This document shows, in pieces, positions 1 to 64,000 of a stretch of 64,000 bases of DNA. This DNA comes from Actinomycetota bacterium (GTDB lineage: Bacteria > Actinomycetota > CADDZG01 > JAHWKV01 > JAOPZY01). Position 1 is the first letter of the stretch; each line of letters begins with the position of its first letter. Under the pieces are notes generated by a model. That model did no database searches, had not been told where the DNA came from, and saw nothing but the letters and a program-made list of their open reading frames with translations. A program made the position numbers and the translations under genes. Where the stretch lies: positions 62,001 to 126,000 of the forward strand of contig DASTWV010000043.1 in NCBI GenBank assembly GCA_035765775.1, given 5' to 3'.

Positions 1-3000
1 GCGCAGCAGCGACTTGGGGGTCATCACCACCATCGGTTTGGCCGGCATCCGGTGGGCCTGAGCGCGCAGGGCGTGGAAGTACTGGGCCGGCGTGGACGGC
101 ACGATGATCTGCATGTTGTCCGCCGCCCCCAGCTGCAGGAAGCGCTCCAGGCGGGCGCTGGAGTGGTCGGGCCCCTGGCCCTCGTAGCCGTGCGGCAGCA
201 ACAGCACGAGGCCGCTGCGCTGGCCCCACTTGTCCTCGGCGGCGGCCAGGTACTCGTCGACGATCACCTGGGCGCCGTTGACGAAGTCGCCGAACTGGGC
301 CTCCCAGGCCACGAGGGCGTCGGGGTTGCCCACCGAGTAGCCGTACTCGAAAGCCAGCGCCGCCATCTCGGAGAGTGGGCTGTCGTAGATGAAGAAGCGG
401 GCAGGGCTCTCGGGCAGGAGCCCGCCGAAGCCGCCGGAGAGGGTGGCGAGCGGGATGTGCTCGGCGGCCGTGGTCTGATCCACCAGCACGGCGTGTCGCT
501 GGCTGAAGGTCCCCCGCCGGGTGTCCTGGCCCGCCAGGCGTACGGTGCGCCCCTCCACGAGCAGCGAGCCCAGGGCCAGCGACTCGGCCAGCGCCCAGTC
601 GATGGCGTCCCCCTTCAGCGCCTCCCGCCGGGTGTCCAGCCACTTGCGCAGCTTGGGGTGCACATCGAAGCCGTCAGGGACCTCCACCAGGGCGGCGAGG
701 ACCCGGTCCAGGGTGTCCCGATCCACCGTGGCCCCGTCCCCGGCGGGCTGCAGCGCCTCGGGCCGCAGGAACGCGATCCGGGGCGGTCGGGCGGGCCCCT
801 GGGTCTCGTCGAAGGCCTGCTGCAGGCGGCGGCGGAAGGCCTCGAGGTGCTCCTCGGCCTCGTCGATGCCCAGGTCGCCCCGGTTGACCAGGGTCTCGGT
901 GTAGCGCTTGCGCACCGACCGCCGGGCCTCGATGGCCCGGTACATCAGCGGCTGGGTGAAGGCGGGGTCGTCGGCCTCGTTGTGCCCCCAGCGCCGGTAG
1001 CACCACAGGTCGATGATCACGTCCCGGCGGAAGGTCTGGCGGTACTCGAACGCCAGCCGGGCCACCCGCAGGCAGGCCTCGGGGTCGTCGCCGTTGACGT
1101 GGAACACCGGGGCCTGGATGACCTTGCCGACGTCGCTGGCGTACGTGCTGGAACGGCCGAACGTGGGGCCGGTGGTGAAGCCCAGCTGGTTGTTGACGAT
1201 CACGTGCACCGTGCCGCCGGTCCAGTAGCCCTTGAGCTGCGAGAGGGCGAGGGTCTCGGCCACCACACCCTGACCGGCGAAGGCGGCGTCGCCGTGCACC
1301 AGCAGCGGCAGCACCTGCGCCTCCCGCACCCGGTCCAGCAGGTCGAGCTTGGCCCGCACGATGCCCTCCACCACGGCATCGACCGATTCCAGGTGGCTGG
1401 GGTTGGGGGCCAACATGACGCCCAGCCGGTTGCCCGCCCGGGAGGTGTGCTCCCCGGAGGCGCCGGTGTGGTACTGGACATCCCCCGAGCCGTGCACCGC
1501 CTCCGGGTCGATGTCGCCCTCGAACTCCTGGAAGATCTGGCCGTAGCTCTTGCCGACCACGTTGGCCAGCACGTTCAGCCGGCCCCGGTGGGCCATGCCG
1601 ATGACCCCCTCCACCAGGCCCCCGTCGGCGGCCTCGTCCAGGATCGCCCGCAGGATGGGGATCAGGGACTCGGCCCCCTCCAGCGAGAAGCGCTTGTGGC
1701 CCACGTACTTGGTGTGCATGAAGCGCTCGAAGGCCTCCGCCTCGCTCAGGTCCTCCAGGATGCGGAGCATGTCGGCCCGGGAGGTGAACGCCGGGACGCC
1801 CTCGACATGCTCCTGGATCCAGCGCTTCTGGGCCGGCTCCTGGCTGTGCATGTACTCGACGCTGGAACGGCGGCAGTAGGCGTCCAGGAGGATCGCCAGG
1901 ATCTCGCCCAGGGTCAGCTCCTGCTTGCCCGCCAGGCCCCCGGTGTCGAAGCTGCGCTCCAGGTCCCAGATGGTGAAGCCGTAGGTGGCGGGGTCCAGCT
2001 CCGGGTGCATCTGGGCCGGCTTGGCGGCGAGGGGGTCGAGGTCGGCCATCAGGTGGCCCCGGACCCGGTACATGTTGATGAGCTGGCGCACCCGGCCCTG
2101 GCGGCGCTGGGCGTCGGCGGACCCGGCGGGCGGGTTGACGTCCCGGCGCCACGACACCGGCACGTAGGGGGCGCCCATCGCCTTGAAGACGTCCTCGTAG
2201 AAGCTGCTCTCCCCCGCCAGGAACCCGTGGACCCGGCGCAGGAACTCACCGCTCTCGGCCCCCTGGATCACCCGGTGGTCGTAGGTGCTGGTGAGGGTCA
2301 GCACCTTGCCGACGCCGAACTCCGCCAGCCGGTGGGGGTCGGCCCCGGCGAACTCGGCCGGGTAGTCGATGGAGCCCACGCCGATGATCGCCGCCTGCCC
2401 GGCCATCAGCCGGGGCACCGACGCCACCGTGCCGATGGTGCCCGGGTTGGTGATGGTGACCGTCGTGCCGGCGAAGTCGTCGGGCGCGAGCGTGCCGCCG
2501 GACGAGCGGCGGATCAGGTCCTCGTAGGCGGCGAAGAACTCGGCGAAGCCGAGGGCCTGGGCGCCCCGGATGTTGGGGACCACCAGGCCCCGCGTGCCGT
2601 CGGCCTTGCGGACGTCGATCGCCAGGCCGAGGTTGACCTCGGGGCTGCGCACGACCTGCGGGACCCCGGCCACCTCCCGGTAGACGGCGTTCATCGCCGG
2701 CACCTCGGCCAGCGCCCGGGCGACCGCCCACCCAACGAGGTGGGTGAAGCTCACCTTGCCGCCGTCGGTGCGCTGCAGGTAGGTGTTCAGCGTGGTGCGG
2801 TTGACCTCGAGGAGCCGGGCGGGCACCGTGCGCATCGACGTGGCCGTGGGCACCCCGAGGCTCTCGGTCATCCGCTGGGCGGCGAACCGGGCCGCACCCC
2901 GGAGCGGGGTGCCTACCCCGCCGGCTGGGGCGGCCGGGACCGCCGGGACCGCTGGGGCCGCAGGAGCGGCTGGGGCCGCGGCATGGCCGTTGCCGGCCGC

Positions 3001-3201
3001 GGGGGCCGATACCGGGATGGCGGGCATGGGGCCGGTGGCGTCGGGCGAGAGGGTGCGCTGCGGGGTGCGGGGCTGGTAGCCGGCGAAGAACTCCCGCCAG
3101 CTCTCGCTCACCGAGGCGGGGTCGGCGACGTAGGCGTGGTGCATCTCGTCGATCAGCCAGGTGTTCGGGCCGAAGTCGCCCCGATCCAGCTTGCCCGCCA
3201 C
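1..3201 (-). CDS. kgd: Multifunctional 2-oxoglutarate decarboxylase/dehydrogenase E1-E2 (Kgd type), 3' end cut by window
   Basis: This gene encodes a single-chain enzyme of the TCA cycle that decarboxylates 2-oxoglutarate with thiamine diphosphate and belongs to the 2-oxoglutarate dehydrogenase complex. The visible 1,067 codons start at GTG 3201, preceded by GGGGAGG about 5 nt upstream. The N-terminal segment (about 1-45) has the E1 leader with DEMHHAYVADP. An Ala/Pro linker (45-90) follows without a lipoyl domain. Next comes an E2 acyltransferase-like domain (about 95-330) with the YDHRVIQGAESG motif near 306, where Q replaces the usual D as in mycobacterial Kgd. The E1 domain follows, with GMAHRGRLNVL near 535 and the ThDP-region NNQLGF near 670. 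This fusion is typical of Actinobacteria. The reading frame is open at base 1, so the C-terminus lies outside the window. Identification is secure. Confidence 0.95.
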   Translation of the reverse strand, partial: MAGKLDRGDFGPNTWLIDEMHHAYVADPASVSESWREFFAGYQPRTPQRTLSPDATGPMPAIPVSAPAAGNGHAAAPAAPAAPAVPAVPAAPAGGVGTPLRGAARFAAQRMTESLGVPTATSMRTVPARLLEVNRTTLNTYLQRTDGGKVSFTHLVGWAVARALAEVPAMNAVYREVAGVPQVVRSPEVNLGLAIDVRKADGTRGLVVPNIRGAQALGFAEFFAAYEDLIRRSSGGTLAPDDFAGTTVTITNPGTIGTVASVPRLMAGQAAIIGVGSIDYPAEFAGADPHRLAEFGVGKVLTLTSTYDHRVIQGAESGEFLRRVHGFLAGESSFYEDVFKAMGAPYVPVSWRRDVNPPAGSADAQRRQGRVRQLINMYRVRGHLMADLDPLAAKPAQMHPELDPATYGFTIWDLERSFDTGGLAGKQELTLGEILAILLDAYCRRSSVEYMHSQEPAQKRWIQEHVEGVPAFTSRADMLRILEDLSEAEAFERFMHTKYVGHKRFSLEGAESLIPILRAILDEAADGGLVEGVIGMAHRGRLNVLANVVGKSYGQIFQEFEGDIDPEAVHGSGDVQYHTGASGEHTSRAGNRLGVMLAPNPSHLESVDAVVEGIVRAKLDLLDRVREAQVLPLLVHGDAAFAGQGVVAETLALSQLKGYWTGGTVHVIVNNQLGFTTGPTFGRSSTYASDVGKVIQAPVFHVNGDDPEACLRVARLAFEYRQTFRRDVIIDLWCYRRWGHNEADDPAFTQPLMYRAIEARRSVRKRYTETLVNRGDLGIDEAEEHLEAFRRRLQQAFDETQGPARPPRIAFLRPEALQPAGDGATVDRDTLDRVLAALVEVPDGFDVHPKLRKWLDTRREALKGDAIDWALAESLALGSLLVEGRTVRLAGQDTRRGTFSQRHAVLVDQTTAAEHIPLATLSGGFGGLLPESPARFFIYDSPLSEMAALAFEYGYSVGNPDALVAWEAQFGDFVNGAQVIVDEYLAAAEDKWGQRSGLVLLLPHGYEGQGPDHSSARLERFLQLGAADNMQIIVPSTPAQYFHALRAQAHRMPAKPMVVMTPKSLLR

Positions 3202-3264
3202 GTACCGCCTCCCCGTCGGAGCCCTCCACCCATCGTACGCGGCCGGGAGGTCTCCGGCTGCGAT

Positions 3265-4032
3265 CTACGCCTGCAATTCCTCCTCGAACAGCTCGGCGAC
3301 CACCCCGTAGGCGTCCGGGCGCCGGTTGTCGTCCATCGGGATGAGCAGCAGGCCCCGGCCCCGGGCGGCGGCCACCGCCAGGGCGGGATCATTGGTATCC
3401 ATGATGGCGATGGCGGGCACGCCCCGGGCCACCGCCGCCCCGGCGAAGCCGTGGTCGGCGAAGACCAGGTCGGGGGCCTCCGGTCCGTCCCCGTTGGCCA
3501 GCACGTGCTCGAGCACGTGCTCCATGGCGTTGGGCAGGTGGGTGTGCAGGACGTTGGCGCCGTCGGTGAGCGCCGCCACCCCGCCGAAGTACTCCAGGCG
3601 CAGGGCGCGGCCGTCGTGGTGGTACAGGATCTGGCCATCCATCGGCCGGACGATGCTCGCCCCCGCCCGCTCGAGCGCCCGTACCAGGCGGCCGTGGTGG
3701 ACCAGGAGCCCGGTGGGGTGGCCGGTGGCGACGAAGATCCGGTGCTGCTGGCGGCACGCCGCCTTCAGGCGGGCGGCGGCTGCCCGGATGCCGGCGATGG
3801 TGGCGGCCGGGTCGATGTGCTCGGCCCCCGGCGCCGCCCCGGTCACCGCGGCAACGGCGGCGAGGGCGTCCTCGGCGCTGGCCGACGTGACCTCGGCCAT
3901 GCCGAAGGTGAAGTCGGTGTCGCCGGTGGCGAGCATCCCGGCGTTGCGCCGGTTGGAGGCCTCGGAGTGGGACTGGTGCGGCCCGGCCAGCCCGCCGGCG
4001 ATCAGGCGGGCGACGACCTCGTCGTCGGTCAT
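3265..4032 (-). CDS. Phosphatase-family protein (actinobacterial 'Phosphatase' domain type)
   Basis: This 255-residue soluble protein begins at ATG 4032, which overlaps the stop of the HtrA-like protease gene (ATGA), so translation is probably coupled. It resembles the actinobacterial family annotated simply as phosphatase (Pfam PF15698, from memory). Recognisable segments are RRNAGMLATGDTDFTFGM near the N-terminus and DHGFAGAAVARGVPAIAIMD with TNDPALAVA in the C-terminal half. His-rich stretches (LVHHGR, ILYHHDG) could bind metal, but I cannot assign catalytic residues. There is no signal peptide or membrane segment. Substrate is unknown. Family assignment is moderate and the gene call is strong. 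Confidence 0.7.
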   Translation of the reverse strand: MTDDEVVARLIAGGLAGPHQSHSEASNRRNAGMLATGDTDFTFGMAEVTSASAEDALAAVAAVTGAAPGAEHIDPAATIAGIRAAAARLKAACRQQHRIFVATGHPTGLLVHHGRLVRALERAGASIVRPMDGQILYHHDGRALRLEYFGGVAALTDGANVLHTHLPNAMEHVLEHVLANGDGPEAPDLVFADHGFAGAAVARGVPAIAIMDTNDPALAVAAARGRGLLLIPMDDNRRPDAYGVVAELFEEELQA

Positions 4033-5054
4033 ACCTGCAGTTCGATGGGGGTCGCGTCGACGGTGCGCACCACACCGCCCCGGGAGAGGCGCACGGTGAC
4101 GCTGCGCCCGATCGCCTCGCCCACCATCACGGTCTGCAGGTCGCCGGCGGTGCGGATCGGGATGCCGTCGATGTCCAGGATCAGGTCCTCGGGGCGCAGC
4201 CCGGCCCGGGCGGCCGGCGACCCGTCGAAGACCTCGACGATCTCCACGCCCGCCCGGCGGCCGGTCTCCTCGGCCAGGCGGGGCGGCAGCGGCCGGGGGC
4301 CCACCGCCACGCCCAGGTAGGCCCGGCGGAACCGGCCGTCGCGCATGAGGGCGCCCACGATGCGCCGGGTGGTGGCGTTGATCGGCACTGCCAGGCCGAG
4401 TCCGACGCCCGCCACCGCGGTGTTGATGCCCACCACCCGTCCCCGGCCGTCGGCCAGGGCACCCCCGGAGTTGCCCGGGTTCAGGGCGGCATCGGTCTGG
4501 ATGACGTTCTCCACCATCCGCATGGCGGCGCCCTCCCGGGTGGGGAAGGAGCGCCCCAGGGCGCTCACCACCCCGGCGGTGACCGAGCCCGAGAACCCGA
4601 GCGGGTTCCCGATGGCCACGACCAGCTGGCCTACCCGCAGCCCGTCGGCATCGCCGAGGGCGGCCTCGGGCAGGTCGTTGGCCGCCGCCCGGAGGACGGC
4701 GAGGTCGGAGAGCGGGTCAGCCCCGACCACCTCGAAGTCGATCTCCCGGCCGTCGGTGAAGGCCGCCTCGCCGCTCTCGGCGCCGGCGACCACGTGGGCC
4801 GAGGTGATGACGAAGCCGTCGGGCGTGATCACGACGCCCGAGCCCGACCCCTGTGCCTGCTGGCCGTTGCGGGCGCGCCGGGTGACGGTGAGGCTGGCCA
4901 CCGAGGGGATCAGCCGCTCGGCCACGGAGGTCACTGCCAGCGAGTAGGCGTCGAGGGCCTCGGCGTCGGTGGGCGCTCCGGGCTGCTCGGCGGGGCGCTC
5001 CGCGGGCAGCTCCGGGCCCCGGAAGGCGAGATCGATGAAGCGCAGAGAGTCCAC
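4029..5054 (-). CDS. HtrA/DegP-like serine protease with PDZ domain (S1C), no signal peptide
   Basis: This is a trypsin-fold quality-control protease of 341 residues. The triad is visible: His in SAHVVAG (about 83), Asp in SDLAVL (about 114) and Ser in NPGNSGGA (about 195). A PDZ domain (about 235-340) follows, with YLGVAV and GLRPEDLILDIDG. I chose GTG 5054 because residues further upstream look non-coding. The frame stays open to 5288, so a longer N-terminus cannot be excluded. Unlike most HtrA proteins, it has no obvious signal peptide or membrane helix from this start, which suggests a cytoplasmic or leaderless form. It overlaps the downstream phosphatase-family gene by 4 nt. Confidence 0.88.
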   Translation of the reverse strand: MDSLRFIDLAFRGPELPAERPAEQPGAPTDAEALDAYSLAVTSVAERLIPSVASLTVTRRARNGQQAQGSGSGVVITPDGFVITSAHVVAGAESGEAAFTDGREIDFEVVGADPLSDLAVLRAAANDLPEAALGDADGLRVGQLVVAIGNPLGFSGSVTAGVVSALGRSFPTREGAAMRMVENVIQTDAALNPGNSGGALADGRGRVVGINTAVAGVGLGLAVPINATTRRIVGALMRDGRFRRAYLGVAVGPRPLPPRLAEETGRRAGVEIVEVFDGSPAARAGLRPEDLILDIDGIPIRTAGDLQTVMVGEAIGRSVTVRLSRGGVVRTVDATPIELQV

Positions 5055-5196
5055 GAGAAAGGTATACCACCGGGGCGGATTTGTCGGGTTTTGCAATCTG
5101 TGTACATCGGTTTGCCCGGCAAGGACACTCCCGCATACACAGAACTTCGTCAAACCTCCGGGCGGACGACTAGTCGGGGGTGATTGCCCGTCTCTC

Positions 5197-5245
5197 GGTC
5201 TGTGAGTGTCTAGGGGTGCCATAGGGACCTGAGCACTCACAGACC
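5197..5245. repeat. Long perfect stem-loop between htrA-like and HIT genes
   Basis: GGTCTGTGAGTG (5197-5208) is matched by CACTCACAGACC (5234-5245), a perfect 12-bp inverted repeat with a 25-nt loop. It sits in the roughly 240-nt gap between the HIT gene end (5299) and the protease start (5054). No U-run follows on either strand, so it is not a canonical terminator. It could be an RNA hairpin, a protein-binding palindrome or a small repeat element. Confidence 0.6.
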
Positions 5246-5298
5246 CCGCACCGCTGGCCCAGCGTGTTGAAGGCGGGGCCGCACGCACACCGCCCGGG

Positions 5299-5643
5299 CT
5301 AGCCCGGCGGCCAGGTCATCGGGCGGCCCCCCAGCACGTGCATGTGCAGGTGGCCCACGGTCTGGCCCCCGTCGGCGCCCACGTTCAGCACCAGGCGGTA
5401 CCCGGACTCGGCCACGCCCTCGGCCTGGGCCACCCACTGGGCGGTGGCCACCATCTCGGCCAGCAGGCCGGCGTGCGCGTGGGTGAGGTCGGCGGCGTTG
5501 GTCAGGTGCTCCCGGGGGATGACCAGGGCGTGGACGGGGGCCTGCGGATGGATATCCCGGAACGCGATCACCCGATCTCCCTGGCGCAGGACATCGGCGT
5601 CGACGTCCCCGCGCGCCAGGGCGCAGAACAGGCAGCCCTCCAC
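5299..5643 (-). CDS. HIT family nucleotide-binding hydrolase
   Basis: This 114-residue histidine-triad protein probably acts on purine mononucleotide conjugates (Hint-like). The N-terminus GCLFCALARGD contains the Zn-type CxxC common in this family. The C-terminal part has the signature HLHMHVL (about 100-106), whose central His is the nucleophile, preceded by NVGADGGQTVGH. The start GTG 5643 lies one base after the stop of the upstream xdhC-like gene (5645), so the genes are very likely co-translated. Length is normal for bacterial HIT proteins. The physiological substrate cannot be told from the sequence. Confidence 0.9.
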   Translation of the reverse strand: MEGCLFCALARGDVDADVLRQGDRVIAFRDIHPQAPVHALVIPREHLTNAADLTHAHAGLLAEMVATAQWVAQAEGVAESGYRLVLNVGADGGQTVGHLHMHVLGGRPMTWPPG

Positions 5644-5644
5644 G

Positions 5645-6421
5645 TCAGGAGTGGATCCGGCCCGCTGCCTGGTCCAGGTGGCCGCCGGAGCGCCCCGACC
5701 GCAGGGCGATGATCTGCGCCATGATCGACACCGCGGTCTCCTCGGGGGTCCGGGAGCCGAGGTCGATGCCGAGCGGGGCATGCACCCGGGCGATCTCCTC
5801 GTCGGTGATGCCCACCTCCCGCAGGTTGGCCTTGCGCTTCTCATGCGTGCGCCGGCTGCCCATCGCCCCGATGTAGCCCACCGGCGACTTCAGGGCGAAC
5901 TCGAGGATGGGGATGTCGAATTTGGGGTCGTGGGTGAGGATCACGATGGCGGTGCGCTTGCTGATCGGGGCGGTCTCCAGGAACTCGTTCGGCCACTGGA
6001 CGATGACCTCGTCGGCCTCCGGGTAACGGTCCCGGTTGGCGAAGATCTTCCGGGCATCGACCAGGGTGACTTTGTAGCCCAGGAACTTGCCGAGGTGGAC
6101 CACGGCGCTGGCCAGGTTGACCGCGCCCAGCACGTACATGTCCGGCGGCTGCGAGAAGGCCTGGATGAAGACCTCGACCTCCTCGGAGTTGCCCTGCCCC
6201 TGCGGCCCATAGGTCCGGGTGCCGGTCTGGGACATCTCGATCATGCCCCGGGCGTGGTCGAGGACGGCCCCGTCCAGGCCCTCGTCCCCCAGCGAACCGA
6301 GCACCGACTCCTCGCCCACCAGCATCTTGGCCCCCGGGTTGGGGCCCTGCACCTCGGTGACGAGGGCGACGGGATCCTGGGCGTCGATCGCCTTGCGCAG
6401 CGCGTCGAAGATCTCACCCAT
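5645..6421 (-). CDS. XdhC/CoxI family molybdenum-hydroxylase maturation factor, Rossmann-containing subunit
   Basis: This 258-residue protein belongs to the family that sulfurates and inserts molybdenum cofactor into xanthine-dehydrogenase/CO-dehydrogenase type enzymes. The N-terminal third looks like a degenerate XdhC_CoxI module. The centre is a Rossmann-type domain with MYVLGAVNLASAVVHLGKFL (about 95-114) followed by VTLVDARK. The C-terminal part has VILTHDPKFD and YIGAMGSRRTHEKR, typical of XdhC. ATG 6421 shares one base with the TAA of the upstream small XdhC gene (TAATG), so the two are translationally coupled. A molybdenum hydroxylase large subunit lies at the far right of the window, but nothing shows that they are partners. 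Confidence 0.88.
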   Translation of the reverse strand: MGEIFDALRKAIDAQDPVALVTEVQGPNPGAKMLVGEESVLGSLGDEGLDGAVLDHARGMIEMSQTGTRTYGPQGQGNSEEVEVFIQAFSQPPDMYVLGAVNLASAVVHLGKFLGYKVTLVDARKIFANRDRYPEADEVIVQWPNEFLETAPISKRTAIVILTHDPKFDIPILEFALKSPVGYIGAMGSRRTHEKRKANLREVGITDEEIARVHAPLGIDLGSRTPEETAVSIMAQIIALRSGRSGGHLDQAAGRIHS

Positions 6422-6735
6422 TACCAGTCCACACGCTCGATCATCAAATGGACGGTGCCCCCGCAGGTGAGGCCCACGGCGCAGGCGTCCTCGTCGGTGA
6501 TGCCGTAGGTCATGCGCTTGGGGGCGCCGGTCTCGATGACCGTCATCGCCTCGCTGATGGCTGCAGGCTCGACGCACCCGCCCGAGATGGAGCCGAGCAC
6601 CTTGCCGTCCTCATTGACCGCCAGCGCGGCGCCCGGGTCCCGGGGGGCCGACCGCTCGGTGGCGATCAGGGTCACCAGAGCCACCTTCTTGCCCTGGTCC
6701 AGCCAGTCCGTTACGCCATCCAAAATGTCGAGCAT
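6421..6735 (-). CDS. Small XdhC/CoxI N-terminal domain protein
   Basis: The 104-residue product is essentially only the XdhC_CoxI N-terminal module: LVTLIATERSAPRDPGAALAV is followed by the hallmark SISGGCVE (about 52-59) and then CGGTVHLMIERV. In classical XdhC these features and the Rossmann domain are in one chain; here they are split between this gene and the next (TAATG junction). Role: probably half of a Moco sulfuration/insertion chaperone. The start ATG 6735 is preceded by AGGAGGTGAGCC, a strong ribosome binding site. It is transcribed divergently from the thioredoxin gene at 6955. Confidence 0.85.
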   Translation of the reverse strand: MLDILDGVTDWLDQGKKVALVTLIATERSAPRDPGAALAVNEDGKVLGSISGGCVEPAAISEAMTVIETGAPKRMTYGITDEDACAVGLTCGGTVHLMIERVDW

Positions 6736-6954
6736 TGCGGCTCACCTCCTGATCGGCCGGTTGTTGCAGGCCCTCGCGTCGCAGGCTATCGCAGTGCAAG
6801 AACTACCTCGCCCGGGGGCGATATTCCCGGGCCGATGCGCCGCGAGCGAACAGAGGTGGATAACTGGACCCCCCGGGTATCCTGGTCCCAGGCAACACGA
6901 GTGCAACCCGAGTGCAGCCCGAGTACCAGGGACACCAAACCGGGGAGGAACGAC

Positions 6955-7332
6955 ATGGCCGAAGTCGTCGAGCTCGACGGCGACAACTGGGATACCGAGG
7001 TGATGCAGTCCCCGCTCCCCGTACTCGTGGACTGCTGGGCCACCTGGTGCGGGCCGTGCGCCCTCATGGAGCCCGAGGTTGCGGCCCTCGCCGACCAGGA
7101 GCAGGATCGGCTCCGGGTGGCGAAGATCGACGTCGACGCCTTCCCCTTCCTCATGCAACTCGTCGCCGACATCGACCTGCTGCCCACGTGCCTGCTGTTC
7201 GTCAACGGCGAACTGGCGCATACCATCCCCGGGTTCCATGCCAAAGACGAGCTCCTCTGGGAGATCGAGCCCTTCCTCAAACGCCGGAAGATGGAGCAGC
7301 CACCCATGACGTCGCTCACCTCCGAATACTGA
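6955..7332 (+). CDS. Thioredoxin-like protein
   Basis: This 125-residue thioredoxin-fold protein has the WATWCGPC active site (about 22-29) and the cis-Pro strand LLPTCLLF. A short charged C-terminal extension (KRRKMEQPPMTSLTSEY) is unusual relative to TrxA. It has no signal peptide, so it is a cytoplasmic disulfide reductase candidate. The start ATG 6955 has GGGGAGG seven nt upstream. It is monocistronic as far as can be seen, facing away from the xdhC-like genes. Confidence 0.9.
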   Translation: MAEVVELDGDNWDTEVMQSPLPVLVDCWATWCGPCALMEPEVAALADQEQDRLRVAKIDVDAFPFLMQLVADIDLLPTCLLFVNGELAHTIPGFHAKDELLWEIEPFLKRRKMEQPPMTSLTSEY

Positions 7333-7466
7333 GTGACTAGGTAAGACGGCGGGTGGGGGATGGTTTTCCCCGAAATCAGGTGCTGGCGCTTCAGCTTCGC
7401 GGGCGGGGGGACGACTCTAAGTAGGACAGAACGCCACACCACTCACCGAGACACGGAGACGTCGAT

Positions 7467-7916
7467 ATGACCGACGGGGGACTTCCGGACTACATTGCCG
7501 ATCACTTTGAATACCTGGTGCGCTGCTCCAAGCCCGCCCGCCTCGGCCAGCTTGCCTTCTTCGGCCTCGGGCTTGTCGTAGCCCTCGCCGGGCCGTTCTT
7601 CCTGCCGGACCTGGTCAACGCTTCCGGGCTCGTCGACAAGGCGATCTTGTTCGTGGGCGGAGCGGCCTTCGTGGCTTCCTTCCTCTGGTACGTCACCTGG
7701 CTGCAGGAGCGCCGGGACAAGTTCCGCAAGGAGATGCCCACCAGCTACGCCCGCTGGTTCGGCGCCCGCCGGCGCAGCCCCTTCGGCGGCCTGCACATCC
7801 GCCCGAACCTGCGCCTCGCCCGCCTGCAGCTGCGCTACCTGCTGACCTCGGTGGAGCCCTCGTCCAGCGAGACCCTGGCCCTCACCATGGACTTCGCCCG
7901 CCACAGCCTCGTCTAG
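7467..7916 (+). CDS. Hypothetical membrane protein, two helices
   Basis: This 149-residue protein is of unrecognised family. Two hydrophobic segments are visible (about 29-47, LAFFGLGLVVALAGPFFL; about 57-77, KAILFVGGAAFVASFLWYV). They are followed by a basic cytoplasmic region with ERRDKFRKEM and WFGARRRSP. The start ATG 7467 follows a purine-rich GAGACACGGAGACG leader. A good intrinsic terminator lies just downstream (7940-7975). Function is unknown. Confidence 0.75.
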   Translation: MTDGGLPDYIADHFEYLVRCSKPARLGQLAFFGLGLVVALAGPFFLPDLVNASGLVDKAILFVGGAAFVASFLWYVTWLQERRDKFRKEMPTSYARWFGARRRSPFGGLHIRPNLRLARLQLRYLLTSVEPSSSETLALTMDFARHSLV

Positions 7917-7939
7917 CTCGCCACGACACCCGAAACGCG

Positions 7940-7975
7940 AACCAGCGCGAGCCACCCGGCCCGCGCTGGTTTTTC
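7940..7975 (+). terminator. Rho-independent terminator
   Basis: AACCAGCGCG (7940-7949) pairs with CGCGCTGGTT (7962-7971), a 10-bp stem with a 12-nt loop followed by TTTT. It lies 24 nt after the stop of the membrane protein. Directly downstream is a short tandem repeat of GTATTGGAGTCC (about 2.5 units, 7978-8004). The yceI-like gene converges from the other side. Confidence 0.85.
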
Positions 7976-8014
7976 CGTATTGGAGTCCGTATTGGAGTCC
8001 GTATCGGAGAAGGG

Positions 8015-8545
8015 CTAGACCGAAGCCTCGACCTCGATGTCCACGGCATCCTTCAGGCGGAAGGCGCCGAGCGGGCCCTTGAAGGGCTTGATGCCGAAGT
8101 TGCTCTGGACGATGGTGGCCGTGGCCTTGACCCGGCCCCCCATGTCGGAGAGGTTGACGGTCAGCGGGCCGCTCTTGCCGGCGATGGTGAGGGTGCCCTG
8201 GACGGTGGCCGAGTTGCCCGACGACGAGACCGACGAGGACTGGTAGCTGATCTGGCCGGAGCCCAGGATCTTGCCGGTGATGTTCTTCTTGATTTCGTTG
8301 CGGTCGTTGTCGCTCAGGGGCTTCACGCCGCCGTGGCCCTCACGGATCTCGAAGGAGCCGATGTCGACCGAGGCGGAGAGCGAGCTGGCGCCGGGGTCCT
8401 CCGCCACGGTGGCGGTGGCATTCCAGCGGGTGGCCTCGATGACCAGGGCGTGGGCCATCCGGGCGCCCGGGCCTTCAACGCCGGTCTTGATGATGAGTTT
8501 GCCGTTCTGCGGCCCCAGGTTGTAGGTACCGGGCTCTATTGCCAC
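8015..8545 (-). CDS. YceI family protein
   Basis: This 176-residue lipocalin-like YceI domain protein probably binds an isoprenoid-type or other hydrophobic ligand. The fold signatures visible are IEPGTYNLGPQNGKL at the N-terminus, an alternating beta pattern, and a C-terminal IVQSNFGIKPFKGPLGAFRLKDAVDIEVE strand series. No signal peptide is seen. The start is GTG 8545 with GGAGG upstream at good spacing; a GTG at 8578 is possible. A small hairpin GCCCACC/GGTGGGC (8573-8593) lies in the leader. No partner genes are evident. Confidence 0.85.
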   Translation of the reverse strand: MAIEPGTYNLGPQNGKLIIKTGVEGPGARMAHALVIEATRWNATATVAEDPGASSLSASVDIGSFEIREGHGGVKPLSDNDRNEIKKNITGKILGSGQISYQSSSVSSSGNSATVQGTLTIAGKSGPLTVNLSDMGGRVKATATIVQSNFGIKPFKGPLGAFRLKDAVDIEVEASV

Positions 8546-8686
8546 GAGTCGACCACCTCCGTCTAAGAAATCGCCCACCCCTAAGCGGTGGGCGGCGAGC
8601 GTACATTACCAGGCTGACATTCCCGCAGGCCCCGAGGCGCGCACCACCTCCCCCGGGCCCTAATGCTGACTACCTGAGGGTGTTCA

Positions 8687-9373
8687 TTATCTAAAAATGC
8701 CCTCGCGCAACGCAACAGAAACCGCCCGGGCACGATCGGTCACCCCCAGCTTGCGGAAAATCGCCCGCACGTGGGTCTTCACAGTGTCCTCGGAGATCAC
8801 CAGGGCGTCGGCGATCGCCCGGTTGTTGAGGCCGTCCACCATCGTGCGCAGCACCTCGCTCTCCCGCTGGGTGAGGCCCATCTCGGACCCCGGCCAGATG
8901 TGCCCCGGGCGCACCTGGGCGGCCCGCCGGGCGATCTGGCCGGTGAGGGCCGGGTCCACGATGGTCTCGCCCCGCCCCACTTCCTCCAGCACGCGCACGA
9001 TGTCCTCGGGCGAGGCCCGCTTCAGCATGTAGCCCTTGGCGCCGGCCCGGAGGGCCTCGAAGACGTACTGCTCGTCCTCGTACACGGTGAGGAACACCAC
9101 CGCAAGTCCGGGATGGGTGGCGGTGATCACCCGGCAGGCCTCGAGCCCGGACTGGCCCTGCAGGCGCACGTCGAGGAGCACGGCGTCGGGCATGTCCCGG
9201 GCGATCTCCCGCAGGGCACCGGCCAGGTCCGGGGCCTCGCCGATGATCTCGACCTTGGTGTCGCGCAGCATGGCCCGCAGCCCGGCCCGCACCATCTGGT
9301 GATCGTCGACGATGAGCACCCGGATGCGGCCCTCGCCCTCCTCAGCGCCCTCGCCGCTCCGTGGGAACGTCAC
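8687..9373 (-). CDS. NarL/FixJ-type response regulator
   Basis: This 228-residue two-component response regulator has an N-terminal receiver (about 18-135) with VDDHQMVRAGL, the phospho-acceptor Asp in AVLLDVRLQG (about 68) and the switch Lys in KGYMLK. The C-terminal LuxR helix-turn-helix (about 165-228) contains LTQRESEVLRTMVDGLNNRAI and EDTVKTHVRAIFRKLGV. GTG 9373 overlaps the stop of the histidine kinase (GTGA), so this is the cognate regulator. No target operators are visible. Confidence 0.93.
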   Translation of the reverse strand: MTFPRSGEGAEEGEGRIRVLIVDDHQMVRAGLRAMLRDTKVEIIGEAPDLAGALREIARDMPDAVLLDVRLQGQSGLEACRVITATHPGLAVVFLTVYEDEQYVFEALRAGAKGYMLKRASPEDIVRVLEEVGRGETIVDPALTGQIARRAAQVRPGHIWPGSEMGLTQRESEVLRTMVDGLNNRAIADALVISEDTVKTHVRAIFRKLGVTDRARAVSVALREGIFR

Positions 9374-10635
9374 GCCACCCCCTTGGTGCGCCCGCCCGAC
9401 AAGCCGTCCTTGAGGGCCGGGCGCTCCACCGGGATCCGGATCTCCGCCCGGGTGCCGCGCCCGGGCTCGGAGGACAGCGAGAGCGTGCCGCCGACCATCG
9501 CCAAGCGCTCGACGACGCCCGCCAGCCCGAAGGAGGTCTCCGGGCGCAGGCTCCGGTACGCCTCGACGTCGAAGCCGCGCCCGTCGTCGATCACGATCAT
9601 GCGGATCTCGTCCCGCTCCGACTTCAGGTTGACCTCGACGTGGCGGGCGGCGGCGTGCTTGCGGACGTTGTTGAGCAGCTCCTGGCAGATGCGGTAGACC
9701 GCGGTCTCCAGGTGGGTGGGGTGGGGCTGGATGTCGGTGGCGACGTTGACCTCCACCTCGGGGCCGAAGGTCCGCCGGGCCAGTGCCTCGACCGCCGGGA
9801 CGAGGCCGAGGTCGTCGAGCGTGGCGGGGCGCAGGTCGTAGATTGCCGAACGGGCCTCCTCGAGGGCCTCACCGATCAGCGACTTGGCCACCTCCAGCTC
9901 GGCCCTGGCGGCCGGGACATCCCGCTCCAGCAGGCGCTCGCAGGCCTGCACCCGGTACCAGATCGAGATGAGCTGCTGGGTGACGCCGTCGTGGATCTCG
10001 GTGGCCACCCGGCGGCGCTCCTCCTCCTGGGCGGCCACCGTCCGCTTCACCATGCCCTGGAGTGCCTCCTCCTGGTCCTCCAGGGCGCGGAAGAGGGTGG
10101 CGTGCTCGATGGCGGCGGCGAGCAGCGAGGCGACGTGGTTCAGCAGGTCGATGTCGCGCTGGCCGAAGGCCCGGTACCGTTCGGTGTGCAGGTTGACGAC
10201 GCCGATCAACCGGTCGGCGGGCGAGATCAGCGGGACGGAAAGCATCGAGGTGTAGCGGTCGCCGCCCAGGGCCGGGATGTACTTGTAGCGGGCGTCGGCC
10301 CACTTGTTGTCCGGGATGACCACCGGCTCGCGGTGCTCCGCCACCCAGCCCGAGACCCCCTCGCCCAGGGCCAGCGTGACCGTGCCGACCACATCGGTGT
10401 ACGGTTCGCTGGCCGCCGCCAGCACCAGGCGCCCGCCCCCCACCGCCTCGTAGAGGTGCAGGAAACAGGCATCCACGGCGGTGGTCTGCAGGACGAGTTC
10501 GACCGCGGCGGACAGCACGCGATCGAGGTCGACCCCCGACGAGAAGACTTCGATGATGCGGTTGAGCGCCCGGTTCTCCTCCTGAACGAGGTTCAGGGCC
10601 GTACGTAGCGCTTCGCTGTCTCCGGCCTCGGCCAC
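9370..10635 (-). CDS. Soluble GAF-domain sensor histidine kinase (NarX/DesK-like)
   Basis: This 421-residue cytoplasmic kinase has a GAF sensor domain (about 35-185) and a HisKA_3 dimerisation domain with His215 in TEIHDGVTQQL. The HATPase domain has ELLNNVRKHAAARH (N box) and IDDGRGFD (G box). There are no membrane helices, so it senses an internal ligand, gas or redox state. GTG 10635 is the first start codon after an in-frame TAA upstream. The leader contains a 9-bp tandem repeat (GTCTCCGGC units, about 10678-10710). It forms a two-gene operon with the response regulator (4-nt overlap). Confidence 0.92.
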   Translation of the reverse strand: MAEAGDSEALRTALNLVQEENRALNRIIEVFSSGVDLDRVLSAAVELVLQTTAVDACFLHLYEAVGGGRLVLAAASEPYTDVVGTVTLALGEGVSGWVAEHREPVVIPDNKWADARYKYIPALGGDRYTSMLSVPLISPADRLIGVVNLHTERYRAFGQRDIDLLNHVASLLAAAIEHATLFRALEDQEEALQGMVKRTVAAQEEERRRVATEIHDGVTQQLISIWYRVQACERLLERDVPAARAELEVAKSLIGEALEEARSAIYDLRPATLDDLGLVPAVEALARRTFGPEVEVNVATDIQPHPTHLETAVYRICQELLNNVRKHAAARHVEVNLKSERDEIRMIVIDDGRGFDVEAYRSLRPETSFGLAGVVERLAMVGGTLSLSSEPGRGTRAEIRIPVERPALKDGLSGGRTKGVA

Positions 10636-10758
10636 ACGCTCTGTCTCCCGGCGCTCCGCCCCCGGCGCCGCTGTCTGCGGCGTCTCCGGCGTCTCCGGCG
10701 TCTCCGGCGGGCAGGGCGCAGGTTAGCATCGCCCCACTGCAGGAGGGCGGCGGTGCCG

Positions 10759-11139
10759 TCAGCCCTTGGCGCCCTCCTGGGCCCGCAGCAGGTGGCGGGC
10801 GCTCACGATGCCCACCAGCTTGCCGTCATCCACCACCGGCAGGTGCCGGAAACCGTTGTCCAGCATCAGCGCCACCGCCTCGGAGATCAACGACGCCGGG
10901 GTGGCGACCAGGGGGTCCTTGGTCATGACGTCCTCCAGGTGGGTGTTCCAGGGCACGAGGCCGCGGGCGACCGCCTTCATGACATCGCGCTCGGAGATGA
11001 TGCCGACCACCTGGCCCTGGGTGACCACGACTGCGGCGCCCACGTTGCGCTCCACCATCGACTGGGCGGCCTGCTCCAGCGTGTCATCGGGCCGGGCGGT
11101 GGTGACGTTGCGGTTCATGTGCTCGCCGACGGTCGTCAT
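10759..11139 (-). CDS. Stand-alone CBS-pair protein
   Basis: This 126-residue protein consists of two CBS motifs: MNRNVTTARPDDTLEQAAQSM...GIISERDVMKAV and MTKDPLVATPASLISEAVALM...GIVSARHLL. Such proteins bind adenine nucleotides and often act as energy or redox sensors. The start ATG 11139 has GGAGGGGTCCAGGG upstream. It is close to the kinase gene on the same strand (gap about 120 nt), but joint transcription is not proven. Confidence 0.9.
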   Translation of the reverse strand: MTTVGEHMNRNVTTARPDDTLEQAAQSMVERNVGAAVVVTQGQVVGIISERDVMKAVARGLVPWNTHLEDVMTKDPLVATPASLISEAVALMLDNGFRHLPVVDDGKLVGIVSARHLLRAQEGAKG

Positions 11140-11230
11140 CCCTGGACCCCTCCTGGGCTGCGTGCTGAGGCTGCGAACGATAACACCCGCCCGGGACCGC
11201 CCAGCAAGTCCCCGAATTCAGGGCCCGGGC

Positions 11231-12007
11231 TCAGGGGCCGGGCTCCAGGGCAGTCGGGCGGAGCAGGCCGAGCGCCGGCTCCAGGAGTCCTGCGGTGGTG
11301 ACCAGGATCCCGCCGCTCCCGTCCGGGTCGGGGGCGCCGTCCAGCGAGCGTGCCTGGAGCCCGGCCCTCTCCACCAGCAGCAGCCCGGCGGCCACGTCCC
11401 AGGGGCTTGCCGGCATGAGCACCAGGCCGTCCACCCGCCCGGCGGCCACCCAGGCCAGGTCGAGGCTCACGCACCCCAGGGTGCGGAAGGCACGGATGGC
11501 CCCCATGAGCCCGCCCGCCACCTCCCACAGCACGGGCGCCCGCTGGTAGGCCTTGTTGACGATGAAGACCGCCCGCTCCAACCCGGTGGGGCCGGGCGGG
11601 GCCACCCGGGCGGCGTCGGTCCGGAGGCCGAGGTGCCACTCGTCCAGGGCGGGCGCGTAGATCACCCCGAGGGCTGAGCCCTCGCCGTCCAGACACCCGA
11701 GCGAGACCGTGAACATCGGGAGCCCGGCGACGTAGTTGGTGGTGCCGTCCAGGGGGTCGACCACCCACCGGAAGCCGCTGCTGGATTCCCGGGCGGTGCC
11801 TTCCTCGGCCAGGAGGCCGTCACCCGGGAACGCATCGGCGAGCGCGCCGGCGATCAGAGCCTCCGCCCGGCGGTCGAGCTCGGTGACGATCCCCCGGCCC
11901 TTGTCCTCGGTCCCGACGCCAGCCCGGAAGCTGGCCATGAGCAGCTCCCCGGCCTGGCCGGCGACGGTCTGCGCCCAGGCGAGCCGGGCCGGGAGGGTGG
12001 CGGTCAC
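11231..12007 (-). CDS. Inositol monophosphatase family protein
   Basis: This 258-residue Mg-dependent sugar/inositol phosphatase-fold protein has the metal-binding signature WVVDPLDGTTNYVAG (about 80-94). Upstream are DGLLAEEGT (Glu ligand) and, near the C-terminus, SPWDVAAGLLLVERAG (third metal Asp). GTG 12007 overlaps the stop of the trans-sulfuration gene (GTGA), so the two are coupled. The role could be inositol-1-phosphate, histidinol-phosphate or PAP dephosphorylation; the link with sulfur metabolism makes PAP/CysQ-like activity worth considering but is only inference. Confidence 0.9.
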   Translation of the reverse strand: MTATLPARLAWAQTVAGQAGELLMASFRAGVGTEDKGRGIVTELDRRAEALIAGALADAFPGDGLLAEEGTARESSSGFRWVVDPLDGTTNYVAGLPMFTVSLGCLDGEGSALGVIYAPALDEWHLGLRTDAARVAPPGPTGLERAVFIVNKAYQRAPVLWEVAGGLMGAIRAFRTLGCVSLDLAWVAAGRVDGLVLMPASPWDVAAGLLLVERAGLQARSLDGAPDPDGSGGILVTTAGLLEPALGLLRPTALEPGP

Positions 12008-13227
12008 CCGCAGGCGGCGAGTGCCGCTTCGATGTCGGCGAGGAGGTCGGCGGGGTCCTCCAGGCCGGTGGACAGCCGGATGAACCCGTCGCCCATCCCC
12101 TGGCGGCGGCGCACCTCCGGGTCGATCTGGCGGTGGGTGGTGGAGGCCGGGTGGGCCACCAGGGTGTGCGGCCCGCCCAGGCTGGCGCCGATCCAGGGGA
12201 TGGTGAGGGCTTCGCAGAACGCCGTCGCCGCCTCCAGGCCCCCCTCGAGATCGAAGGCCACCAGGCCCCCGGAGCCGCCGCACAGGATGCGCTGGCCGGT
12301 GCCGTGGGAGGGATCGCCGGGCAGTCCGGGGTACCGGGTGGCGGTGACCCGGCGGTGGCCGGCCAGCAGCTCGGCAATCGCCTGGGCGGTGGCGCAGTGG
12401 CGCTCCACCCGGAGGGCAAGCGTCGCCAGCCCCCGCAGGCACAGCCAGGCCTCCAAGGGCTGCATGGCCCCCCCGGTCTCCCGGGCGGTGGCACCCAGGG
12501 CGGCGACCGCGTCCGCCGAGGCGCACACCGCCCCGCCGATCAGGTCGCTGTGGCCGCCGATGTACTTCGACGCCGAGTGGAGCACGTGGGTGAAGCCGAA
12601 GGCTGCGGGGGTGCACAGGTAGGGGGTGGCCACCGTGTTGTCGACCACCGCCGGCACGCCGGTGCGGGCACACAGGGCCCCGAGCGCCGCCAGGTCGGCC
12701 ACCGTCAGCAGCGGGTTGGCGATGGTCTCGACGTACAACGCCGCGGCCCCCTCCAAGGCGGTTTCCACGGCGCTGAGGTCGGTGGGGTCCACGAAGTCGA
12801 CCGCGATCCCGTAGCGGGGCAGGACGGTGGCCAGCAAGGAGTAGGTGCCACCGTAGACCTGCGGGCTGGCCACGATCCGGTCGCCGGAGCGGGCAAGCGT
12901 GGTGGCAACGGTGTGGACCGCGGCCATCCCGGAGTCGAAGGCCATCGCCGCCCCGGTGCCCTCGAGGCTGGCCATGGTCGCCTCGAAGGCGGCGACGGTC
13001 GGGTTCCCGTACCCCCGGCCGTAGACGAAGCCGTCGCGCTCTTGGGCGATAACCTCGGCGAAGTCCTGCAGGGTGTCGAAGCGCCAGGTCGAGGTCTGGT
13101 AGATGGGCGTCGATGCCGGGCGCTGCCCCACGGGTGGGGCGGCGGCCCCGTGGACGGCCCGGGTGGCGAAGCCGGGCCGGCCGGCGCGGTGGCCGTGGGC
13201 CGTCGCACCCGCCTCCTGCTCGCCCAT
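12004..13227 (-). CDS. PLP-dependent trans-sulfuration enzyme (Cys/Met metabolism family)
   Basis: This is a 407-residue enzyme of the MetB/MetC/MetY/methionine-gamma-lyase family. Family features: PIYQTSTWRF, YGRGYGNPT, AMAFDSGMAAV, VVDNTVATPYL, and the PLP lysine in HSASKYIGGHSDLIGG. The C-terminal region has RLSTGLEDPADLLADIE. Which reaction (gamma-synthase, gamma-lyase or sulfhydrylase) is catalysed cannot be decided by eye. I prefer ATG 13227; an upstream ATG at 13290 would overlap the divergent fur start. It is coupled to the downstream IMPase gene. Confidence 0.88.
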   Translation of the reverse strand: MGEQEAGATAHGHRAGRPGFATRAVHGAAAPPVGQRPASTPIYQTSTWRFDTLQDFAEVIAQERDGFVYGRGYGNPTVAAFEATMASLEGTGAAMAFDSGMAAVHTVATTLARSGDRIVASPQVYGGTYSLLATVLPRYGIAVDFVDPTDLSAVETALEGAAALYVETIANPLLTVADLAALGALCARTGVPAVVDNTVATPYLCTPAAFGFTHVLHSASKYIGGHSDLIGGAVCASADAVAALGATARETGGAMQPLEAWLCLRGLATLALRVERHCATAQAIAELLAGHRRVTATRYPGLPGDPSHGTGQRILCGGSGGLVAFDLEGGLEAATAFCEALTIPWIGASLGGPHTLVAHPASTTHRQIDPEVRRRQGMGDGFIRLSTGLEDPADLLADIEAALAACG

Positions 13228-13288
13228 CACCAGGCCGCCCACCCTACCGTCCCGCCGGGGACTCGGCGGTGGCCCGTAGAGTGGATCC

Positions 13289-13765
13289 ATGAGACCCGAA
13301 CACCCCGCGCCCCACCGGGTTGGGGAGATCCTCGATCAGCTCGCCGCCCGGGGGATGCGGCGCACCTCGGCCCGCCAGGCCATCCTGGAGGCCCTCGTGG
13401 GGTCGGAGGACCACGTCACCGCCGAGGACATCGCCACCGAGGTCCATCGCCGGTTCCCATCGGTGGACGTCTCCACCGTCTACCGCACCCTGGACATCCT
13501 GGAGCAGCTGGGCATCATCGAGCACACCCACCTCTCGCATGGGCCGGCCATCTTCCATCTCGCCGAAGACGACCACCAGCACCTGGTGTGCGAGCGCTGC
13601 GGCCGGGTCGAGGAGGTCCCGCCCGGGAAGCTCGAGCCCCTGCTCGAGGCCATCCGCACCGAATTCGACTTCGACGTCGACCGCCGCCACTTCGCCCTCG
13701 TCGGCCTGTGCGGCGAGTGCCGCCGGGTTTCGCCGGCCCCCGGGACGGGCATCCCGCTGACGTAA
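13289..13765 (+). CDS. Fur-family metalloregulator
   Basis: This 158-residue transcriptional repressor has a winged-helix N-terminus (RRTSARQAILEAL, VDVSTVYRTLDILEQLGI) and a metal site region with DDHQHLVCERCG. A C-terminal CGEC completes a structural Zn site (two CxxC pairs). Subtype (Fur, Zur, PerR, Nur) is unresolved. It diverges from the trans-sulfuration gene and is followed 23 nt later by hsp20, so the two may share a transcript. Confidence 0.9.
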   Translation: MRPEHPAPHRVGEILDQLAARGMRRTSARQAILEALVGSEDHVTAEDIATEVHRRFPSVDVSTVYRTLDILEQLGIIEHTHLSHGPAIFHLAEDDHQHLVCERCGRVEEVPPGKLEPLLEAIRTEFDFDVDRRHFALVGLCGECRRVSPAPGTGIPLT

Positions 13766-13788
13766 GCACGTCTCGAAGGAGGTCTTCC

Positions 13789-14166
13789 ATGTCGCATGTC
13801 TTCGCCAGCCCCCACGATGCCGAGAATGCGGTCGGCGATGAGCCGGAACCGAGCGTGGGTCCCTGGTCGCCCCGGATCGACGTCATCAACCACGAAGGGA
13901 TCACCGAGGTGCGGGCCGACCTGCCGGGCATCAACCCCGCCCGGGACCTGAAGGTCATCGCCCGGGACGGGCACCTGACGCTGCGCGGGGAGCGCCGCGC
14001 GGAAGCCACCATCCCCACCGACACGATCGTCCACGCCGAGCGTCGCCACGGCATGTTCGAGCGGACGATCCTGCTCCCCGAGGGCGCCGACCCGACCCGG
14101 GTGCGGGCCGAGTACCGCGACGGCGTGCTGCGGGTGACGATCCCCACCGACGGCGTTGCGCTCTAG
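13789..14166 (+). CDS. Small heat-shock protein Hsp20
   Basis: This 125-residue alpha-crystallin-domain chaperone has PRIDVINHEGITEVRADLPG, DGHLTLRGERR, GMFERTILLPEGAD and the closing YRDGVLRVTIP motif. It acts as an ATP-independent holdase in the cytoplasm. ATG 13789 is preceded by GAAGGAGG. A decayed copy of the last about 20 bases of this gene plus its downstream flank reappears at about 14429 (see the tandem duplication). Confidence 0.93.
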   Translation: MSHVFASPHDAENAVGDEPEPSVGPWSPRIDVINHEGITEVRADLPGINPARDLKVIARDGHLTLRGERRAEATIPTDTIVHAERRHGMFERTILLPEGADPTRVRAEYRDGVLRVTIPTDGVAL

Positions 14167-14428
14167 CCACGTTTCGCTGTAGCCGGGGGGAATCCCGGCG
14201 GTTTGCCGAGGGCCCGCGGCCTTCAGACCCGCAGGAGGCTCGCGTAGACCGCCTGCGTGGCGGAGCACGGCCAGGGCGTGCATCAGCAGCCGGTACCCGC
14301 TCTCGCCCAGGGGAGCCAGGCGCACCAGTTCCCGGCCGGCCCGCACTGCGGCCGGCAGCTCGGTGCCCCCGATGCCCACTCCCGCCGCGCCGTACGCCTC
14401 CAGCGCCCGGAAACGGACCTCCCCCGGC
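14150..14428. repeat. Left, decayed copy of a tandem duplication (pairs with 14429-14800)
   Basis: This stretch begins with the last bases of hsp20 (GACGGCG..GCTCTAGC) and continues as a degraded copy of the 3' part of the SARP-like regulator gene. The right copy begins at about 14429 with the same hsp20-end sequence and continues into the intact regulator. The left copy lacks about 75 bases present in the right copy (after GGAGCACGG) and has scattered substitutions. It therefore holds no functional gene, only a fragment of coding sequence on the minus strand. Confidence 0.85.
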
Positions 14429-14503
14429 CGACGGCGTTTCGCTCTAGCAACATTTCGCTGTAGCAGGGGCGGATCCCGGCGGTTTGCCGCCGGCCCGCGG
14501 CCT

Positions 14504-15262
14504 TCAGGCCCGCAGGAGGCCGGTGTAGACCGCCTGCGTGGCGGAGCACGGGGACACCCCCAGCTCGTCGCGGAGCACGTCCCGGAGGCCGGCGTAGACC
14601 ACCAGCGCCTCGGCGGCGTTGCCCTGGCCGGCCAGGGCCTGCATCAGCAGCCGGTACCCGCTCTCGCGCAGGGGAGCGAGGCGCACCAATTCCCGGCCGG
14701 CTCGCACTGCGGCCGGGAGCTCAGTGCCCCCGAGGCCCAGTCCCGCGGCGCCGTACGCCTCCAGCGCCCGGAAACGGATCTCGCCCAGCCGGCGCCGCTG
14801 CTCGTCGACCCAGGTTCCGTCCTCGCCCGGGAGGAACTCCCGCTCGGCCACGACCAAGGCGGAAATAGCCGGCCCCCAGGCGCGGGCAAAGTCCCCCAGG
14901 GAGACCCGGGACTCCGCCTGGTGCACCGCCGCAGGTGCGGCCTCGACATCGACGAAGCAAGCCTCCGGAAACTGCAGCCGGAGGCTCGACCGGCCTTCGA
15001 GGGCCCCCGCGCCGAGAGCCTTGCGCAGCTTGGATATGAGGGCGTTGAGCCCGGCGTCGGTTGCCGGGGGCAGCTCCTGGGGCCAGAGGGCCTCGACCAG
15101 CTCGTCGCGGCCTATGGGCCGGTGCCGATTCAGCACCAGGTAGGCGAACAGAAGGCGGCCCTGGCGACCGGGCAGGCGGCCCTCCAGGCGCGTGCCGCCG
15201 CGCTCGATCGCGGTCGGGCCGCACAGCTGGATGCGGGTGAGCGTCGTGGGCGCCAAGGTCAT
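14504..15262 (-). CDS. SARP/BTAD-type transcriptional regulator, stand-alone
   Basis: This 252-residue regulator has a winged-helix DNA-binding N-terminus (GRQGRLLFAYLVLNRHRPI, LVEALWPQELPPATDAGLN, LISKLRKALG) followed by a bacterial transcriptional activator (BTAD) TPR-like domain. The latter shows RRRLGEIRFRALEAYGAAGL, AVRAGRELVRLAPLRESGY and a C-terminal RDELGVSPCSATQAVYTGLL. It lacks the ATPase domain of AfsR. The start ATG 15262 was chosen because it begins the recognisable fold; there is no strong ribosome binding site. Its 3' end was duplicated in tandem (left copy 14150-14428). Confidence 0.85.
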   Translation of the reverse strand: MTLAPTTLTRIQLCGPTAIERGGTRLEGRLPGRQGRLLFAYLVLNRHRPIGRDELVEALWPQELPPATDAGLNALISKLRKALGAGALEGRSSLRLQFPEACFVDVEAAPAAVHQAESRVSLGDFARAWGPAISALVVAEREFLPGEDGTWVDEQRRRLGEIRFRALEAYGAAGLGLGGTELPAAVRAGRELVRLAPLRESGYRLLMQALAGQGNAAEALVVYAGLRDVLRDELGVSPCSATQAVYTGLLRA

Positions 15263-15313
15263 GCCAACATTCTCGCAATAGCCTCGCCGTAGAACTCGTC
15301 GAAGGAGGGGGCC

Positions 15314-15472
15314 ATGGCAAGGATCATCCGGTGCGAGTGTGGCTACGTTGCCCGGGGAACCACGGACGACGAGGTCATCGCGGTTATCCGGGCGCACATG
15401 AGTACCGACCATCCCGCCCTCCTGGAGACCGTCGAGTTCGAGGACCTGCTCGGCTGGATCCAGATGGAGTAG
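15314..15472 (+). CDS. Small DUF1059-like protein
   Basis: This 52-residue protein begins MARIIRCECGYVARGTTDDE and contains VIRAHMSTDHP, the pattern of small DUF1059 proteins (a Cys-containing N-terminal strand and a conserved His). GAAGGAGGGGGCC precedes ATG 15314. It lies 23 nt before the broken sulfurtransferase. Function unknown. Confidence 0.75.
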   Translation: MARIIRCECGYVARGTTDDEVIAVIRAHMSTDHPALLETVEFEDLLGWIQME

Positions 15473-15495
15473 GTCCACCGGGAAGGAGGTGCCAG

Positions 15496-16145
15496 ATGGG
15501 TCTGGCGACCCTGGCTGGCAAGGAAGTGTCGACGAACCGGGAGGTGGTCGTTTCGCCGGACTGGCTGGAGGAGCGGCTGCACGATCCCGGCGTCCGGGTG
15601 GTGGAGGTGGATGCGAGCCCCCGGGCCTACAGCGAGGGCCACATCGAGGGGCGGTGCTGTGGAACATCCACCGCGACTTGAGGGAGCCGGACTACCAGCT
15701 CCGCGACGGCCGCATCCTGGACTGCTCCCGGTCGGCATGGCAGAGCGATGGCCGGCCGTGGAGCACCGAGGTGCCCGAGATCCCGGCGACGAGCGACCCG
15801 CAGTACCTGGGCGGACGGTTCTGGCCTTCAGGCGGGATGGAGGAGGGAGGTCGTGCCGGCCGCGTGCCCGGCGCCGTGCACCAGTCGATCGACGGGATCT
15901 ACGACGACCGGGGGGCATTCCGCCGCGCCCATGACCTCGCCCGCATCCTGAGCGGGGTGGACCTGGCGGACGACATTGACGTGATCACCTACTGCACTTT
16001 GGGCGGCCGGGCGGCGACGACCTGGTTCGTCCTCACCCACCTGCTCGATCGCCCCGGGGTCCGGGTCTACGACGGCTCGTGGGCCGAGCGGGGGCGGTTG
16101 GCAACCAAGCCAGCTGAGACTGGCACTGGAAGAAAGGAAACGGAG
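15496..16145 (+). pseudogene. Rhodanese-type sulfurtransferase, frameshifted and internally deleted
   Basis: The start ATG 15496 (RBS GGAAGGAGG) opens a two-domain sulfurtransferase: VSPDWLEERLHDPGVRVVEV and YSEGHIEG. At the G-run 15648-15651 one base appears to be missing. The original frame stops at 15681, while the next frame continues exactly where expected (AVLWNIHRDLREPDY). The rest keeps a catalytic loop YCTLGGRAATTWFVLTHLL and VRVYDGSW. Compared with family members, the part between GRILD and RSAWQSDGRP and the front of the second domain look shortened. There is no stop after the last domain: the frame runs into the cupin start at 16146. It could be a recent pseudogene, or the frameshift could be a sequencing error. 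Confidence 0.75.
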
Positions 16146-16508
16146 ATGGCAGGGCTGATCCGCAAGAGCCTCGACACCCCGGAGGAGACCCGGGCGTTCG
16201 AAGGCGGTTCCGGCCAGCTGCAGCTGGTCAACCTCGCCCAGGGACCGGTGGGCCGCGCCACGTTCCTCCCGGGATGGAAGTGGTCCGAGCACGTCAAGCC
16301 CATTGCCCACACCGACAGCTGCCAGGCGGCCCACATGGGCTACTTCGTGTCCGGGCGGATGAAGGTGGTCATGGACGATGGCGAGGAGATGGAGTACGGC
16401 CCCGGCGACTTCGCCGTCATGGCCCCGGGCCACGATGCCTGGATCGTGGGCGACGAGCCCTGCGTGGTGATCGACTGGCAGGGCTTCGCCGACTACGCCA
16501 GGCGCTGA
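16146..16508 (+). CDS. Cupin-domain protein
   Basis: This 120-residue single-domain cupin has GRATFLPGWKWSEHVKP, HMGYFVSGRMKVVMDDGEE and YGPGDFAVMAPGHDAWIVGD. The G(X)5HXH-like metal site is incomplete, because the first motif has H only in EHVKP. The start ATG 16146 has AGAAAGGAAACGG upstream. The upstream sulfurtransferase remnant is in the same frame with no stop, so a fused product is formally possible. Substrate unknown. Confidence 0.85.
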   Translation: MAGLIRKSLDTPEETRAFEGGSGQLQLVNLAQGPVGRATFLPGWKWSEHVKPIAHTDSCQAAHMGYFVSGRMKVVMDDGEEMEYGPGDFAVMAPGHDAWIVGDEPCVVIDWQGFADYARR

Positions 16509-16541
16509 GACCCCGAAACAGAGCAGGCCGGGGCAGGTCGA

Positions 16542-16587
16542 ACTGGGGAGGTTGTTGTCCCAAAAATGGGCCAAGAACCTCCCCAGT
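16542..16587. repeat. Palindromic element (dispersed family, copy 1)
   Basis: ACTGGGGAGGTT (16542-16553) is the exact reverse complement of AACCTCCCCAGT (16576-16587), with a 22-nt loop. It is the main feature in the 16509-16786 gap. Related but not identical palindromes built on CTGGGG/CCCCAG occur at 31699-31751 and 42973-43023. Confidence 0.7.
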
Positions 16588-16786
16588 AAGGCCGAGGACC
16601 CCCGCCGGTACCTGGGCCGGGAACACCGCCGGCCAGAGGGTGATGTTCTGCCATCCGCCGAGAATCTAGGGAGCTCGGGAGGCAATTCTGAGGAGCACTC
16701 CCGATGTGCCGGTCCCCCCCTTAGGGCCATCGTCATGCGTGGTTCGAGGCCGCACCGAACGGCCTCGCAGGCGAAGGAGGGACACG

Positions 16787-17017
16787 GTGGAGACGGCCCA
16801 GGTGCTGCACGGGAAGCTGCAGGGACGGTGGACCAGCAGGACGGCCAGGATGGTGCTCGGCATCCTGATCGCAGCAGTGGCCGTGATCGCCGTCGTCGCC
16901 TGGCGGTTGAGCGCCAGCAGCGCTCCGGCCGGCGGCGTGGTTCAGGCGCCGCACGTCGCCACGAGCCTCCCCCCGGTCACGTGCTACCTGCACGTGGGCT
17001 GCGGCGCTGCCGGCTAA
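16787..17017 (+). CDS. Small single-helix membrane protein
   Basis: This 76-residue protein starts at GTG 16787, preceded by GAAGGAGGGACACG. One transmembrane helix is visible (MVLGILIAAVAVIAVVAW, about 28-45). A short external tail ends in TCYLHVGCGAAG with two Cys. It lies 22 nt upstream of the LAL regulator and might be co-transcribed with it. Family unknown. Confidence 0.6.
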   Translation: METAQVLHGKLQGRWTSRTARMVLGILIAAVAVIAVVAWRLSASSAPAGGVVQAPHVATSLPPVTCYLHVGCGAAG

Positions 17018-17039
17018 CTCCGGGCGCGACAATCCGTCT

Positions 17040-20009
17040 GTGGGGGCCACGATCACCCGGGCACCATTCGCTGGCCGGGACCAGGCGTTGGGGCTGCTGG
17101 AAGCAGCCCTGGGCTCCCTGGCTGGCGAGGGTCAGGCAACCGCACTGATCGGTGGCGAGGCGGGGATCGGCAAGACCCGCCTCGCCGACGAGGTGTGCGC
17201 CCGGGCACGCGACCGGGGATTCCTTGTCGCCCGCGGCTCCTGCTCGCCCGTAGGGGGGCGGAGGCAGCCGTTCGGCCCGGTGGTGGGGATGCTCCGGGAG
17301 CTCGAAGCCGAGGCAGCTGACCTCGGCGTGACCCGCCCCCTGGAGCCCCTGGGGCATGGACTCGGTCTCGTGGCCTGGGGACCGGTCGAGTCGAACGGCG
17401 ACCCGTTCGCCCCGCTGGCCGGCAAGATGGCCAAGACGACCCTGTTCGACCACGTGCGTACCGCCCTCGCCGGAGTGGCCGGCCGGTGCCCGGTGGTTTT
17501 GGTGCTCGAGGACCTCCACTGGGCGGACAGCTCCTCGATCGAACTCATCGACTTCCTGGCCCGCAGTCTGCGTGCGGCGCCGGTGCTGCTGATCGGCACC
17601 TACCGGGAGGACGAGCTGGAGGCGGATCACCCTTTGCGCCCGGTACTGGTCGAGCTCGGCCGCCAGCACCGGGTGTCGAGGCTGCACCTCGAAGGGCTCG
17701 GCGAGGAGGCCATTACCAGCTTGATCGCCGGTGTGCTGGGGGTGGCACCGGCCCCTGAGCGCGCGAAGGCAGTCTTCGCCCGGAGCGCGGGCAATCCCTT
17801 CTTCGCCGAGGAGATCGCCCGGGCCGGAGACCTGCCGGGGGTGCCCAAGCAGATCAACGAGCTGATCCTGCTCCGGGTCGGGCGCATGTCGCCCGAGGCG
17901 CAGCAGGTGCTCCGGCTCCTGGCAACCATCGGTGATGCGATCGACCACGATCTGGCGTCGGCCGCCTGCCAGGCGGCGGGGTTGGCTCTGGACCGTGCCT
18001 TGAAGGAAGCCGTGGCGCGCCGGATGGTCGTGGTCGATCAGGGGCGCTACCGCTTTCGGCACCCGCTGGTCCGGGAGGCAATCTCCGGATCCCTGCTGCC
18101 GGGGGAGTCGCAGCGGGTGCACCGGCTGGTGGCGGAATGCCTTGCTCGGACCGGCGGCGAGGCAAGGGAGCTGGCTCAGCGAGCCGCGCAGCTGGCCGAG
18201 CACTGGTGGGCGGCGGCCTCCTGGCCCGAGGCGCTGAACGCCTCGGTGGCGGCGGCCTGGGCTGCCGGAGCGGTGTTCGCGTTTAGCGAGGGGCTCGGCC
18301 ACCTGGAGCGGGCTTTGTCGGTGTGGGAGAGGGTGCCGGACGCCGCGGCCATCGCGGGCATGGACCATGCCACGCTGCTCGGCCTCGCAGCCGACGCGGC
18401 GTATTTCGCCTCGAGCAGCCCGCGCGGCGCTGAGCTCGCCCGGGCGGCGGCCGAGAAGATCGATGGGGTCCGGGAGCCGGGCCGGGCGGCCCTGGGCTGG
18501 GCGAAGGTCGGGCGCAACTGCTTCCCGATCAACCTGGACGCCTCGGCCCGGGCCTTCGATCGGGCGCTGTCGTTCCTGCCGGCGGGCACCCCCTCAGCCG
18601 AACGCGCCCGGGTCCTGGCCGAGAAGGCAGCCGCCCTCGCCTGCCTGTCGCGGTTCGCCGAAGGCGAGGCTACGGCCCGGCAAGCCATTTCTGAGGCCAC
18701 CGCTGTGGGCGCACGCGCGGAGGAGGGCCACGCCCTCGTGACCCTCGGGTCCTGCAGCACTTCCCTCGGCCGGCTCGCGGAGGGGGTCCGCTGGACCCAG
18801 GAGGGGGTGGCGATCGTCGAGGAACAGGCGCTGGCCAACGACCTGAACTATGGCTATACCTCCTTGAGCTATGCCCTGTTCGCGGCCGGGCGGATGGAGG
18901 AGGCGGCGGCCGTCACCCTGGACGCCATGGCGGTGGGCGAGGAGCTGTGCGGCATCCGCCTCGAAGGCGCCGCGCTGAACAGCATCGAGGCACTCCTGCA
19001 GGTCGGCCGCTGGGAGGAAGCGGAGGCGATGCTGGCTGAGCGGGGCCACGTCCAGGGGCCCTGCGGCTACGGCTGGTTCGAGCTGGTGAGCGCGATGGCG
19101 GCGCTGCGCCGGGGACGCTACGTGGATGCGAAGCGCGGGCTGGTTGCCGCCGACCGCTGGACCGCCGTCCAGGACGACGTCCAGATCCGGGGCTGGTACT
19201 ACCGCCTTGTTGCCGAACTTGCCCTGGACGAGAACCGGTGGGCCGAGGCCTTCGACCCGCTCGACCGGGCGCTCGACCTAGGGGCCTCCTCCGAGGACGA
19301 GGTCAACCGGCCGGAGATGCATGCGCTGGCGGCACGGGCCATCGCCGACCAACACGGGGCCACGCCGCGCCGCCCGGGCTGGGAGAACCGGCTGGAGAAG
19401 GCCCGGGCCGCCGCCAATGGGCACACCACCGAGTCCGACCGGCTGGTCCGGGCGCCGCTGGCGCGCGGCGGCCAGATCCTGCCGATGCCGTGGGCGTTCG
19501 CCCTCACCTGCCAGGCCGAGGAATCCCGCCTGCACGGCAACGATGCCGCTCCCTGGGAGGCGGCGGCGCGTGCCTGGGACGCGCTTCCCTGCCCGTACCA
19601 GGCAACGTACTGCCGGTGGCGGCAGGCCGAGGCGCTCCTCGCCCATCCGGGGGGGCGGGGTCCGGCAGCCGAGGTCCTCGCCCTGGCCTGGCAGACCGCC
19701 CGCCACCTAGGGGCCGAGGGCCTCGCCGCACGGATCCAGCTCCTTGCCCGCCGGGCCCGGCTGGTGTTACCGAAGGCCGCCGACCCGGCGGAAGGGCACT
19801 CGGTCGCCAGCGACCTGGGCCTCACCGCCCGGGAGGTCGAAGTCCTTGAGCTGCTGGCCGGCGGTGCGACTGATGCCACCATCGCCGAGCGGCTGTTCAT
19901 CAGCAAGAAGACGGCGAGCGTCCACGTCTCGAACGTGCTGCGCAAGCTGTGCGTGTCCAGCCGTTACGAGGCGGCAGCCGTCGGTCAGCAGGCGGGTCTG
20001 GGGGCCTGA
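17040..20009 (+). CDS. Large ATP-binding LuxR-family regulator (LAL)
   Basis: This 989-residue regulator has an N-terminal AAA/STAND ATPase with Walker A GGEAGIGKTRL (39-49) and Walker B LVLEDLHWAD (about 155-164). A long alpha-helical TPR-like middle (about 400-880) follows. The C-terminal LuxR helix-turn-helix (about 925-985) has LTAREVEVLELLAGGATDAT, ISKKTASVHVSNVLRKL. The GTG start has no obvious ribosome binding site. LALs are usually pathway activators triggered by a ligand. The target cannot be inferred, though the copper/cobalt operon converges immediately downstream. Confidence 0.92.
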   Translation: MGATITRAPFAGRDQALGLLEAALGSLAGEGQATALIGGEAGIGKTRLADEVCARARDRGFLVARGSCSPVGGRRQPFGPVVGMLRELEAEAADLGVTRPLEPLGHGLGLVAWGPVESNGDPFAPLAGKMAKTTLFDHVRTALAGVAGRCPVVLVLEDLHWADSSSIELIDFLARSLRAAPVLLIGTYREDELEADHPLRPVLVELGRQHRVSRLHLEGLGEEAITSLIAGVLGVAPAPERAKAVFARSAGNPFFAEEIARAGDLPGVPKQINELILLRVGRMSPEAQQVLRLLATIGDAIDHDLASAACQAAGLALDRALKEAVARRMVVVDQGRYRFRHPLVREAISGSLLPGESQRVHRLVAECLARTGGEARELAQRAAQLAEHWWAAASWPEALNASVAAAWAAGAVFAFSEGLGHLERALSVWERVPDAAAIAGMDHATLLGLAADAAYFASSSPRGAELARAAAEKIDGVREPGRAALGWAKVGRNCFPINLDASARAFDRALSFLPAGTPSAERARVLAEKAAALACLSRFAEGEATARQAISEATAVGARAEEGHALVTLGSCSTSLGRLAEGVRWTQEGVAIVEEQALANDLNYGYTSLSYALFAAGRMEEAAAVTLDAMAVGEELCGIRLEGAALNSIEALLQVGRWEEAEAMLAERGHVQGPCGYGWFELVSAMAALRRGRYVDAKRGLVAADRWTAVQDDVQIRGWYYRLVAELALDENRWAEAFDPLDRALDLGASSEDEVNRPEMHALAARAIADQHGATPRRPGWENRLEKARAAANGHTTESDRLVRAPLARGGQILPMPWAFALTCQAEESRLHGNDAAPWEAAARAWDALPCPYQATYCRWRQAEALLAHPGGRGPAAEVLALAWQTARHLGAEGLAARIQLLARRARLVLPKAADPAEGHSVASDLGLTAREVEVLELLAGGATDATIAERLFISKKTASVHVSNVLRKLCVSSRYEAAAVGQQAGLGA

Positions 20010-20024
20010 CCGGAGCCGACTTCT

Positions 20025-22754
20025 CTACTGGACGATCACCGTCGCCCGCATGCCCTGGGCGTAGTGCCCCGGCTGGTGGCAGCCGATCAGCAGCGTGCCC
20101 CGGTGGGCGAAGGTGTAGTCCAGGGTCGCGGTTCTGCCCGGGGCGACGTCCACGACCGGCAGGTCCATCCCGGCCATCGAGTCTCCGTGTGTGCGCATCA
20201 GGCGGTCGTGGGCGGCCTGGGCGGCGGTGTCGCCGATCAGCGCCTCGTGGGTCTGGCCGCTGGCGTTGTGGAAGACGAAGCGCACCCGCTGACCCTCGGA
20301 GACCGTGAAGGCGTTGGGGGCGAAGGCGTAGTCGCTCATCGTCACCCGGAAGGTCTGGCTGACCGGCGGGGGGCGGCGGAGCCAGGCGGTCACCCCGGCG
20401 ACGGTACCGAACAGCACCACGGGCGCCAGCCAGGCCGCCACCACCCGGCGGCGCAGGGCCCGGCGGGCCGCCGCCGGCGGCTTCATGCGGGTCCCCCGGT
20501 CGAAGCCCGACCCGCCGAAGCTGGCCAGCCGCAGGCTGTTGGCCACCACCGAGACGCTGGAGAGACCCATTGCCGCCCCCGCCACCACCGGGTTCAGCAG
20601 GCCGAACGCCGCCAGGGGCAGGGCCGCCAGGTTGTAGCCGAACGCCCAGCCCAGGTTCTGCAGGATGGTGGCGTAGGTCCGCCGGGCGAGCTGCAGGGCC
20701 ACCGCAACCCCCCGGAGGTCGGGCGACAGCAGCGTGATGTCAGAGGCCTCGATGGCCACGTCGGTACCCGTCCCGATGGCGATGCCCAGGTCGGCCTGGA
20801 CCAGGGCGGGGGCGTCGTTGACCCCGTCGCCCACCATGGCCACCGTCCGGCCCTCGGCCTGCAGCCGGGCGATCTCGGCCACCTTGCCGGAAGGCAGGAC
20901 CTCAGCGAGGACCCGGTCGATCCCGGCCTGGCCGGCCACCGCTCGGGCGGTGCGGGCGTTGTCGCCGGTCACCATTACCACCTGCATCCCGGTGGCCTGG
21001 AGGGCGGCCACCGCCTGGGCGGCGCTGGGCTTCAGGGTGTCCGAGACCGCGATGGCTCCCCGGGCGGCCCCCTCCCAGCCGGCGAGCACGACCGTACGCC
21101 CCAGGGCCTCCTGGTCGGCCACCGCGGTCGCCAGCCCGGCGGGGATCGCCATGCCGTGCTCCTCGATCAGCCCCGGGCGGCCGACGACCACCAGGCGCCC
21201 GGCCACCGAGGCCCGCACCCCCCGGCCGGGAACCGCCTCGAAGCCGGACACCCCTGCGACGGGCAACGCCCCGGGTTCGTCGGCCGCCATCGCCGCCAGC
21301 GCCCGGCCCACGGGGTGCTCGGAGCCCGCTTCGGCGGCGGCCACCAGCCGGCGGAGCTCGGCCGCATCCACCCCCGGGGCGGGCACGACGTCGGCCACGA
21401 CGACGTTGCCGGTGGTGAGCGTCCCGGTCTTGTCCACCACGACGGTGTCCACCACCCGGGAGCGCTCCAGGATGTCGCCCCCCTTGATGAGCACGCCGGA
21501 GTTGGCCCCCCGGCCGGTACCGACCATGATTGCCATGGGGGTCGCCAGGCCCAGGGCGCACGGGCAGGCCACGATGAGGACGGCGACCGCGGCGAGCAGG
21601 CCGGTGCCCGGCTCCCCCGCCAGCCACCACCCGGCGAAGGTCACCGCCGCCAGCACCAGCACCACCGGCACGAAGATGCCCGCGGCCCGGTCGGCGAGGC
21701 GCTGGATGGGAGCCTTGGCGTTCTGCGCCTGCTCGACGAGGCGCACCATGCCCGCCAGGGCGGTGCCCGCCCCCACCGCGGTCGCCCGGATGGTCAGCAC
21801 GCCCTGCTGGTTGACGGTGGCACCGGCGACCGGGTCGCCGGGGGACTTGTCCACCGGCAGCGACTCGCCGGTCAGCATGGACTCGTCCACCGAGGAGACG
21901 CCCTCGACGACCACCCCGTCCACCGGCACCTTCTCGCCCGGCCGGATCCGGAGCAGGTCGCCCACCGAGACCGCCTCGACGGACACGGCGTGCTCCTGCC
22001 CGTCGGCAGCCACCAGGGTGGCCTCCTTGGCCCCCAGCTCCACCAGCGCCCGCACGGCCTGCGAGGCCCGCCCCCGGCCCCGGGCCTCCAGGTAGCGGCC
22101 CAGCAGCAGGAAGGCGATGATCAGGGCCGCCTCGTCGTAGTGCAGGTGGCCGCCCAGGGCGTCGCCCGCGCCCAGCAACTCGAAGGTGGAGAAGGCGAAG
22201 GCGGCCAGCGTGCCGAGAGCCACCAGGGTGTCCATGTTGGCGCTGAAGGTGCGCGCCCGGACAGCCGCCGAGCGCAGGAACGGCCAGCCGGCCCAGAACT
22301 CCACCGGCGTGGCCAGGAGCGCGGAGGCCCAGCGGGCCCCGCTGGCATGGGGCCACCCCATCGACAGCACCAGGGTGGCAAGAGCGAGCGGCGCCGCCAC
22401 CGCCAGCCGGCGCAGCCACATCGCCCGCTCGGGGTCCCGCTGCTTGGCCCCGGACAGGGGGGCCGACATCGCCGTGAGGTGGTAGCCCACCCGATCGATG
22501 GCGGCCACGAGGTCGGTGGGCGCCGCCGGGGCCTCGGCGCTCAGCTCGATGGTGGCCCGTCCGGTGGCGAAGTTGACCCCGGCCGCCACGACGCCGCTCT
22601 GGCGGCGCAGCGTGCGCTCCACCCGGGCGGCGCACGACCCGCAGGTCATCCCTTCGACGTCGAAGACGAGGACGTCCCGGGGCGCGCCGACGGCCGGGGG
22701 CGCCGCCTCCGCGGCGGCGAGCTCCCCGAGGCTAGGGCTTCGGCGCTCCGGCAT
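20025..22754 (-). CDS. copA: Copper-exporting P1B-type ATPase fused to a C-terminal cupredoxin domain
   Basis: This 909-residue Cu+ export ATPase has an N-terminal HMA domain with GMTCGSC (35-41), eight predicted helices, and CPC in [12 protein letters not shown] (about 398). It also has the phosphorylation motif DKTGTLT, a nucleotide-domain HP (GSEHPVGRA) and [10 protein letters not shown]. After the normal end (NSLRL, about 770) come a basic linker and an extra helix ([18 protein letters not shown]). A roughly 105-residue cupredoxin domain follows, with type-1 copper ligands: His in GQTHEALIG and Cys-x4-His-x4-Met in [12 protein letters not shown]. By topology this domain would face outside. 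It is 22 nt downstream of csoR and is probably CsoR-controlled. Confidence 0.93.
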
Positions 22755-22776
22755 GGCCGCCGCCCCCCTGGTCTGG

Positions 22777-23133
22777 TTAGGGCTCGTCCGGACCGGCGCC
22801 CAGGGGGGCCGGCTCGGAGGTGGGCTGAGGGGCCGGCTCGGAGGCGGGCCCGGAGGTGGGCCCGGTGGTCACCCGGTCGAAGCGCATGGCCTCCATGAGC
22901 TCCTCGACGATCTCCTCGGTGCGCCCCGCCACCATGGCGGCGGCGACGCAGGTCTCGAGGTGGTTGCGCAGCACCAGGCGGCTGGCCCGCTCGAGCTGGC
23001 CCTGGACCGCCGAGAGCTGCTTCATGACGTCGGGGCAGTAGGCATCGTCCTCGACCATGCGCAGGACGGCGTCCAGATGGCCCCGGGCACTGCGCAGGCG
23101 GTTGACCACGGACCGCTGGTAGGACTCTTTCAT
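22777..23133 (-). CDS. csoR: CsoR-type copper-sensing repressor
   Basis: This 118-residue all-helical repressor has the CsoR Cu(I) ligand set Cys33, His58 and Cys62 ([17 protein letters not shown]). A Pro/Glu-rich tail (about 90-118) is an extension. ATG 23133 overlaps the cbiO stop (ATGA), so translation is coupled to the cobalt transporter ATPase. A palindrome TACCCCA-N7-TGGGGTA lies 11 nt upstream and suggests autoregulation. Confidence 0.93.
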
Positions 23134-23984
23134 GGCTGCAGTATACCCCACCCCCCCTGGGGTAGGGCTAGGGGTGGGACGGGGCCTCCGTGGTGGGCGT
23201 GGTCGTGGTGGTGGGTGTGCACCTCGGCGCCGTGGGAGTGGCTGTGCTCGTGGATCAGGTTGACCGCCAGCAGCAGGTCCCGGTCGCCCAGGATCTCCCC
23301 GGGCGGCCCCTCGGCCACGATGCGGTGCTCCTCGGAGAACACCACGCACCGGTCGGCGAGGGCATGGAGGCTCTCCAGGTCGTGGGTGGCCAGCACGATG
23401 GTCTTGCCCGCCTGGTTCAACTCCACGATGAGGTCCATGAGCCACTGCTGGGTGCGGGGGTCGAGCGCGGCGGTGGGTTCGTCGAAGAGCAGCACGGCGG
23501 GGTTCATGACCAGCACCGAGGCGATGGCCACCCGCTTCTTCTGGCCTCCGGAGAGCTGGTAGGGAGCCCGGTCGGCGATCCCGGCGAGGTCGAGCATCGC
23601 CAACGTGTCGTCCACCCGGGCCTCGACCTCCGCCGGGGGGAGGCCCATGTTCAGCGGGCCGAAGGCGATCTCCTCCCGGACCGTGGGCGAGAACACCTGG
23701 GCGTCGGAGTTCTGGAAGATGAACCCCACCCGGCCCCGGAAGGCCCGGTTGAACTGCTCGTCCTCCAGGGCCTCCTCGGTGACCGGGGCGCCGAAGGCCC
23801 GGTACGCCCCGGAGTCCGGGAAGATCAACCCGTCCAGGACCTTGAGCAGGGTGGACTTGCCGCACCCGTTGGCCCCGAGGAGGGCCACCTTCTCGCCCGG
23901 TTCAATGCCGAGGGTGACACCGTCCAGGGCGGTGAACCGGCCGAGGTAGGCGTAGTGGAGGTCGCGTACTGCGAGCAGCGTCAC
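23130..23984 (-). CDS. cbiO: Cobalt/nickel ECF transporter ATPase CbiO
   Basis: This 284-residue ABC ATPase has Walker A GANGCGKSTL (about 36-45), a Q-loop IFQNSDAQVF, signature LSGGQKKRVAIA, Walker B VLLFDEPTAALD and an H-loop THDLES. The C-terminal tail is rich in His (HEHSHSHGAEVHTHHHDHAHH), a probable metal-binding or metal-storage segment. Start GTG 23984 is 5 nt after the stop of cbiMQ. The stop overlaps csoR. Confidence 0.92.
   Translation of the reverse strand: MTLLAVRDLHYAYLGRFTALDGVTLGIEPGEKVALLGANGCGKSTLLKVLDGLIFPDSGAYRAFGAPVTEEALEDEQFNRAFRGRVGFIFQNSDAQVFSPTVREEIAFGPLNMGLPPAEVEARVDDTLAMLDLAGIADRAPYQLSGGQKKRVAIASVLVMNPAVLLFDEPTAALDPRTQQWLMDLIVELNQAGKTIVLATHDLESLHALADRCVVFSEEHRIVAEGPPGEILGDRDLLLAVNLIHEHSHSHGAEVHTHHHDHAHHGGPVPPLALPQGGWGILQP
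23144..23164. promoter_or_regulatory. CsoR-like operator inside the 3' end of cbiO
   Basis: The perfect inverted repeat TACCCCA-C7-TGGGGTA matches the general form of CsoR boxes (GC-rich arms with TA ends). It lies just upstream of csoR-copA and overlaps codons for the last residues of CbiO. Binding would both repress an internal promoter and sit on the transcript of cbiO. Confidence 0.6.
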
Positions 23985-23989
23985 GCCCG

Positions 23990-26020
23990 TTAGCGCCCGA
24001 GTGCCCGGTCGAGGCCGAGGACCGCCGCCATGGTCACGAGGCAGGCGCCCATCCAGCACCACTCCCGGGCGGCCAGGCGGGAGCGCTGCAGCGTCCGGGT
24101 GTGGCCGGTGTAGCCCCGGCTGACCATCGCCTGGTAGACCTCCTCGGACAGGGACTGGGCCTTGCCGAAGAGCGCCCCCCCGGTGGCGGCGACGAAGGCC
24201 CGGCCCGCCCGGACGTCGGACTCGGCCCCCACCGTGCGGCTGCGCCGGGCGGTGTACATGTCCTCGACCGAGCCCAGCAGGTGGAAGACGTAGCGGTAGG
24301 ACATCCCGATGACCTGGACGAACATCGGCGGCACCAGCAGTGCCCGGAGGGCGGCCATGAGCTTGGCCCACGGCGTGGTGAGGGTCAGCAGGACCACCAG
24401 CGAGATCGACACCGCCACCCGGGCAACGATGCGGGCGGCGGTCTGCAGCCCCGGGGCGGTGACGCCGATCTGGTGGCCGAACCACCACGACCCGAGGGGC
24501 ACGACGATGTGGCCCTTCGTGATGATGTTCAGCGTTGCCGGGGCCACCACCACCCCGGTGAAGACCGGGATGAACAGCCAGACCCGCTTGACGAAGAACC
24601 CGATGCTGATCCGGGAGGCGGCCGCCGCGCCGAGAGCCAGGGCGTAGAGCCCGAGCAGGACCCAGGTGGAGTGCACCAGGCCGGCCACCACCAGCAGGCC
24701 GAGGAGGGTGACCAGCTTCACCCGGGCGTCCAGGCGTTGCAGGAGGCCGTCCCGGCCGGCCACCTCATCGCCGAAGAGGGCGGAGCGGAGCACGCCGGAG
24801 GCCCCCCGGAGCGTCTTCTCGACGAAGCTGCCCTTGGAGCGGGTCCCGATGCACCCGCACGGGCACAGGCCCACCTCGCCCCGGAGGAGCCAGGCCGGGG
24901 TCGTGGAGGACGCCGCCCGGGGCACTGGGAGGGACGCGGGGATGGATGCGGGGATGGATGCCCTCGGCTCCCGGCGGCGGAGGGCCCGGAGCGCCCGGAG
25001 CGCCCCGTAGCCGGCGGCCACCGCCGCTCCGATGGCGACGACGCCGGCCAGGGCGGACACCAGGTACCCCAGGGTCGGGTGGGCGGCGTGGGAATAGTCG
25101 TAGCCGCTGAAGAGGGCGTGGTGCCAGAACCCGGTGTAGCGGGCCAGGCCCGAGGGGAGCGCCGAGAGGTGGGCCTTGGCCAGGAACCCGGCGGTGTGGG
25201 GATTGTCCTCGCCGAATGCGCCGCCGGGGGCGAGGAGGCCGAGCGGGGACAGGGCCAGCATCGCCCCAAGGGGGATCAACGCATGCCGCCAGCGCAGGCG
25301 GCGGGCGAAGGCCTCCTCGGGCACGCCGGCGGCGGCGTCCGGGTGGTTGAGGCGCAGCAGCGGCAGATTCGCCCGCTGCAGGTAGGCGATCACCCCGAAG
25401 GTGAGGGCGAACTCCACCCCACCCGCCACGGTGAGATGGGCGAGCATCATGGCCGGGATCGTCTGGGCGAGGTGGTAGGGCGAGTAGAGCGGCGACCCCC
25501 CGGCGGTGTGGAAGAGCACGGGCTGCAGGCCCAGCTCGACGGAGGCGCACAGAGCCGCCGCCGAGATGCCCAGGTAGCCCCCGAGGGCGGCGGCGAACGC
25601 CCGGCGGGGCGAGGTCAGGCTGGCGCCCCGGCTGAGCGGCCGGTAGACGAGGTAGTAGCCCACCAGGGTCATGACGACGGCCATGTTGAAGGCGTTGACC
25701 GGGTAGGCCAGCACGCCGCCGTCGCCGAAGAAGAGGGCCTGGATGGCCAGGGCGGTGGCCACCGCGATGATGGCCGCCTCGGGCCCGAGAATCACCGCCA
25801 CCAGGACGGTGCCCACGGCATGCGCCGTCGTCCCGTCCGGGATCGGGACGTTGAACATCATCACGAGGAAGCAGAACGCCGCCCCGATGGCCAGCAGCGG
25901 CACCGACCGGCTCTTGACGACCCGCCGCACCCCCCGGCCTGCCCGGTAGAAGACCGGGAGCATGGCCGCCCCGCCGACCGCGCAGGTCTCGGGGCTCAGG
26001 TAGCCGTCGGGGATGTGCAT
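23990..26020 (-). CDS. cbiMQ: Fused CbiM-CbiQ cobalt/nickel ECF transporter membrane component
   Basis: This 676-residue membrane protein joins the substrate-binding subunit CbiM (1 to about 230) to a CbiN/PDGF-like middle segment (about 230-345) and the T component CbiQ (about 410-676). CbiM starts with MHIPDGYLSPETC (His and N-terminal metal site). The middle includes GGAFGEDNPHTAG and GYDYSHAAHPTLGYL. CbiQ contains LDARVKLV and the coupling segment SRGYTGHTRTL. The junction carries a Cys-rich motif LCPCGCIGTRSKGSFVEKTL. Specificity (Co or Ni) cannot be read from the sequence. Weak ribosome binding site. Confidence 0.9.
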   Translation of the reverse strand: MHIPDGYLSPETCAVGGAAMLPVFYRAGRGVRRVVKSRSVPLLAIGAAFCFLVMMFNVPIPDGTTAHAVGTVLVAVILGPEAAIIAVATALAIQALFFGDGGVLAYPVNAFNMAVVMTLVGYYLVYRPLSRGASLTSPRRAFAAALGGYLGISAAALCASVELGLQPVLFHTAGGSPLYSPYHLAQTIPAMMLAHLTVAGGVEFALTFGVIAYLQRANLPLLRLNHPDAAAGVPEEAFARRLRWRHALIPLGAMLALSPLGLLAPGGAFGEDNPHTAGFLAKAHLSALPSGLARYTGFWHHALFSGYDYSHAAHPTLGYLVSALAGVVAIGAAVAAGYGALRALRALRRREPRASIPASIPASLPVPRAASSTTPAWLLRGEVGLCPCGCIGTRSKGSFVEKTLRGASGVLRSALFGDEVAGRDGLLQRLDARVKLVTLLGLLVVAGLVHSTWVLLGLYALALGAAAASRISIGFFVKRVWLFIPVFTGVVVAPATLNIITKGHIVVPLGSWWFGHQIGVTAPGLQTAARIVARVAVSISLVVLLTLTTPWAKLMAALRALLVPPMFVQVIGMSYRYVFHLLGSVEDMYTARRSRTVGAESDVRAGRAFVAATGGALFGKAQSLSEEVYQAMVSRGYTGHTRTLQRSRLAAREWCWMGACLVTMAAVLGLDRALGR

Positions 26021-26039
26021 CGCCGGCCCAGGGTAGCGT

Positions 26040-26060
26040 TATTGCAAGCTGGTCGCAATA
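26040..26060. promoter_or_regulatory. Imperfect palindrome upstream of cbiMQ
   Basis: TATTGCAAGCT.GGTCGCAATA: six perfect terminal base pairs (TATTGC/GCAATA) and further partial symmetry, centred about 30 nt upstream of the cbiMQ start. This resembles the general architecture of Fur-family (e.g. Nur-like TTGC...GCAA) operators, but the match is not specific. Confidence 0.4.
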
Positions 26061-26072
26061 CCGAGCTGGTGG

Positions 26073-26189
26073 CTATCCGGCCCACTCCAGGTCATGCCGG
26101 CGGGTGCGGCAGATGGCCGCGATCATGGCGTCGTTGACCCGATGGGTCTGCGGGACCTCCAGCCAGCTCCGTCCGCGGGGATGTCGAAC
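26073..26189 (-). pseudogene. Possible PIN-domain remnant
   Basis: The 26021-26295 gap holds a minus-strand open fragment of about 38 codons ending at TAG 26073. It reads SWLEVPQTHRVNDAMIAAIC and then RTRRHDLEWAG. The pattern HRxNDAxIAA resembles the C-terminal part of VapC-type PIN domains. No start or N-terminal half is present in frame. It could be chance. Confidence 0.25.
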
Positions 26190-26295
26190 TCAACCCCACC
26201 AAGTCCCTGGCAACACCAGATGAACTCTGTGAAGCGGTCAGGCCCCGGCTCGGCAACTGCCCGCGCCGGGGATGGCCCGCGCCGGGGAGTCGGCC

Positions 26296-27486
26296 CTACT
26301 CGTCGAAGACGCCGCCCTCGAAGACCCGGCTCTGGGTGATGTCCTCGGCCTCGATGGTCACCAGGTCGCCCTTGGTGAGGGTCCGGCCCCGGTCGGCCGC
26401 CTCGAAGAGCCGGATCGCCTGGCGCATGCGCAGCCGCTCGATGGCGTTGCGCACCGACCGCCCGTTGGCGAAGTTGGGCTGCTCCCGGCGGAGGGCCATG
26501 TACTGCTCGAAGGCCTGCTCGGCGTCCGGGCTGAACCGGTAGCGCTGGGTGCTCATCATCAGGCGGGCGATGCCCATCAGCTCGGGCAGCGAGTAGTCGG
26601 GAAACTCCAGGTGGTGGGCAATGCGGGAGGAGATGCCCGGGACGTCGCCGAAGAACCGGTCCATCTTGTCCTTGTAGCCGGCCATGATCACCACGAGGTC
26701 CTGGCGGTCGTTCTCCATGACCTGCAGGAGCATCTCGACGGTCTCCTGGCCGTAGTCCCGCTCGTTGTCCAGGCGGTAGATGTTGTAGGCCTCGTCGATG
26801 AAGAGCACGCCCCCCATGGCCCGCTTCAGCACCTCCCGGGTCTTCGGGGCGGTGTGGCCGACGTACTGGCCGACGAGGTCGTCGCGGCTGGCCACCACGA
26901 TATGGCCCTTGCGCACGAAGCCCAGCTTCCACAGGATCTGGCCCATCTTCATGGCCACCGTGGTCTTGCCGGTCCCCGGGTTGCCGGTGAAGGACATGTG
27001 CAGCGTCGGCTGGTCAGACTCCAGGTTGAGGGTCCGTCGCAGGCGGTCGACCAGCAGCAGCGAGGCGATCTCCCGCACCCGCCGCTTAACGACGTCGAGG
27101 GCGACGAGCTCCCGGTCGAGGGCGTCGAGCACATCAAAAATGCGGGAGTCGGTGAAGAGCTTGCCGGCGTCGACCGCCAGGTCGTCGGGCAGTTCGGTGA
27201 GCGGGTCGCTGATCCCGGAGAGGTCCCAGACCTTCTCCACCTCGCCGTAGCGGGTGTAGTCCGGTGCCGCGGCTCCCGGTCCCATGGGCGGCGGTTCCGG
27301 CTTCTTGACTGCAGCCTTCAGCGGGGCGGAGCCTGTCGGCACCGGGGGCGCCGAATCCGGGTTGTCCTCCCGCAGGAGCTCACCCTCCAGATCGTCGTGG
27401 TCGCTCTCCCGCCCAGACCAGCCCAGGCCCTTGGTGGCCATGCGGACCGGGACCTCGGGAGCCGGTTCGTTGTCGCTGTCGCTCAT
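26296..27486 (-). CDS. cbbX: Red-type RuBisCO activase CbbX
   Basis: This 396-residue AAA+ protein remodels inhibited red-type RuBisCO by acting on the large-subunit C-terminus. It has Walker [10 protein letters not shown] (168-176), Walker [12 protein letters not shown] (about 223-233), and pore-region [12 protein letters not shown]. It also shows the CbbX-specific [10 protein letters not shown] and [14 protein letters not shown] (arginine-finger area). The N-terminal about 110 residues, acidic and Pro-rich, exceed the usual CbbX length of about 300. Start ATG 27486 has AAGGAG upstream. It lies downstream of cbbLS on the same strand. Confidence 0.93.
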
Positions 27487-27589
27487 GGTCGCTCCTTGGT
27501 TGGGCGGTACGACGGTGTAGGACCGCTACCGGACTGATACCCGGAAAGGATGCCCGGGCTTTCGGGCGAAACATCCGCGGGGGGTGGCG

Positions 27590-27620
27590 CCGGCGGGGAG
27601 GAGGTGCGCCCCCCCGCCGG
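27590..27620 (-). terminator. Stem-loop between cbbS and cbbX
   Basis: CCGGCGGGG (27590-27598) pairs with CCCCGCCGG (27612-27620) in the 154-nt cbbS-cbbX gap. There is no U-run, so it may attenuate read-through to cbbX or protect the cbbLS mRNA 3' end rather than terminate fully. Confidence 0.5.
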
Positions 27621-27640
27621 CCACTTGCAACGGTTGTGGC

Positions 27641-28087
27641 TTAGTTGCCGTGGTACGACGACACGGACTCCCCGTAGCGTTCGCCGTGGGGCTTGTCGTT
27701 CGAGTACGACCGCAGCGTGTAGCGGATCACCCGGTCGTTGCTCTCCTCGCGCACCAGGTCGAACCCGGGCTCGTTCTCCGGCCGGTGCACGATGAACTGC
27801 AGGCCGGTGGTCTGCTTGGTCAGCTTCGGGTTGTAGAGCGTGACCCGGATGTAGTGGTTCGGGTACGCCTCCCGGCAGCGGTTGACCTCGAACAGGCCGG
27901 CGGCCGCGTCCTTGGCGTCGAAGTCCGGGAAGCCCCACATCTCCCAATAGACGTTGCGGGGGTGCGGGTCGTCGGTGAACTCGACGGCCACTGCCCAGCC
28001 GTTGTCGATGCCGTACTGGATCTGGGCCCTGATCTCGTCGTCGGTCAGCGCCGGCAGGTACGAGAAGGTGCCCTGCGTGATGTGCAT
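27641..28087 (-). CDS. cbbS: RuBisCO small subunit, red type
   Basis: This 148-residue small subunit begins MHITQGTFSYLPALTDDEI, typical of red-type (form IC/ID/IE) enzymes. The core has YGIDNGWAVAVEFTDDPHPRN and YWEMWGFPDF. The C-terminal extension (about 105-148) matches the extra beta-hairpin of red-type small subunits. It lies 33 nt after cbbL. Confidence 0.95.
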   Translation of the reverse strand: MHITQGTFSYLPALTDDEIRAQIQYGIDNGWAVAVEFTDDPHPRNVYWEMWGFPDFDAKDAAAGLFEVNRCREAYPNHYIRVTLYNPKLTKQTTGLQFIVHRPENEPGFDLVREESNDRVIRYTLRSYSNDKPHGERYGESVSSYHGN

Positions 28088-28120
28088 TCGTCAGTCTCCT
28101 TACTCTCTTCCCGGTACCTA

Positions 28121-29707
<1,587 letters not shown>

Positions 29708-29718
29708 TCAGATCCTTC

Positions 29719-29738
29719 CATTAGATAATGGTCTAATG
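29719..29738. promoter_or_regulatory. Probable CbbR operator
   Basis: CATTAGA-TAATGG-TCTAATG is a perfect 7-bp inverted repeat that contains the LysR T-N11-A pattern. It sits in the 192-nt divergent gap between cbbL (29578) and cbbR (29771), 33 nt before cbbR, as expected for an autoregulated CbbR site. Confidence 0.65.
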
Positions 29739-29770
29739 CACGACGGCACCGGCGACGGGAGTTGCAGGCG

Positions 29771-30700
29771 ATGACGTTCTCCCAGCTCCGCACCTTCTTG
29801 GAGGTCGCCCGGCAGGGCTCGGTCCGGGGCGCCGCCGCCACACTGCTCATCACCGAGCCGTCGGTCTCGGCCGCCCTCGCCGCCCTGCGGGACGAGATGC
29901 AGGTACCCCTGGTCGAGCGCGAGGGCCGGGGCATCCGCCTCACCGCGGCGGGCAACGAACTCGCCCGCCACGCCGCCCAGATCCTGGGCCTGTCCGACCA
30001 GGCGGTGCGCCGGGTCCGTGAGGCCGCCGGGCAGGCGGCCCCGCTCAAGCTGGTGGCCGTCACGACGGCCAGCGAATATGTCCTCCCGCCGATCCTCAAG
30101 GTCTACCGGCAGGCCCACCCCGGCGTCCAGCTGCGGATGGAGGTGGGCAACCGGGCATCGGTCATCGACCGGCTGTCGGCGCGGGAGGCCGACCTCGGCT
30201 TCGGGGGCCGCCCGCCCGAGGGCCGGGGCCTCGTGGGTACCCCGTTCCTGAACAACGAGCTGATCGTTGTGGGCCCGGGCGACCACCCCCTGGCCGGGGA
30301 GCCCGCCTTCGAGCCCGCCCGCCTGTCCCGGGAAACCTGGCTGGTGCGCGAGCCGGGCTCGGGCACCCGGGAGACCACCGAGGAGTTCTGGGCGCAGTCC
30401 CAGTTCCAGGTGTCGTCGCTCATGACCCTGGGTTCGAACGGGGCGGTGAAGCAGTCGGCGGCTGCGGGCCTGGGGATCACACTCATCTCCCGGCATGCCG
30501 TGGCGGCGCAGCTGGCCAGCGGGTCGCTGCGGGCGCTCCCGGTCGAGGGGACCCCCCTGCGGCGGTCGTGGTACGTGCTCTACCCGGAGGACAACCCGCT
30601 CTCGGGCAGCGCCTCCCAGTTCCTGGACCTCGTGCAGTCGCCGGGCGTGAAGACGGCGGTGGACGACTGGTTCGGGGCCGCCGCCATCGCCCGGCCCTAA
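29771..30700 (+). CDS. cbbR: LysR-family regulator CbbR
   Basis: This 309-residue LysR protein has an N-terminal winged helix (MTFSQLRTFLEVARQGSVRG; ITEPSVSAALAALRDE). Its periplasmic-binding-like effector domain has LKLVAVTTASEYVLPPIL and AAGLGITLISRHAV. Divergent placement next to cbbLS and the shared palindrome identify it as the cbb operon activator. ATG 29771 was chosen; an ATG at 29762 is also in frame. Confidence 0.9.
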   Translation: MTFSQLRTFLEVARQGSVRGAAATLLITEPSVSAALAALRDEMQVPLVEREGRGIRLTAAGNELARHAAQILGLSDQAVRRVREAAGQAAPLKLVAVTTASEYVLPPILKVYRQAHPGVQLRMEVGNRASVIDRLSAREADLGFGGRPPEGRGLVGTPFLNNELIVVGPGDHPLAGEPAFEPARLSRETWLVREPGSGTRETTEEFWAQSQFQVSSLMTLGSNGAVKQSAAAGLGITLISRHAVAAQLASGSLRALPVEGTPLRRSWYVLYPEDNPLSGSASQFLDLVQSPGVKTAVDDWFGAAAIARP

Positions 30701-30764
30701 ATTTTTCTTCGCGACCTTTCGTTTTTCTGCGGTTTTTGTCGGTGCGCCTCAGTTATCTGAGGGT

Positions 30765-31685
30765 ATGAACGATGTTGATCGTAAGATAGCTCTTCTCGCC
30801 GAGCGCCAGCACGGCGTGGTGGAGCTCAAGCAGGTACTGGCCCTCGGGGCGAGCCGGGAGGAGGTCGAAGCCCGGCTGGGTCGCGGCCAGCTGGTGCAGA
30901 TCTTCCCGCGGGCCTACCGGCTCGGGGCGGGCGAGCCTCCGTTCGAGCAGACCATGATGGCCGCCACCTTGGCAGCGGGCGGCGGGGCGGTGGCGTCCCA
31001 TCGGGCCGCGGCCAACCTCCACGGGCTTCCCGGCATCGCCCGGTGGGCGGAGATCACCGTGCCCCACCAGCGCCGGGTGCGCCTTGAAGGCATCACCGCC
31101 TTCCGGGCGCGCAGGCTGCCGGAGGAGGACCGGGCTCTGGTGCAGGGAATCCCGGTGACCACCCCCGGACGGACGTTGCTGGACCTCGCGAGCCTTTTCC
31201 CTGTCGAGCGCCTCGGGCGCGCACTGGCCCACTGCTTGATCCACAAGCTGGTCACGCGGGCGGAACTGCAAGGCCGCACGGAATCCCCATTGCAAGGCCA
31301 TGCCGGCATCCCGGCGGTGCGGACGTTGTTGGAAGCCTGGCCCGTCTCGGCCCGCCCAATCGGCAGTGAGTTTGAACTGGAGCTCTACCGGGCGCTGGAT
31401 GAGGCAGGCATCGAGCGCCCCGAGCCGCAGTGCCGGGTGGTCCTCCCGGACGGGACGGTGCGCTTCATTGACTTCGGCTATCCCCGGATCCGTTTCGGCC
31501 TGGAGGCGGAGGGCTTCGTCTGGCACGGATCACGGCCGGCCTGGGAGCGGGACCGCGTGCGGCACAACGAACTCATCGCTGCCGGTTGGGACTACCTCAC
31601 CATCACCTGGGGGCTGCTCCACGACCACCCGGACCAGGTAGCGGACCTGGTGCGGCGTTCGTTGGCGATCCGTTCGGGAAGCTAG
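30765..31685 (+). CDS. AbiEi-like antitoxin domain/DUF559-type endonuclease-fold protein
   Basis: This 306-residue protein, common in Actinobacteria, has an N-terminal winged helix like the AbiEi antitoxin (RQHGVVELKQVLALGASREEV...GRGQLVQIFPRAYRLG). The middle has ASHRAAANLHGL, and the C-terminus has a Vsr/DUF559-like restriction-endonuclease fold. There the catalytic-type residues are EFELELYRAL, DGTVRFIDFGYP and FGLEAEGF. No AbiEii nucleotidyltransferase toxin is adjacent, so it is an orphan. It lies between cbbR and prk without a visible link to carbon fixation. Function unknown. Confidence 0.75.
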   Translation: MNDVDRKIALLAERQHGVVELKQVLALGASREEVEARLGRGQLVQIFPRAYRLGAGEPPFEQTMMAATLAAGGGAVASHRAAANLHGLPGIARWAEITVPHQRRVRLEGITAFRARRLPEEDRALVQGIPVTTPGRTLLDLASLFPVERLGRALAHCLIHKLVTRAELQGRTESPLQGHAGIPAVRTLLEAWPVSARPIGSEFELELYRALDEAGIERPEPQCRVVLPDGTVRFIDFGYPRIRFGLEAEGFVWHGSRPAWERDRVRHNELIAAGWDYLTITWGLLHDHPDQVADLVRRSLAIRSGS

Positions 31686-31698
31686 TCCCGTACGGGAA

Positions 31699-31751
31699 AA
31701 GTTCTGGGGACATTTTTCCGGCAAAATGACGGCAAAACTTCCCCAGAACTT
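31699..31751. repeat. Palindromic element (dispersed family, copy 2)
   Basis: AAGTTCTGGGG (31699-31709) is the perfect complement of CCCCAGAACTT (31741-31751). The interior ACATTTTTCCGGCAAAATGA plus CGGCAAAACTT closely matches the copy at 42973-43023. It occupies the gap between the AbiEi-like gene and prk (converging genes). Confidence 0.8.
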
Positions 31752-31767
31752 CCGACGAGCCCGAAAG

Positions 31768-32748
31768 CTACCGAGTGGCCGCCGCCCCCACGAGCTGGAA
31801 GACAATCAACAGCTGGGTGAGCGCCAGGCTCTCGCTCCGCTTGGTCTGGTTGGCATCGATGAAGACCCCGATGGCATCCCGGTTCAGCTCACCGTCCGGG
31901 TGCGCCATCTTGTCCCAGATGATCTCCTCGGCGGCGGCCGAGACCTCGGGGGGCACGGAGCCGTCGATCTCCAGCACGTCCACCGGCTTGCCCCGGTCCC
32001 GGGCGAGGTGGAAGCGGATCGGCTCGTAGCGCGGGGTGCGGGTCTCGGCGGCGATCTCGGCCAGGTAGGGGTGGGGCAGGGTCGGCCGGAGCGTCAGCTT
32101 CACGTTGTACTTGGTGGAGTCGTAGCTCAGGTCCCCGCCCGGCGGCATGAAGCGCACCACGATGTCGGCGTGCTCGCGCTGGGGCTCGATGAACTCCTTG
32201 GAGTCCGGCTCCCGGCGCTGCATGTCGGCGATGACCTCGTCGATGGTGTAATTGCGCTTCGAGGTGTCCCGCTTCACCTTCCAGGCGGCCCGCAGCTCCT
32301 GGGGCGGGTCGAGGAAGATCTTCACGTCGAAGCAGTCCCGCATCGGCTTGGTCGAGAAGCCCAGCAGGCCCTCGATCACGCAGATGTCGTTCGGCTCGAA
32401 CAGCTCCGGGGCATCGAGCGTGCCGTGATGATGGTTGTAGACCGGCTTCAGGATCGGCTCGCCGATGGCCAGGAGCTGGAGGTGCTGCTCCATGATCTCC
32501 ATGTAGTTGCAATCCGGGTGGAGCGGCGTGAGCTGGACGACCTTGCGGGCCTCCCGGTCGTAGCGGTGGTAGTCGTCGGTGCAGATGGCATTGACCCGGT
32601 GCCGGCCGAAGATGTTCTCGATGCCGGCGGTCAGGGTGGTCTTCCCGGCTGCGGAGTCCCCGACAACGCCCAGCATGATCGGCCGCCGGCCATTGCGGCC
32701 GCCGTTGGTTCCCCGAGAGTTGTGCAACCCGAAGGGGCTCATGGCCAT
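31768..32748 (-). CDS. prk: Phosphoribulokinase
   Basis: This 326-residue kinase makes ribulose-1,5-bisphosphate from Ru5P and ATP. It has a P-loop GDSAAGKTT (about 30-38), the substrate region CTDDYHRYDREARK, EGLLGFSTKPMRDCFDVKIFLDP (Walker B region) and YNHHHGT. It carries no CP12-type redox extension. It is transcribed toward the AbiEi-like gene, divergently from rpe-tkt. ATG 32748 is preceded by GAGGAGAACCTAGGCG. Confidence 0.93.
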   Translation of the reverse strand: MAMSPFGLHNSRGTNGGRNGRRPIMLGVVGDSAAGKTTLTAGIENIFGRHRVNAICTDDYHRYDREARKVVQLTPLHPDCNYMEIMEQHLQLLAIGEPILKPVYNHHHGTLDAPELFEPNDICVIEGLLGFSTKPMRDCFDVKIFLDPPQELRAAWKVKRDTSKRNYTIDEVIADMQRREPDSKEFIEPQREHADIVVRFMPPGGDLSYDSTKYNVKLTLRPTLPHPYLAEIAAETRTPRYEPIRFHLARDRGKPVDVLEIDGSVPPEVSAAAEEIIWDKMAHPDGELNRDAIGVFIDANQTKRSESLALTQLLIVFQLVGAAATR

Positions 32749-33258
32749 CGCCTAGGTTCTCCTCCGCTCGACTCCGACTCGACCCGACTCGACCCAACCG
32801 GACCCCAGAAGGGGCTGCTGCACCAACGCCAACCTGCAACGGGGTATTAGGTCCCAAGGCTAGGGCGACCTGGGTTCGTGGCAATCCCCCGCCGTAGGTA
32901 TGGTCCCGAGTATTCCCCGGTCACCTGGCGGGGTGATCCATGCAGGGTAACAACTTTGGGGTCCCCGATGCATCTCAGCGCAGTCCAAGGCGCCGAAGGG
33001 CCAGAACCGGTCACACTTGGGCATGAGAAGCCGCGGGAGCGGCTTCACCCCACAGGGTGAGACCGCCTCAACCTGGGGCCTGACATTGCCGGGGGGTCAT
33101 CCTCCGGCTGGGCTTTGACCCTCCCTTTCACCCGGTGGTGGAATAGCGGCGCGGCGGCCCGACCGGCTACCGTATCGCCGGCCATGACCACGCTTGATGC
33201 CCACGCTGACGCCCCACCGACGCCCGACGAGGTGAACCGACCCCATGAACCCGACTCC
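32749..33258. other. Long non-coding gap with strong hairpins between prk and rpe
   Basis: This divergent gap of over 430 nt holds no convincing gene. Just upstream of prk is a CGACTC/CGACC repeat-rich stretch (about 32767-32800). Further right, GAAGCCGC-GGGA-GCGGCTTC (33027-33046) is a perfect 8-bp stem with a GNRA-type loop. It overlaps by two bases a second hairpin, TCACCC-CACA-GGGTGA (33045-33060). The plus strand is the leader of rpe-tkt. I could not match it to a known riboswitch. Confidence 0.45.
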
Positions 33259-34014
33259 ATGACTCCCCGTAATTGGATTGTCCCGTCCGTGCTCAACGCC
33301 GACCCGGGGCGCCTCTACGACGAGGTGGCCCGCCTCGACGCCGCCGGCGTCGACGCCATCCAGTGGGACGTGATGGACGGCCACTTCGTCCCCAACCTGA
33401 CCTTCGGTCCGGCGTTCATCAAGGCGTGCCGGGCGGCCAGCAGCGTGCCGTTCGAGGCCCACCTGATGATCGAGGCGCCCGAGCGCTGGATCGGCGAGTA
33501 CGTGGAGGCCGGCTGCGAGACCGTGATCGTCCAGGTGGAGGCCAGCGTCCACCTGCACCGCACCCTGCAGGAGATCCGCCGCATGGGGGCCAAATCGGGC
33601 GTCGCCCTGAACCCGCACACCCCGTTGGAGTCGATCCGCTACGTGCTGGACTCCATCGACCACCTGCTGGTGATGACGGTGAACCCGGGCTTCGGCGGGC
33701 AGGCCTACATCGCCGAGATGGAGCCCAAGATCGCCGACGCCCGGGCGATGATCGACGCCACCGGGCGGGACATCCCGCTCGAGGTGGACGGCGGCATCGC
33801 ACCCCCGACGATCGGCGCGGCAGGGGCGGCCGGGGCGGACATGTTCGTGGTGGGCTCGGCCCTCTTCCGCCACCCCGACGGCATCGCCGCGTGTGTGGCA
33901 GAGTGCCGCGCGAACCTGGCGGCGGCGCTGGAGGACGCCGGCCCTGTTGCCCCGCTGGCCGCGGGCGGTGGAGCCGAAGACGGGAGCGCCAGAGAGAAAG
34001 TGAGCGACCGATGA
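33259..34014 (+). CDS. rpe: Ribulose-phosphate 3-epimerase
   Basis: This is a 251-residue TIM-barrel enzyme interconverting Ru5P and Xu5P. Signatures: [26 protein letters not shown] (metal and catalytic Asp), [24 protein letters not shown] and [14 protein letters not shown] 33259 starts at the conserved fold; ATG 33184 would add 25 residues. Its stop overlaps the transketolase start (ATGA). It serves the regenerative Calvin cycle or pentose phosphate pathway. The C-terminal Ala/Gly-rich tail is slightly longer than usual. Confidence 0.94.
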
Positions 34015-36101
34015 GCCCGACCGAAACCCTGTCCAAAATCATCTCGCCACCGGCCTACGGCAGCGAGGCGGAGCTCCTCGCCATCGACACGATCCGCACG
34101 CTGGCCGCCGACGCCGTGCAGGCCGCCAACTCGGGCCACCCGGGCGCCCCGATGGGCCTCGCCCCCGCCGCCTACGTGCTGTGGACCCGGTTCCTGCGCC
34201 ACAACCCGGCCAATCCCGGGTGGGCCAACCGGGACCGCTTCGTGCTCTCCTGCGGCCACGCCTCGATGCTGCTGTACTCGCTGCTCTACCTGACCGGCTA
34301 CGGGCTCGAGCTCGAGGACATCAAGAATTTCCGGCAGCGGGGATCGCTGACCCCCGGGCACCCGGAGTACCGCCACACCAAGGGCGTCGAGACCACCACC
34401 GGCCCCCTCGGGGCGGGCTTCGCCACCGGGGTCGGCATGGCGATCGCCGAGCGGATCCTGGCCGATCGGTTCAACAAGCCGGGCTTCAGCGTGGTCAACC
34501 ACTTCACCTACGCCTTCTGCTCGGACGGCGACGTCATGGAGGGCGTGTCGCACGAGGCCGCCTCGCTGGCCGGGCACCTGCGCCTGGGCAAGCTCATCTA
34601 CCTGTACGACGCCAACGAGATCACCATCGACGGCCCCACGTCGCTGGCGTTCACCGAGGACGTCGGCCGGCGCTTCGAGGCCTACCAGTGGCACGTGCAG
34701 CACGTCTATGACGGCAACGACCTCGACGCCCTGACGACCGCCTACGAGGCGGCGCAGGCCGACCCCCGGCCATCGATCATCGTCACCCGCACCCACATCG
34801 GCTACGGCGCCCCCACACGCCAGGACTCCGAGCTGGCCCATGGCCAGGCCCTGGGCGAGGACGAGGTCCGGGGGACCAAGATCCGCTACGGCTGGGACCC
34901 GGACAAGAAGTTCTTCGTGCCCGACGAGGCCCTCGCCACCTGGCGGAAGGCCCTGGACCGGGGCACGGAGGTCGAGGGGACCTGGACCTACCTCATGGAC
35001 CGCTACCGGGCGGAGTTTCCCGAGGACGCCGCCGAGCTGGAACGGGTCCTGGAGGGCCGGCTGCCCGAGGGCTGGGACGCCGACCTGCCGACGGTCGGCC
35101 CCGAGAAGGCCCTGGCCACCCGGGTCTCGTCGAACATGGCGATCAACGCCGCCGCCGGCAGGCTGCCCGAGCTGATCGGTGGCTCGGCCGACCTCACCGG
35201 GTCCAACGGCACCGAGATCAAAGGCGGCGGGGTGCTCGGTCCCGAGGCCGGCGGCCGCAACATCCACTACGGGGTGCGGGAGCACGCCATGGGGTCGATC
35301 CTGAACGGGATGGCGCTGCACGGCGGCGTGCGTCCCTTCGGCGGCACGTTCCTCATCTTCTCGGACTACATGCGCCCCGCGGTCCGCCTAGCGGCGCTCA
35401 TGGCGATCCCCAGCATCTTCGTGTACTCGCACGACTCGATCGGCCAGGGCGAGGACGGCCCGACCCACCAGCCGGTGGAGCACCTCGCCAGCTTGCGGGC
35501 GATGCCCGGGCTGTGCGTGATCCGGCCGGCGGACGCCAACGAGGCGGTCGAGGCCTGGCGGGTGACGCTCAGCCAGCGCAGCGAGCCGGTGGCGCTCGTC
35601 CTCACCCGGCAGAACGTCCCCACCCTGGACCGGACCCGGCTGGCGCCGGCGGCCGGTCTGGCGAAGGGCGCCTACGTGCTGTCGGACCCGCCGGCGGCCA
35701 ACGGCGGGTCGCCCGACCCGGACCTGATCCTCATCGGCACCGGCTCCGAGGTGTTCCTCTGTGTCGAGGCGGCCGACCGTCTCACGGCCGAGGGAGTTCG
35801 CACCCGGGTGGTCAGCATGCCGTCGTGGGAGCTCTTCGAGCGCCAGCCGCAGAGCTACCGGGACGAGGTGCTGCCCCCGGCCGTCCGGGCCCGCCTCTCG
35901 GTGGAGTGCCTGTCGACCTTCGGGTGGGAGCGCTACGTCGGGGAGGCTGGCGGCTCGCTCGGCCTCGACCACTTCGGCGCCTCGGCACCCGGGGGCACGC
36001 TGCTGGCGGAATTCGGCTTCACGGTGGACAACGTGGTGGCGCACGCCCGAGCAGTTCTGGAGAAGCAGGGGAGGGCGGCCGCTCCCCTGCCGACTCCGTA
36101 G
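34011..36101 (+). CDS. tkt: Transketolase
   Basis: This 696-residue ThDP enzyme is of normal length. Motifs: [20 protein letters not shown], the ThDP-binding [25 protein letters not shown], the second-domain [36 protein letters not shown] and FGASAPGG. It is coupled to rpe by a 4-nt overlap. It provides carbon rearrangement for the Calvin cycle. A short hairpin GAGAGCC/GGCTCTC (36108-36128) follows the stop. Confidence 0.95.
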
Positions 36102-36257
36102 CGCCCATGAGAGCCCGGTAACGGCTCTCTAACCGGACGGAGCGCCCTCCACCAATTTCGAGCAGCTTCCAAATAGGAAAACACGGGTAAGCGAGCGGAC
36201 TCGGGGAGCAGCAGAGTCGGTCCTCGACGGGGGACCGGGGTGGAGGGAGGCTGGCGC

Positions 36258-37448
<1,191 letters not shown>

Positions 37449-37790
37449 ATGGCAAGCCAGCTCTCGACCTACCTGTTCGTCTTCGTCCTGGGGACGTTCA
37501 TCGGCCTGGACGTCATCAAGCGGGTCAGCCCGCTGCTGCACACCCCGCTGATGTCGCTGACCAACGCCATCGCCGCCATCGCCGTCGTGGGCGCCATCCT
37601 GCTGGCGGGGCGCACCGGCAGCAAGGTGGCCACCGTCCTGGGCACCGCCGCCATCGTCGCCTCGATGGCCAACGTCGTCGGTGGGTTCTGGATCACCGAC
37701 CGGATGCTGAAGATGTTCAAGACCAAGGCCGCCCCGGCCAAGAGTGAAGCCAAGAGTGCGGTCGAGAGTGCGGAAGGCGGGGCGAAGTAG
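37449..37790 (+). CDS. pntAB: NAD(P) transhydrogenase alpha subunit, membrane part (PntAB)
   Basis: This 113-residue membrane dII fragment has helices at about 5-25, 35-55 and 60-82 (YLFVFVLGTFIGLDVIKRVS; PLMSLTNAIAAIAVVGAILL). A charged C-terminal tail rich in Lys/Ala/Glu is longer than in many PntAB proteins. It starts immediately after pntAA and ends immediately before pntB. Confidence 0.92.
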   Translation: MASQLSTYLFVFVLGTFIGLDVIKRVSPLLHTPLMSLTNAIAAIAVVGAILLAGRTGSKVATVLGTAAIVASMANVVGGFWITDRMLKMFKTKAAPAKSEAKSAVESAEGGAK

Positions 37791-39194
37791 ATGAGCGCCG
37801 CCACCCGAGCCCAGATCATCGACTACTCCTACATCGTCGCCGTCATCTGCTTCATCTACTCGCTGAAGTGGATGAACAAGCCGGCCACCGCCATCAAGGG
37901 CAACCGGATCGGCGAGTTCGGCATGGCCCTCGCCATCGCCGCCACGCTGATCAGCCACGACATCCACTCGTTCACCTGGATCATCGTCGGCCTGGTCATC
38001 GGGGCCCTCGCCGGCATCCCGCTGGCGGTCCTGACCCCGATGAAGGACGTTCCGCAGCAGATCGCCTTCATGCGGGCGTGCGGGGGCCTGGCGGCCGCCC
38101 TGGTGGGGACCGCCGAGTTCTACCTGCAGGAGAGCGGGATCATTCACTCGCACTTCAACATGGGCGCCCTGTGCGCCGAGGTGATCCTGGGCTACCTGAC
38201 CTTCACCGGGAGCCTGGTCGCCTCCGGCAAGCTGCAGCAGATCCTCCCCCAGAAACCCGTCCTCTACAAAGGCCACAACGCGGTCAACGGCATCGTGCTT
38301 GCCGCCGCCCTCATCGCTGCGGTGTACCTCAACTTCGAGCCCACCAAAACCGGGGTCTTCGCCGTCATGATCGTGGTGCCGATGATCTTCGGCGTCCTGC
38401 TGATCATCGCCATCGGCGGGGCCGACATGCCGACGGTCATCGCCCTGCTGAACGCCTACGGCGGGCTGTCGTCGGCCATGATGGGCTTCGTCCTGGCCAA
38501 CAAGCTGCTGATCGTCGCCGGGGCGCTCGACGGCTCCTCCGGCCTCATCCTGTCGATCATCATGTGCAAGGCCATGAACCGCTCGTTCACCAACGTGCTG
38601 TTCGGGGGCTTCGGGGCGGTGGCATCCAAGGGCGGCGCTGCCGAGGAGCGCAACTACCGCAGCGCCTCGGCCGAGGAGGCGGCCTCGATCCTGGACGCGG
38701 CGGCGACGGTGGTCGTCGTGCCCGGGTACGGCATGGCGGTGGCCCAGGCCCAGCACAAGGTTCGGGAGCTGTACGACACCCTCACCAAGGCGGGCACCGA
38801 TGTGAAGTTCGCCATCCACCCGGTGGCCGGACGGATGCCGGGCCACATGAACGTCATCCTGGCCGACGCCAACGTCCCCTACGAAGCCCTGGTGGAAATG
38901 GACGACATCAACGGCGAGTTCCCCCAGACCGACGTGGTGCTGGTGATCGGGGCCAACGACGTGGTCAACCCGGCGGCCAAGACCGACGAGACCTCGCCGA
39001 TCTACGGCATGCCGATCCTGGATGTGGACCGGGCGCGCAACGTCATGGTGATCAAGCGCTCGATGAGCCCGGGCTTCGCCGGGATCGACAACGACCTGTT
39101 CTACCTGGACAAGACCCTGATGCTGTTCGGCGACGCCAAGTCGTTCACCGCCGACATCGTGAAGGAGATCGCGGCCGCCAAGGCAGGCGTCTAG
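37791..39194 (+). CDS. pntB: NAD(P) transhydrogenase beta subunit (PntB)
   Basis: This 467-residue subunit has about nine membrane helices in the N-terminal half and an NADP(H)-binding dIII domain at the C-terminus. The latter has VVVVPGYGMAVAQAQHKVRE (about 305-324), HPVAGRMPGHMNVILADANVPY, IGANDVVNPAA and KRSMSPGFAGIDNDLFY. With PntAA/AB it forms a proton-driven NADH-to-NADPH transhydrogenase. A GGACCGG-TGG-CCGGTCC hairpin (39205-39221) follows and may end the operon. Confidence 0.95.
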   Translation: MSAATRAQIIDYSYIVAVICFIYSLKWMNKPATAIKGNRIGEFGMALAIAATLISHDIHSFTWIIVGLVIGALAGIPLAVLTPMKDVPQQIAFMRACGGLAAALVGTAEFYLQESGIIHSHFNMGALCAEVILGYLTFTGSLVASGKLQQILPQKPVLYKGHNAVNGIVLAAALIAAVYLNFEPTKTGVFAVMIVVPMIFGVLLIIAIGGADMPTVIALLNAYGGLSSAMMGFVLANKLLIVAGALDGSSGLILSIIMCKAMNRSFTNVLFGGFGAVASKGGAAEERNYRSASAEEAASILDAAATVVVVPGYGMAVAQAQHKVRELYDTLTKAGTDVKFAIHPVAGRMPGHMNVILADANVPYEALVEMDDINGEFPQTDVVLVIGANDVVNPAAKTDETSPIYGMPILDVDRARNVMVIKRSMSPGFAGIDNDLFYLDKTLMLFGDAKSFTADIVKEIAAAKAGV

Positions 39195-39204
39195 GAGCGG
39201 GCAG

Positions 39205-39221
39205 GGACCGGTGGCCGGTCC
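39205..39221 (+). terminator. Short GC-rich hairpin after pntB
   Basis: GGACCGG and CCGGTCC flank a TGG loop 11 nt after the pntB stop; CTCCCC rather than a U-run follows. It is a plausible weak terminator in the 54-nt gap before the convergent membrane-protein gene. Confidence 0.45.
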
Positions 39222-39248
39222 TCCCCGGTCGACGTTTCGGAAAGGCCT

Positions 39249-40016
39249 CTAGGGGTCGGAGTCAGGCCCGGGTGCGGGCGCGTGCTCCGGGTTCGGCCCC
39301 TGGGGGTAGGGCTCCGGCCATACGTAGTCGGGGGCGGAGCTGGGCGGCACCGGCGATGGCGGGCCGGGTGCCCCCGGTGCACGCCCGGGAGAGCCGTAGC
39401 CGGGAGGGTACTGGTAGCCGCCCGGGTAGCCGTAGCCCGGGTGGGCGGCCCCCTGCGCCTGCCTCACTTTGCCCCGCTTCACCGCGGTATGGATGATCAC
39501 GAGCAGGCCGATGACCAGCGCCAGAACCCCGAGCCCCAGGGCACTGATGACGGCCCCTACCAGGAGCGGGGCGACGCTGCGCCCGACCGCCAGGCCCCCG
39601 GTCCCCACCGAAGCCGAGGTGATCTGAAAATCGCCGCCCGGCTTGGGGATTCTGAAGGCGGCGATCCCCTCCCCGTTGTGGCCGTCGATCTTGTAGGCGA
39701 CGAAGGCCCGGCCCCAGGACCCGCCGTAGCGGCCAATCGTCACCCGCTGCGTGCCTCCGGAGGGCACCAGGGAGACGGTGACCAGCGGCACGTGGTCGGG
39801 AACCCCGCTGCCTTCGTAGTAGATGACGTAGCCACCCGGGTCGAGGGTGAGCAGCTCGGTGCCGGTGAGTGGCATCCGCTGGAAGTTATCGATGCGCCGG
39901 ACGTAGACCCTCAGGACGGCTGCACCCACCAGGCCGGCGCCGAGCAGCCCGACCGCGATGACCACCCCGCCGATCCAGTAGCCGGCTTTCGAAGGCCCCG
40001 CCGGGGGCGTGCTCAT
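39249..40016 (-). CDS. Membrane protein with extracytoplasmic domain and Pro/Tyr/Gly-rich tail
   Basis: This 255-residue protein of unknown function has helix 1 (about 12-35), an external domain of roughly 115 residues (IDNFQRMPL...GGYVIYYEGSG...), a second helix (about 150-175), and a cytoplasmic tail rich in P, G and Y (GYGYPGGYQYPPGYGSPG). It is paralogous in layout to the neighbouring gene 40054-40659 (shared FQR.P, Y.IYYE/Y.LYNE, and G.PL/ARYG motifs). It is probably the last gene of the SIS operon. Confidence 0.75.
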   Translation of the reverse strand: MSTPPAGPSKAGYWIGGVVIAVGLLGAGLVGAAVLRVYVRRIDNFQRMPLTGTELLTLDPGGYVIYYEGSGVPDHVPLVTVSLVPSGGTQRVTIGRYGGSWGRAFVAYKIDGHNGEGIAAFRIPKPGGDFQITSASVGTGGLAVGRSVAPLLVGAVISALGLGVLALVIGLLVIIHTAVKRGKVRQAQGAAHPGYGYPGGYQYPPGYGSPGRAPGAPGPPSPVPPSSAPDYVWPEPYPQGPNPEHAPAPGPDSDP

Positions 40017-40053
40017 GCCCTAAGTAACTCGCAGAGCTAGGGATCTGTCAAGC

Positions 40054-40659
40054 TCAGGCTGGTTGGTACGGGTAAGGATATTCGCCGGGGGGAGGGTATG
40101 CCCGCCGGGCGCGCCGGCGGCGGGCGAAGGTGGCGATGATCAGGACCACGCCGAGGACGAAGCCCACCAACCCAATGAACACTGCCCCCAGGACGGTGAA
40201 GGCCAAGCGGGGGCCGATGGTCTTGCCCACCGCCAGCGTGGCGCACGAGGACGGGGCATCGGTGCACACCGACGCCACGTGGTAGGTCCCGGGCGCAGGG
40301 GCGGAGAAGGTGTCGGCGGCGTCGCCCGAGAACTGATCGACGTTGTAGGTCAGGGTCGTGCGCCGCCCGTTCTGCAGCGTCCCGTAGCGGGCGAGCGGCA
40401 GGGGCGCTGTCCCCCCGGGCGCCGTCACGGTGGCCGAGAGGCCCAGATCGGCGGGGAACAGGGGCGATTCGTTGTACAGCACGTAGTTCCCGGCCGCGGT
40501 GAGGTGGACGTCACCCCCGCCGTTGGCCGGCACCCGCTGGAATGCCTTGACGTCGGTGCGGAACTGGGCCAGCCCGGCGACCACCCACAGTCCGGCCCCG
40601 ATGCCCCCGGCCACGATCACCAGGAGACCAACCAGGTACCCCCAGCGGGTCGGGCGCAT
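40054..40659 (-). CDS. Membrane protein paralogous to the downstream gene
   Basis: This 201-residue protein has the same architecture: N-terminal helix (WGYLVGLLVIVAGGIGAGLW), an external domain (FQRVPANGGGDVHLTAAGNY; VCTDAPSSCATLAVG with two Cys), a second helix, and a short RRRARRAYPPPGEYPYPYQPA tail. ATG 40659 lies 11 nt after the stop of the tandem-SIS gene. The domain may be a small beta sandwich. No family recognised. Confidence 0.75.
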   Translation of the reverse strand: MRPTRWGYLVGLLVIVAGGIGAGLWVVAGLAQFRTDVKAFQRVPANGGGDVHLTAAGNYVLYNESPLFPADLGLSATVTAPGGTAPLPLARYGTLQNGRRTTLTYNVDQFSGDAADTFSAPAPGTYHVASVCTDAPSSCATLAVGKTIGPRLAFTVLGAVFIGLVGFVLGVVLIIATFARRRRARRAYPPPGEYPYPYQPA

Positions 40660-40670
40660 CGCAGCGTCGG

Positions 40671-41918
40671 CTACACCATCTCCACCAGGTGGCGCAGGAC
40701 GTGGTACTGGGTGGCCTGCGCCTCCTGGATGCGGGGGATGTACTCGAAGTCGATGGTGACGCAGTGGTCCACCAGCTTGCGGGCGACCATCGGGCCACCG
40801 CCGTAGCCGGCCAGCCCGAAGGTGGTCATCTTGCGCCGCCGGGCCTCCTCGAGGGCGGCCAGGACGTTGCGCGAGCCACCCGAGGTGGAAACGGCGAAGG
40901 CGATGTCGCCCGGCTGCCCGAAGGCGATCACCTGGCGGGCGTAGATGTTGTCGTAGCCGACGTCGTTGCCCACCGCGGTCACCACGGCCTCCTCGTTGGT
41001 CAGCGAGAGGGCCGGCCGGGGGCGCATGCCGGGAGGCGGGGCCATGAGGTCGGTGACGAAGTCCTGGGCGTCGGTGGCCGAGCCGCCGTTGCCGAAGGCG
41101 AGGAGCTTGCCGCCGGCGCCGAACTGGCGAGCCAGGAGGCGAGCACCGTCCACCAGCTGGTCGGGCTTGGCCACCCGGATCGAGATCACGTCCTCGGCCT
41201 TCTGCTGGATGGAGCCCTGCACCTCGGCCAGCACGGCGTCGAGGTTGGTCTCGGCCTCGGCCAGGAACGGGTACAGGAAGCTGGACGCCCCCGAGTCGTG
41301 CACCGGGCCGGCGTCCCGGCCCTTCAGCAAGCCCTTGTGCTCGAAGAACACGTGCACCAGCTCCCAGAGCATGTGGTAGCCGGTCTCGTGCACCTCCTGG
41401 ACCACGAAGGGGTCGGGGTCCTCGCAGCTGAACAGCCAGTCGGCCTCCCAGGACCGCTGCCGGGACGTCGGCCCGGTCAGGGCGATGGTCATGATCCCCT
41501 TGGCGGCCGCCTGCTTGATCCCGGCCGCGATGGCGGGGCCGCTGGCGTCGTCGGGCGCCAGCGCCAGGCCGATGGCGATGTCGTCGGGCCGCCCGAGGAC
41601 GTCGATCTGCCGGGCGAACACCGAGGAGGAGTCCTCGGCGGCCAGGCCGAGGGCGGTCGGGCCATCGTTCGGCAGGGCGATGGCGGGCAGGGCACGCTTG
41701 CCGACGATGACCGGGTGGACGAACTCCACCGAGATGTGCGAGGCGTCGGTGGCCGCCGGGCCCATGCCGAAGGCCAGGATGCGCCCGCCCCGGGCGAAGC
41801 GTTCCGCCATCTCGTGGCACGCCCGGGCGAGCCGGGGAGCTTCGGCGGCGAACTGCGCCCGGACGACGGATGCCCGGTGCTGGTACTGGTCGATCACAAA
41901 GTCTTCCAGCTGCGCCAT
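40671..41918 (-). CDS. Tandem SIS-domain protein
   Basis: This 415-residue protein has two sugar-isomerase (SIS) domains. The first (about 1-195) has GRILAFGMGPAATDASHISVE and IAIGLALAPDDASGP. The second (about 215-410) has KLLAFGNGGSATDAQDFVTDL and IAFAVSTSGGSRNVLAALEEA, with the Ser/Thr phosphosugar loops. Only the second has a full GNGGSATDAQ signature like GmhA; the first is degenerate (FGMGPAATDA). It may act on a sedoheptulose-7-phosphate-like sugar, but no heptose genes are nearby. It heads a probable operon with the two membrane proteins. Confidence 0.88.
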   Translation of the reverse strand: MAQLEDFVIDQYQHRASVVRAQFAAEAPRLARACHEMAERFARGGRILAFGMGPAATDASHISVEFVHPVIVGKRALPAIALPNDGPTALGLAAEDSSSVFARQIDVLGRPDDIAIGLALAPDDASGPAIAAGIKQAAAKGIMTIALTGPTSRQRSWEADWLFSCEDPDPFVVQEVHETGYHMLWELVHVFFEHKGLLKGRDAGPVHDSGASSFLYPFLAEAETNLDAVLAEVQGSIQQKAEDVISIRVAKPDQLVDGARLLARQFGAGGKLLAFGNGGSATDAQDFVTDLMAPPPGMRPRPALSLTNEEAVVTAVGNDVGYDNIYARQVIAFGQPGDIAFAVSTSGGSRNVLAALEEARRRKMTTFGLAGYGGGPMVARKLVDHCVTIDFEYIPRIQEAQATQYHVLRHLVEMV

Positions 41919-42059
41919 GCTGCTGCCCCCGTTCGGCCGGTGAACCCCCAACCACCTTAGCGCGGCGTATGCCCGGGCCTCGGGCGGCATGGGGCTCGCC
42001 AGTCTTGGGCGGTTACAGTGCGAACGGGCGGTTGGCAGCCGAGTGAAAAGGGTGACGTG

Positions 42060-42779
42060 ATGACCACCGTGCGCAGCGAGACCATTGCCATCCCCGGCCG
42101 GGGTGAGTTCACCGCCCACACCGTGGTGCCCGATGCCGGTTCCGGTCCGGGTCTGCTCATCATCCAGGAGATCTTCGGCGTCAGCCCCTACATCAAAGAT
42201 GTGTGCGACCGGGTGGCCGCCCTTGGTTACGTCGCCATGGCGCCGGACCTGTACTGGCGCATCACGCCCGGCGTCTCGATCGACGAGCAGGACCCCGACG
42301 CCCTCCAGCGGGCCATGGGGTACGGCGGCCGGCTGGACTTCGAGGGCGCAGTCGGCGACGCCGTGGCCTCGCTCAAGCACCTGAAGGCGTTGCCGGAGGT
42401 GCAGGCCGGGGGAGGCAAGGCCGGGGTCATGGGCTTCTGCCTCGGGGGCGGGATCAGCTACCGGGTTGCGGCGGCGGCCGACCCAGCCTGTGCCATCTCC
42501 TACTACGGCTCGGCGGTGCCCGATGCGCTCGGGGTCGCCGGCGACATCCACTGCCCGATCCTGTTCCACTTCGGTCTGGAGGACAACTACCTCACCGTGG
42601 GGCGCCAGGCGGCGGTCCGGGAGGCTTTCGCCGGCAACGCCCTGGCCGAATTCCACGACCATGAAGGAGCCGGGCACGCTTTCGACAACCACAACTCGCC
42701 GAGGTTCTCCCACCCGCGGGCCGCCGCCGAGGCGTGGGAGCAGACCAAGGACTTCCTCCGCCAGAAGCTGCCGGTCTGA
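42060..42779 (+). CDS. Dienelactone hydrolase family protein
   Basis: This 239-residue alpha/beta-hydrolase has the Cys nucleophile in GVMGFCLGGG (about 126), Asp in FGLEDNYLT and His in GAGHAFDNHN. The N-terminal signature is PGLLIIQEIFGVSPYIKDV. The family hydrolyses dienelactones or related esters. The start ATG 42060 has AAAAGGGTGACGTG upstream. It is monocistronic and divergent from the SIS gene. Actual substrate unknown. Confidence 0.92.
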   Translation: MTTVRSETIAIPGRGEFTAHTVVPDAGSGPGLLIIQEIFGVSPYIKDVCDRVAALGYVAMAPDLYWRITPGVSIDEQDPDALQRAMGYGGRLDFEGAVGDAVASLKHLKALPEVQAGGGKAGVMGFCLGGGISYRVAAAADPACAISYYGSAVPDALGVAGDIHCPILFHFGLEDNYLTVGRQAAVREAFAGNALAEFHDHEGAGHAFDNHNSPRFSHPRAAAEAWEQTKDFLRQKLPV

Positions 42780-42827
42780 TCGGGCCCGGACTGCGGCCGG
42801 ACTGCGGGCCGCAGCCCCCATCATTCG

Positions 42828-42864
42828 GGGGACATTTGTCCCACTGCCCGGGACACAAGTCCCC
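42828..42864. repeat. Palindromic element (dispersed family, copy 4)
   Basis: GGGGACATTTGTCCC (42828-42842) is nearly complementary to GGGACACAAGTCCCC (42850-42864), 13 of 15 pairs. Its left arm shares GGGGACATTT.TCC with copy 2, and its right flank AAGTCCCC.GA.CTTC resembles copy 3. The bases CAAGTCCCCGAATTCA at 11205-11220 look like an isolated half of the same element. Confidence 0.6.
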
Positions 42865-42972
42865 GACTTCAGCCGAGGGGCGGCATGCGTGGACCCCGAG
42901 CGATGGCATGGGTCCGGGTGCCCCTTGACCGGCAAGGTTTCGTATCAGAGCCCGGACTGCATTGCCGGACCG

Positions 42973-43023
42973 AGTTCTGGGGGCGATTTTCCGCCTAAAC
43001 GACGGCAAAAAGTCCCCAGAACT
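42973..43023. repeat. Palindromic element (dispersed family, copy 3)
   Basis: AGTTCTGGGG (42973-42982) pairs with CCCCAGAACT (43014-43023). The interior (GATTTTCCGCC, GACGGCAAAAAG) aligns with copy 2 over nearly the whole length. It lies in the 258-nt gap between the dienelactone hydrolase and hemH, converging 3' ends. Confidence 0.8.
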
Positions 43024-43037
43024 TCCCTCGAAATCGG

Positions 43038-43943
43038 CTAACGTCCCGAGCGGGACCGCACCACCCCGGCCAGGACGGAGATGAAGCGGGGGTCGTCGTT
43101 CGGGGAGGCGGTGCGGCGCAGGTCGATCCCCAGCTCGGCGGCCTTCTCCACGCACTCGACGTCGATGTCGTACAGCACCTCCAGGTGGTCGGCCACGAAG
43201 CCGATCGGCGCCACCACGGCCCGCTTCCCCCCCCGGCTGCAGAACGCCGCCAGCGAGGTCAGCACATCCGGGCCCAGCCACGGCTCGCCGGTGTGGCTCT
43301 GGCTCTGGAAGGCGAACTCCCAGTTCGGCGCCCCGGCCACGGCGGCGATCAGGCCGGAGGAGTCGAGCAGCTGGTCCTGGTACGGGTCGCCGTCGGCCAG
43401 GATGCGTTCGGGCAGGCTGTGGGCGCTGAAGAACACCCGGGTGGTGGTGTCCTCGGCGTCCCAGTCGCCCAGGGCGGCTCTCAGGTTCTCGGCGGCGAAG
43501 CGAACGAACCCCGGGTTGTCGTACCAGAAGGGGATCATGTCGACCCGGAAGGTCGCCCCGATGGCCTCCGTGGCCGCCCGCAGGCGCTGCTCGTAGCCCC
43601 CGATGCTCATCTTCGAGTAGTGCGGAGCCAGGACCAGGCCGATGACGCGGTCGTGGCCGTCGGCGGCGATCTGCTCCACCGCCTCCCGGACGAAGGGATG
43701 CCAGTGCTTCATGCCCACGTAGGTCTGGTAGCCGTCGCCCAGCTCATCGCCCAGGGCGGCGGCCTGACGTTGAGTGATCTGGGGCAGGGGCGACAGGCCC
43801 CCGATGCGCTCGTAGCGGGCGACGAGGTCGGCCAGCGCCTCGGGCGAGGGCTTCCGCCCGCCCCGGATGTCGGTGTAGTACGCCTCCACCTCGTCGGTCG
43901 AGCGTGGGCCGCCGTAGGCCATGCACAGCACCGCCGTGCTCAT
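43038..43943 (-). CDS. hemH: Ferrochelatase (probably coproporphyrin III ferrochelatase)
   Basis: This 301-residue enzyme inserts Fe2+ into a porphyrin at the membrane surface. Motifs: AVLCMAYGGPRSTDEVEAYY, the catalytic His in FFSAHSLPERI and the Glu region PIGFVADHLEVLYDID. In Actinobacteria this family usually acts on coproporphyrin III (CpfC), which I assume here. The start ATG overlaps the hemE stop (ATGA). Confidence 0.93.
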   Translation of the reverse strand: MSTAVLCMAYGGPRSTDEVEAYYTDIRGGRKPSPEALADLVARYERIGGLSPLPQITQRQAAALGDELGDGYQTYVGMKHWHPFVREAVEQIAADGHDRVIGLVLAPHYSKMSIGGYEQRLRAATEAIGATFRVDMIPFWYDNPGFVRFAAENLRAALGDWDAEDTTTRVFFSAHSLPERILADGDPYQDQLLDSSGLIAAVAGAPNWEFAFQSQSHTGEPWLGPDVLTSLAAFCSRGGKRAVVAPIGFVADHLEVLYDIDVECVEKAAELGIDLRRTASPNDDPRFISVLAGVVRSRSGR

Positions 43944-45052
43944 TGCGCCGTCCTCTCGTGCACCCGGTCGACCAGGAGCTTGAGGTTGTCAAGGGGCGAA
44001 TCGGGCAGCACGCCGTGGCCCAGGTTGAAGATGTGCCCCGGGCGGCCGGCGGCGGCGGCGAGGACGTCGTCCACCCGCTGGGCGAGAACCTCGGGGGGCG
44101 CCAGCACGGCGGCTGGCTCCAGGTTGCCCTGGACCGCCCGGCCGGGGCCGATCCGCTCCCAGGCGGCGTCGAGCGGGATGCGCCAGTCCACGCCCACCAC
44201 ATCGGGGGGGATTGACGGGGGCCCACCGGGCGAGGCCATCTGATCGAGCAGCGTCGCGGTGTTGGTGCCGAAGTGGATCCGGGGGACGCCGAGGGAGGCC
44301 GTGGCGTCGAAGATCGTGGCCACGTGGGGCGCCACGAAGGCGGCGTAGTCGGCGGGCGACAGGGCGCCCACCCAGCTGTCAAACAGCTGCAGGGCCTGGA
44401 TGCCGGCCTCCACCTGGGCGCCGAGGTAGTCGATCACCATCGTGACCAGGCGCTCCATCAGCTGGTGCCAGGTGGCGGGCTCGGTGAACATCATTGCCTT
44501 GGTGCGGGTGAAGTCGCGGCTGGGGCGGCCCTCGATCAGGTAGCTGGCCAGGGTGAACGGCGCCCCGGAGAACCCGATGAGCGGGGCGACCCCCTCCAGC
44601 TCCCGGCGGGCGATCCGGATGGCGTCGAGGACTGCGGGGACCGACTCCCGGGCCGGGATGGCCGTCAGGGCGTCGATCTGGGCCGCCGAGCGGATGGGGT
44701 CGGCCACCACCGGGCCGACGTCCTCCACCAGCTCGAAGCGCACCCCGAGCCCGGCGAGGGGCAGCATGATGTCGGCGAACATGATGGCGGCGTCCACCTC
44801 CAGCACCTGGAGCGGGAGGAGGGTCACCTGGGCGCACAGCTCGGGGCGCTTGGTGATCTCGACCAGGCCGTAGTGCTCCCGCAGCTCCCGGTAGGCGGGC
44901 AGCGAGCGGCCCGCCTGGCGCATCATCCACACGGGGGTGGCATCGACCGGGCGCCGGGCGCAGGCGTCCAGGAAACGCCGGGCGCGCGGAGGGCCGGCCA
45001 GCGGTGCAGCGGTCGGGGTGGAGGGGGAAGCGGTGGCGGCGTCGGTCGTCAC
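43940..45052 (-). CDS. hemE: Uroporphyrinogen decarboxylase
   Basis: This 370-residue TIM-barrel enzyme of heme biosynthesis shows the PVWMMRQAGRSLPAYRELR signature (about 40-58), FADIMLPLAGLGVRFEL, GFSGAPFTLASYLIEG and the C-terminal HIFNLGHGVLPDSPLDN. The start GTG 45052 has GGTGGAGGCTCC upstream. It forms an operon with hemH; no hemG/Y is present in the window. Confidence 0.95.
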   Translation of the reverse strand: MTTDAATASPSTPTAAPLAGPPRARRFLDACARRPVDATPVWMMRQAGRSLPAYRELREHYGLVEITKRPELCAQVTLLPLQVLEVDAAIMFADIMLPLAGLGVRFELVEDVGPVVADPIRSAAQIDALTAIPARESVPAVLDAIRIARRELEGVAPLIGFSGAPFTLASYLIEGRPSRDFTRTKAMMFTEPATWHQLMERLVTMVIDYLGAQVEAGIQALQLFDSWVGALSPADYAAFVAPHVATIFDATASLGVPRIHFGTNTATLLDQMASPGGPPSIPPDVVGVDWRIPLDAAWERIGPGRAVQGNLEPAAVLAPPEVLAQRVDDVLAAAAGRPGHIFNLGHGVLPDSPLDNLKLLVDRVHERTAQ

Positions 45053-45207
45053 GGAGCCTCCACCTTACCAGGGCCCCCGCACGGCCCTGGGGGCCCGGCG
45101 AGCCCGGCGGCCGGTCAGTCCCGTCCGGGCGGGACGAGGCGAGAACCCACTCGAGGTCGAGGCAGCGCCGCCGCCGGCGCCGGGTAGAGCTGGCCAGAGA
45201 TCAGGTA

Positions 45208-45252
45208 TTTGTGCATGGGTGGACATGATAATCCTGTTCGGCCATGCACAAA
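45208..45252. repeat. Inverted repeat between HAD gene and hemE
   Basis: TTTGTGCATGG (45208-45218) is perfectly complementary to CCATGCACAAA (45242-45252), with a 23-nt loop, in the 274-nt gap between the HAD gene end (45327) and hemE start (45052). No U-run follows on the minus strand. It could be a regulatory palindrome about 150 nt upstream of hemE. The rest of the gap shows nothing clear. Confidence 0.55.
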
Positions 45253-45326
45253 AAGGACCTGGCGGGGGCCCGAACCCAGGGGCTAGCCACTCGAAACAGC
45301 GACCGGGCTCCGGCCACCCCGAAGCT

Positions 45327-45974
45327 TCAGCGCACGAGCTCCAACAGGTCGGCGCTCGCCGCGGCGAGCGAATCGTAGACCCGGGGTGCCCCGCTCAGCG
45401 CCTCGGGCTTGTGGGTCGTCGCTACCGCCACCACCGACATCCCACCCCGCAGGGCCGCTTGGATACCCACGGGCGCATCCTCGACCACCGTGCACGCCGC
45501 CGGCGCGGCGCCCAACGCCCGGGCCGCCTTCAGGAAGCACTCGGGATCCGGCTTGCCCTGGGTGGTGTCGTCGCCGCAGACCATCACCGCCGGGGGCTCC
45601 ACGCCCGCGGCCGCCAGCAGGGCCGGGCCGTAGCGCCGCCGAGCGGAGGTGACCACCGCCCAGCGGTCGGGGGGCAGGGCGGCCACGAGGGCCTGCGCCC
45701 CGGGCATGGCGACCGCCTTCGAGGTCCCCTCCTCCATGAGGCGCTCGAAGCTCTCCAGGGCCTCGACCACCCGGGCGGGCGGGGCGTCGACCATGATCGA
45801 GGCGATCACGTCCTCCGGCCGCCGTCCGTGCAGGTCCCGGGGGAACTGGGAGCGCTCGATCCGGTAGATCTTCGCCCAACAGGTGTAGGCGTAGCGGTAG
45901 GCCTCCAGCGACTCGATGAGCACGCCGTCCATGTCGAACAGGAGCACCCGGCGCTCAGCCATCGGCGCCGTCAT
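45327..45974 (-). CDS. HAD-superfamily hydrolase (phosphatase/phosphoglucomutase-like)
   Basis: This is a 215-residue HAD enzyme: motif I LLFDMDGVLIES, motif II VVTSARRR, motif III/IV CGDDTTQGKPDPECFLKAA and VVEDAPVGIQAALRGG. It belongs to the subfamily of small sugar-phosphate phosphatases (e.g. GS1/beta-PGM-like). It overlaps the upstream Cys-motif gene by about 20 nt; starts at 45986 and 45962 are also possible. Substrate unknown. Confidence 0.88.
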   Translation of the reverse strand: MTAPMAERRVLLFDMDGVLIESLEAYRYAYTCWAKIYRIERSQFPRDLHGRRPEDVIASIMVDAPPARVVEALESFERLMEEGTSKAVAMPGAQALVAALPPDRWAVVTSARRRYGPALLAAAGVEPPAVMVCGDDTTQGKPDPECFLKAARALGAAPAACTVVEDAPVGIQAALRGGMSVVAVATTHKPEALSGAPRVYDSLAAASADLLELVR

Positions 45975-46314
45975 CCCCACCCCCACTGCGGGCGTACTCG
46001 GTCAGGATGTCCAGCCAGCGCAGGAGGGCGCCGCACCGGGGGCACTCGGAGGCGTCGCGCTCGACGTCGATGAAGGCGATGTCCCGGGGCGCCAGCTCGA
46101 GGCGCAGGCGGTCCACCAGCTCCGCCTCGGTCGGTTCCTCGTCCTCGGTCAGCATGCCCTCGTCGGCCATCCACGAGGCCAGGCCGCGGGTGTCGATCTC
46201 CTCGTCGAGGCGGCGGGAGTGGGCCGGGACAAAAGCGGCGGGGATCCAGAACTGGATCTCCTGGCCGCAGCGGTGCCGGATGCCCAACATGATTGCGCGT
46301 GATTCGTCAGCCAC
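45955..46314 (-). CDS. Small protein with Cys pairs (possible zinc ribbon/CpXC-like)
   Basis: This 119-residue protein has IRHRCGQEIQFWIPAAF near the N-terminus and SECPRCGALLRWLDIL near the C-terminus, with an acidic middle. Spacing of Cys motifs suggests metal binding similar to CpXC-type proteins, but the first motif has only one Cys, so the assignment is weak. The start GTG 46314 is weakly supported. It is coupled to the HAD gene by overlap. Confidence 0.6.
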   Translation of the reverse strand: MADESRAIMLGIRHRCGQEIQFWIPAAFVPAHSRRLDEEIDTRGLASWMADEGMLTEDEEPTEAELVDRLRLELAPRDIAFIDVERDASECPRCGALLRWLDILTEYARSGGGDDGADG

Positions 46315-46417
46315 CCCTTCATGATGCCCCCATTGCTGGCCGAGTTGTCCCCGGAGGGCTCCGAGGTGGCGGTGGTGCCGCCCACCGGGCAACCTTTCGG
46401 GACGCCAGGCAGTCTGT

Positions 46418-46990
46418 ATGGTCGTGAGGCAGACACCGACCACCGCAACCCTGGGGCCGACGCTGGACCCCTCAGATGCCGCTGAGGCGGCCCCCGGCGG
46501 CTCGTTCGGCGCCCTGTACGCCGAGCACCGATCCCCCGCCCTGCGCCTGGCCTACCTGCTGTGCGGGGACACCGACCGGGCCGAGGAAGCCGTCGCCGAG
46601 GCCTTCTGCCGGGTGTACCCGCACTGGCGGAAGGGCCAGGTGGCCGACGCCGGCGCATACATCCGGCGGGCCGTCGTCAACGAGCTGCGCAGCCGGGGCC
46701 GCCGCCGGGTCCTGGAGCTCCGGGAGGAGCGCCGCCGCACCGTGGACCGGACGACCCTCGAGGACGTCGCCCAGCAGGCGGTCGAGCGGGACCGCATCCG
46801 GATCGCCCTTGCCGCCCTGCCCATCCGCCAGCGCGCGGCGGTGGTGCTGCGGTTCTACGAGGACCTGCCCGAGGCGCAGGTCGCCGCCGCGCTGGGCATC
46901 AGTGTCGGCACGGTGAAGTCATCGGTGTCCCGGGGGCTTGCCCGCCTGCGGGGGGCACTCACTGACGAACAACGAGAGGAAGACGCATGA
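46418..46990 (+). CDS. ECF-type RNA polymerase sigma factor
   Basis: This 190-residue sigma-70 family ECF factor has region 2 (FGALYAEHRSPALRLAYLLC, EEAVAEAFCRVYPHW) and region 4 (ALPIRQRAAVVLRFYEDLPE, AAALGISVGTVKSSVSRGLA). It is of the SigE-like/cytoplasmic group. The stop overlaps the next gene (ATGA), so the downstream membrane-anchored propeller is a candidate regulator. Target promoters are not identified. Confidence 0.92.
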   Translation: MVVRQTPTTATLGPTLDPSDAAEAAPGGSFGALYAEHRSPALRLAYLLCGDTDRAEEAVAEAFCRVYPHWRKGQVADAGAYIRRAVVNELRSRGRRRVLELREERRRTVDRTTLEDVAQQAVERDRIRIALAALPIRQRAAVVLRFYEDLPEAQVAAALGISVGTVKSSVSRGLARLRGALTDEQREEDA

Positions 46991-48393
46991 CCACCTTCGA
47001 GGAACACCTGTCGCACATGCTGCACACCGTCGCCGACGAGGTGGCGCCGGGAGCCACTCTCGACGACCGGGTGTGGTCCGGGCTGGTCCGGCCCCGCCCG
47101 GCGTCCCGCCGGCCGCTCGTGGTCGCCTCGGCGGCCGCCCTGGCCCTAGTGATGGCCGCCGTGGCGGTAGCCCGCCCCTGGGACGCCAGGAGCACCCCGG
47201 TGCGCACGCTGGGAGGCGGGTCGCTGGCGGGCGCCGGCCCCGACACCTGGACCGGGATCCCGAAGGCACCGGTGGCGCCGAGGAACCAGTTCCTCGAGGC
47301 GTGGACCGGGTCGCAGATGCTGGTCTGGGGCGGCGATGCCGGGACCTCCGAGCTCGCCGATGGTGCTGCTTTCACCCCGGCGGCCGGGACCTGGGACACC
47401 ATCCCGGCCGGCCCCCTGCCCGCCACGGCTGGGCCCGTGGGGGCCTGGGACGGATCGGAGCTGCTGGTCTTCGCGGGAAACCCAACGCCGGCGACCAGCC
47501 CCGGTGCCGCCTACAACCCCGCCACGGGCAGGTGGCGATCGCTGAAGCCGTTCCCGCTGGGGGCCGTGGGCGACGCGGGCAGCTACGCCGTGTGGACCGG
47601 GTCCCGCCTGCTGGTCTGGGGCTTCTTCGGCAACGACGCCCGCAACTCCGAGCGGGGCACCACTGACACCCGGGCGGCGGAGTTCGACCCGTCCACCAAC
47701 ACCTGGACCGAGACATCGGCCGCCCCGGTGGCGGCGCCGATCTTCGGGGACGGCTTCTGGACCGGCGCACAGCTCCTGGTCTATGGGCAGGTGGGCACCA
47801 GCGGCTCGAGCGCCGGGCAGCCCCAGCTGGTGAGCTACACGCCGGCGACGGACGCCTGGCAGGTGCTCCCCGCCCCGCCGTCGCCGGTGACCGGGGGCGG
47901 GGCAGCCGCGTGGACGGGCACGGAACTTGTCGTCGGGGGGGGCAGCGAGGGCGGTCCCGGCCTGCTGCCCAATGCCGCTGCGTTCAACCCGGCGACGGGC
48001 ACCTGGCGCACCCTCCCGGACGCACCGGAGGGCTTCACCGGGAACTGGCGTTACCGCGACCTCTGGACGGGGACGGACGTGCTCATCCTGGACGACGGCG
48101 ACGCTCAGGGCCGGCCCCTGCTCTTCAACCCCGCCACCGACACGTGGCGCTTCGGGGCGGCCTCACCGGTCCCCGGGCGCACCGACGGGCCGGCGGTGTG
48201 GGACGGCACCGCGGCCCTGGTCTGGGGCGGCGGCCGTTCGCAGGCAGAGGGAAGCACCACCCCGGCCACCGTTGATGTGGCCCCGACGCCCGGGGCGAGC
48301 CCGGCCCCGGCGACCTTCCCCGCAGGGACCCCGGAGGGCACGTCGTGCTGTACCAGCGTGGAGCAGGGGTACTCCTACACGCCCCCGTCGTAG
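46987..48393 (+). CDS. Membrane-anchored kelch-like beta-propeller protein, coupled to the sigma factor
   Basis: This 468-residue protein has a cytoplasmic N-terminus of about 43 residues, one transmembrane helix (about 44-63, PLVVASAAALALVMAAVAVA) and an external domain of six or so repeats. Each repeat has a W-T/D-G pattern (AWTGSQMLVWGGDAG, AWDGSELLVFAG, WTGSRLLVWGFFG, WTGAQLLVYG, AWTGTELVVGGG, LWTGTDVLILDD, VWDGTAALVWGGG) with AxFxPxTxTW linkers. This fits a kelch/galactose-oxidase-like propeller. The C-terminus has two adjacent Cys. By position it may be the anti-sigma or sensor partner. Confidence 0.82.
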   Translation: MTTFEEHLSHMLHTVADEVAPGATLDDRVWSGLVRPRPASRRPLVVASAAALALVMAAVAVARPWDARSTPVRTLGGGSLAGAGPDTWTGIPKAPVAPRNQFLEAWTGSQMLVWGGDAGTSELADGAAFTPAAGTWDTIPAGPLPATAGPVGAWDGSELLVFAGNPTPATSPGAAYNPATGRWRSLKPFPLGAVGDAGSYAVWTGSRLLVWGFFGNDARNSERGTTDTRAAEFDPSTNTWTETSAAPVAAPIFGDGFWTGAQLLVYGQVGTSGSSAGQPQLVSYTPATDAWQVLPAPPSPVTGGGAAAWTGTELVVGGGSEGGPGLLPNAAAFNPATGTWRTLPDAPEGFTGNWRYRDLWTGTDVLILDDGDAQGRPLLFNPATDTWRFGAASPVPGRTDGPAVWDGTAALVWGGGRSQAEGSTTPATVDVAPTPGASPAPATFPAGTPEGTSCCTSVEQGYSYTPPS

Positions 48394-48428
48394 GGCGGCG
48401 TCGTAGGGTGGCGGCGTGGTCCGGCCGC

Positions 48429-48827
48429 TCAGAAATCCATCCGGCCGGCGAAATGGGCGCCCACGTCGGGCCGCACCAGTTGGTACAGAGCCACCCGGTG
48501 GCCACCGGGGCCGGTGAACGAGCAGCACGGCCCGTGCGGGATCTCGAAGGTGCGCTCCTTCGTCCACCCCTGGGCCTGCAGGGCGGCGAGGGAGCCTTCG
48601 AGGTCGGCCACCCGGTACACGAGGATCGCCCGGTCGCCCTCCAAATGGTCCGCCAGCAGCACCTGGGGCGGCCCGGCGCTCAGTTCCACCATGGCCACCC
48701 GGGTGCCCATGGCATCGATGGCGAATACCAGCCGGCCGCCGAGGACATCGCAGAACCAGGCGGTGTCGGCCGCCACGTCGGTGCTCGGCGTGTACAGGAA
48801 GTCGAGCTGCTCAAACGGGGGCGCCAC
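48429..48827 (-). CDS. VOC-family (glyoxalase/bleomycin-resistance fold) protein
   Basis: This 132-residue protein has the beta-alpha-beta-beta-beta VOC fold: EQLDFLYTPSTDVAADTAWF, VAMVELSAGPPQVLLADH, and SFTGPGGHRVALYQLVRP. His/Glu metal ligands are not all evident. GTG 48827 start. It is monocistronic and convergent with the propeller gene. Function unknown. Confidence 0.8.
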   Translation of the reverse strand: MAPPFEQLDFLYTPSTDVAADTAWFCDVLGGRLVFAIDAMGTRVAMVELSAGPPQVLLADHLEGDRAILVYRVADLEGSLAALQAQGWTKERTFEIPHGPCCSFTGPGGHRVALYQLVRPDVGAHFAGRMDF

Positions 48828-48838
48828 CGCCCAGAAAG

Positions 48839-48889
48839 CCTACGGCAGGTCCGAGGCGGGCGTGGTGGCCGGGGCGGTGAGTGGGGCGG
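48839..48889. repeat. Left direct repeat: copy of the PBP gene 3' end
   Basis: The first 30 bases from CCTACGGCAGG are identical to 49605 onward, and about 48 of the first 51 match. The repeat contains the PBP stop codon and last codons on the minus strand. It bounds the insert 48890-49604. The arrangement resembles att sites at gene 3' ends. Confidence 0.8.
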
Positions 48890-49122
48890 TGAACGGAGAG
48901 GTCGTGACTCTCTGAGACGGGGCCAAGCCGTGTCTCGATCGGCGCCACTCAACTACAACCACCACATTGCCGATCTTCACGGTGGAGGTTCGGATCCAGC
49001 CTCAGAAGCCTGTGTTGGCATTCTTGCTACCCAAGCATTGGGGTCGGAGCTGATGCTGAAGCCCAGGGTCCCTGATTGGTCGTATTGGCAAAAGAAGGCG
49101 GTCATGCTCGGACCATCTGCTG

Positions 49123-49431
49123 ATGGACGCTACCTTTTCGACTCATCTTATGGAAGGGGTTCCATCTGTTGGTCCTGCCCCAAGCGGACACGCACTTGTG
49201 AAGCGCCTTAGAACTGTTCAACAGAGTGCTCCCGTGAGCCGGTGGAAGCGACTTGCACGGGCCTACCTGGCGGGATTACCGGCCATTTTATTTTGGTACG
49301 GTGTGCTGCTGGTGCGTCACGACTACTTCGGCATGATCCTAGTGCCATTCATTGGGTTAGCGTTATTCGGGTCTGTGTATATCTACATCAGATGGCATTT
49401 TCGACCTCCCAAACAACGCGACCCTAGGTGA
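49123..49431 (+). CDS. Small two-helix membrane protein in the insert (uncertain)
   Basis: This 102-residue open frame has helices YLAGLPAILFWYGVLLV and YFGMILVPFIGLALFGSVYIYI, ending in RWHFRPPKQRDPR. A GTG start at 49234 would give a shorter protein of about 65 residues. Composition is less GC-rich than the neighbours, and no ribosome binding site is clear. It is the best gene candidate in the 48890-49604 insert; the rest (48920-49120, 49440-49600) shows no convincing gene. Confidence 0.45.
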   Translation: MDATFSTHLMEGVPSVGPAPSGHALVKRLRTVQQSAPVSRWKRLARAYLAGLPAILFWYGVLLVRHDYFGMILVPFIGLALFGSVYIYIRWHFRPPKQRDPR

Positions 49432-49604
49432 CGCGCTCTGTCAGGTTGAAGCCGGGCCCGTTGCAGGTAACTAAAGGGGAATTACTCGGGGAAAGACTGC
49501 CGGCGCCAGTGGTCCGGTGACCACGACGGTGCCTTGGGTCCTCCCCTTCGCTCCCTTCGGCGTCGGGTCCCCCTACATCGACCCCCGGCCGGTCGACCTT
49601 GGTA

Positions 49605-49655
49605 CCTACGGCAGGTCCGAGGCGGGCGTGGTGGCGGGGGCGGTGAGCGGGGCGG
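49605..49655. repeat. Right direct repeat: genuine 3' end of the PBP gene
   Basis: This is the partner of 48839-48889, in the same orientation 766 nt away. It covers the last 16 or so codons and stop of the PBP gene. Confidence 0.8.
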
Positions 49656-52600
49656 CCGGCAGGACCAGGCGGTTCCCGGCGTCGTCCAGGATCCCCCGGG
49701 AGACGGTGACCGCCACCTCCGCCCCCGGGGCGGGCGCCGAGGCGAGCACCAGGTCGACGACGGCGTCGGCCGTGCCGGTGCAGGTGGCCAGGGCCACATC
49801 GACGGGCGATCCGCCGGCGGTGACCGAGAACTCGCCCAGATTGACGCTGGAGCACGACACCGGCTTGGAGAGCAGGACGGCGACGACGCTCGACTCGCCC
49901 GAGGCCAGGATCCGCTGCACGGCGGGGGGCTGGGAGTTGACCACCAGGGTCTGGGTGGCTACCGGCGAGGTGGCGCCGCCGGTGTCGACGGCCTCCAGGG
50001 CCACGGTATGCGGCCCGTCGGGGAGGCCCGGCGCCTGGTAGGACCAGGAGACCGGCTGGCCGACCGGGGCGGTCGGCGAGCAGACCGGGCACGACACCCC
50101 GCCGGCGGTGAACGGCCCGCCGTCCAGGCTGGCCCGGATGCCGGCCACGCCGCCGTCGGGGTCGGTGGCGCTCCCGGTGAACGTCGGGCGGGGGCTGGAG
50201 GTCGTCGTCCCCGGGGCCAGGGCGAGTTGGAGCGTCGGGGCCTGGTCGGCGGCGGTCGCCACGAGGCGGGGCGTCGCCACCGGGTTGCCGGCGGCGTCGG
50301 TAGGGCCGGCGGCGCCGGCGGGGCCGGACGCAATGGTCACGACCACCTGATCGCCACCCCGGGGGGCGGCGTCGAGGGTGAGGGCGACCGACGCACTCGA
50401 CGCCCCGGGGCACGCCAGGCTCTCAACCACCACCGACCGGTTCGGGCCGGCGGTGATCGAGAACTGCCCCGCCTGGAGCGACGAGCACGCCAGGGGCTTG
50501 GAGAACGTCGCGGTCATGGAGACCGATCCGCCGACGGCGGTCAGGGCAGCCGGCTTGGGCGCCACCGTGTCGACGGTGAGGGTCTCGGTCACCGCGGCCG
50601 AGGCGGTCCCGGCGTTGTCCACCGACTGGAAGGCCACCGTGTGCGCCCCGTCCGCCAGGCGGAGCGGCGACTGCCAGGTCCACTGCTCGGGAGCCCCGAG
50701 GGCCCCGGCCGGGCCGCAGGCCGTGCAGCCGATCCCGGCCCGGGAGTACGGCGCCCCGTCCACACTGGCCTGCACCGATGCCACCGTCCCGTCCGGATCG
50801 GTGGCCGACCCCTGGTACGACGGCCGGGCCTGGTCGGTGAGGCCCCCGTCGGGGGCGCCGGCGGTCATCGACACCGAAGGCCCGACGTTGGTGGCCGTGG
50901 CGCCGATGGTGTGGGCGGCGGTGAAGTGGTTGCCCGGCACGTCGGTCGGCCCGCCTGAGAGGACCGTGACGGCCACCGGGTCCCCGCCCCGGGGCGGGGA
51001 GGCCAGCGTCAGGGCCACAGTGGCGTTCGACGGGCCGGCACAGCTCACCGAGGCCACGGCGTCGTAGCGGCCGCCCACCATCACGCTGAAGCCCGAGGGC
51101 TGCAGCGAGGAGCAGGCGAGGGGCTTGGAGAAGGTCATGGCCAGCGCCGCCTGGCCGCCGGTGGCGGCCAGCCCGGCGGGCGCCGGTGGGACCGTGTCGA
51201 TGGAGACGGTCTGCGAGATGGGCGCCGAGGCGGTCCCGGCGTTGTCGGTCGACTGGAACGCCACGAGGTGGGAGCCGTCGGCCAACCTGAGGGGCGATGC
51301 CCACGTCCAGCTCACCGGCGCCGCAAGACCACGATTGGCCCCGCAGCCGGGGCAGGAGACCCCGGCGGCCGAGAACGGCCCGCCGTCCACGCTCGCCTGG
51401 ATGCCGGCCACGGTGCCGTCGGGGTCGGTGGCGCTGCCCTGGTAGGCGGGCCGCGCCTGGTTGGTGGGCGCCGCCGCCCCCGGGCCGCCGGCCAGGGCGA
51501 GGGCCGGGGCGGCGTTGGATGCCGGGGCGCTGATCGAGCGGTCGGTGCCGAAGTGGTTGCCGGGCACGTCGGTCGGCCCGCCCGAGTAGGGCTCGGCCAG
51601 GGTGACCGCAACGGCGTCGCCGCCCCGCGGGGGGACCGTGAGGGCCAGAGTGATGCCGGTCGCAGACGACCCATCGCATGCGATTGATGCCACCGGGTCA
51701 ACGTGGGCGCCCACGAGGACGCTGAAGCCCGACGGCTGGAGCGACGAGCACGCCAGCGCCTTGGAGAAGGTCATCGTGACTGCGCCGGCACCGCCGGTCG
51801 CCGACACGGCCGTGGGCTTGGGCGGCACGGTGTCGATGGTGACGGTCTCACTGGCCGCCGGCGAGGACGCCCCGGCGTTGTCCACCGACTGCCATGCAAG
51901 CGTGTGGGCACCATCGGCCAGCCGGGCCGGGGGCCGCCAGGTCCACGACACCGGGGCGGCGAGCCCGCCGGCGTACCCGCACCCGGGGCAGGAGACCCCG
52001 GCGCTGGAGAACGGCCCGCCGTCCACGCTCGCCTGGATGCCGGCCACTGTGCCGTCGGGGTCGGCGGCGGTGCCCTGGTAGGCGGGCTGGGCGTTGGCGG
52101 TCAGGGCGGCAGGGGCGGTCCCGCCGCTCACCCCGAGGCCGGGCGCCACGTTGGCAGCTGCGGCGGTGACGGTCCGGTCACCGGTGAGGGCATTGCCCGC
52201 CTCGTCCGACGGCCCGCCCGAGTAGGGGCTGAGCACGGTGACCGCCACCCGGTCGCCGCCCCGGGGCGGCAGAACCACGGTGAGCGACACGCCCTGGGCC
52301 GCCGTGCCGGCGCAGCCCACGGCGGTGACCGCCGAGAACCGGACCCCCACCACCGCCGAGAAGTCGCCCGGCTGGAGCGTGGAGCACAGCATCGGCTTGG
52401 AGAAGGTGAACCCCAGCGTGGTGCCGGCCCCCTGGGCGGCGACCGCCGCCGCCTTCGGCGCCACCGTGTCGACGGTGAGGTGCCGGGTCAGCACGGTCGA
52501 GTCCCGCCCGGCGATGTCCACGGCCTCGATCGTGAGGGTGTGTGCCCCGTCCGCCAGGGGAGCCGGCGGCTTGAAGCTCCAGGTGACGCTGCGCCCCCCG

Positions 52601-54735
52601 CATCCGGTGCAGGTGACGCCCGCCGGCGCGAAGGCCCCCCCGTCGATGCTGGCCTGCACCGCCACCACATTGCCGGTGTCGTCGGCTGCGGTCCCCTGGT
52701 ACTGGGGTACCCGCTGGTTGGTCTTGACGCCGTCGGGCAGGCCCGCCTTGGCCCCACCGGCCAGGGCGATGGTGGGGGCCGACGTGTCGAGTGCGACCTG
52801 CATGTAGCGCGACCAGACCCGGGCCGGCAGGGTCCCGCCGCTCACCTGCGGCACACCCTCCACGTTGAGCAGGGGCTTGTTGGAATTCATGTAGCCCACC
52901 CACACGGCGGTCGCCAGGGTGGGTGTGTAGCCCACGAACCATGCATTGTCGAAGTTCTGGGCGGTGCCGGTCTTGCCGGCGGCCGGCTGGCCGATGCTGG
53001 CGGCGGTGCCGGTGCCCCGGACGATCACCTGCTGCAGGATCGAGGTCTCCTCGCTGGCAATCGAGGGCGGGAGGGCCTGGACGCCGCCGGCGGGCCCGTT
53101 GGCCAGCACGGAGGCACCCCTGGTCACCGAAGTCACCAGGGTGGGCGCGTGGTACACGCCATTGTCCGCCAGCGTGGCATAGGCGGAGGCCATCTCCAGG
53201 GGGGTCACCCCGGCGCTGCCCAGTGCGAGGGAGGGCACGGCGGGCAGGAAGGACTGGCATACCGGTGTCCCGGCCGGCCGGCACCCCACCTGGGGCGGCA
53301 CCACGTCGGCCGGGGCCGGGATGCCCATCTTGTGGGCGATGTTGACCACGTTCTGCGCCCCGACCTGGAGGATCAGCTGCGCGTAGACGGTATTGACCGA
53401 GTTCACCGTGGCGTTGAGCAGGTTGATTGACCCAAAGGATTCGCCCCCAAAGTTACTCACGCACCCGGGATTCCAACCCTTCGGGCACAGCCTTGACGGT
53501 CCGTTGTAAACCGCCAGCGGTGATATCCCCTGCTCCAGTGCAGCCGCCAACACAAACGGTTTGAATGCCGATCCCGGCTGCCGGCGACCAAGCGTGGCGA
53601 CGTTGAACTGGGACGCCGAGTAGTCCTTGCCCCCGACGATCGCCCGGACGTAGCCGGTGGCCGGATCGATGGCCACGAGCGAGGAATCGGGGTCGGAGGG
53701 GCTGGAGAGCACCGCCTGGATGGACGCCTGGGCGGCGGCCTGCATGGCCGGGTCCAGGGTGGTATGGATCTGCAGCCCGCCGCCGTAGACCCGCTGGGCG
53801 CCGTACTGGGCCAGCATGGAGGTCCGCAGGGCGTCCAGGAACCAGGCATAGTTGGCATTGGCCGGCACCGGGGTGGCCAGAACCGTGGCGCTCGCCCGGG
53901 CCTGGTCCGCCTCGGTGGCGCTGACCTGGTGCAGTTTCTGCATGCGGCCCAGCACCCGGAGGCGGTCGGTGTTGGCCGCTGCGGCGTTGGTGGTCGGGGC
54001 GTCGGCGTCGGGCGAGTGGATGATGCCCGCCAGTAGGGCGGCCTGCGAGAGCGTGAGCTGGGACGCCTGCTCGCCGAAGTAGGTCTCGGCCGCCGCCTGG
54101 GCGCCGTAAGCACCGTCGCCGAAGTAGGCGGTGTTCAGGTAGTCGTCCATGATCTGGTTCTTCGTGAGCTTGCGGGTGAGCTCGATGGCCACCCGGGCCT
54201 CCAGCAGCTTGCGGGTCAGCGTTGGCTTGTCGCCCACGTAGGCGTCCTTGACGTACTGCTGGGTGATCGTCGAGCCGCCCTCGACGATCCGCCCCTGCTT
54301 GAGATCGGTGACTGCGGCGCGCAGGATCGACCGCAGGTCCACCCCGGGCTCGGAGTAGAAGCGGGCGTCCTCTTCGGCCACCACCGCTTTGGGCAGATAG
54401 GGAGAGATCCGGTCGAGTGGGACCGGTTCCCGGTTGATGGCGCCGTGCCAGGTGGCGACGAGGCTGCCGTCGGCGGCGAAGACCTTGCTGGACGCCACCG
54501 AGGCGGAGGGGAGCTGCTTGGGGACCGGCACCGGGCCGAGCAGCACGTAGAGCACGATCCCGGCGGCGATGATCCCACCCAGCACCAGGAGCACCAGCAG
54601 GGCGAGGATCGTGCCCAGCAGCGGGAGGTTGGCGAGGAACGCCAGCACACTCCAGAACCAGCCGCCCGCTTCGATCCCCTGGTGCGGCAGGGGGAGCGAG
54701 CTCCACGTAGTTTCTTTTCGATACGACCAGGCCAC
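49606..54735 (-). CDS. Bifunctional penicillin-binding protein (class A) with five long C-terminal repeats
   Basis: This 1,709-residue peptidoglycan synthase has a membrane helix (about 29-68) and a transglycosylase domain (about 85-265) with catalytic Glu in VVAEEDARFY (121/122) and GGSTITQQYVKD. The transpeptidase (about 320-640) has SxxK in GSAFKPF (near 388), SVN in ATVNSVNTVYAQ and KTG in GKTGTAQNF (near 588). From about 650 to the end come five tandem units of about 205 residues. Each has xPxYQGxAxDPDGxVAxxQASxDG, GVSCPGCG, LADGAHT, then TFSKPLACSSLQPSGFSV and PPRGGDxVAVT, and looks like paired Ig-like domains with conserved Cys. Ordinary class A PBPs end near 700-900 residues. Start GTG 54735 with GGAGG. 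Confidence 0.92.
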   Translation of the reverse strand: MAWSYRKETTWSSLPLPHQGIEAGGWFWSVLAFLANLPLLGTILALLVLLVLGGIIAAGIVLYVLLGPVPVPKQLPSASVASSKVFAADGSLVATWHGAINREPVPLDRISPYLPKAVVAEEDARFYSEPGVDLRSILRAAVTDLKQGRIVEGGSTITQQYVKDAYVGDKPTLTRKLLEARVAIELTRKLTKNQIMDDYLNTAYFGDGAYGAQAAAETYFGEQASQLTLSQAALLAGIIHSPDADAPTTNAAAANTDRLRVLGRMQKLHQVSATEADQARASATVLATPVPANANYAWFLDALRTSMLAQYGAQRVYGGGLQIHTTLDPAMQAAAQASIQAVLSSPSDPDSSLVAIDPATGYVRAIVGGKDYSASQFNVATLGRRQPGSAFKPFVLAAALEQGISPLAVYNGPSRLCPKGWNPGCVSNFGGESFGSINLLNATVNSVNTVYAQLILQVGAQNVVNIAHKMGIPAPADVVPPQVGCRPAGTPVCQSFLPAVPSLALGSAGVTPLEMASAYATLADNGVYHAPTLVTSVTRGASVLANGPAGGVQALPPSIASEETSILQQVIVRGTGTAASIGQPAAGKTGTAQNFDNAWFVGYTPTLATAVWVGYMNSNKPLLNVEGVPQVSGGTLPARVWSRYMQVALDTSAPTIALAGGAKAGLPDGVKTNQRVPQYQGTAADDTGNVVAVQASIDGGAFAPAGVTCTGCGGRSVTWSFKPPAPLADGAHTLTIEAVDIAGRDSTVLTRHLTVDTVAPKAAAVAAQGAGTTLGFTFSKPMLCSTLQPGDFSAVVGVRFSAVTAVGCAGTAAQGVSLTVVLPPRGGDRVAVTVLSPYSGGPSDEAGNALTGDRTVTAAAANVAPGLGVSGGTAPAALTANAQPAYQGTAADPDGTVAGIQASVDGGPFSSAGVSCPGCGYAGGLAAPVSWTWRPPARLADGAHTLAWQSVDNAGASSPAASETVTIDTVPPKPTAVSATGGAGAVTMTFSKALACSSLQPSGFSVLVGAHVDPVASIACDGSSATGITLALTVPPRGGDAVAVTLAEPYSGGPTDVPGNHFGTDRSISAPASNAAPALALAGGPGAAAPTNQARPAYQGSATDPDGTVAGIQASVDGGPFSAAGVSCPGCGANRGLAAPVSWTWASPLRLADGSHLVAFQSTDNAGTASAPISQTVSIDTVPPAPAGLAATGGQAALAMTFSKPLACSSLQPSGFSVMVGGRYDAVASVSCAGPSNATVALTLASPPRGGDPVAVTVLSGGPTDVPGNHFTAAHTIGATATNVGPSVSMTAGAPDGGLTDQARPSYQGSATDPDGTVASVQASVDGAPYSRAGIGCTACGPAGALGAPEQWTWQSPLRLADGAHTVAFQSVDNAGTASAAVTETLTVDTVAPKPAALTAVGGSVSMTATFSKPLACSSLQAGQFSITAGPNRSVVVESLACPGASSASVALTLDAAPRGGDQVVVTIASGPAGAAGPTDAAGNPVATPRLVATAADQAPTLQLALAPGTTTSSPRPTFTGSATDPDGGVAGIRASLDGGPFTAGGVSCPVCSPTAPVGQPVSWSYQAPGLPDGPHTVALEAVDTGGATSPVATQTLVVNSQPPAVQRILASGESSVVAVLLSKPVSCSSVNLGEFSVTAGGSPVDVALATCTGTADAVVDLVLASAPAPGAEVAVTVSRGILDDAGNRLVLPAAPLTAPATTPASDLP

Positions 54736-54832
54736 GGAGCCTCCGGGGGAACGGTGGACCCGAGGGGTGTGCCCCTTCAGGTTGGTGCGGAGGGCGACTA
54801 CCTCGGCGAGTAGCGGTCAAGCAGTTCGCTGC

Positions 54833-55045
54833 TCAGCCTTTTCGTTGTCCCCTGCGTTCCCCCACCTGCACGTGCGCCCGCGCGGCGCACGGTGTCCCCT
54901 TCCCGGCCAGCGGCTGGACCGGTTGACCCGGCCCGCTTCCCGAGCCCGCCCGAGCCGGTGTCTCGGCAGCAAGCGCCAGCGCCCCACAGATCATCCCAAG
55001 CGGGACCAAAGCTGTTACCCAAACCAAAGCGAGCATCTGGCGCAT
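54833..55045 (-). CDS. Possible small membrane protein upstream of the PBP gene
   Basis: This 70-residue open frame starts at ATG 55045. It has one hydrophobic segment (MLALVWVTALVPLGMICGALAL) and then a Gly/Pro-rich basic tail. No family, and the ribosome binding site is poor. It could be chance. Otherwise the 54736-55200 gap holds only an A+T-richer stretch (55130-55205). Confidence 0.3.
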   Translation of the reverse strand: MRQMLALVWVTALVPLGMICGALALAAETPARAGSGSGPGQPVQPLAGKGTPCAARAHVQVGERRGQRKG

Positions 55046-55204
55046 TGTGGGACTAAATATACCCGTCCTGGGGCGAGCCCACACCTTCGTGTGGGCGGGC
55101 GAGGGCGCGGAGAAGAGTCCTTGACCATGCCCTAACGCGCATAATATCTGCTCCGACACCACATCTCAAATATTTTCTTTTTGTGGCATCATTTATGTGC
55201 CGAT

Positions 55205-56290
55205 AGGCAGCCCGATAAGCCCGGCTCCAACACCTAGGAATGGCGCTCCGGCTAAGGCACGACCGACCCCGGTCGCCCCGCCGGCAACCAAACCGCCGCC
55301 AGGGCCAGCACGGCGACCCGCCAGAGGTGGGTGAGCTCCAGCCCCAGGGGGAGGGGCGGCCCCCGCAGTGGCCCCGAGCGTCGCCGGCCCCGCACCGGAC
55401 AGGGAGCTCTAGGCAGGGGGCTGGAGCGCAGGGCCGGGAAGTGCCGCGCCCCGCCCGCAACCATGCCACGGTCAGCACCCGGGTCCGGGGGTCAGCTGGT
55501 CCAGCGCCACGGCCCCGAGGACCTGCGTCCCGGTCATCCAGTGGTAGGTGTGCACCGCGTCGTACTGCACCAGGGGACGATGACAAAGCCTCCCCCCTGG
55601 GAGAGGGCGCCCATCTTGAAGGCCACCCACACCAGGGCCGCCAGCCAGCACTACCAACGAATTCGGCCCCGGGCACCGACCTCCACCAGGCCGAACCCCA
55701 CCAGGACCAGCGCCAGCCAGGCCGGCGAGGGCGGCGGCCAATGCCCCGGCGGCGGCGTAGGTCACCCACCGGGGGCGCCCCGACCGCGGCACGGACCCTA
55801 CCCGGGCCCAGCCCAAGGGACAGGACCGCAGCGGCCCGCAGGGAAACTGCCGGAATGGCGCCGCCTGCGCCCGTGGCCGCAGCGAGAAGCAGATGCGGCG
55901 AGTGGCGGGCCAGGAAGGCTGCCGACCGCGCAAGGATGACCACCGGGGCCGGGCATCGATGAAGCAGGCCCCGCCCACCACCGCGCCCGCCAGCCCCGCG
56001 AGGCGCCCGGCGCAGAAGATAGCCAGCTGGGTGGAGGCGGGACCGGGCCGCAGCCCGGCCGCGGCGACGGCGTCCTCGAATCCCGGGGCCGAGATCCAGT
56101 GGCGGCCTTCGACGCACAGGGTGCCCAGCACTGCGACGGGCGCCGGTGGCCCCCCGAAGCCGGTGATCCCGATCCGCCCCCATTCCCGGGCGATGGTGGC
56201 GAGGGGGACCTGCGGCGACGTCGGCTCGGCGGGGGGGCTCGTGGGCACGCCAGCCCAGGAGGCGTGGGCGCCGATCTCGCCGCATCCCGC
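55205..56290 (-). pseudogene. Chromate transporter (ChrA family), multiply frameshifted
   Basis: On the minus strand, pieces of a chromate transporter are in order but not in one frame: VPLATIAREWGRIGITGFGG, VEGRHWISAPGFEDAVAA, LRPGPASTQLAIFCAGRLAG, then a corrupted middle. Next comes YDAVHTYHWMTGTQVLGAVA plus LDQLTPGPG, and finally in another frame LELTHLWRVAVLALAAVWLP. Conserved family motifs (GFGG, PGPASTQLA, QL/QVTPGP) leave no doubt about ancestry. Several indels and deletions make it non-functional. The exact boundaries are approximate. Confidence 0.82.
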
Positions 56291-56476
56291 TCGATCCCGA
56301 TGAACCATGGCTCGATCCCCCCCCGAACAGGCCACGCGGACATGGCCGCTGCGGCTATGAAAAACCACCCGTCCGGGCTATGGCTCCGCCGGGTCTGGCG
56401 CGGGAAAATCGTCCTGCACGCGTCCGATACCCGGACACGCCGCGGAGGCGCGGCGCCAAGACGGGAGTCATATGGC

Positions 56477-57160
56477 ATGGTGATGGTCATGGGGACCGCA
56501 GAGGTAGTACGTCCCATTCGCGTGGTGGTCGCTGACGACCACCCGATGCTCGCCCGGGCGATCCACCTCCTGCTCGACGCCCACAGTGACATCGAGGTCC
56601 TCGCCGAGGTGGGCGACGGCCAGGCGCTCCTGGATGTGGTGGATGACCTGCTGCCCGACGTCGCCCTCGTAGACCTGGAGATGCCCCTCGTGGACGGCCC
56701 TGAGGCCATCCGGCGCATCCGTGAGGCGCACCCCCACGTGCACTGCCTCGTACTGACGGTCCATGAGGAGGAGTCCTACCTGCACCAGGCCGCCCTCGCC
56801 GGGGCTGCCGGGTACCTCCTGAAGGGCGCCTCCCCCGACGAGCTCGCCGAGGGGATCCGGGCGGTGGCGCACGGCAAGGCTGCCCTCCACCCCCTGGTCA
56901 CCCAGTACCTGGTCCGCCAGGTGGCGGGCGTCAGCGAGGTGAGCGACTGGGAGCACGAGCCGCTCTCGCACCGGGAGATCGATGTGCTGAGCGCGCTGGC
57001 CGACGGCCTGACCAACCGGGCAATCGCCGCGCATCTCGGCATTGGCGCTGAGACAGTAAAGACCCATCTCGCCCACATCTACACCAAGATGGGGGTGAGC
57101 GACCGGACGCAGGTGGTCGCCGTCGCCCGGCGCCGTGGCCTGCTGCCACCGCCTGGCTGA
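56477..57160 (+). CDS. NarL/FixJ-type response regulator
   Basis: This 227-residue regulator has a receiver with VVADDHPMLARAIHLLLDAH and the phospho-Asp in VALVDLEMPLVDG. Its C-terminal LuxR helix-turn-helix has LSHREIDVLSALADGLTNRA, ETVKTHLAHIYTKMGVSDRT. No histidine kinase is adjacent, so it is an orphan. The start ATG 56477 has GGGAG upstream; in-frame ATGs at 56483 and 56489 are alternatives. Confidence 0.9.
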   Translation: MVMVMGTAEVVRPIRVVVADDHPMLARAIHLLLDAHSDIEVLAEVGDGQALLDVVDDLLPDVALVDLEMPLVDGPEAIRRIREAHPHVHCLVLTVHEEESYLHQAALAGAAGYLLKGASPDELAEGIRAVAHGKAALHPLVTQYLVRQVAGVSEVSDWEHEPLSHREIDVLSALADGLTNRAIAAHLGIGAETVKTHLAHIYTKMGVSDRTQVVAVARRRGLLPPPG

Positions 57161-57197
57161 AGCCCCTCCCCCCCGCCCAGTTGCGCCTTGCTCACTT

Positions 57198-57221
57198 AAG
57201 CTTCAGAATGTTCTGAAACTT
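57198..57221. promoter_or_regulatory. Operator-like palindrome upstream of ABC operon
   Basis: AAGcTTCAGAA-TG-TTCTGAAaCTT: a 24-bp palindrome with one mismatched pair, 17 nt before the GTG start and immediately 5' of an ideal AAGGAGGTGA ribosome binding site. It is a likely binding site of the operon's own GbsR/MarR-like regulator. Confidence 0.65.
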
Positions 57222-57237
57222 TGTAAGGAGGTGAGGT

Positions 57238-58143
57238 GTGGCCGGGACCACCGCTCCTGCCATCCGGACCGAGGGCCTCTCGAAGCGATTCGGGTCCGTC
57301 CAGGCGCTCTCCGACCTGAACCTGGAGCTGGCGCCGGGCGAGGTCCTGGGGTACCTCGGTCCGAACGGGGCGGGCAAGACCACCACGATCCGCCTCCTTC
57401 TCGGCATGATCCGGCCGACCGCGGGTTCGGCGAGCATCTTCGGTCTCGACAGCCACCGGGACACCGTGGCGGCCCACCGCCGGCTGGCCTACGTGCCGGG
57501 CGAGGCCACCCTGTGGCCGTCCCTGACCGGCGAGGAGACGCTGCACCTGCTGGGCCGGGTGCAGGGCCAGGTGGACCCCGCCTACCGGGACGCCCTCATC
57601 GCCCGGTTCGCCCTGGACCCGGCGAAGAAGGTGCGGGCCTACTCGAAGGGCAACCGCCAGAAGGTGGTGCTGATCGCCGCCCTCATGGGGCGGCCCGACC
57701 TGCTGATCCTCGACGAGCCCACCAGCGGGCTGGACCCGTTGATGGAGCAGGTGTTCCGGGAGACCGTCCGGGAGGCTAAGGAGCGGGGCCAGAGCGTGTT
57801 CTTGTCCTCCCACATCCTGAGCGAGGTGGAGGCGCTGTGCGACCGGGTCGCCATCCTGCGGGCCGGGAGGCTGGTGGAGATGGGGTCGCTGGCCGAGATG
57901 CGCCATCTCTCGGCCCGCACCATCGAGGCCGAGTTCCCCGGCCCGCCCCCGGACGTGGCTTCGGTCGCCGGCGTCTCCGGGGTGGCAGTGGAGGGCTCCC
58001 GCCTGCGCTGCCAGGTGCAGGGTGACATGGGTCCCCTGCTGTCCAGGCTCGTCGACGCCGGCGTCCGGGGCCTCACCAGCCGGGAGCCGTCGCTGGAGGA
58101 GCTGTTCCTCTCCTTCTACGGCGCGGTGGGGGCCGGTGGCTAG
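57238..58143 (+). CDS. ABC transporter ATP-binding protein (drug/antibiotic-export type)
   Basis: This 301-residue ATPase has Walker A GPNGAGKTTTIRLLLGM (about 41-57), signature YSKGNRQKVVLIAAL, Walker B LLILDEPTSGLDPL and an H-loop SSHILSEVE. It resembles the DrrA/CcmA-like exporter class. The signature motif is YSKGN instead of LSGGQ, common in this subfamily. It is the first gene of a three-gene operon: the permease overlaps by 8 nt. Confidence 0.92.
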   Translation: MAGTTAPAIRTEGLSKRFGSVQALSDLNLELAPGEVLGYLGPNGAGKTTTIRLLLGMIRPTAGSASIFGLDSHRDTVAAHRRLAYVPGEATLWPSLTGEETLHLLGRVQGQVDPAYRDALIARFALDPAKKVRAYSKGNRQKVVLIAALMGRPDLLILDEPTSGLDPLMEQVFRETVREAKERGQSVFLSSHILSEVEALCDRVAILRAGRLVEMGSLAEMRHLSARTIEAEFPGPPPDVASVAGVSGVAVEGSRLRCQVQGDMGPLLSRLVDAGVRGLTSREPSLEELFLSFYGAVGAGG

Positions 58144-59725
58144 ACCCATCGCACGCCTGGTCGGCCGCCAGGCCATCCGGGGCGTGTGGGCCTGGGCAGC
58201 CGGCTTTGCCTTCTACATCGCCGGATCGCTCTCCGGATTCGCAGCCACCTACAAGACGGCCGCCGCTCGGGAGGGCCTGGCCCGCTCGTTCGGCGCCAAC
58301 GCCGGCCTGCAGGCCCTGCTCGGACCCGCCCGCCACATCGATACCGCCGCCGGCTTCACCGCCTGGCGCTCGCTCGGCATCCTCGGGGTGGCGGGGGCGG
58401 TGTGGGGGCTGCTCACGGCCACCCGGCTGCTGCGGGGCGCCGAGGAGTCGGGCCGCTGGGAGATGGTGCTGGCGGGGCCCGTGACCCGCCGGCGAGCGAC
58501 CGCCCAGGCCCTCGCCGGGCTGGCTGCCGCCTGGGGCGTGCTGTTGGCGGTCACCGCGCTGCTCACCGTGGGTGACGGGCAGAGCGTCCACCCGGCCGTG
58601 GCCGTGACCGCGGGCCTGTACTTCTCGCTGGCGGTGACCACCTCGGCGGCGATGTTCCTGGCCGTCGGGGCGCTCACCAGCCAGCTGGCCCGGACCCGGC
58701 GCCGGGCAGCGGGCATCGCCGGGGCGGTCCTGGCGGCCTGCTACGGCATCCGGCTGGTGGCCGACGGCGGCAACCACCCGTGGCTGCTGTGGGCGAGCCC
58801 GCTGGGCTGGGTGGAGAAGCTGCGCCCCCTCACCGGCAGCTCGCCCTGGGCGTTCCTCCCGGTCGCGGCCCTCACCCTGGCCGCCGCCCTCGCCACGGTG
58901 CACCTGGCGGGCGCCCGCGACCTGGGCGGCGCCACCCTGGCCGAGGCGGACACCGCCCCGCCCCGCACCGGCCTGCTCGGCAATCCGGCCGGGCTCGGCG
59001 TGCGGCTGCTGCGGCCCCTTGCTCTCGGCTGGCTGGGCGCCGTGGCCGGCCTGGGCTTCATCGAGGGGGTCGTGGCCAAGGGGGCCGGCAGCCAGACGGC
59101 GGTGCTGGAGAAGGCGCTCGGGCGGTTGGGCGCACACAACAGCGGGACGCTCGACTTCCTGGCGATCTCCTTCCTCACGATCGCCACCGTGATCGCCCTG
59201 GTGGCGGCGGGCCAGGCGGTGGCCAACCGGGACGAGGAGGCCTCCGGGCGGCTCGACAACCTGCTGGCCCGCCCCCTCAGCCGGGTGTCGTGGTTGTGGC
59301 AGCGCCTCGGTCCCCAGGCCGGCCTGCTCGTGGCTCTGGGAGTGGCCAGCGGGGTGGCGACGTGGGTGGCGGCGGCCACCCAGCACAGTGGCATCGGCTT
59401 CGGGGCGCTCCTCCAGGCGGGCCTGAACACCGTGGCTCCCGCCCTGTTCCTGCTCGGTGCCGGTGCCTTCGTCCAGGCGGCCGCCCCCCGCTACGTGGCG
59501 CCCATCACCTACGGGCTCGTGGCCTACGCCTTCGTGATCGAGTTCGTCGGCGCGGTGGTGCAGCTGGGCCACTGGGCGCTGGACACCTCGATCCTGTACC
59601 ACCTGGCCCCGGCGCCCGCGGCGAGCCCGGACTGGACCAGCGCCGGGGCGCTCGCCGCCCTGGGCCTCCTGGCGGCCGCAGCCGGGGCCGCCGTCCTGCA
59701 CCGGCGGGACCTGGTGGGCGGGTGA
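58136..59725 (+). CDS. ABC exporter permease (12-helix, two-part)
   Basis: This 529-residue integral membrane protein has about a dozen hydrophobic helices in two similar halves. Each half has a polar segment with R and E, for example LLRGAEESGRWEMVLAGPVTR and NRDEEASGRLDNLLARPLSR. That duplicated motif is typical of exporter permeases in antibiotic-resistance ABC systems. Start GTG 58136 overlaps the ATPase gene; the stop overlaps the regulator gene (GTGA). Substrate unknown. Confidence 0.88.
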   Translation: MARPIARLVGRQAIRGVWAWAAGFAFYIAGSLSGFAATYKTAAAREGLARSFGANAGLQALLGPARHIDTAAGFTAWRSLGILGVAGAVWGLLTATRLLRGAEESGRWEMVLAGPVTRRRATAQALAGLAAAWGVLLAVTALLTVGDGQSVHPAVAVTAGLYFSLAVTTSAAMFLAVGALTSQLARTRRRAAGIAGAVLAACYGIRLVADGGNHPWLLWASPLGWVEKLRPLTGSSPWAFLPVAALTLAAALATVHLAGARDLGGATLAEADTAPPRTGLLGNPAGLGVRLLRPLALGWLGAVAGLGFIEGVVAKGAGSQTAVLEKALGRLGAHNSGTLDFLAISFLTIATVIALVAAGQAVANRDEEASGRLDNLLARPLSRVSWLWQRLGPQAGLLVALGVASGVATWVAAATQHSGIGFGALLQAGLNTVAPALFLLGAGAFVQAAAPRYVAPITYGLVAYAFVIEFVGAVVQLGHWALDTSILYHLAPAPAASPDWTSAGALAALGLLAAAAGAAVLHRRDLVGG

Positions 59726-60216
59726 AGGGGGTGGCGGTCGAAGACTGGCAGGAACGCTTCATCGAGGGCGTCGTCACCTCGGCCGACATCGGTCTGGCTC
59801 CCAGCCTGGTGCGGGTCCTGGCGTGGCTGATCGTGTGTGAGCCGCCCCACCAGAGCGCCGAGGACCTGGCGGCCACGCTCGGGCTGTCCGCCGGGGCGGT
59901 GAGCTCGGCGACCTCGATCCTGGTCCGGGGGGGCCTTGTCTCCCGCCGGCGCTTCCCCGCCGACCGCAAGTTCCACTACGAGCTGCATCCCGACGGCTGG
60001 CAGCGCCTGCTGCAGAGCCGGCTGCAGGTGCTGGCCGAGGTGCGGCAGGTCGCCGAGGCAGCGCTGGCGGGCTCGCCGGCGCCCGGCCCCCGGCTGGCAG
60101 CGATGCGGGATTTCTATGCCGGCTGTGAGGCGGCGCTGGCGCCGTTATTGGGGGGCAACGGTGGCCGGGCGGGGAAGCCTGCCGGGAGGAAGAAGCCAGC
60201 CAAGGGCAAGCGGTAA
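59722..60216 (+). CDS. GbsR/MarR-like transcriptional regulator
   Basis: This 164-residue winged-helix protein has GLAPSLVRVLAWLIVCEPPH, LAATLGLSAGAVSSATSILV and LVSRRRFPADRKFHYELHPD. A C-terminal helix and a Lys/Arg-rich tail (GRKKPAKGKR) follow. It is coupled to the permease by 4 nt. It probably represses the operon through the palindrome at 57198-57221. Confidence 0.87.
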   Translation: MKGVAVEDWQERFIEGVVTSADIGLAPSLVRVLAWLIVCEPPHQSAEDLAATLGLSAGAVSSATSILVRGGLVSRRRFPADRKFHYELHPDGWQRLLQSRLQVLAEVRQVAEAALAGSPAPGPRLAAMRDFYAGCEAALAPLLGGNGGRAGKPAGRKKPAKGKR

Positions 60217-60280
60217 GGCCTTGCCCAGCGGCGCCGGGCCGCAAGAACTCGACTACCCCACCCTTCGGCTGCCAGCCCCA

Positions 60281-60772
60281 TCAGTGGAAGATATGGCCGA
60301 TGATATCGGCGCCGATGCCGAAGCCGGCTCCCGACACCATTGCCCGGCCAAACCCGCTGTTCATGAAGCGGCCCATGCCGCCTCCCATGCCCCCTCCCAT
60401 GCCGAGGCCGCCCATCATGCCGCCCATGCCCATCCCGCCAGGCGGGTACTGCGGCGGCTCCTGGTACTGGACCGGAGGTTGCTGGTACTGGACGGGCTGC
60501 GGTTGCGGGGGCGGGGGCGGGGCAGGCTGGGCCGCTTGCATCTCCTTGAGCACGAACTCGTGGATCGACTGCAGGAGAACGGTGGCCTGGTTCTCCTCCT
60601 CCTGGACGCTGAGGGCGATCTGCTTCAGGTCGAGGATCCATTCCTTGGCGTTCTGGTCGCCGGCGTCCACCGCCGTCTGAAGCTTCTGAGCGAGGGCCTT
60701 GAGGGCATCGATGGTGTCCTCGCTTTCTTTCTGGAGCTGCTGGAAGTTCTGGTCGATGGTGTCGGGGTCCAT
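60281..60772 (-). CDS. Coiled-coil/Pro-Gln-rich/Gly-Met-rich protein
   Basis: This 163-residue protein has three parts: a helical, heptad-like N-terminus (1-80, DPDTIDQNFQQLQKESEDT; LQSIHEFVLKEMQ), a Pro/Gln/Tyr linker (VQYQQPPVQYQEPPQYPPGG), and a Gly/Met repeat segment (GMGMGGMMGGLGMGGGMGG). It ends in a short hydrophobic region with Phe/Gly (GAGFGIGADIIGHIFH). No known family. The start ATG 60772 has GGAGGCAAC upstream. It might scaffold or associate with membranes. Confidence 0.75.
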   Translation of the reverse strand: MDPDTIDQNFQQLQKESEDTIDALKALAQKLQTAVDAGDQNAKEWILDLKQIALSVQEEENQATVLLQSIHEFVLKEMQAAQPAPPPPPQPQPVQYQQPPVQYQEPPQYPPGGMGMGGMMGGLGMGGGMGGGMGRFMNSGFGRAMVSGAGFGIGADIIGHIFH

Positions 60773-60813
60773 GTTGCCTCCTCGCTTCCCGCCCGCCTCA
60801 TCGTAGACATACC

Positions 60814-61245
60814 ATGGCGGGGATGGCGGACATCAATGCCTGGAACCAGCAGCTGATGGCCACCTTCCGGGCGACCGGGGGCAAGGTGGGCGGGAACTTC
60901 GAGGACGTCCCGCTGCTGATCCTGCACACCATCGGGGCCAAGACCGGCGAGCCCCGGGAGAACCCCCTCGTCTACCAGGCTAAGGGAACCGGGTTCGTGG
61001 TGTTCGCCTCGGGCGGCGGGGCGCCCAGGGATCCCGACTGGTTCCACAACCTCCTGGCGTTCCCCGAGGCGGTGGTCGAGGTGGGCACCGAGGCGATCGA
61101 CGTCGTGGCCCGGGTGGCCGAGGGTGACGAGCGGGACTACCTCTGGGACCTGCAGCGGCGCATCATCCCGGCCTTCGCCGACCAGCAGGCGGCCACCAGC
61201 CGCACCATCCCGGTGGTGGTGCTGGAGCGAGCGGCAGCCCCCTGA
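60814..61245 (+). CDS. Deazaflavin (F420)-dependent nitroreductase-family protein
   Basis: This 143-residue protein of the Ddn/DUF385 family has LLILHTIGAKTGEPRENPL (typical IGRKSG-like motif), FVVFASGGGAPRDPDWFHNL and VGTEAIDVVARVAEG. The family uses F420H2 to reduce quinones or nitro compounds. Starts at 60814 and 60823 are both possible. The presence of such an enzyme indicates the cell makes F420, as in Actinobacteria. Confidence 0.88.
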   Translation: MAGMADINAWNQQLMATFRATGGKVGGNFEDVPLLILHTIGAKTGEPRENPLVYQAKGTGFVVFASGGGAPRDPDWFHNLLAFPEAVVEVGTEAIDVVARVAEGDERDYLWDLQRRIIPAFADQQAATSRTIPVVVLERAAAP

Positions 61246-61268
61246 CGGCGGTGATCCCCCGGGCGCCG

Positions 61269-62003
61269 TCAGCTGAACGGGGTATGCGGGCGCTCGACCG
61301 GCACGCCGTCCAGGGTCAGGTCCACCCGCTCGTTGAAGAAACAGGCCAGGCCGGCGATCTTCTGCGACTCGGGCAGGGGGGCGCGGTACATCCAGACCAG
61401 GTCGGGATGCACCTGCTCACCCACCACCACCGAGAAGTAGCTCGCCGCCCCCTTGTACGGGCAGTGGGTGACTTTGTCCGATGGCCGGAGCAGGTCCATG
61501 CGCACGTCGGTGAGCGGCAGGTAGTAGCGGGGCGGGAGGCCGGTCTCGAACAGGATCCGGGGCTGGCGGGAGTCCGCCAGGATGACCCCGTCGCGTGCGA
61601 CCTGTACGTGGCGACTGCTGGCCAGGATGTCCACCCGGGAGTAGGGATCCCGGGGGTGGGTGTACACCGGCTCATCCTCCTCCAGCCACTCGTCCATGGC
61701 TCCCCAGGCCAGGCGCACGGCGCCGGAGACCTCGGGGGTGGCGAGGTAGCGCCGGGCGGCCCCGGGGGCCGTCGCCGTGGCGGTGGCGACGTCGTAGACG
61801 GTGGCATCGCCCAGCCGGGGTGACTGCTCCACCGCTCCGGTGGGCGTCAGGGTGGCCTGCACATCCCCGGCGGGCAGGTAGTAGGCCGGATAGTGGGGGT
61901 TCTCCCACACCAGCAGCGGGTGCAGCGTATCGGCCACGACCTGGCCGCCCAGGTACACCCGGACCCGCTTGAGCCCGGTCTCCACGCGCACGTGATCGGT
62001 CAT
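61269..62003 (-). CDS. DUF427 (two-domain) protein
   Basis: This 244-residue protein has two DUF427 beta domains. The first has VRVYLGGQVVADTLHPLLVW and YYLPAGDVQATLTPT. The second has VQVARDGVILADSRQPRILF, YYLPLTDVRMDLLRPSD and CPYKGAASYFSV. It overlaps the phosphoribosyltransferase stop by 4 nt (ATGA), with GAAGGAGGGGCG as a strong ribosome binding site. Function unknown. Confidence 0.9.
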   Translation of the reverse strand: MTDHVRVETGLKRVRVYLGGQVVADTLHPLLVWENPHYPAYYLPAGDVQATLTPTGAVEQSPRLGDATVYDVATATATAPGAARRYLATPEVSGAVRLAWGAMDEWLEEDEPVYTHPRDPYSRVDILASSRHVQVARDGVILADSRQPRILFETGLPPRYYLPLTDVRMDLLRPSDKVTHCPYKGAASYFSVVVGEQVHPDLVWMYRAPLPESQKIAGLACFFNERVDLTLDGVPVERPHTPFS

Positions 62004-62659
62004 CGCCCCTCCTTCGCTGACGGCCCCGCCTGTACGAGACCGACGACCTCGTCGTCGGGAACCTGTTCGAAGTCGTGATACCAGAACCCGATGGCGAGGA
62101 ACCGGGCGGGGCGGTGCAGGACGACGATGGCGTCGGCCAGACCGGCGAGGCCGGCGACCACCTCGGTAGGTGCGACTGGGGCGGCGACCACCACCCGACC
62201 CGCACCTTGCGCCCGCAGAACATCGATGGCCGCCCTGACCGTGGCCCCGGTGGCGATGCCGTCGTCCACCAGGACCACGGTGCACCCGGCCACGCCGGGG
62301 GCCGGCCGGTCGCCCCGGTAGCGGCGCACCCGGCGGTCCAGTTCGGCCTGCTCCCGAGCGGTGATGGCATCCACCTCATCCGGGGTCAGCCCCAGCTCGG
62401 CCACCAGGGCATGGTTCAGCACCCGGGTCGGCCCTTCGGCGAGGGCCCCGAAGCCGAGCTCGGGCTGGCGGGGGGCGCCCAGCTTGCGAACCACCAGGAC
62501 CCCGAGCTGGGCACCCAGCGCCCGGGCGACCGGGGCCGCCACCACCACCCCGCCCCGGGGCAGGCCGAGCACGATCGGATCGGTGAGGTGCAGCGCCGCC
62601 ACCGCCCCCGCCAGCTGGCGGCCGGCGTCGGTGCGGTCCCGGAACGGCGCCTCAGGCAA
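62000..62659 (-). CDS. Phosphoribosyltransferase-family protein
   Basis: This 219-residue type I phosphoribosyltransferase fold has VLGLPRGGVVVAAPVARALG near the N-terminus and the PRPP loop VVLVDDGIATGATVRAAI (about 125-142). It is of the stand-alone type often fused to or near DUF427/dienelactone-hydrolase genes. Start TTG 62659, overlapping the upstream stop, was chosen; it is uncertain. Substrate unknown. Confidence 0.82.
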   Translation of the reverse strand: MPEAPFRDRTDAGRQLAGAVAALHLTDPIVLGLPRGGVVVAAPVARALGAQLGVLVVRKLGAPRQPELGFGALAEGPTRVLNHALVAELGLTPDEVDAITAREQAELDRRVRRYRGDRPAPGVAGCTVVLVDDGIATGATVRAAIDVLRAQGAGRVVVAAPVAPTEVVAGLAGLADAIVVLHRPARFLAIGFWYHDFEQVPDDEVVGLVQAGPSAKEGR

Positions 62660-64000
62660 GCGGCATCGTGCGCACCCGCCGGCCCGTCGCCCGGAACAGG
62701 GCGTTGGCGATGGCGGGTGCCACAGCCAGGATGGGGGTCTCGCCCCCACCGGCTGGGGGCACGTCCCGGCGGTCGATGAGGATGGCCTCGACGTCGCCCA
62801 CGTCCGAGAACCGGGGCACCCGGTACTGGCGCAGGCTCGGGTTGCAGATCTCGCCGTCCTCGAAGGTGACCGCCTCGAACAGGGCGCCGCCCAGCCCCAT
62901 GATGGCGGCCCCCTCCACCTGGCGGGCGAGGTTCTCCGGGCTGACCACCGCCCCGGCATCGAAGGCGGTGACCAGGCGGGGCACGGTAATCGCACCCTCG
63001 CCGGTGACGGCGATCTGCACCGCCGTGGCCACGTAGGCACCCTTCTCCACACCGCAGGCGATCCCCACGGGACCGTCCGGCCAGCCGATGGCCTCGGCGG
63101 CGGCGGAGAGGACGGCGGTGAGCCGGGGATCGGGCAGGTGGCGCAGGCGCAGCTCGACGGGGTCGGCGCCCAGGCGGTGGGCCAGCTCGTCGATGTGCGA
63201 CTCGCGGGCGAAATGGTTGGCGGTGGCGGCCAGCGCCCGGTACGACCCCTGAGCCAGCGGCGACTGGGCGGGCTGGGAGACCAGGCGCTGGTTCGGGATG
63301 GCGTACGGGCACCCGATCCCGGGCGACCCGGCGTTGATGGTGGTGACCTCCCAGGCGGTGAGCGCGCCACCGGCGGCTGCAGTGCGGATGTCGATGACCG
63401 CCGCCGGCCGGAAATAGGACGAGGTGAACTCCTCCCGGCTGCTCCAGCGCACCTTGACCGGTCGCCCGGCAGCCCGGGCCAGGCGGGCCGCCTCGAGCGC
63501 GACGTCCGGGCGGTGCTTGCCGCCGAAGCCGGTCCCGGTGTCGGGCACGATCACCCGCACCGCCGTCTGGGGAACGCCCATCGCCTCAGCCAGGGCTTCC
63601 CGGACCGCGAAGGGGCGCTGGGTGCCCACCCAGACGGTGAGCCGGCCCCCCTCCCAGGCCGCGAGCGCCGCCCGGGTCTCCATGGGGACGTGGGCCAGGT
63701 AGGCCGTGCTGTAGGTCGCCGCCAGGGTGACGTCGGCGGTTGCCCGGGCGGCGTCCACGTCGCCGTCCTCGTGTGTGAATCCCCGGTCCCAGCCCTCGCC
63801 GGCGCTCAGGTGGGTGCGCAGGTACTCGGTGAGAGACTCGCTGACCCCACGGCCGGAGACCGAGGGCTGCCGGTCCCAGCTGGCCCGCAGCCCGTCCAGC
63901 GCCCGCCGCGCGGCCAGCCGGTCGGGGGCCGCCACCGCCACGAAGCCGTCCTCGTGCACGGCGACGACGCCGTTCATGGCATCCACGGCCGCCAGATCGA
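62652..64000 (-). CDS. Molybdopterin-binding large subunit of a xanthine-dehydrogenase-family hydroxylase, 5' end cut by window
   Basis: The visible 449 codons belong to the molybdenum-cofactor subunit of the XDH/aldehyde/isoquinoline oxidoreductase family. Features: HVPMETRAALAAWEGGRL, GTQRPFAVREALAEAMG, the family motif GTGFGGKHRPDVALEAARLA, QGSYRALAATANHFARESHI, GVEKGAYVATAVQIAV and QVEGAAIMGLGGALFEAV. It most resembles the IorB-like large subunits. The frame is open at the right edge. Small [2Fe-2S] and FAD subunits are not in the window. The XdhC-like factors at 5.6-6.7 kb could serve it, but this is inference. Confidence 0.9.
   Translation of the reverse strand, partial: DLAAVDAMNGVVAVHEDGFVAVAAPDRLAARRALDGLRASWDRQPSVSGRGVSESLTEYLRTHLSAGEGWDRGFTHEDGDVDAARATADVTLAATYSTAYLAHVPMETRAALAAWEGGRLTVWVGTQRPFAVREALAEAMGVPQTAVRVIVPDTGTGFGGKHRPDVALEAARLARAAGRPVKVRWSSREEFTSSYFRPAAVIDIRTAAAGGALTAWEVTTINAGSPGIGCPYAIPNQRLVSQPAQSPLAQGSYRALAATANHFARESHIDELAHRLGADPVELRLRHLPDPRLTAVLSAAAEAIGWPDGPVGIACGVEKGAYVATAVQIAVTGEGAITVPRLVTAFDAGAVVSPENLARQVEGAAIMGLGGALFEAVTFEDGEICNPSLRQYRVPRFSDVGDVEAILIDRRDVPPAGGGETPILAVAPAIANALFRATGRRVRTMPLA

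Follow-up and report, generated by a model that had tools for sequence, protein, structure and literature searches.

The recipient that takes over Cu+ outside the cell after its export by CopA is poorly known, and the mechanism by which the cupredoxin CopI protects against copper is still being worked out. In Rubrivivax, copI was found clustered with copA, and a mutant lacking copI was more sensitive to copper than one lacking CopA (PMC7558416). A copA gene and a cupredoxin gene also cluster together in gammaproteobacteria (PMC8478169). Moreover, CopI has an internal His/Met-rich segment, which is reported to be conserved and crucial for resistance, and an N-terminal His-rich site that differs between species (PMC13308877). 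Here, a gene of an uncultured actinobacterium is described in which a CopA-type ATPase and a CopI-like cupredoxin share a single reading frame. The gene lies in a stretch of 64,000 nucleotides, the whole of which is referred to as the window.

Architecture of the fusion gene

The copA::copI fusion gene occupies positions 20025..22754 on the minus strand of the window, as do all its parts given below, and encodes 909 amino acids in one unbroken frame with no internal stop. The Pfam domains found in this protein were HMA (residues 30-92), E1-E2_ATPase (242-418), Hydrolase (435-655) and Copper-bind (804-909). The N-terminal HMA domain (PF00403), delimited here as residues 27-92 (22479..22676), presents the motif GMTCGSC with Cys38 and Cys41, and is followed by the P1B-1 ATPase core with its eight transmembrane helices (residues 102-746; 20517..22451). 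This core was recognised by its motifs and by the TIGR01511 model for copper-translocating P-type ATPases, with a score of 554 bits against a cut-off of 397. In particular, the catalytic motifs DKTGT (441), TGE (295), HP (480) and GDGxND (642) were found, and the CopA signature was complete, comprising CPC (397-399) of helix 4, the YN pair (Y707-N708) of helix 5 and MxxSS (M729 with SS) of helix 6. Judged by these motifs, the ATPase part is a complete P1B-1 Cu+-ATPase (CopA), for which Cu+ transport is predicted.

NSLRL, the last CopA motif, is followed by a short linker and a basic stretch, and then by a ninth, hydrophobic helix and the cupredoxin domain. The initial annotation had read this order from the sequence as CopA, basic linker, extra helix and cupredoxin in one frame, which is borne out by the 909-residue open reading frame, the Pfam domains and an identical arrangement in a second locus, L004. 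It had also stated that ordinary CopA proteins end about 100-150 residues earlier; the tail is indeed longer, and that figure was slightly low, as 166 residues follow the NSLRL motif in the window protein and 164 in L004, compared with 3-25 in the other CopAs examined. The fused part spans about 20025-20515. Residues 747-756 (20487..20516) form a variable linker, 20% identical to that of L004, and the conserved fused unit starts (20486) at an in-frame methionine, Met757 (20484..20486), which aligns with a methionine of L004 and belongs to an ATGA whose TGA lies in the +1 frame.

The basic stretch and the ninth transmembrane helix (residues 760-792; 20379..20477) have no lipobox cysteine. The helix itself was placed at about residues 771-789, with a KD value of 2.0, seven Lys/Arg residues in the 15 positions preceding it and three after it, and the AlphaFold2 model also showed a helix at 760-792, the placement of the ninth helix being of low confidence (pLDDT 62-79). 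As there are eight canonical P1B helices plus one, with the positive residues on the inside, the cupredoxin domain probably faces outwards by topology rules, in agreement with the orientation predicted in the initial annotation. The window protein has five cysteines, all of them at metal sites, namely the two of the HMA CxxC, the two of CPC and the type-1 cysteine.

The cupredoxin domain resembles CopI

The C-terminal domain (residues 800-909; 20028..20357; Pfam Copper-bind 804-909) presents the full type-1 ligand set, with the pattern His836 (20249-20247) plus Cys892-x4-His897-x4-Met902 (20081-20079, 20066-20064 and 20051-20049, respectively), exactly as initially claimed. No loss of these ligands was observed in an alignment of 37 relatives, where the type-1 set was invariant and His849 nearly so. 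The domain was modelled by AlphaFold2 with 37 sequences as a cupredoxin fold with a mean pLDDT of 94, and the best fold matches in the PDB were auracyanins (6kol, 1qhq), followed by a Bacillus cupredoxin and AcoP. Auracyanins are photosynthetic electron carriers.

At the sequence level, the nearest curated family was CopI, with scores far under the cut-offs (68.5 vs. 280 for NF051440 and 34.2 vs. 200 for NF047895). Moreover, the domain has an internal His/Met-rich loop (20160..20213) that includes His849 and is of the same kind, and at the same place, as the segment of CopI with which it was compared (PMC13308877), R. gelatinosus CopI having AHAQEMRAMPDMQH. The N-terminal His-rich site of CopI has no counterpart in the fusion, with no histidine found between the helix and the domain. 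Since the scores are far under the curated cut-offs and the domain is fused to CopA instead of being a separate exported protein, it was named CopI-like and not CopI.

The fusion is genuine and, among the genomes sampled, confined to one family

The same continuous fused frame was found in a second genome (G001, with a sequence identical to L004, which comes from MAG RYN_267) of the same family and another genus. The two proteins shared 74% identity in the ATPase core, 57% in the cupredoxin domain and 20% over the ten positions that precede Met757, the domain evolving faster than the pump, and L004 keeps the ligands, the ninth helix and the frame. Furthermore, the G+C content at codon position 3 was 0.94-0.98 over the whole junction, so that no sign of a frame change was seen. 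A frameshift or stop between the ATPase and the domain was thus ruled out by the frame of L004 together with this even composition. In the cupredoxin domain, nonsynonymous divergence between the two sequences (0.28) was below synonymous divergence (0.38, the latter probably saturated), while in the linker (747-756) it was not and no selective constraint was seen, which indicates that the domain itself, and not merely an open frame, has been retained. The gene, carried by two genomes that are both draft assemblies, is a natural fusion of two known partners and not an assembly accident.

Regarding its distribution, the fusion was present in both genomes of the family (2/2) and in none of the 22 other genomes of the class. 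No other fusion appeared among 397 sampled Actinomycetota genomes, 74 of them with a CopI-like domain, nor, apart from L004, among 35 related loci from an 84,980-species collection, and no plasmid record covered 80% of the junction query. A CopA-cupredoxin fusion of this kind was not found in the open-access literature either; as far as the literature searched shows, the architecture is new and previously undescribed, its parts being known.

A second, unfused CopI-like cupredoxin occurs in the same genomes (L002/L069, on contig C59 of G000 at about 231329-231745, and L070), belonging to a different clade and carrying the motif ACHLPGHYAYGM; its relatives occur in further families of the class. 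An 843-aa frame at L002, in the same genome, was considered as a second fusion and rejected, being a spurious long frame before an ordinary CopI-like protein.

Separate copI-like genes and the origin of the fusion

A separate gene encodes the CopI-like protein in other members of the class and in Acidimicrobiia. Of the 22 other class genomes, 8 (G002, G003, G005, G008, G014, G016, G020 and G021) have this gene no more than about 2 kb from a P1B ATPase. The stop codon of copA shares bases with the start codon of copI in L005 (ATGA) and in L086 (TGATG), and the window retains ATGA at Met757, with its TGA one base outside the fused frame. This ATGA is probably a relic of separate genes, and the out-of-frame TGA fits an origin in which a small indel shifted the frame of two overlapping genes. 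Moreover, a lipobox-like motif, searched for with a simple pattern, was detected in 43 of 66 separate relatives and in neither of the two fusions, so the extra helix appears to have taken over anchoring from a lipid anchor.

A tree of the cupredoxins joined both fused domains in a clade (support 99/98), within a group to which the genes next to copA in L005, L007 and L009 also belong. In the ATPase tree only the window protein was placed, L004 having been removed by de-duplication, so that the pairing of both fusions rests on their identity and on the domain tree. A single fusion event in the family explains the data.

Some separate genes presented further variation. The one at L028 (692-1147), upstream of copA, encodes a CopI-like protein with a tandem duplication of the C-terminal ligand region (two CHQPGHYVGGM loops). 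At L014, L016 and L019, CopI-like genes adjoin CPH-type (CopB-like) P1B ATPases, pointing to a partnership wider than CopA.

Neighbouring genes

A gene for a CsoR-family metal-sensing repressor (22777..23166, minus strand; PF02583, 84.7 bits) lies directly upstream of the fusion gene, its best NCBIfam match being RicR with a score under the cut-off. As a CsoR-family gene also stands directly upstream and on the same strand in the second fusion genome (1919..2245 of L004), copper-induced expression is suggested.

On the other side, a large AAA plus LuxR-type regulator (17040-20009, plus strand) is convergent with the fusion gene and ends 15 bp away from it. Two further composite frames were observed in the surroundings. 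A 676-aa frame (23990-26020, minus strand) joins CbiM (residues ~1-330) and CbiQ (430-635) of a cobalt/nickel ECF transporter, being a second apparent gene fusion nearby, and is followed by CbiO (23130-23987). Furthermore, a 339-aa frame (15489-16508, plus strand) contains rhodanese and cupin domains, which may represent a fusion or an overreached start. No tRNA or Rfam matches were found in the window.

Proposed function and alternatives

The reading we favour, with a probability of about 0.7, is that a Cu+-exporting CopA has been joined in frame, through an extra helix, to the CopI-like cupredoxin that usually accompanies it as a genetic partner, and that the tethered domain captures the Cu+ released by the pump. 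CopA would pick up cytosolic Cu+ and release it outside, where the tethered domain would sit beside the exit; the cell presumably has no outer membrane that could keep a soluble protein close by. The His/Met-rich loop would be the first to bind the released Cu+, followed by the His-Cys-His-Met site, which may hold it or oxidise it to Cu2+, as proposed for CopI (PMC13308877), and the tether would keep one acceptor at each pump. We infer that the domain binds copper, receives it from the pump and oxidises it, and that it serves detoxification rather than delivery; the acceptor role is plausible by analogy with CopI and from gene linkage, as both the linkage described here and the copA-cupredoxin clusters of gammaproteobacteria (PMC8478169) suggest that CopA and CopI-like proteins act on a shared step. 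Delivery to another protein is no more likely than capture for detoxification.

The initial annotation had interpreted the protein as a self-contained export-and-delivery machine with a covalently attached acceptor. The covalent fusion stands and the acceptor is plausible; what that interpretation missed is the known CopI-like partner with its His/Met-rich loop, encoded by a neighbouring or overlapping gene in relatives. The protein is therefore better described as two joined partners than as a new machine.

A closely related possibility, rather unlikely in our judgement, is that the pump passes Cu+ directly, without release, to its own cupredoxin, where it would be oxidised to Cu2+, making export and neutralisation one coupled step. 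It is also unlikely that the fusion is a translational arrangement only, with the cupredoxin being freed by signal peptidase after the ninth helix, or made from the internal ATG at 20486, and acting as a free or separately anchored CopI. The in-frame methionine at the same point in both fusions, the ATGA relic, the resemblance of the basic stretch and helix to a signal sequence and the separate genes with overlapping stop and start in relatives would fit such a release. However, the ribosome-binding signal of the internal ATG is ordinary, being matched in strength at 15% of the in-frame sites of one gene and 29% of those of the other, no lipobox is present, and the frame is still fused despite divergence to 57% domain identity.

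A role of the domain in electron transfer, as an auracyanin- or AcoP-like cupredoxin that works with a respiratory partner and merely rides on CopA, seems quite improbable: the type-1 site is suitable, auracyanins are the top structural matches and AcoP is close behind, but the closest sequence family is CopI, the His/Met-rich loop is present, and the linkage in relatives is to copper ATPases. We consider it very improbable that the domain is an outside copper sensor regulating the pump by feedback on Cu+ release instead of an acceptor. Terminal metal-binding domains of P1B pumps are reported to be regulatory (PMC11970713), which would favour this reading, but those domains are cytosolic, and the CopI-like proteins that relatives encode separately are not covalently attached to the pump, which makes regulation unnecessary to explain conservation. 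Finally, although the assembly is a draft and the ATGA relic means that a single indel would split the genes, a merging of two genes by assembly or sequencing error is effectively excluded by the same frame in an independent genome from a different genus, unless both share the error, and by the even composition and the absent lipobox.

That the two are fused in nature argues strongly for CopA and CopI-like cupredoxins sharing one step, and the fusion offers a one-gene construct of fixed stoichiometry for measuring transfer from pump to acceptor. It also suggests that an acceptor may be held at the pump without an outer membrane in more than one way, by a lipid anchor in many relatives and by covalent fusion here.

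Comparison with known systems

Among known proteins, auracyanin provides the closest solved fold (6kol, 1qhq) and a similar ligand loop, and is not fused to a pump. The CopA and CupA proteins of Streptococcus pneumoniae are similar in that a cupredoxin fold is joined to a Cu+-ATPase; however, that domain is N-terminal, on the chaperone side and with a binuclear Cu+ site, while that of the window protein is C-terminal, predicted to face outwards and equipped with the type-1 set (PMC7558416). Moreover, the window protein has an N-terminal HMA domain where the S. pneumoniae type of CopA has its cytosolic cupredoxin. With ordinary CopA (TIGR01511; Legionella and Archaeoglobus structures) it shares the catalytic and copper-site motifs, the HMA domain and the eight helices, to which the fusion adds a ninth helix and a probable outside domain, with 166 residues after the last motif instead of 3-25. 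With CopI of Rubrivivax, Vibrio and Pseudomonas, which confers copper tolerance, it shares the His-Cys-His-Met site, the His/Met-rich segment and the linkage to copA, differing in being fused to CopA, apparently tethered to the membrane, devoid of the N-terminal His-rich site and far under the curated models.

Follow-up and report, generated by a model that had tools for sequence, protein, structure and literature searches.

A 715-bp insert between two copies of a PBP gene end in an Actinomycetota genome, possibly a scar of non-specific recombination

The ssrA islands of Dehalococcoides are integrative elements that occupy a gene 3' end and leave a 20-bp direct repeat (PMC3146451). In such gene-3'-end elements, the end of the target gene is repeated on the far side of the foreign DNA while the gene itself stays intact, and the locus described here, which lies behind a cell-wall gene for a class A PBP in an Actinomycetota bacterium, is built in the same way. 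A second described process, homology-facilitated illegitimate recombination, is the subject of PMC3240628 and is also covered by works cited in PMC3784515. In this process, homology acts at one end only and foreign DNA is trapped beside a partly duplicated homologous stretch, which may likewise apply to the present locus. We compared the locus with both systems, using the 64,000-nt stretch of contig DASTWV010000043.1 that contains it (hereafter the window), the remainder of the genome, and a related genome.

The two copies of the PBP gene end, designated R and R' (Table 1), form a 51-nt direct repeat with 49 of 51 positions identical (96%) and a spacing of 766. Each copy comprises the last 15 PBP codons, the stop codon, and one base past the stop. 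The initial annotation had reported that the last codons and stop of the gene are duplicated in the same orientation 766 bp apart; the repeat was confirmed and its coordinates were right. A 29-nt piece of the repeat was found at only these two sites in the 3.6-Mb genome with up to three mismatches allowed; R has no other copies there by this search, and the confinement to two sites places the 51-nt repeat far beyond chance. The likeness between R and R' breaks off abruptly at both ends, with no similarity further out. Judged from the ORF positions, R' ends 11 bp ahead of the VOC start, and the VOC gene was thus left with PBP-end sequence directly upstream. The protein-family search showed that the PBP carries several bacterial Ig-like domains besides the transglycosylase and transpeptidase. 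These form an unusually long C-terminal array in a protein of 1709 aa, and the array is also present in the sister genus (1497 aa).

Table 1. Positions of the features at the PBP locus and of the two similar structures on the same contig.
Feature	Position	Strand	Basis or remarks
VOC (glyoxalase-like) gene	48429..48827	-	next gene downstream of PBP, as in the sister genus
R', stranded copy of the PBP 3' end	48839..48889	-	repeat, ORF positions, and two synonymous differences
Insert, 715 bp, 57.6% GC, no detectable relatives	48890..49604	.	GC scan and database searches
GC-poor core of the insert, about 55% GC	48940..49500	.	GC scan
102-aa ORF with two hydrophobic stretches, candidate coding only	49123..49431	+	ORF list, shuffles, and database searches
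Native-like GC-rich part (72% GC, ~105 bp) adjoining the PBP stop	49501..49604	.	GC scan
R, authentic PBP 3' end	49605..49655	-	repeat and ORF positions
Class A PBP gene, intact	49606..54735	-	transglycosylase, transpeptidase, C-terminal Ig-like repeats
Polysaccharide deacetylase 3' end, 61 nt	C43:155235-155295 and 156212-156272		977 bp apart; outside the window
Thioredoxin 3' end, 134 nt	C43:156623-156756 and 158219-158352		1596 bp apart; outside the window

The PBP–VOC gene order was found, by two routes, in one other genome only, the draft MAG RYN_267 (G001), which belongs to another genus of the same family. In that genome, 80 bp separate the PBP stop from the VOC start. The spacer of the sister genus is thus without the insert; the initial annotation had proposed to look for an empty site in close relatives. 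The VOC proteins of the two genomes are 70% identical, and the insert showed no similarity to the PBP–VOC spacer of G001. Since the same gene order is separated there by just 80 bp, the DNA between PBP and VOC was probably gained on the window's side; this rests on two genera, between which a loss in G001 could also account for the difference. The two further structures of Table 1 gave no second empty site in G001, where the deacetylase and thioredoxin genes lie on different contigs.

The insert is the lowest in GC of all 715-bp stretches of the window (57.6% versus 71.3%, SD 3.4). The contrast is weaker against the contig's own intergenic DNA (68.0%, SD 5.4), a roughly defined set in which 2 of 75 stretches were equally low. 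The drop is limited to the GC-poor core and does not extend to the part beside the PBP stop. Therefore, the description of the DNA between the repeats as less GC-rich held for the insert as a whole and for its core, and failed for the ~105 bp next to the gene; the absence of any measurable difference, named beforehand as an outcome that would speak against the annotation, was not what we found. The insert DNA, for which a database search had also been proposed, had no relatives in any collection searched, with chance-level matches of 24–55 bp only among phages, plasmids, and 397 genomes of the phylum. No promoter-like site, RNA family, tRNA, or protein family was found in it, and comparison of the ORFs and the other translated frames with protein families revealed neither decayed genes nor a transposase. 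RNA families and remnants of tRNA or tmRNA, considered as a hidden target, gave nothing credible, and a relaxed ARAGORN run produced noise only. Apart from the 51-nt repeat, no further pieces of PBP or VOC were detected within the insert, and its ends bear no convincing terminal inverted repeats. A transposon or insertion sequence was rejected as a candidate, as the locus has no terminal inverted repeats, short target duplication, or transposase.

The small two-helix membrane ORF described in the initial annotation stood up in part. Its two hydrophobic stretches are unusual, as ORFs of at least 60 aa with two hydrophobic windows above 1.6 arose in 0.2% of shuffles only; the ORF itself passes this threshold once (2.17), its second window falling just short (1.56). 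On the other hand, its length is no longer than chance for such DNA (P = 0.46, dinucleotide shuffles). The GC content at its three codon positions (0.60/0.47/0.53) is unlike that of native genes, in which the third position is about 0.9. Searches among viral contigs, phages, GTDB genomes, 397 phylum genomes, Pfam, PHROGs, and NCBIfam yielded no relatives beyond chance, and the ORF is possibly coding. The insert most likely has no role: the PBP gene is intact, and no gene in the insert demonstrably matters.

Isolated repeats of at least 35 nt, spaced 0.3–6 kb apart, were sought in stretches amounting to ~1.05 Mb of the genome; in-gene repeats aside, three pairs remained. All three lie on this contig, all are gene 3' ends, and all have the order gene, insert, stranded fragment; none of these structures occurred in about 0.8 Mb of other contigs. 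The repeats differ in length, with 51 nt for PBP, 61 nt for the polysaccharide deacetylase, and 134 nt for thioredoxin, and in each pair the likeness ends no more than a few bases from the stop codon of the gene. A 53-nt REP/MITE-like palindrome, with another copy near G000:C9:8960, interrupts the deacetylase fragment, which seems to extend upstream beyond it. The DNA between the deacetylase repeats encodes a small putative two-helix membrane protein. Between the thioredoxin repeats, there are a PIN-domain gene and an IS21-like transposase remnant, the end of which, as we read it, abuts the thioredoxin fragment. A repeat of the in-gene kind is present at window positions 14147–14791, where a 163-bp block is repeated with a spacing of 361 (92%) and a 124-bp block with a spacing of 281 in one open frame, giving a tandem-like arrangement.

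The two codons that differ between R and R' are both synonymous. The numbers of synonymous and nonsynonymous codon differences were 4 and 2 for the deacetylase pair, counting the stop codon, and 4 and 3 for the thioredoxin pair. Pooled over the three pairs, 10 of 15 differences were synonymous and five nonsynonymous (P about 0.009; 0.0085) against one third, which is a rough expectation for a drifting dead copy, and the pooling assumes three loci of one kind. Such a silent excess suggests that two alleles were joined, either when DNA from a related strain recombined with the chromosome or through assembly of mixed strains.

The explanation that we tentatively favor, at somewhat less than an even chance, is that the insert is an inert scar left when DNA was acquired non-specifically, through homology-facilitated illegitimate recombination or a comparable repair event. 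The donor molecule, from a related strain, would have had a PBP 3' end of its own and, beyond it, different DNA, partly native-like and partly GC-poor. It would have recombined within the shared PBP end, and its other end would have been joined illegitimately to the chromosome of the resident strain at a point 51 bp inside the PBP end there. The product would be PBP with one allele (R), 715 bp of donor-side DNA, the stranded other allele (R'), and VOC. The donor, mechanism, and order of events are deduced from the present arrangement. In such a scar, one junction would fall in homologous DNA and the other would show microhomology at most; the abrupt end of the likeness between R and R' on both sides is consistent with this. 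The single-copy spacer of the sister genus, which has no insert, argues for this history, as does the end of the likeness near the stop codon in three pairs, which is where a conserved coding end would meet different downstream DNA. The 10:5 synonymous excess would be expected of two functional alleles and not of a drifting dead copy, and the DNA beside R is native-like in GC. In addition, the differing targets and repeat lengths argue against one dedicated recombinase. Against the scar, no donor sequence was found in the genome collections searched, the focal pair contributes just two differences, so that the excess depends on pooling three loci, and the three cases could stem from three different integrative elements or from mixed-strain assembly.

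The initial annotation had regarded the duplicated gene end as the hallmark of site-specific integration and had suggested a remnant, or a passenger mobilized in trans. R and R' would then be the attachment sites of a tyrosine-recombinase element whose integrase was deleted or acts from elsewhere. One feature of such an element is present, namely the gene end directly repeated at both borders with the gene intact, and the GC-poor DNA between the repeats is absent from the sister genus. Five tyrosine recombinases were detected in the genome by the PF00589 profile search, and synonymous differences would also result if the element had brought in the gene end of a previous host. Nevertheless, neither an integrase gene nor any ORF matching a family was found inside the insert, and the annotated absence of an integrase was borne out, the nearest tyrosine recombinase lying about 67–68 kb away on the same contig. 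The PBP end aligned with that of G001, the only relative compared, no better than shuffled sequence did (score 10.0 versus 8.8, SD 2.0). An imperfect inverted-repeat core was likewise not detected in R, as 437 of 500 shuffles reached its best dyad. The repeat is unique in the genome, the similar structures differ in target and length, searches of viral contigs, phages, and plasmids gave no relatives of the insert, and 715 bp is very small. The target, core, and genome searches thus did not support the hallmark claim; a remnant is in our judgment rather unlikely, while being the most credible of the alternatives.

The recombinase on this contig belongs to a 14.7-kb island (C43:173948-188685, outside the window), which contains a tyrosine integrase and an IS3-like transposase and carries at either border a 45-bp repeat from the 3' end of a tRNA-Ala(CGC) gene; it shows what a real island looks like in this genome. 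Around the other four integrases, no repeats of at least 24 nt were found in 20-kb stretches.

We consider it unlikely that the locus is an assembly chimera of two strains, one with PBP-R-insert and the other with PBP-R'-VOC, in which case one strain may truly carry the insertion, the repeat being artefactual. The assembly is a draft of 62 contigs with 1.23% contamination, the copies differ like alleles, and three such structures are gathered on one contig with none in about 0.8 Mb of others. However, the sampled contigs contain no N runs, and the thioredoxin and deacetylase fragments bear old-looking secondary changes, namely the IS21-type end and the palindromic insertion.

A staggered break that captured foreign DNA, with its 51-nt overhangs filled in to give R and R' as a long target-site duplication of one sequence, or transposition with an unusually long duplication, appears quite improbable. 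The sharp ends of the repeat, with no similarity beyond, agree with a staggered break, and the very G-rich sequence may be break-prone. This reading explains neither the excess of synonymous differences nor the fact that in three cases the likeness stops where the coding sequence does, and the insert ends lack terminal inverted repeats. Usual target duplications of transposons are 2–14 bp, which also counts against a long duplication.

Still less probable is an eroded local duplication, in which a second PBP copy or a longer segment before VOC was replaced or deleted except for its last 51 bp: the thioredoxin fragment beside the IS21-type end resembles an eroded second copy, but nothing else of PBP or VOC recurs in the insert, and the GC-poor DNA would still require an outside source. 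The occurrence of PBP, polysaccharide deacetylase, and thioredoxin cases on one contig could also be taken for a recurrent process of this lineage that adds short cargo behind protein-coding genes, duplicating ~50–135 bp of 3' ends at differing targets with no dedicated recombinase, a proposal to which we give very little credence.

If the insert is a recombination scar, the locus shows that a gene end can be repeated around foreign DNA with no integrase, and site-specific integration is then not proved by this layout alone. Whether two copies are separate alleles or one is a decaying duplicate could be tested simply on similar findings by looking for an excess of silent differences between them, as found here. 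Among known systems, gene-3'-end integrative elements such as the ssrA islands (PMC3146451) are matched by the tRNA-Ala island of the same contig and not by the PBP insert, which has no recombinase, conserved target, or dyad core, lies at a target unique in the genome, and is only 715 bp long. The insert resembles an integron gene cassette in its size, in having at most one ORF and no integrase of its own, and in the similar sequences at both ends. A cassette was nevertheless rejected, as the repeats are PBP coding sequence with no attC core motifs (RYYYAAC ... GTTRRRY) in R or R'; the matches at 48947–48953 and 49216–49222 fall outside the repeats. From homology-facilitated illegitimate recombination, the locus differs in that it is read from the end product alone, with an untraceable homologous anchor and no donor sequence. 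Integration scars with duplicated gene ends are already known; what is unusual here is the recurrence on one contig.
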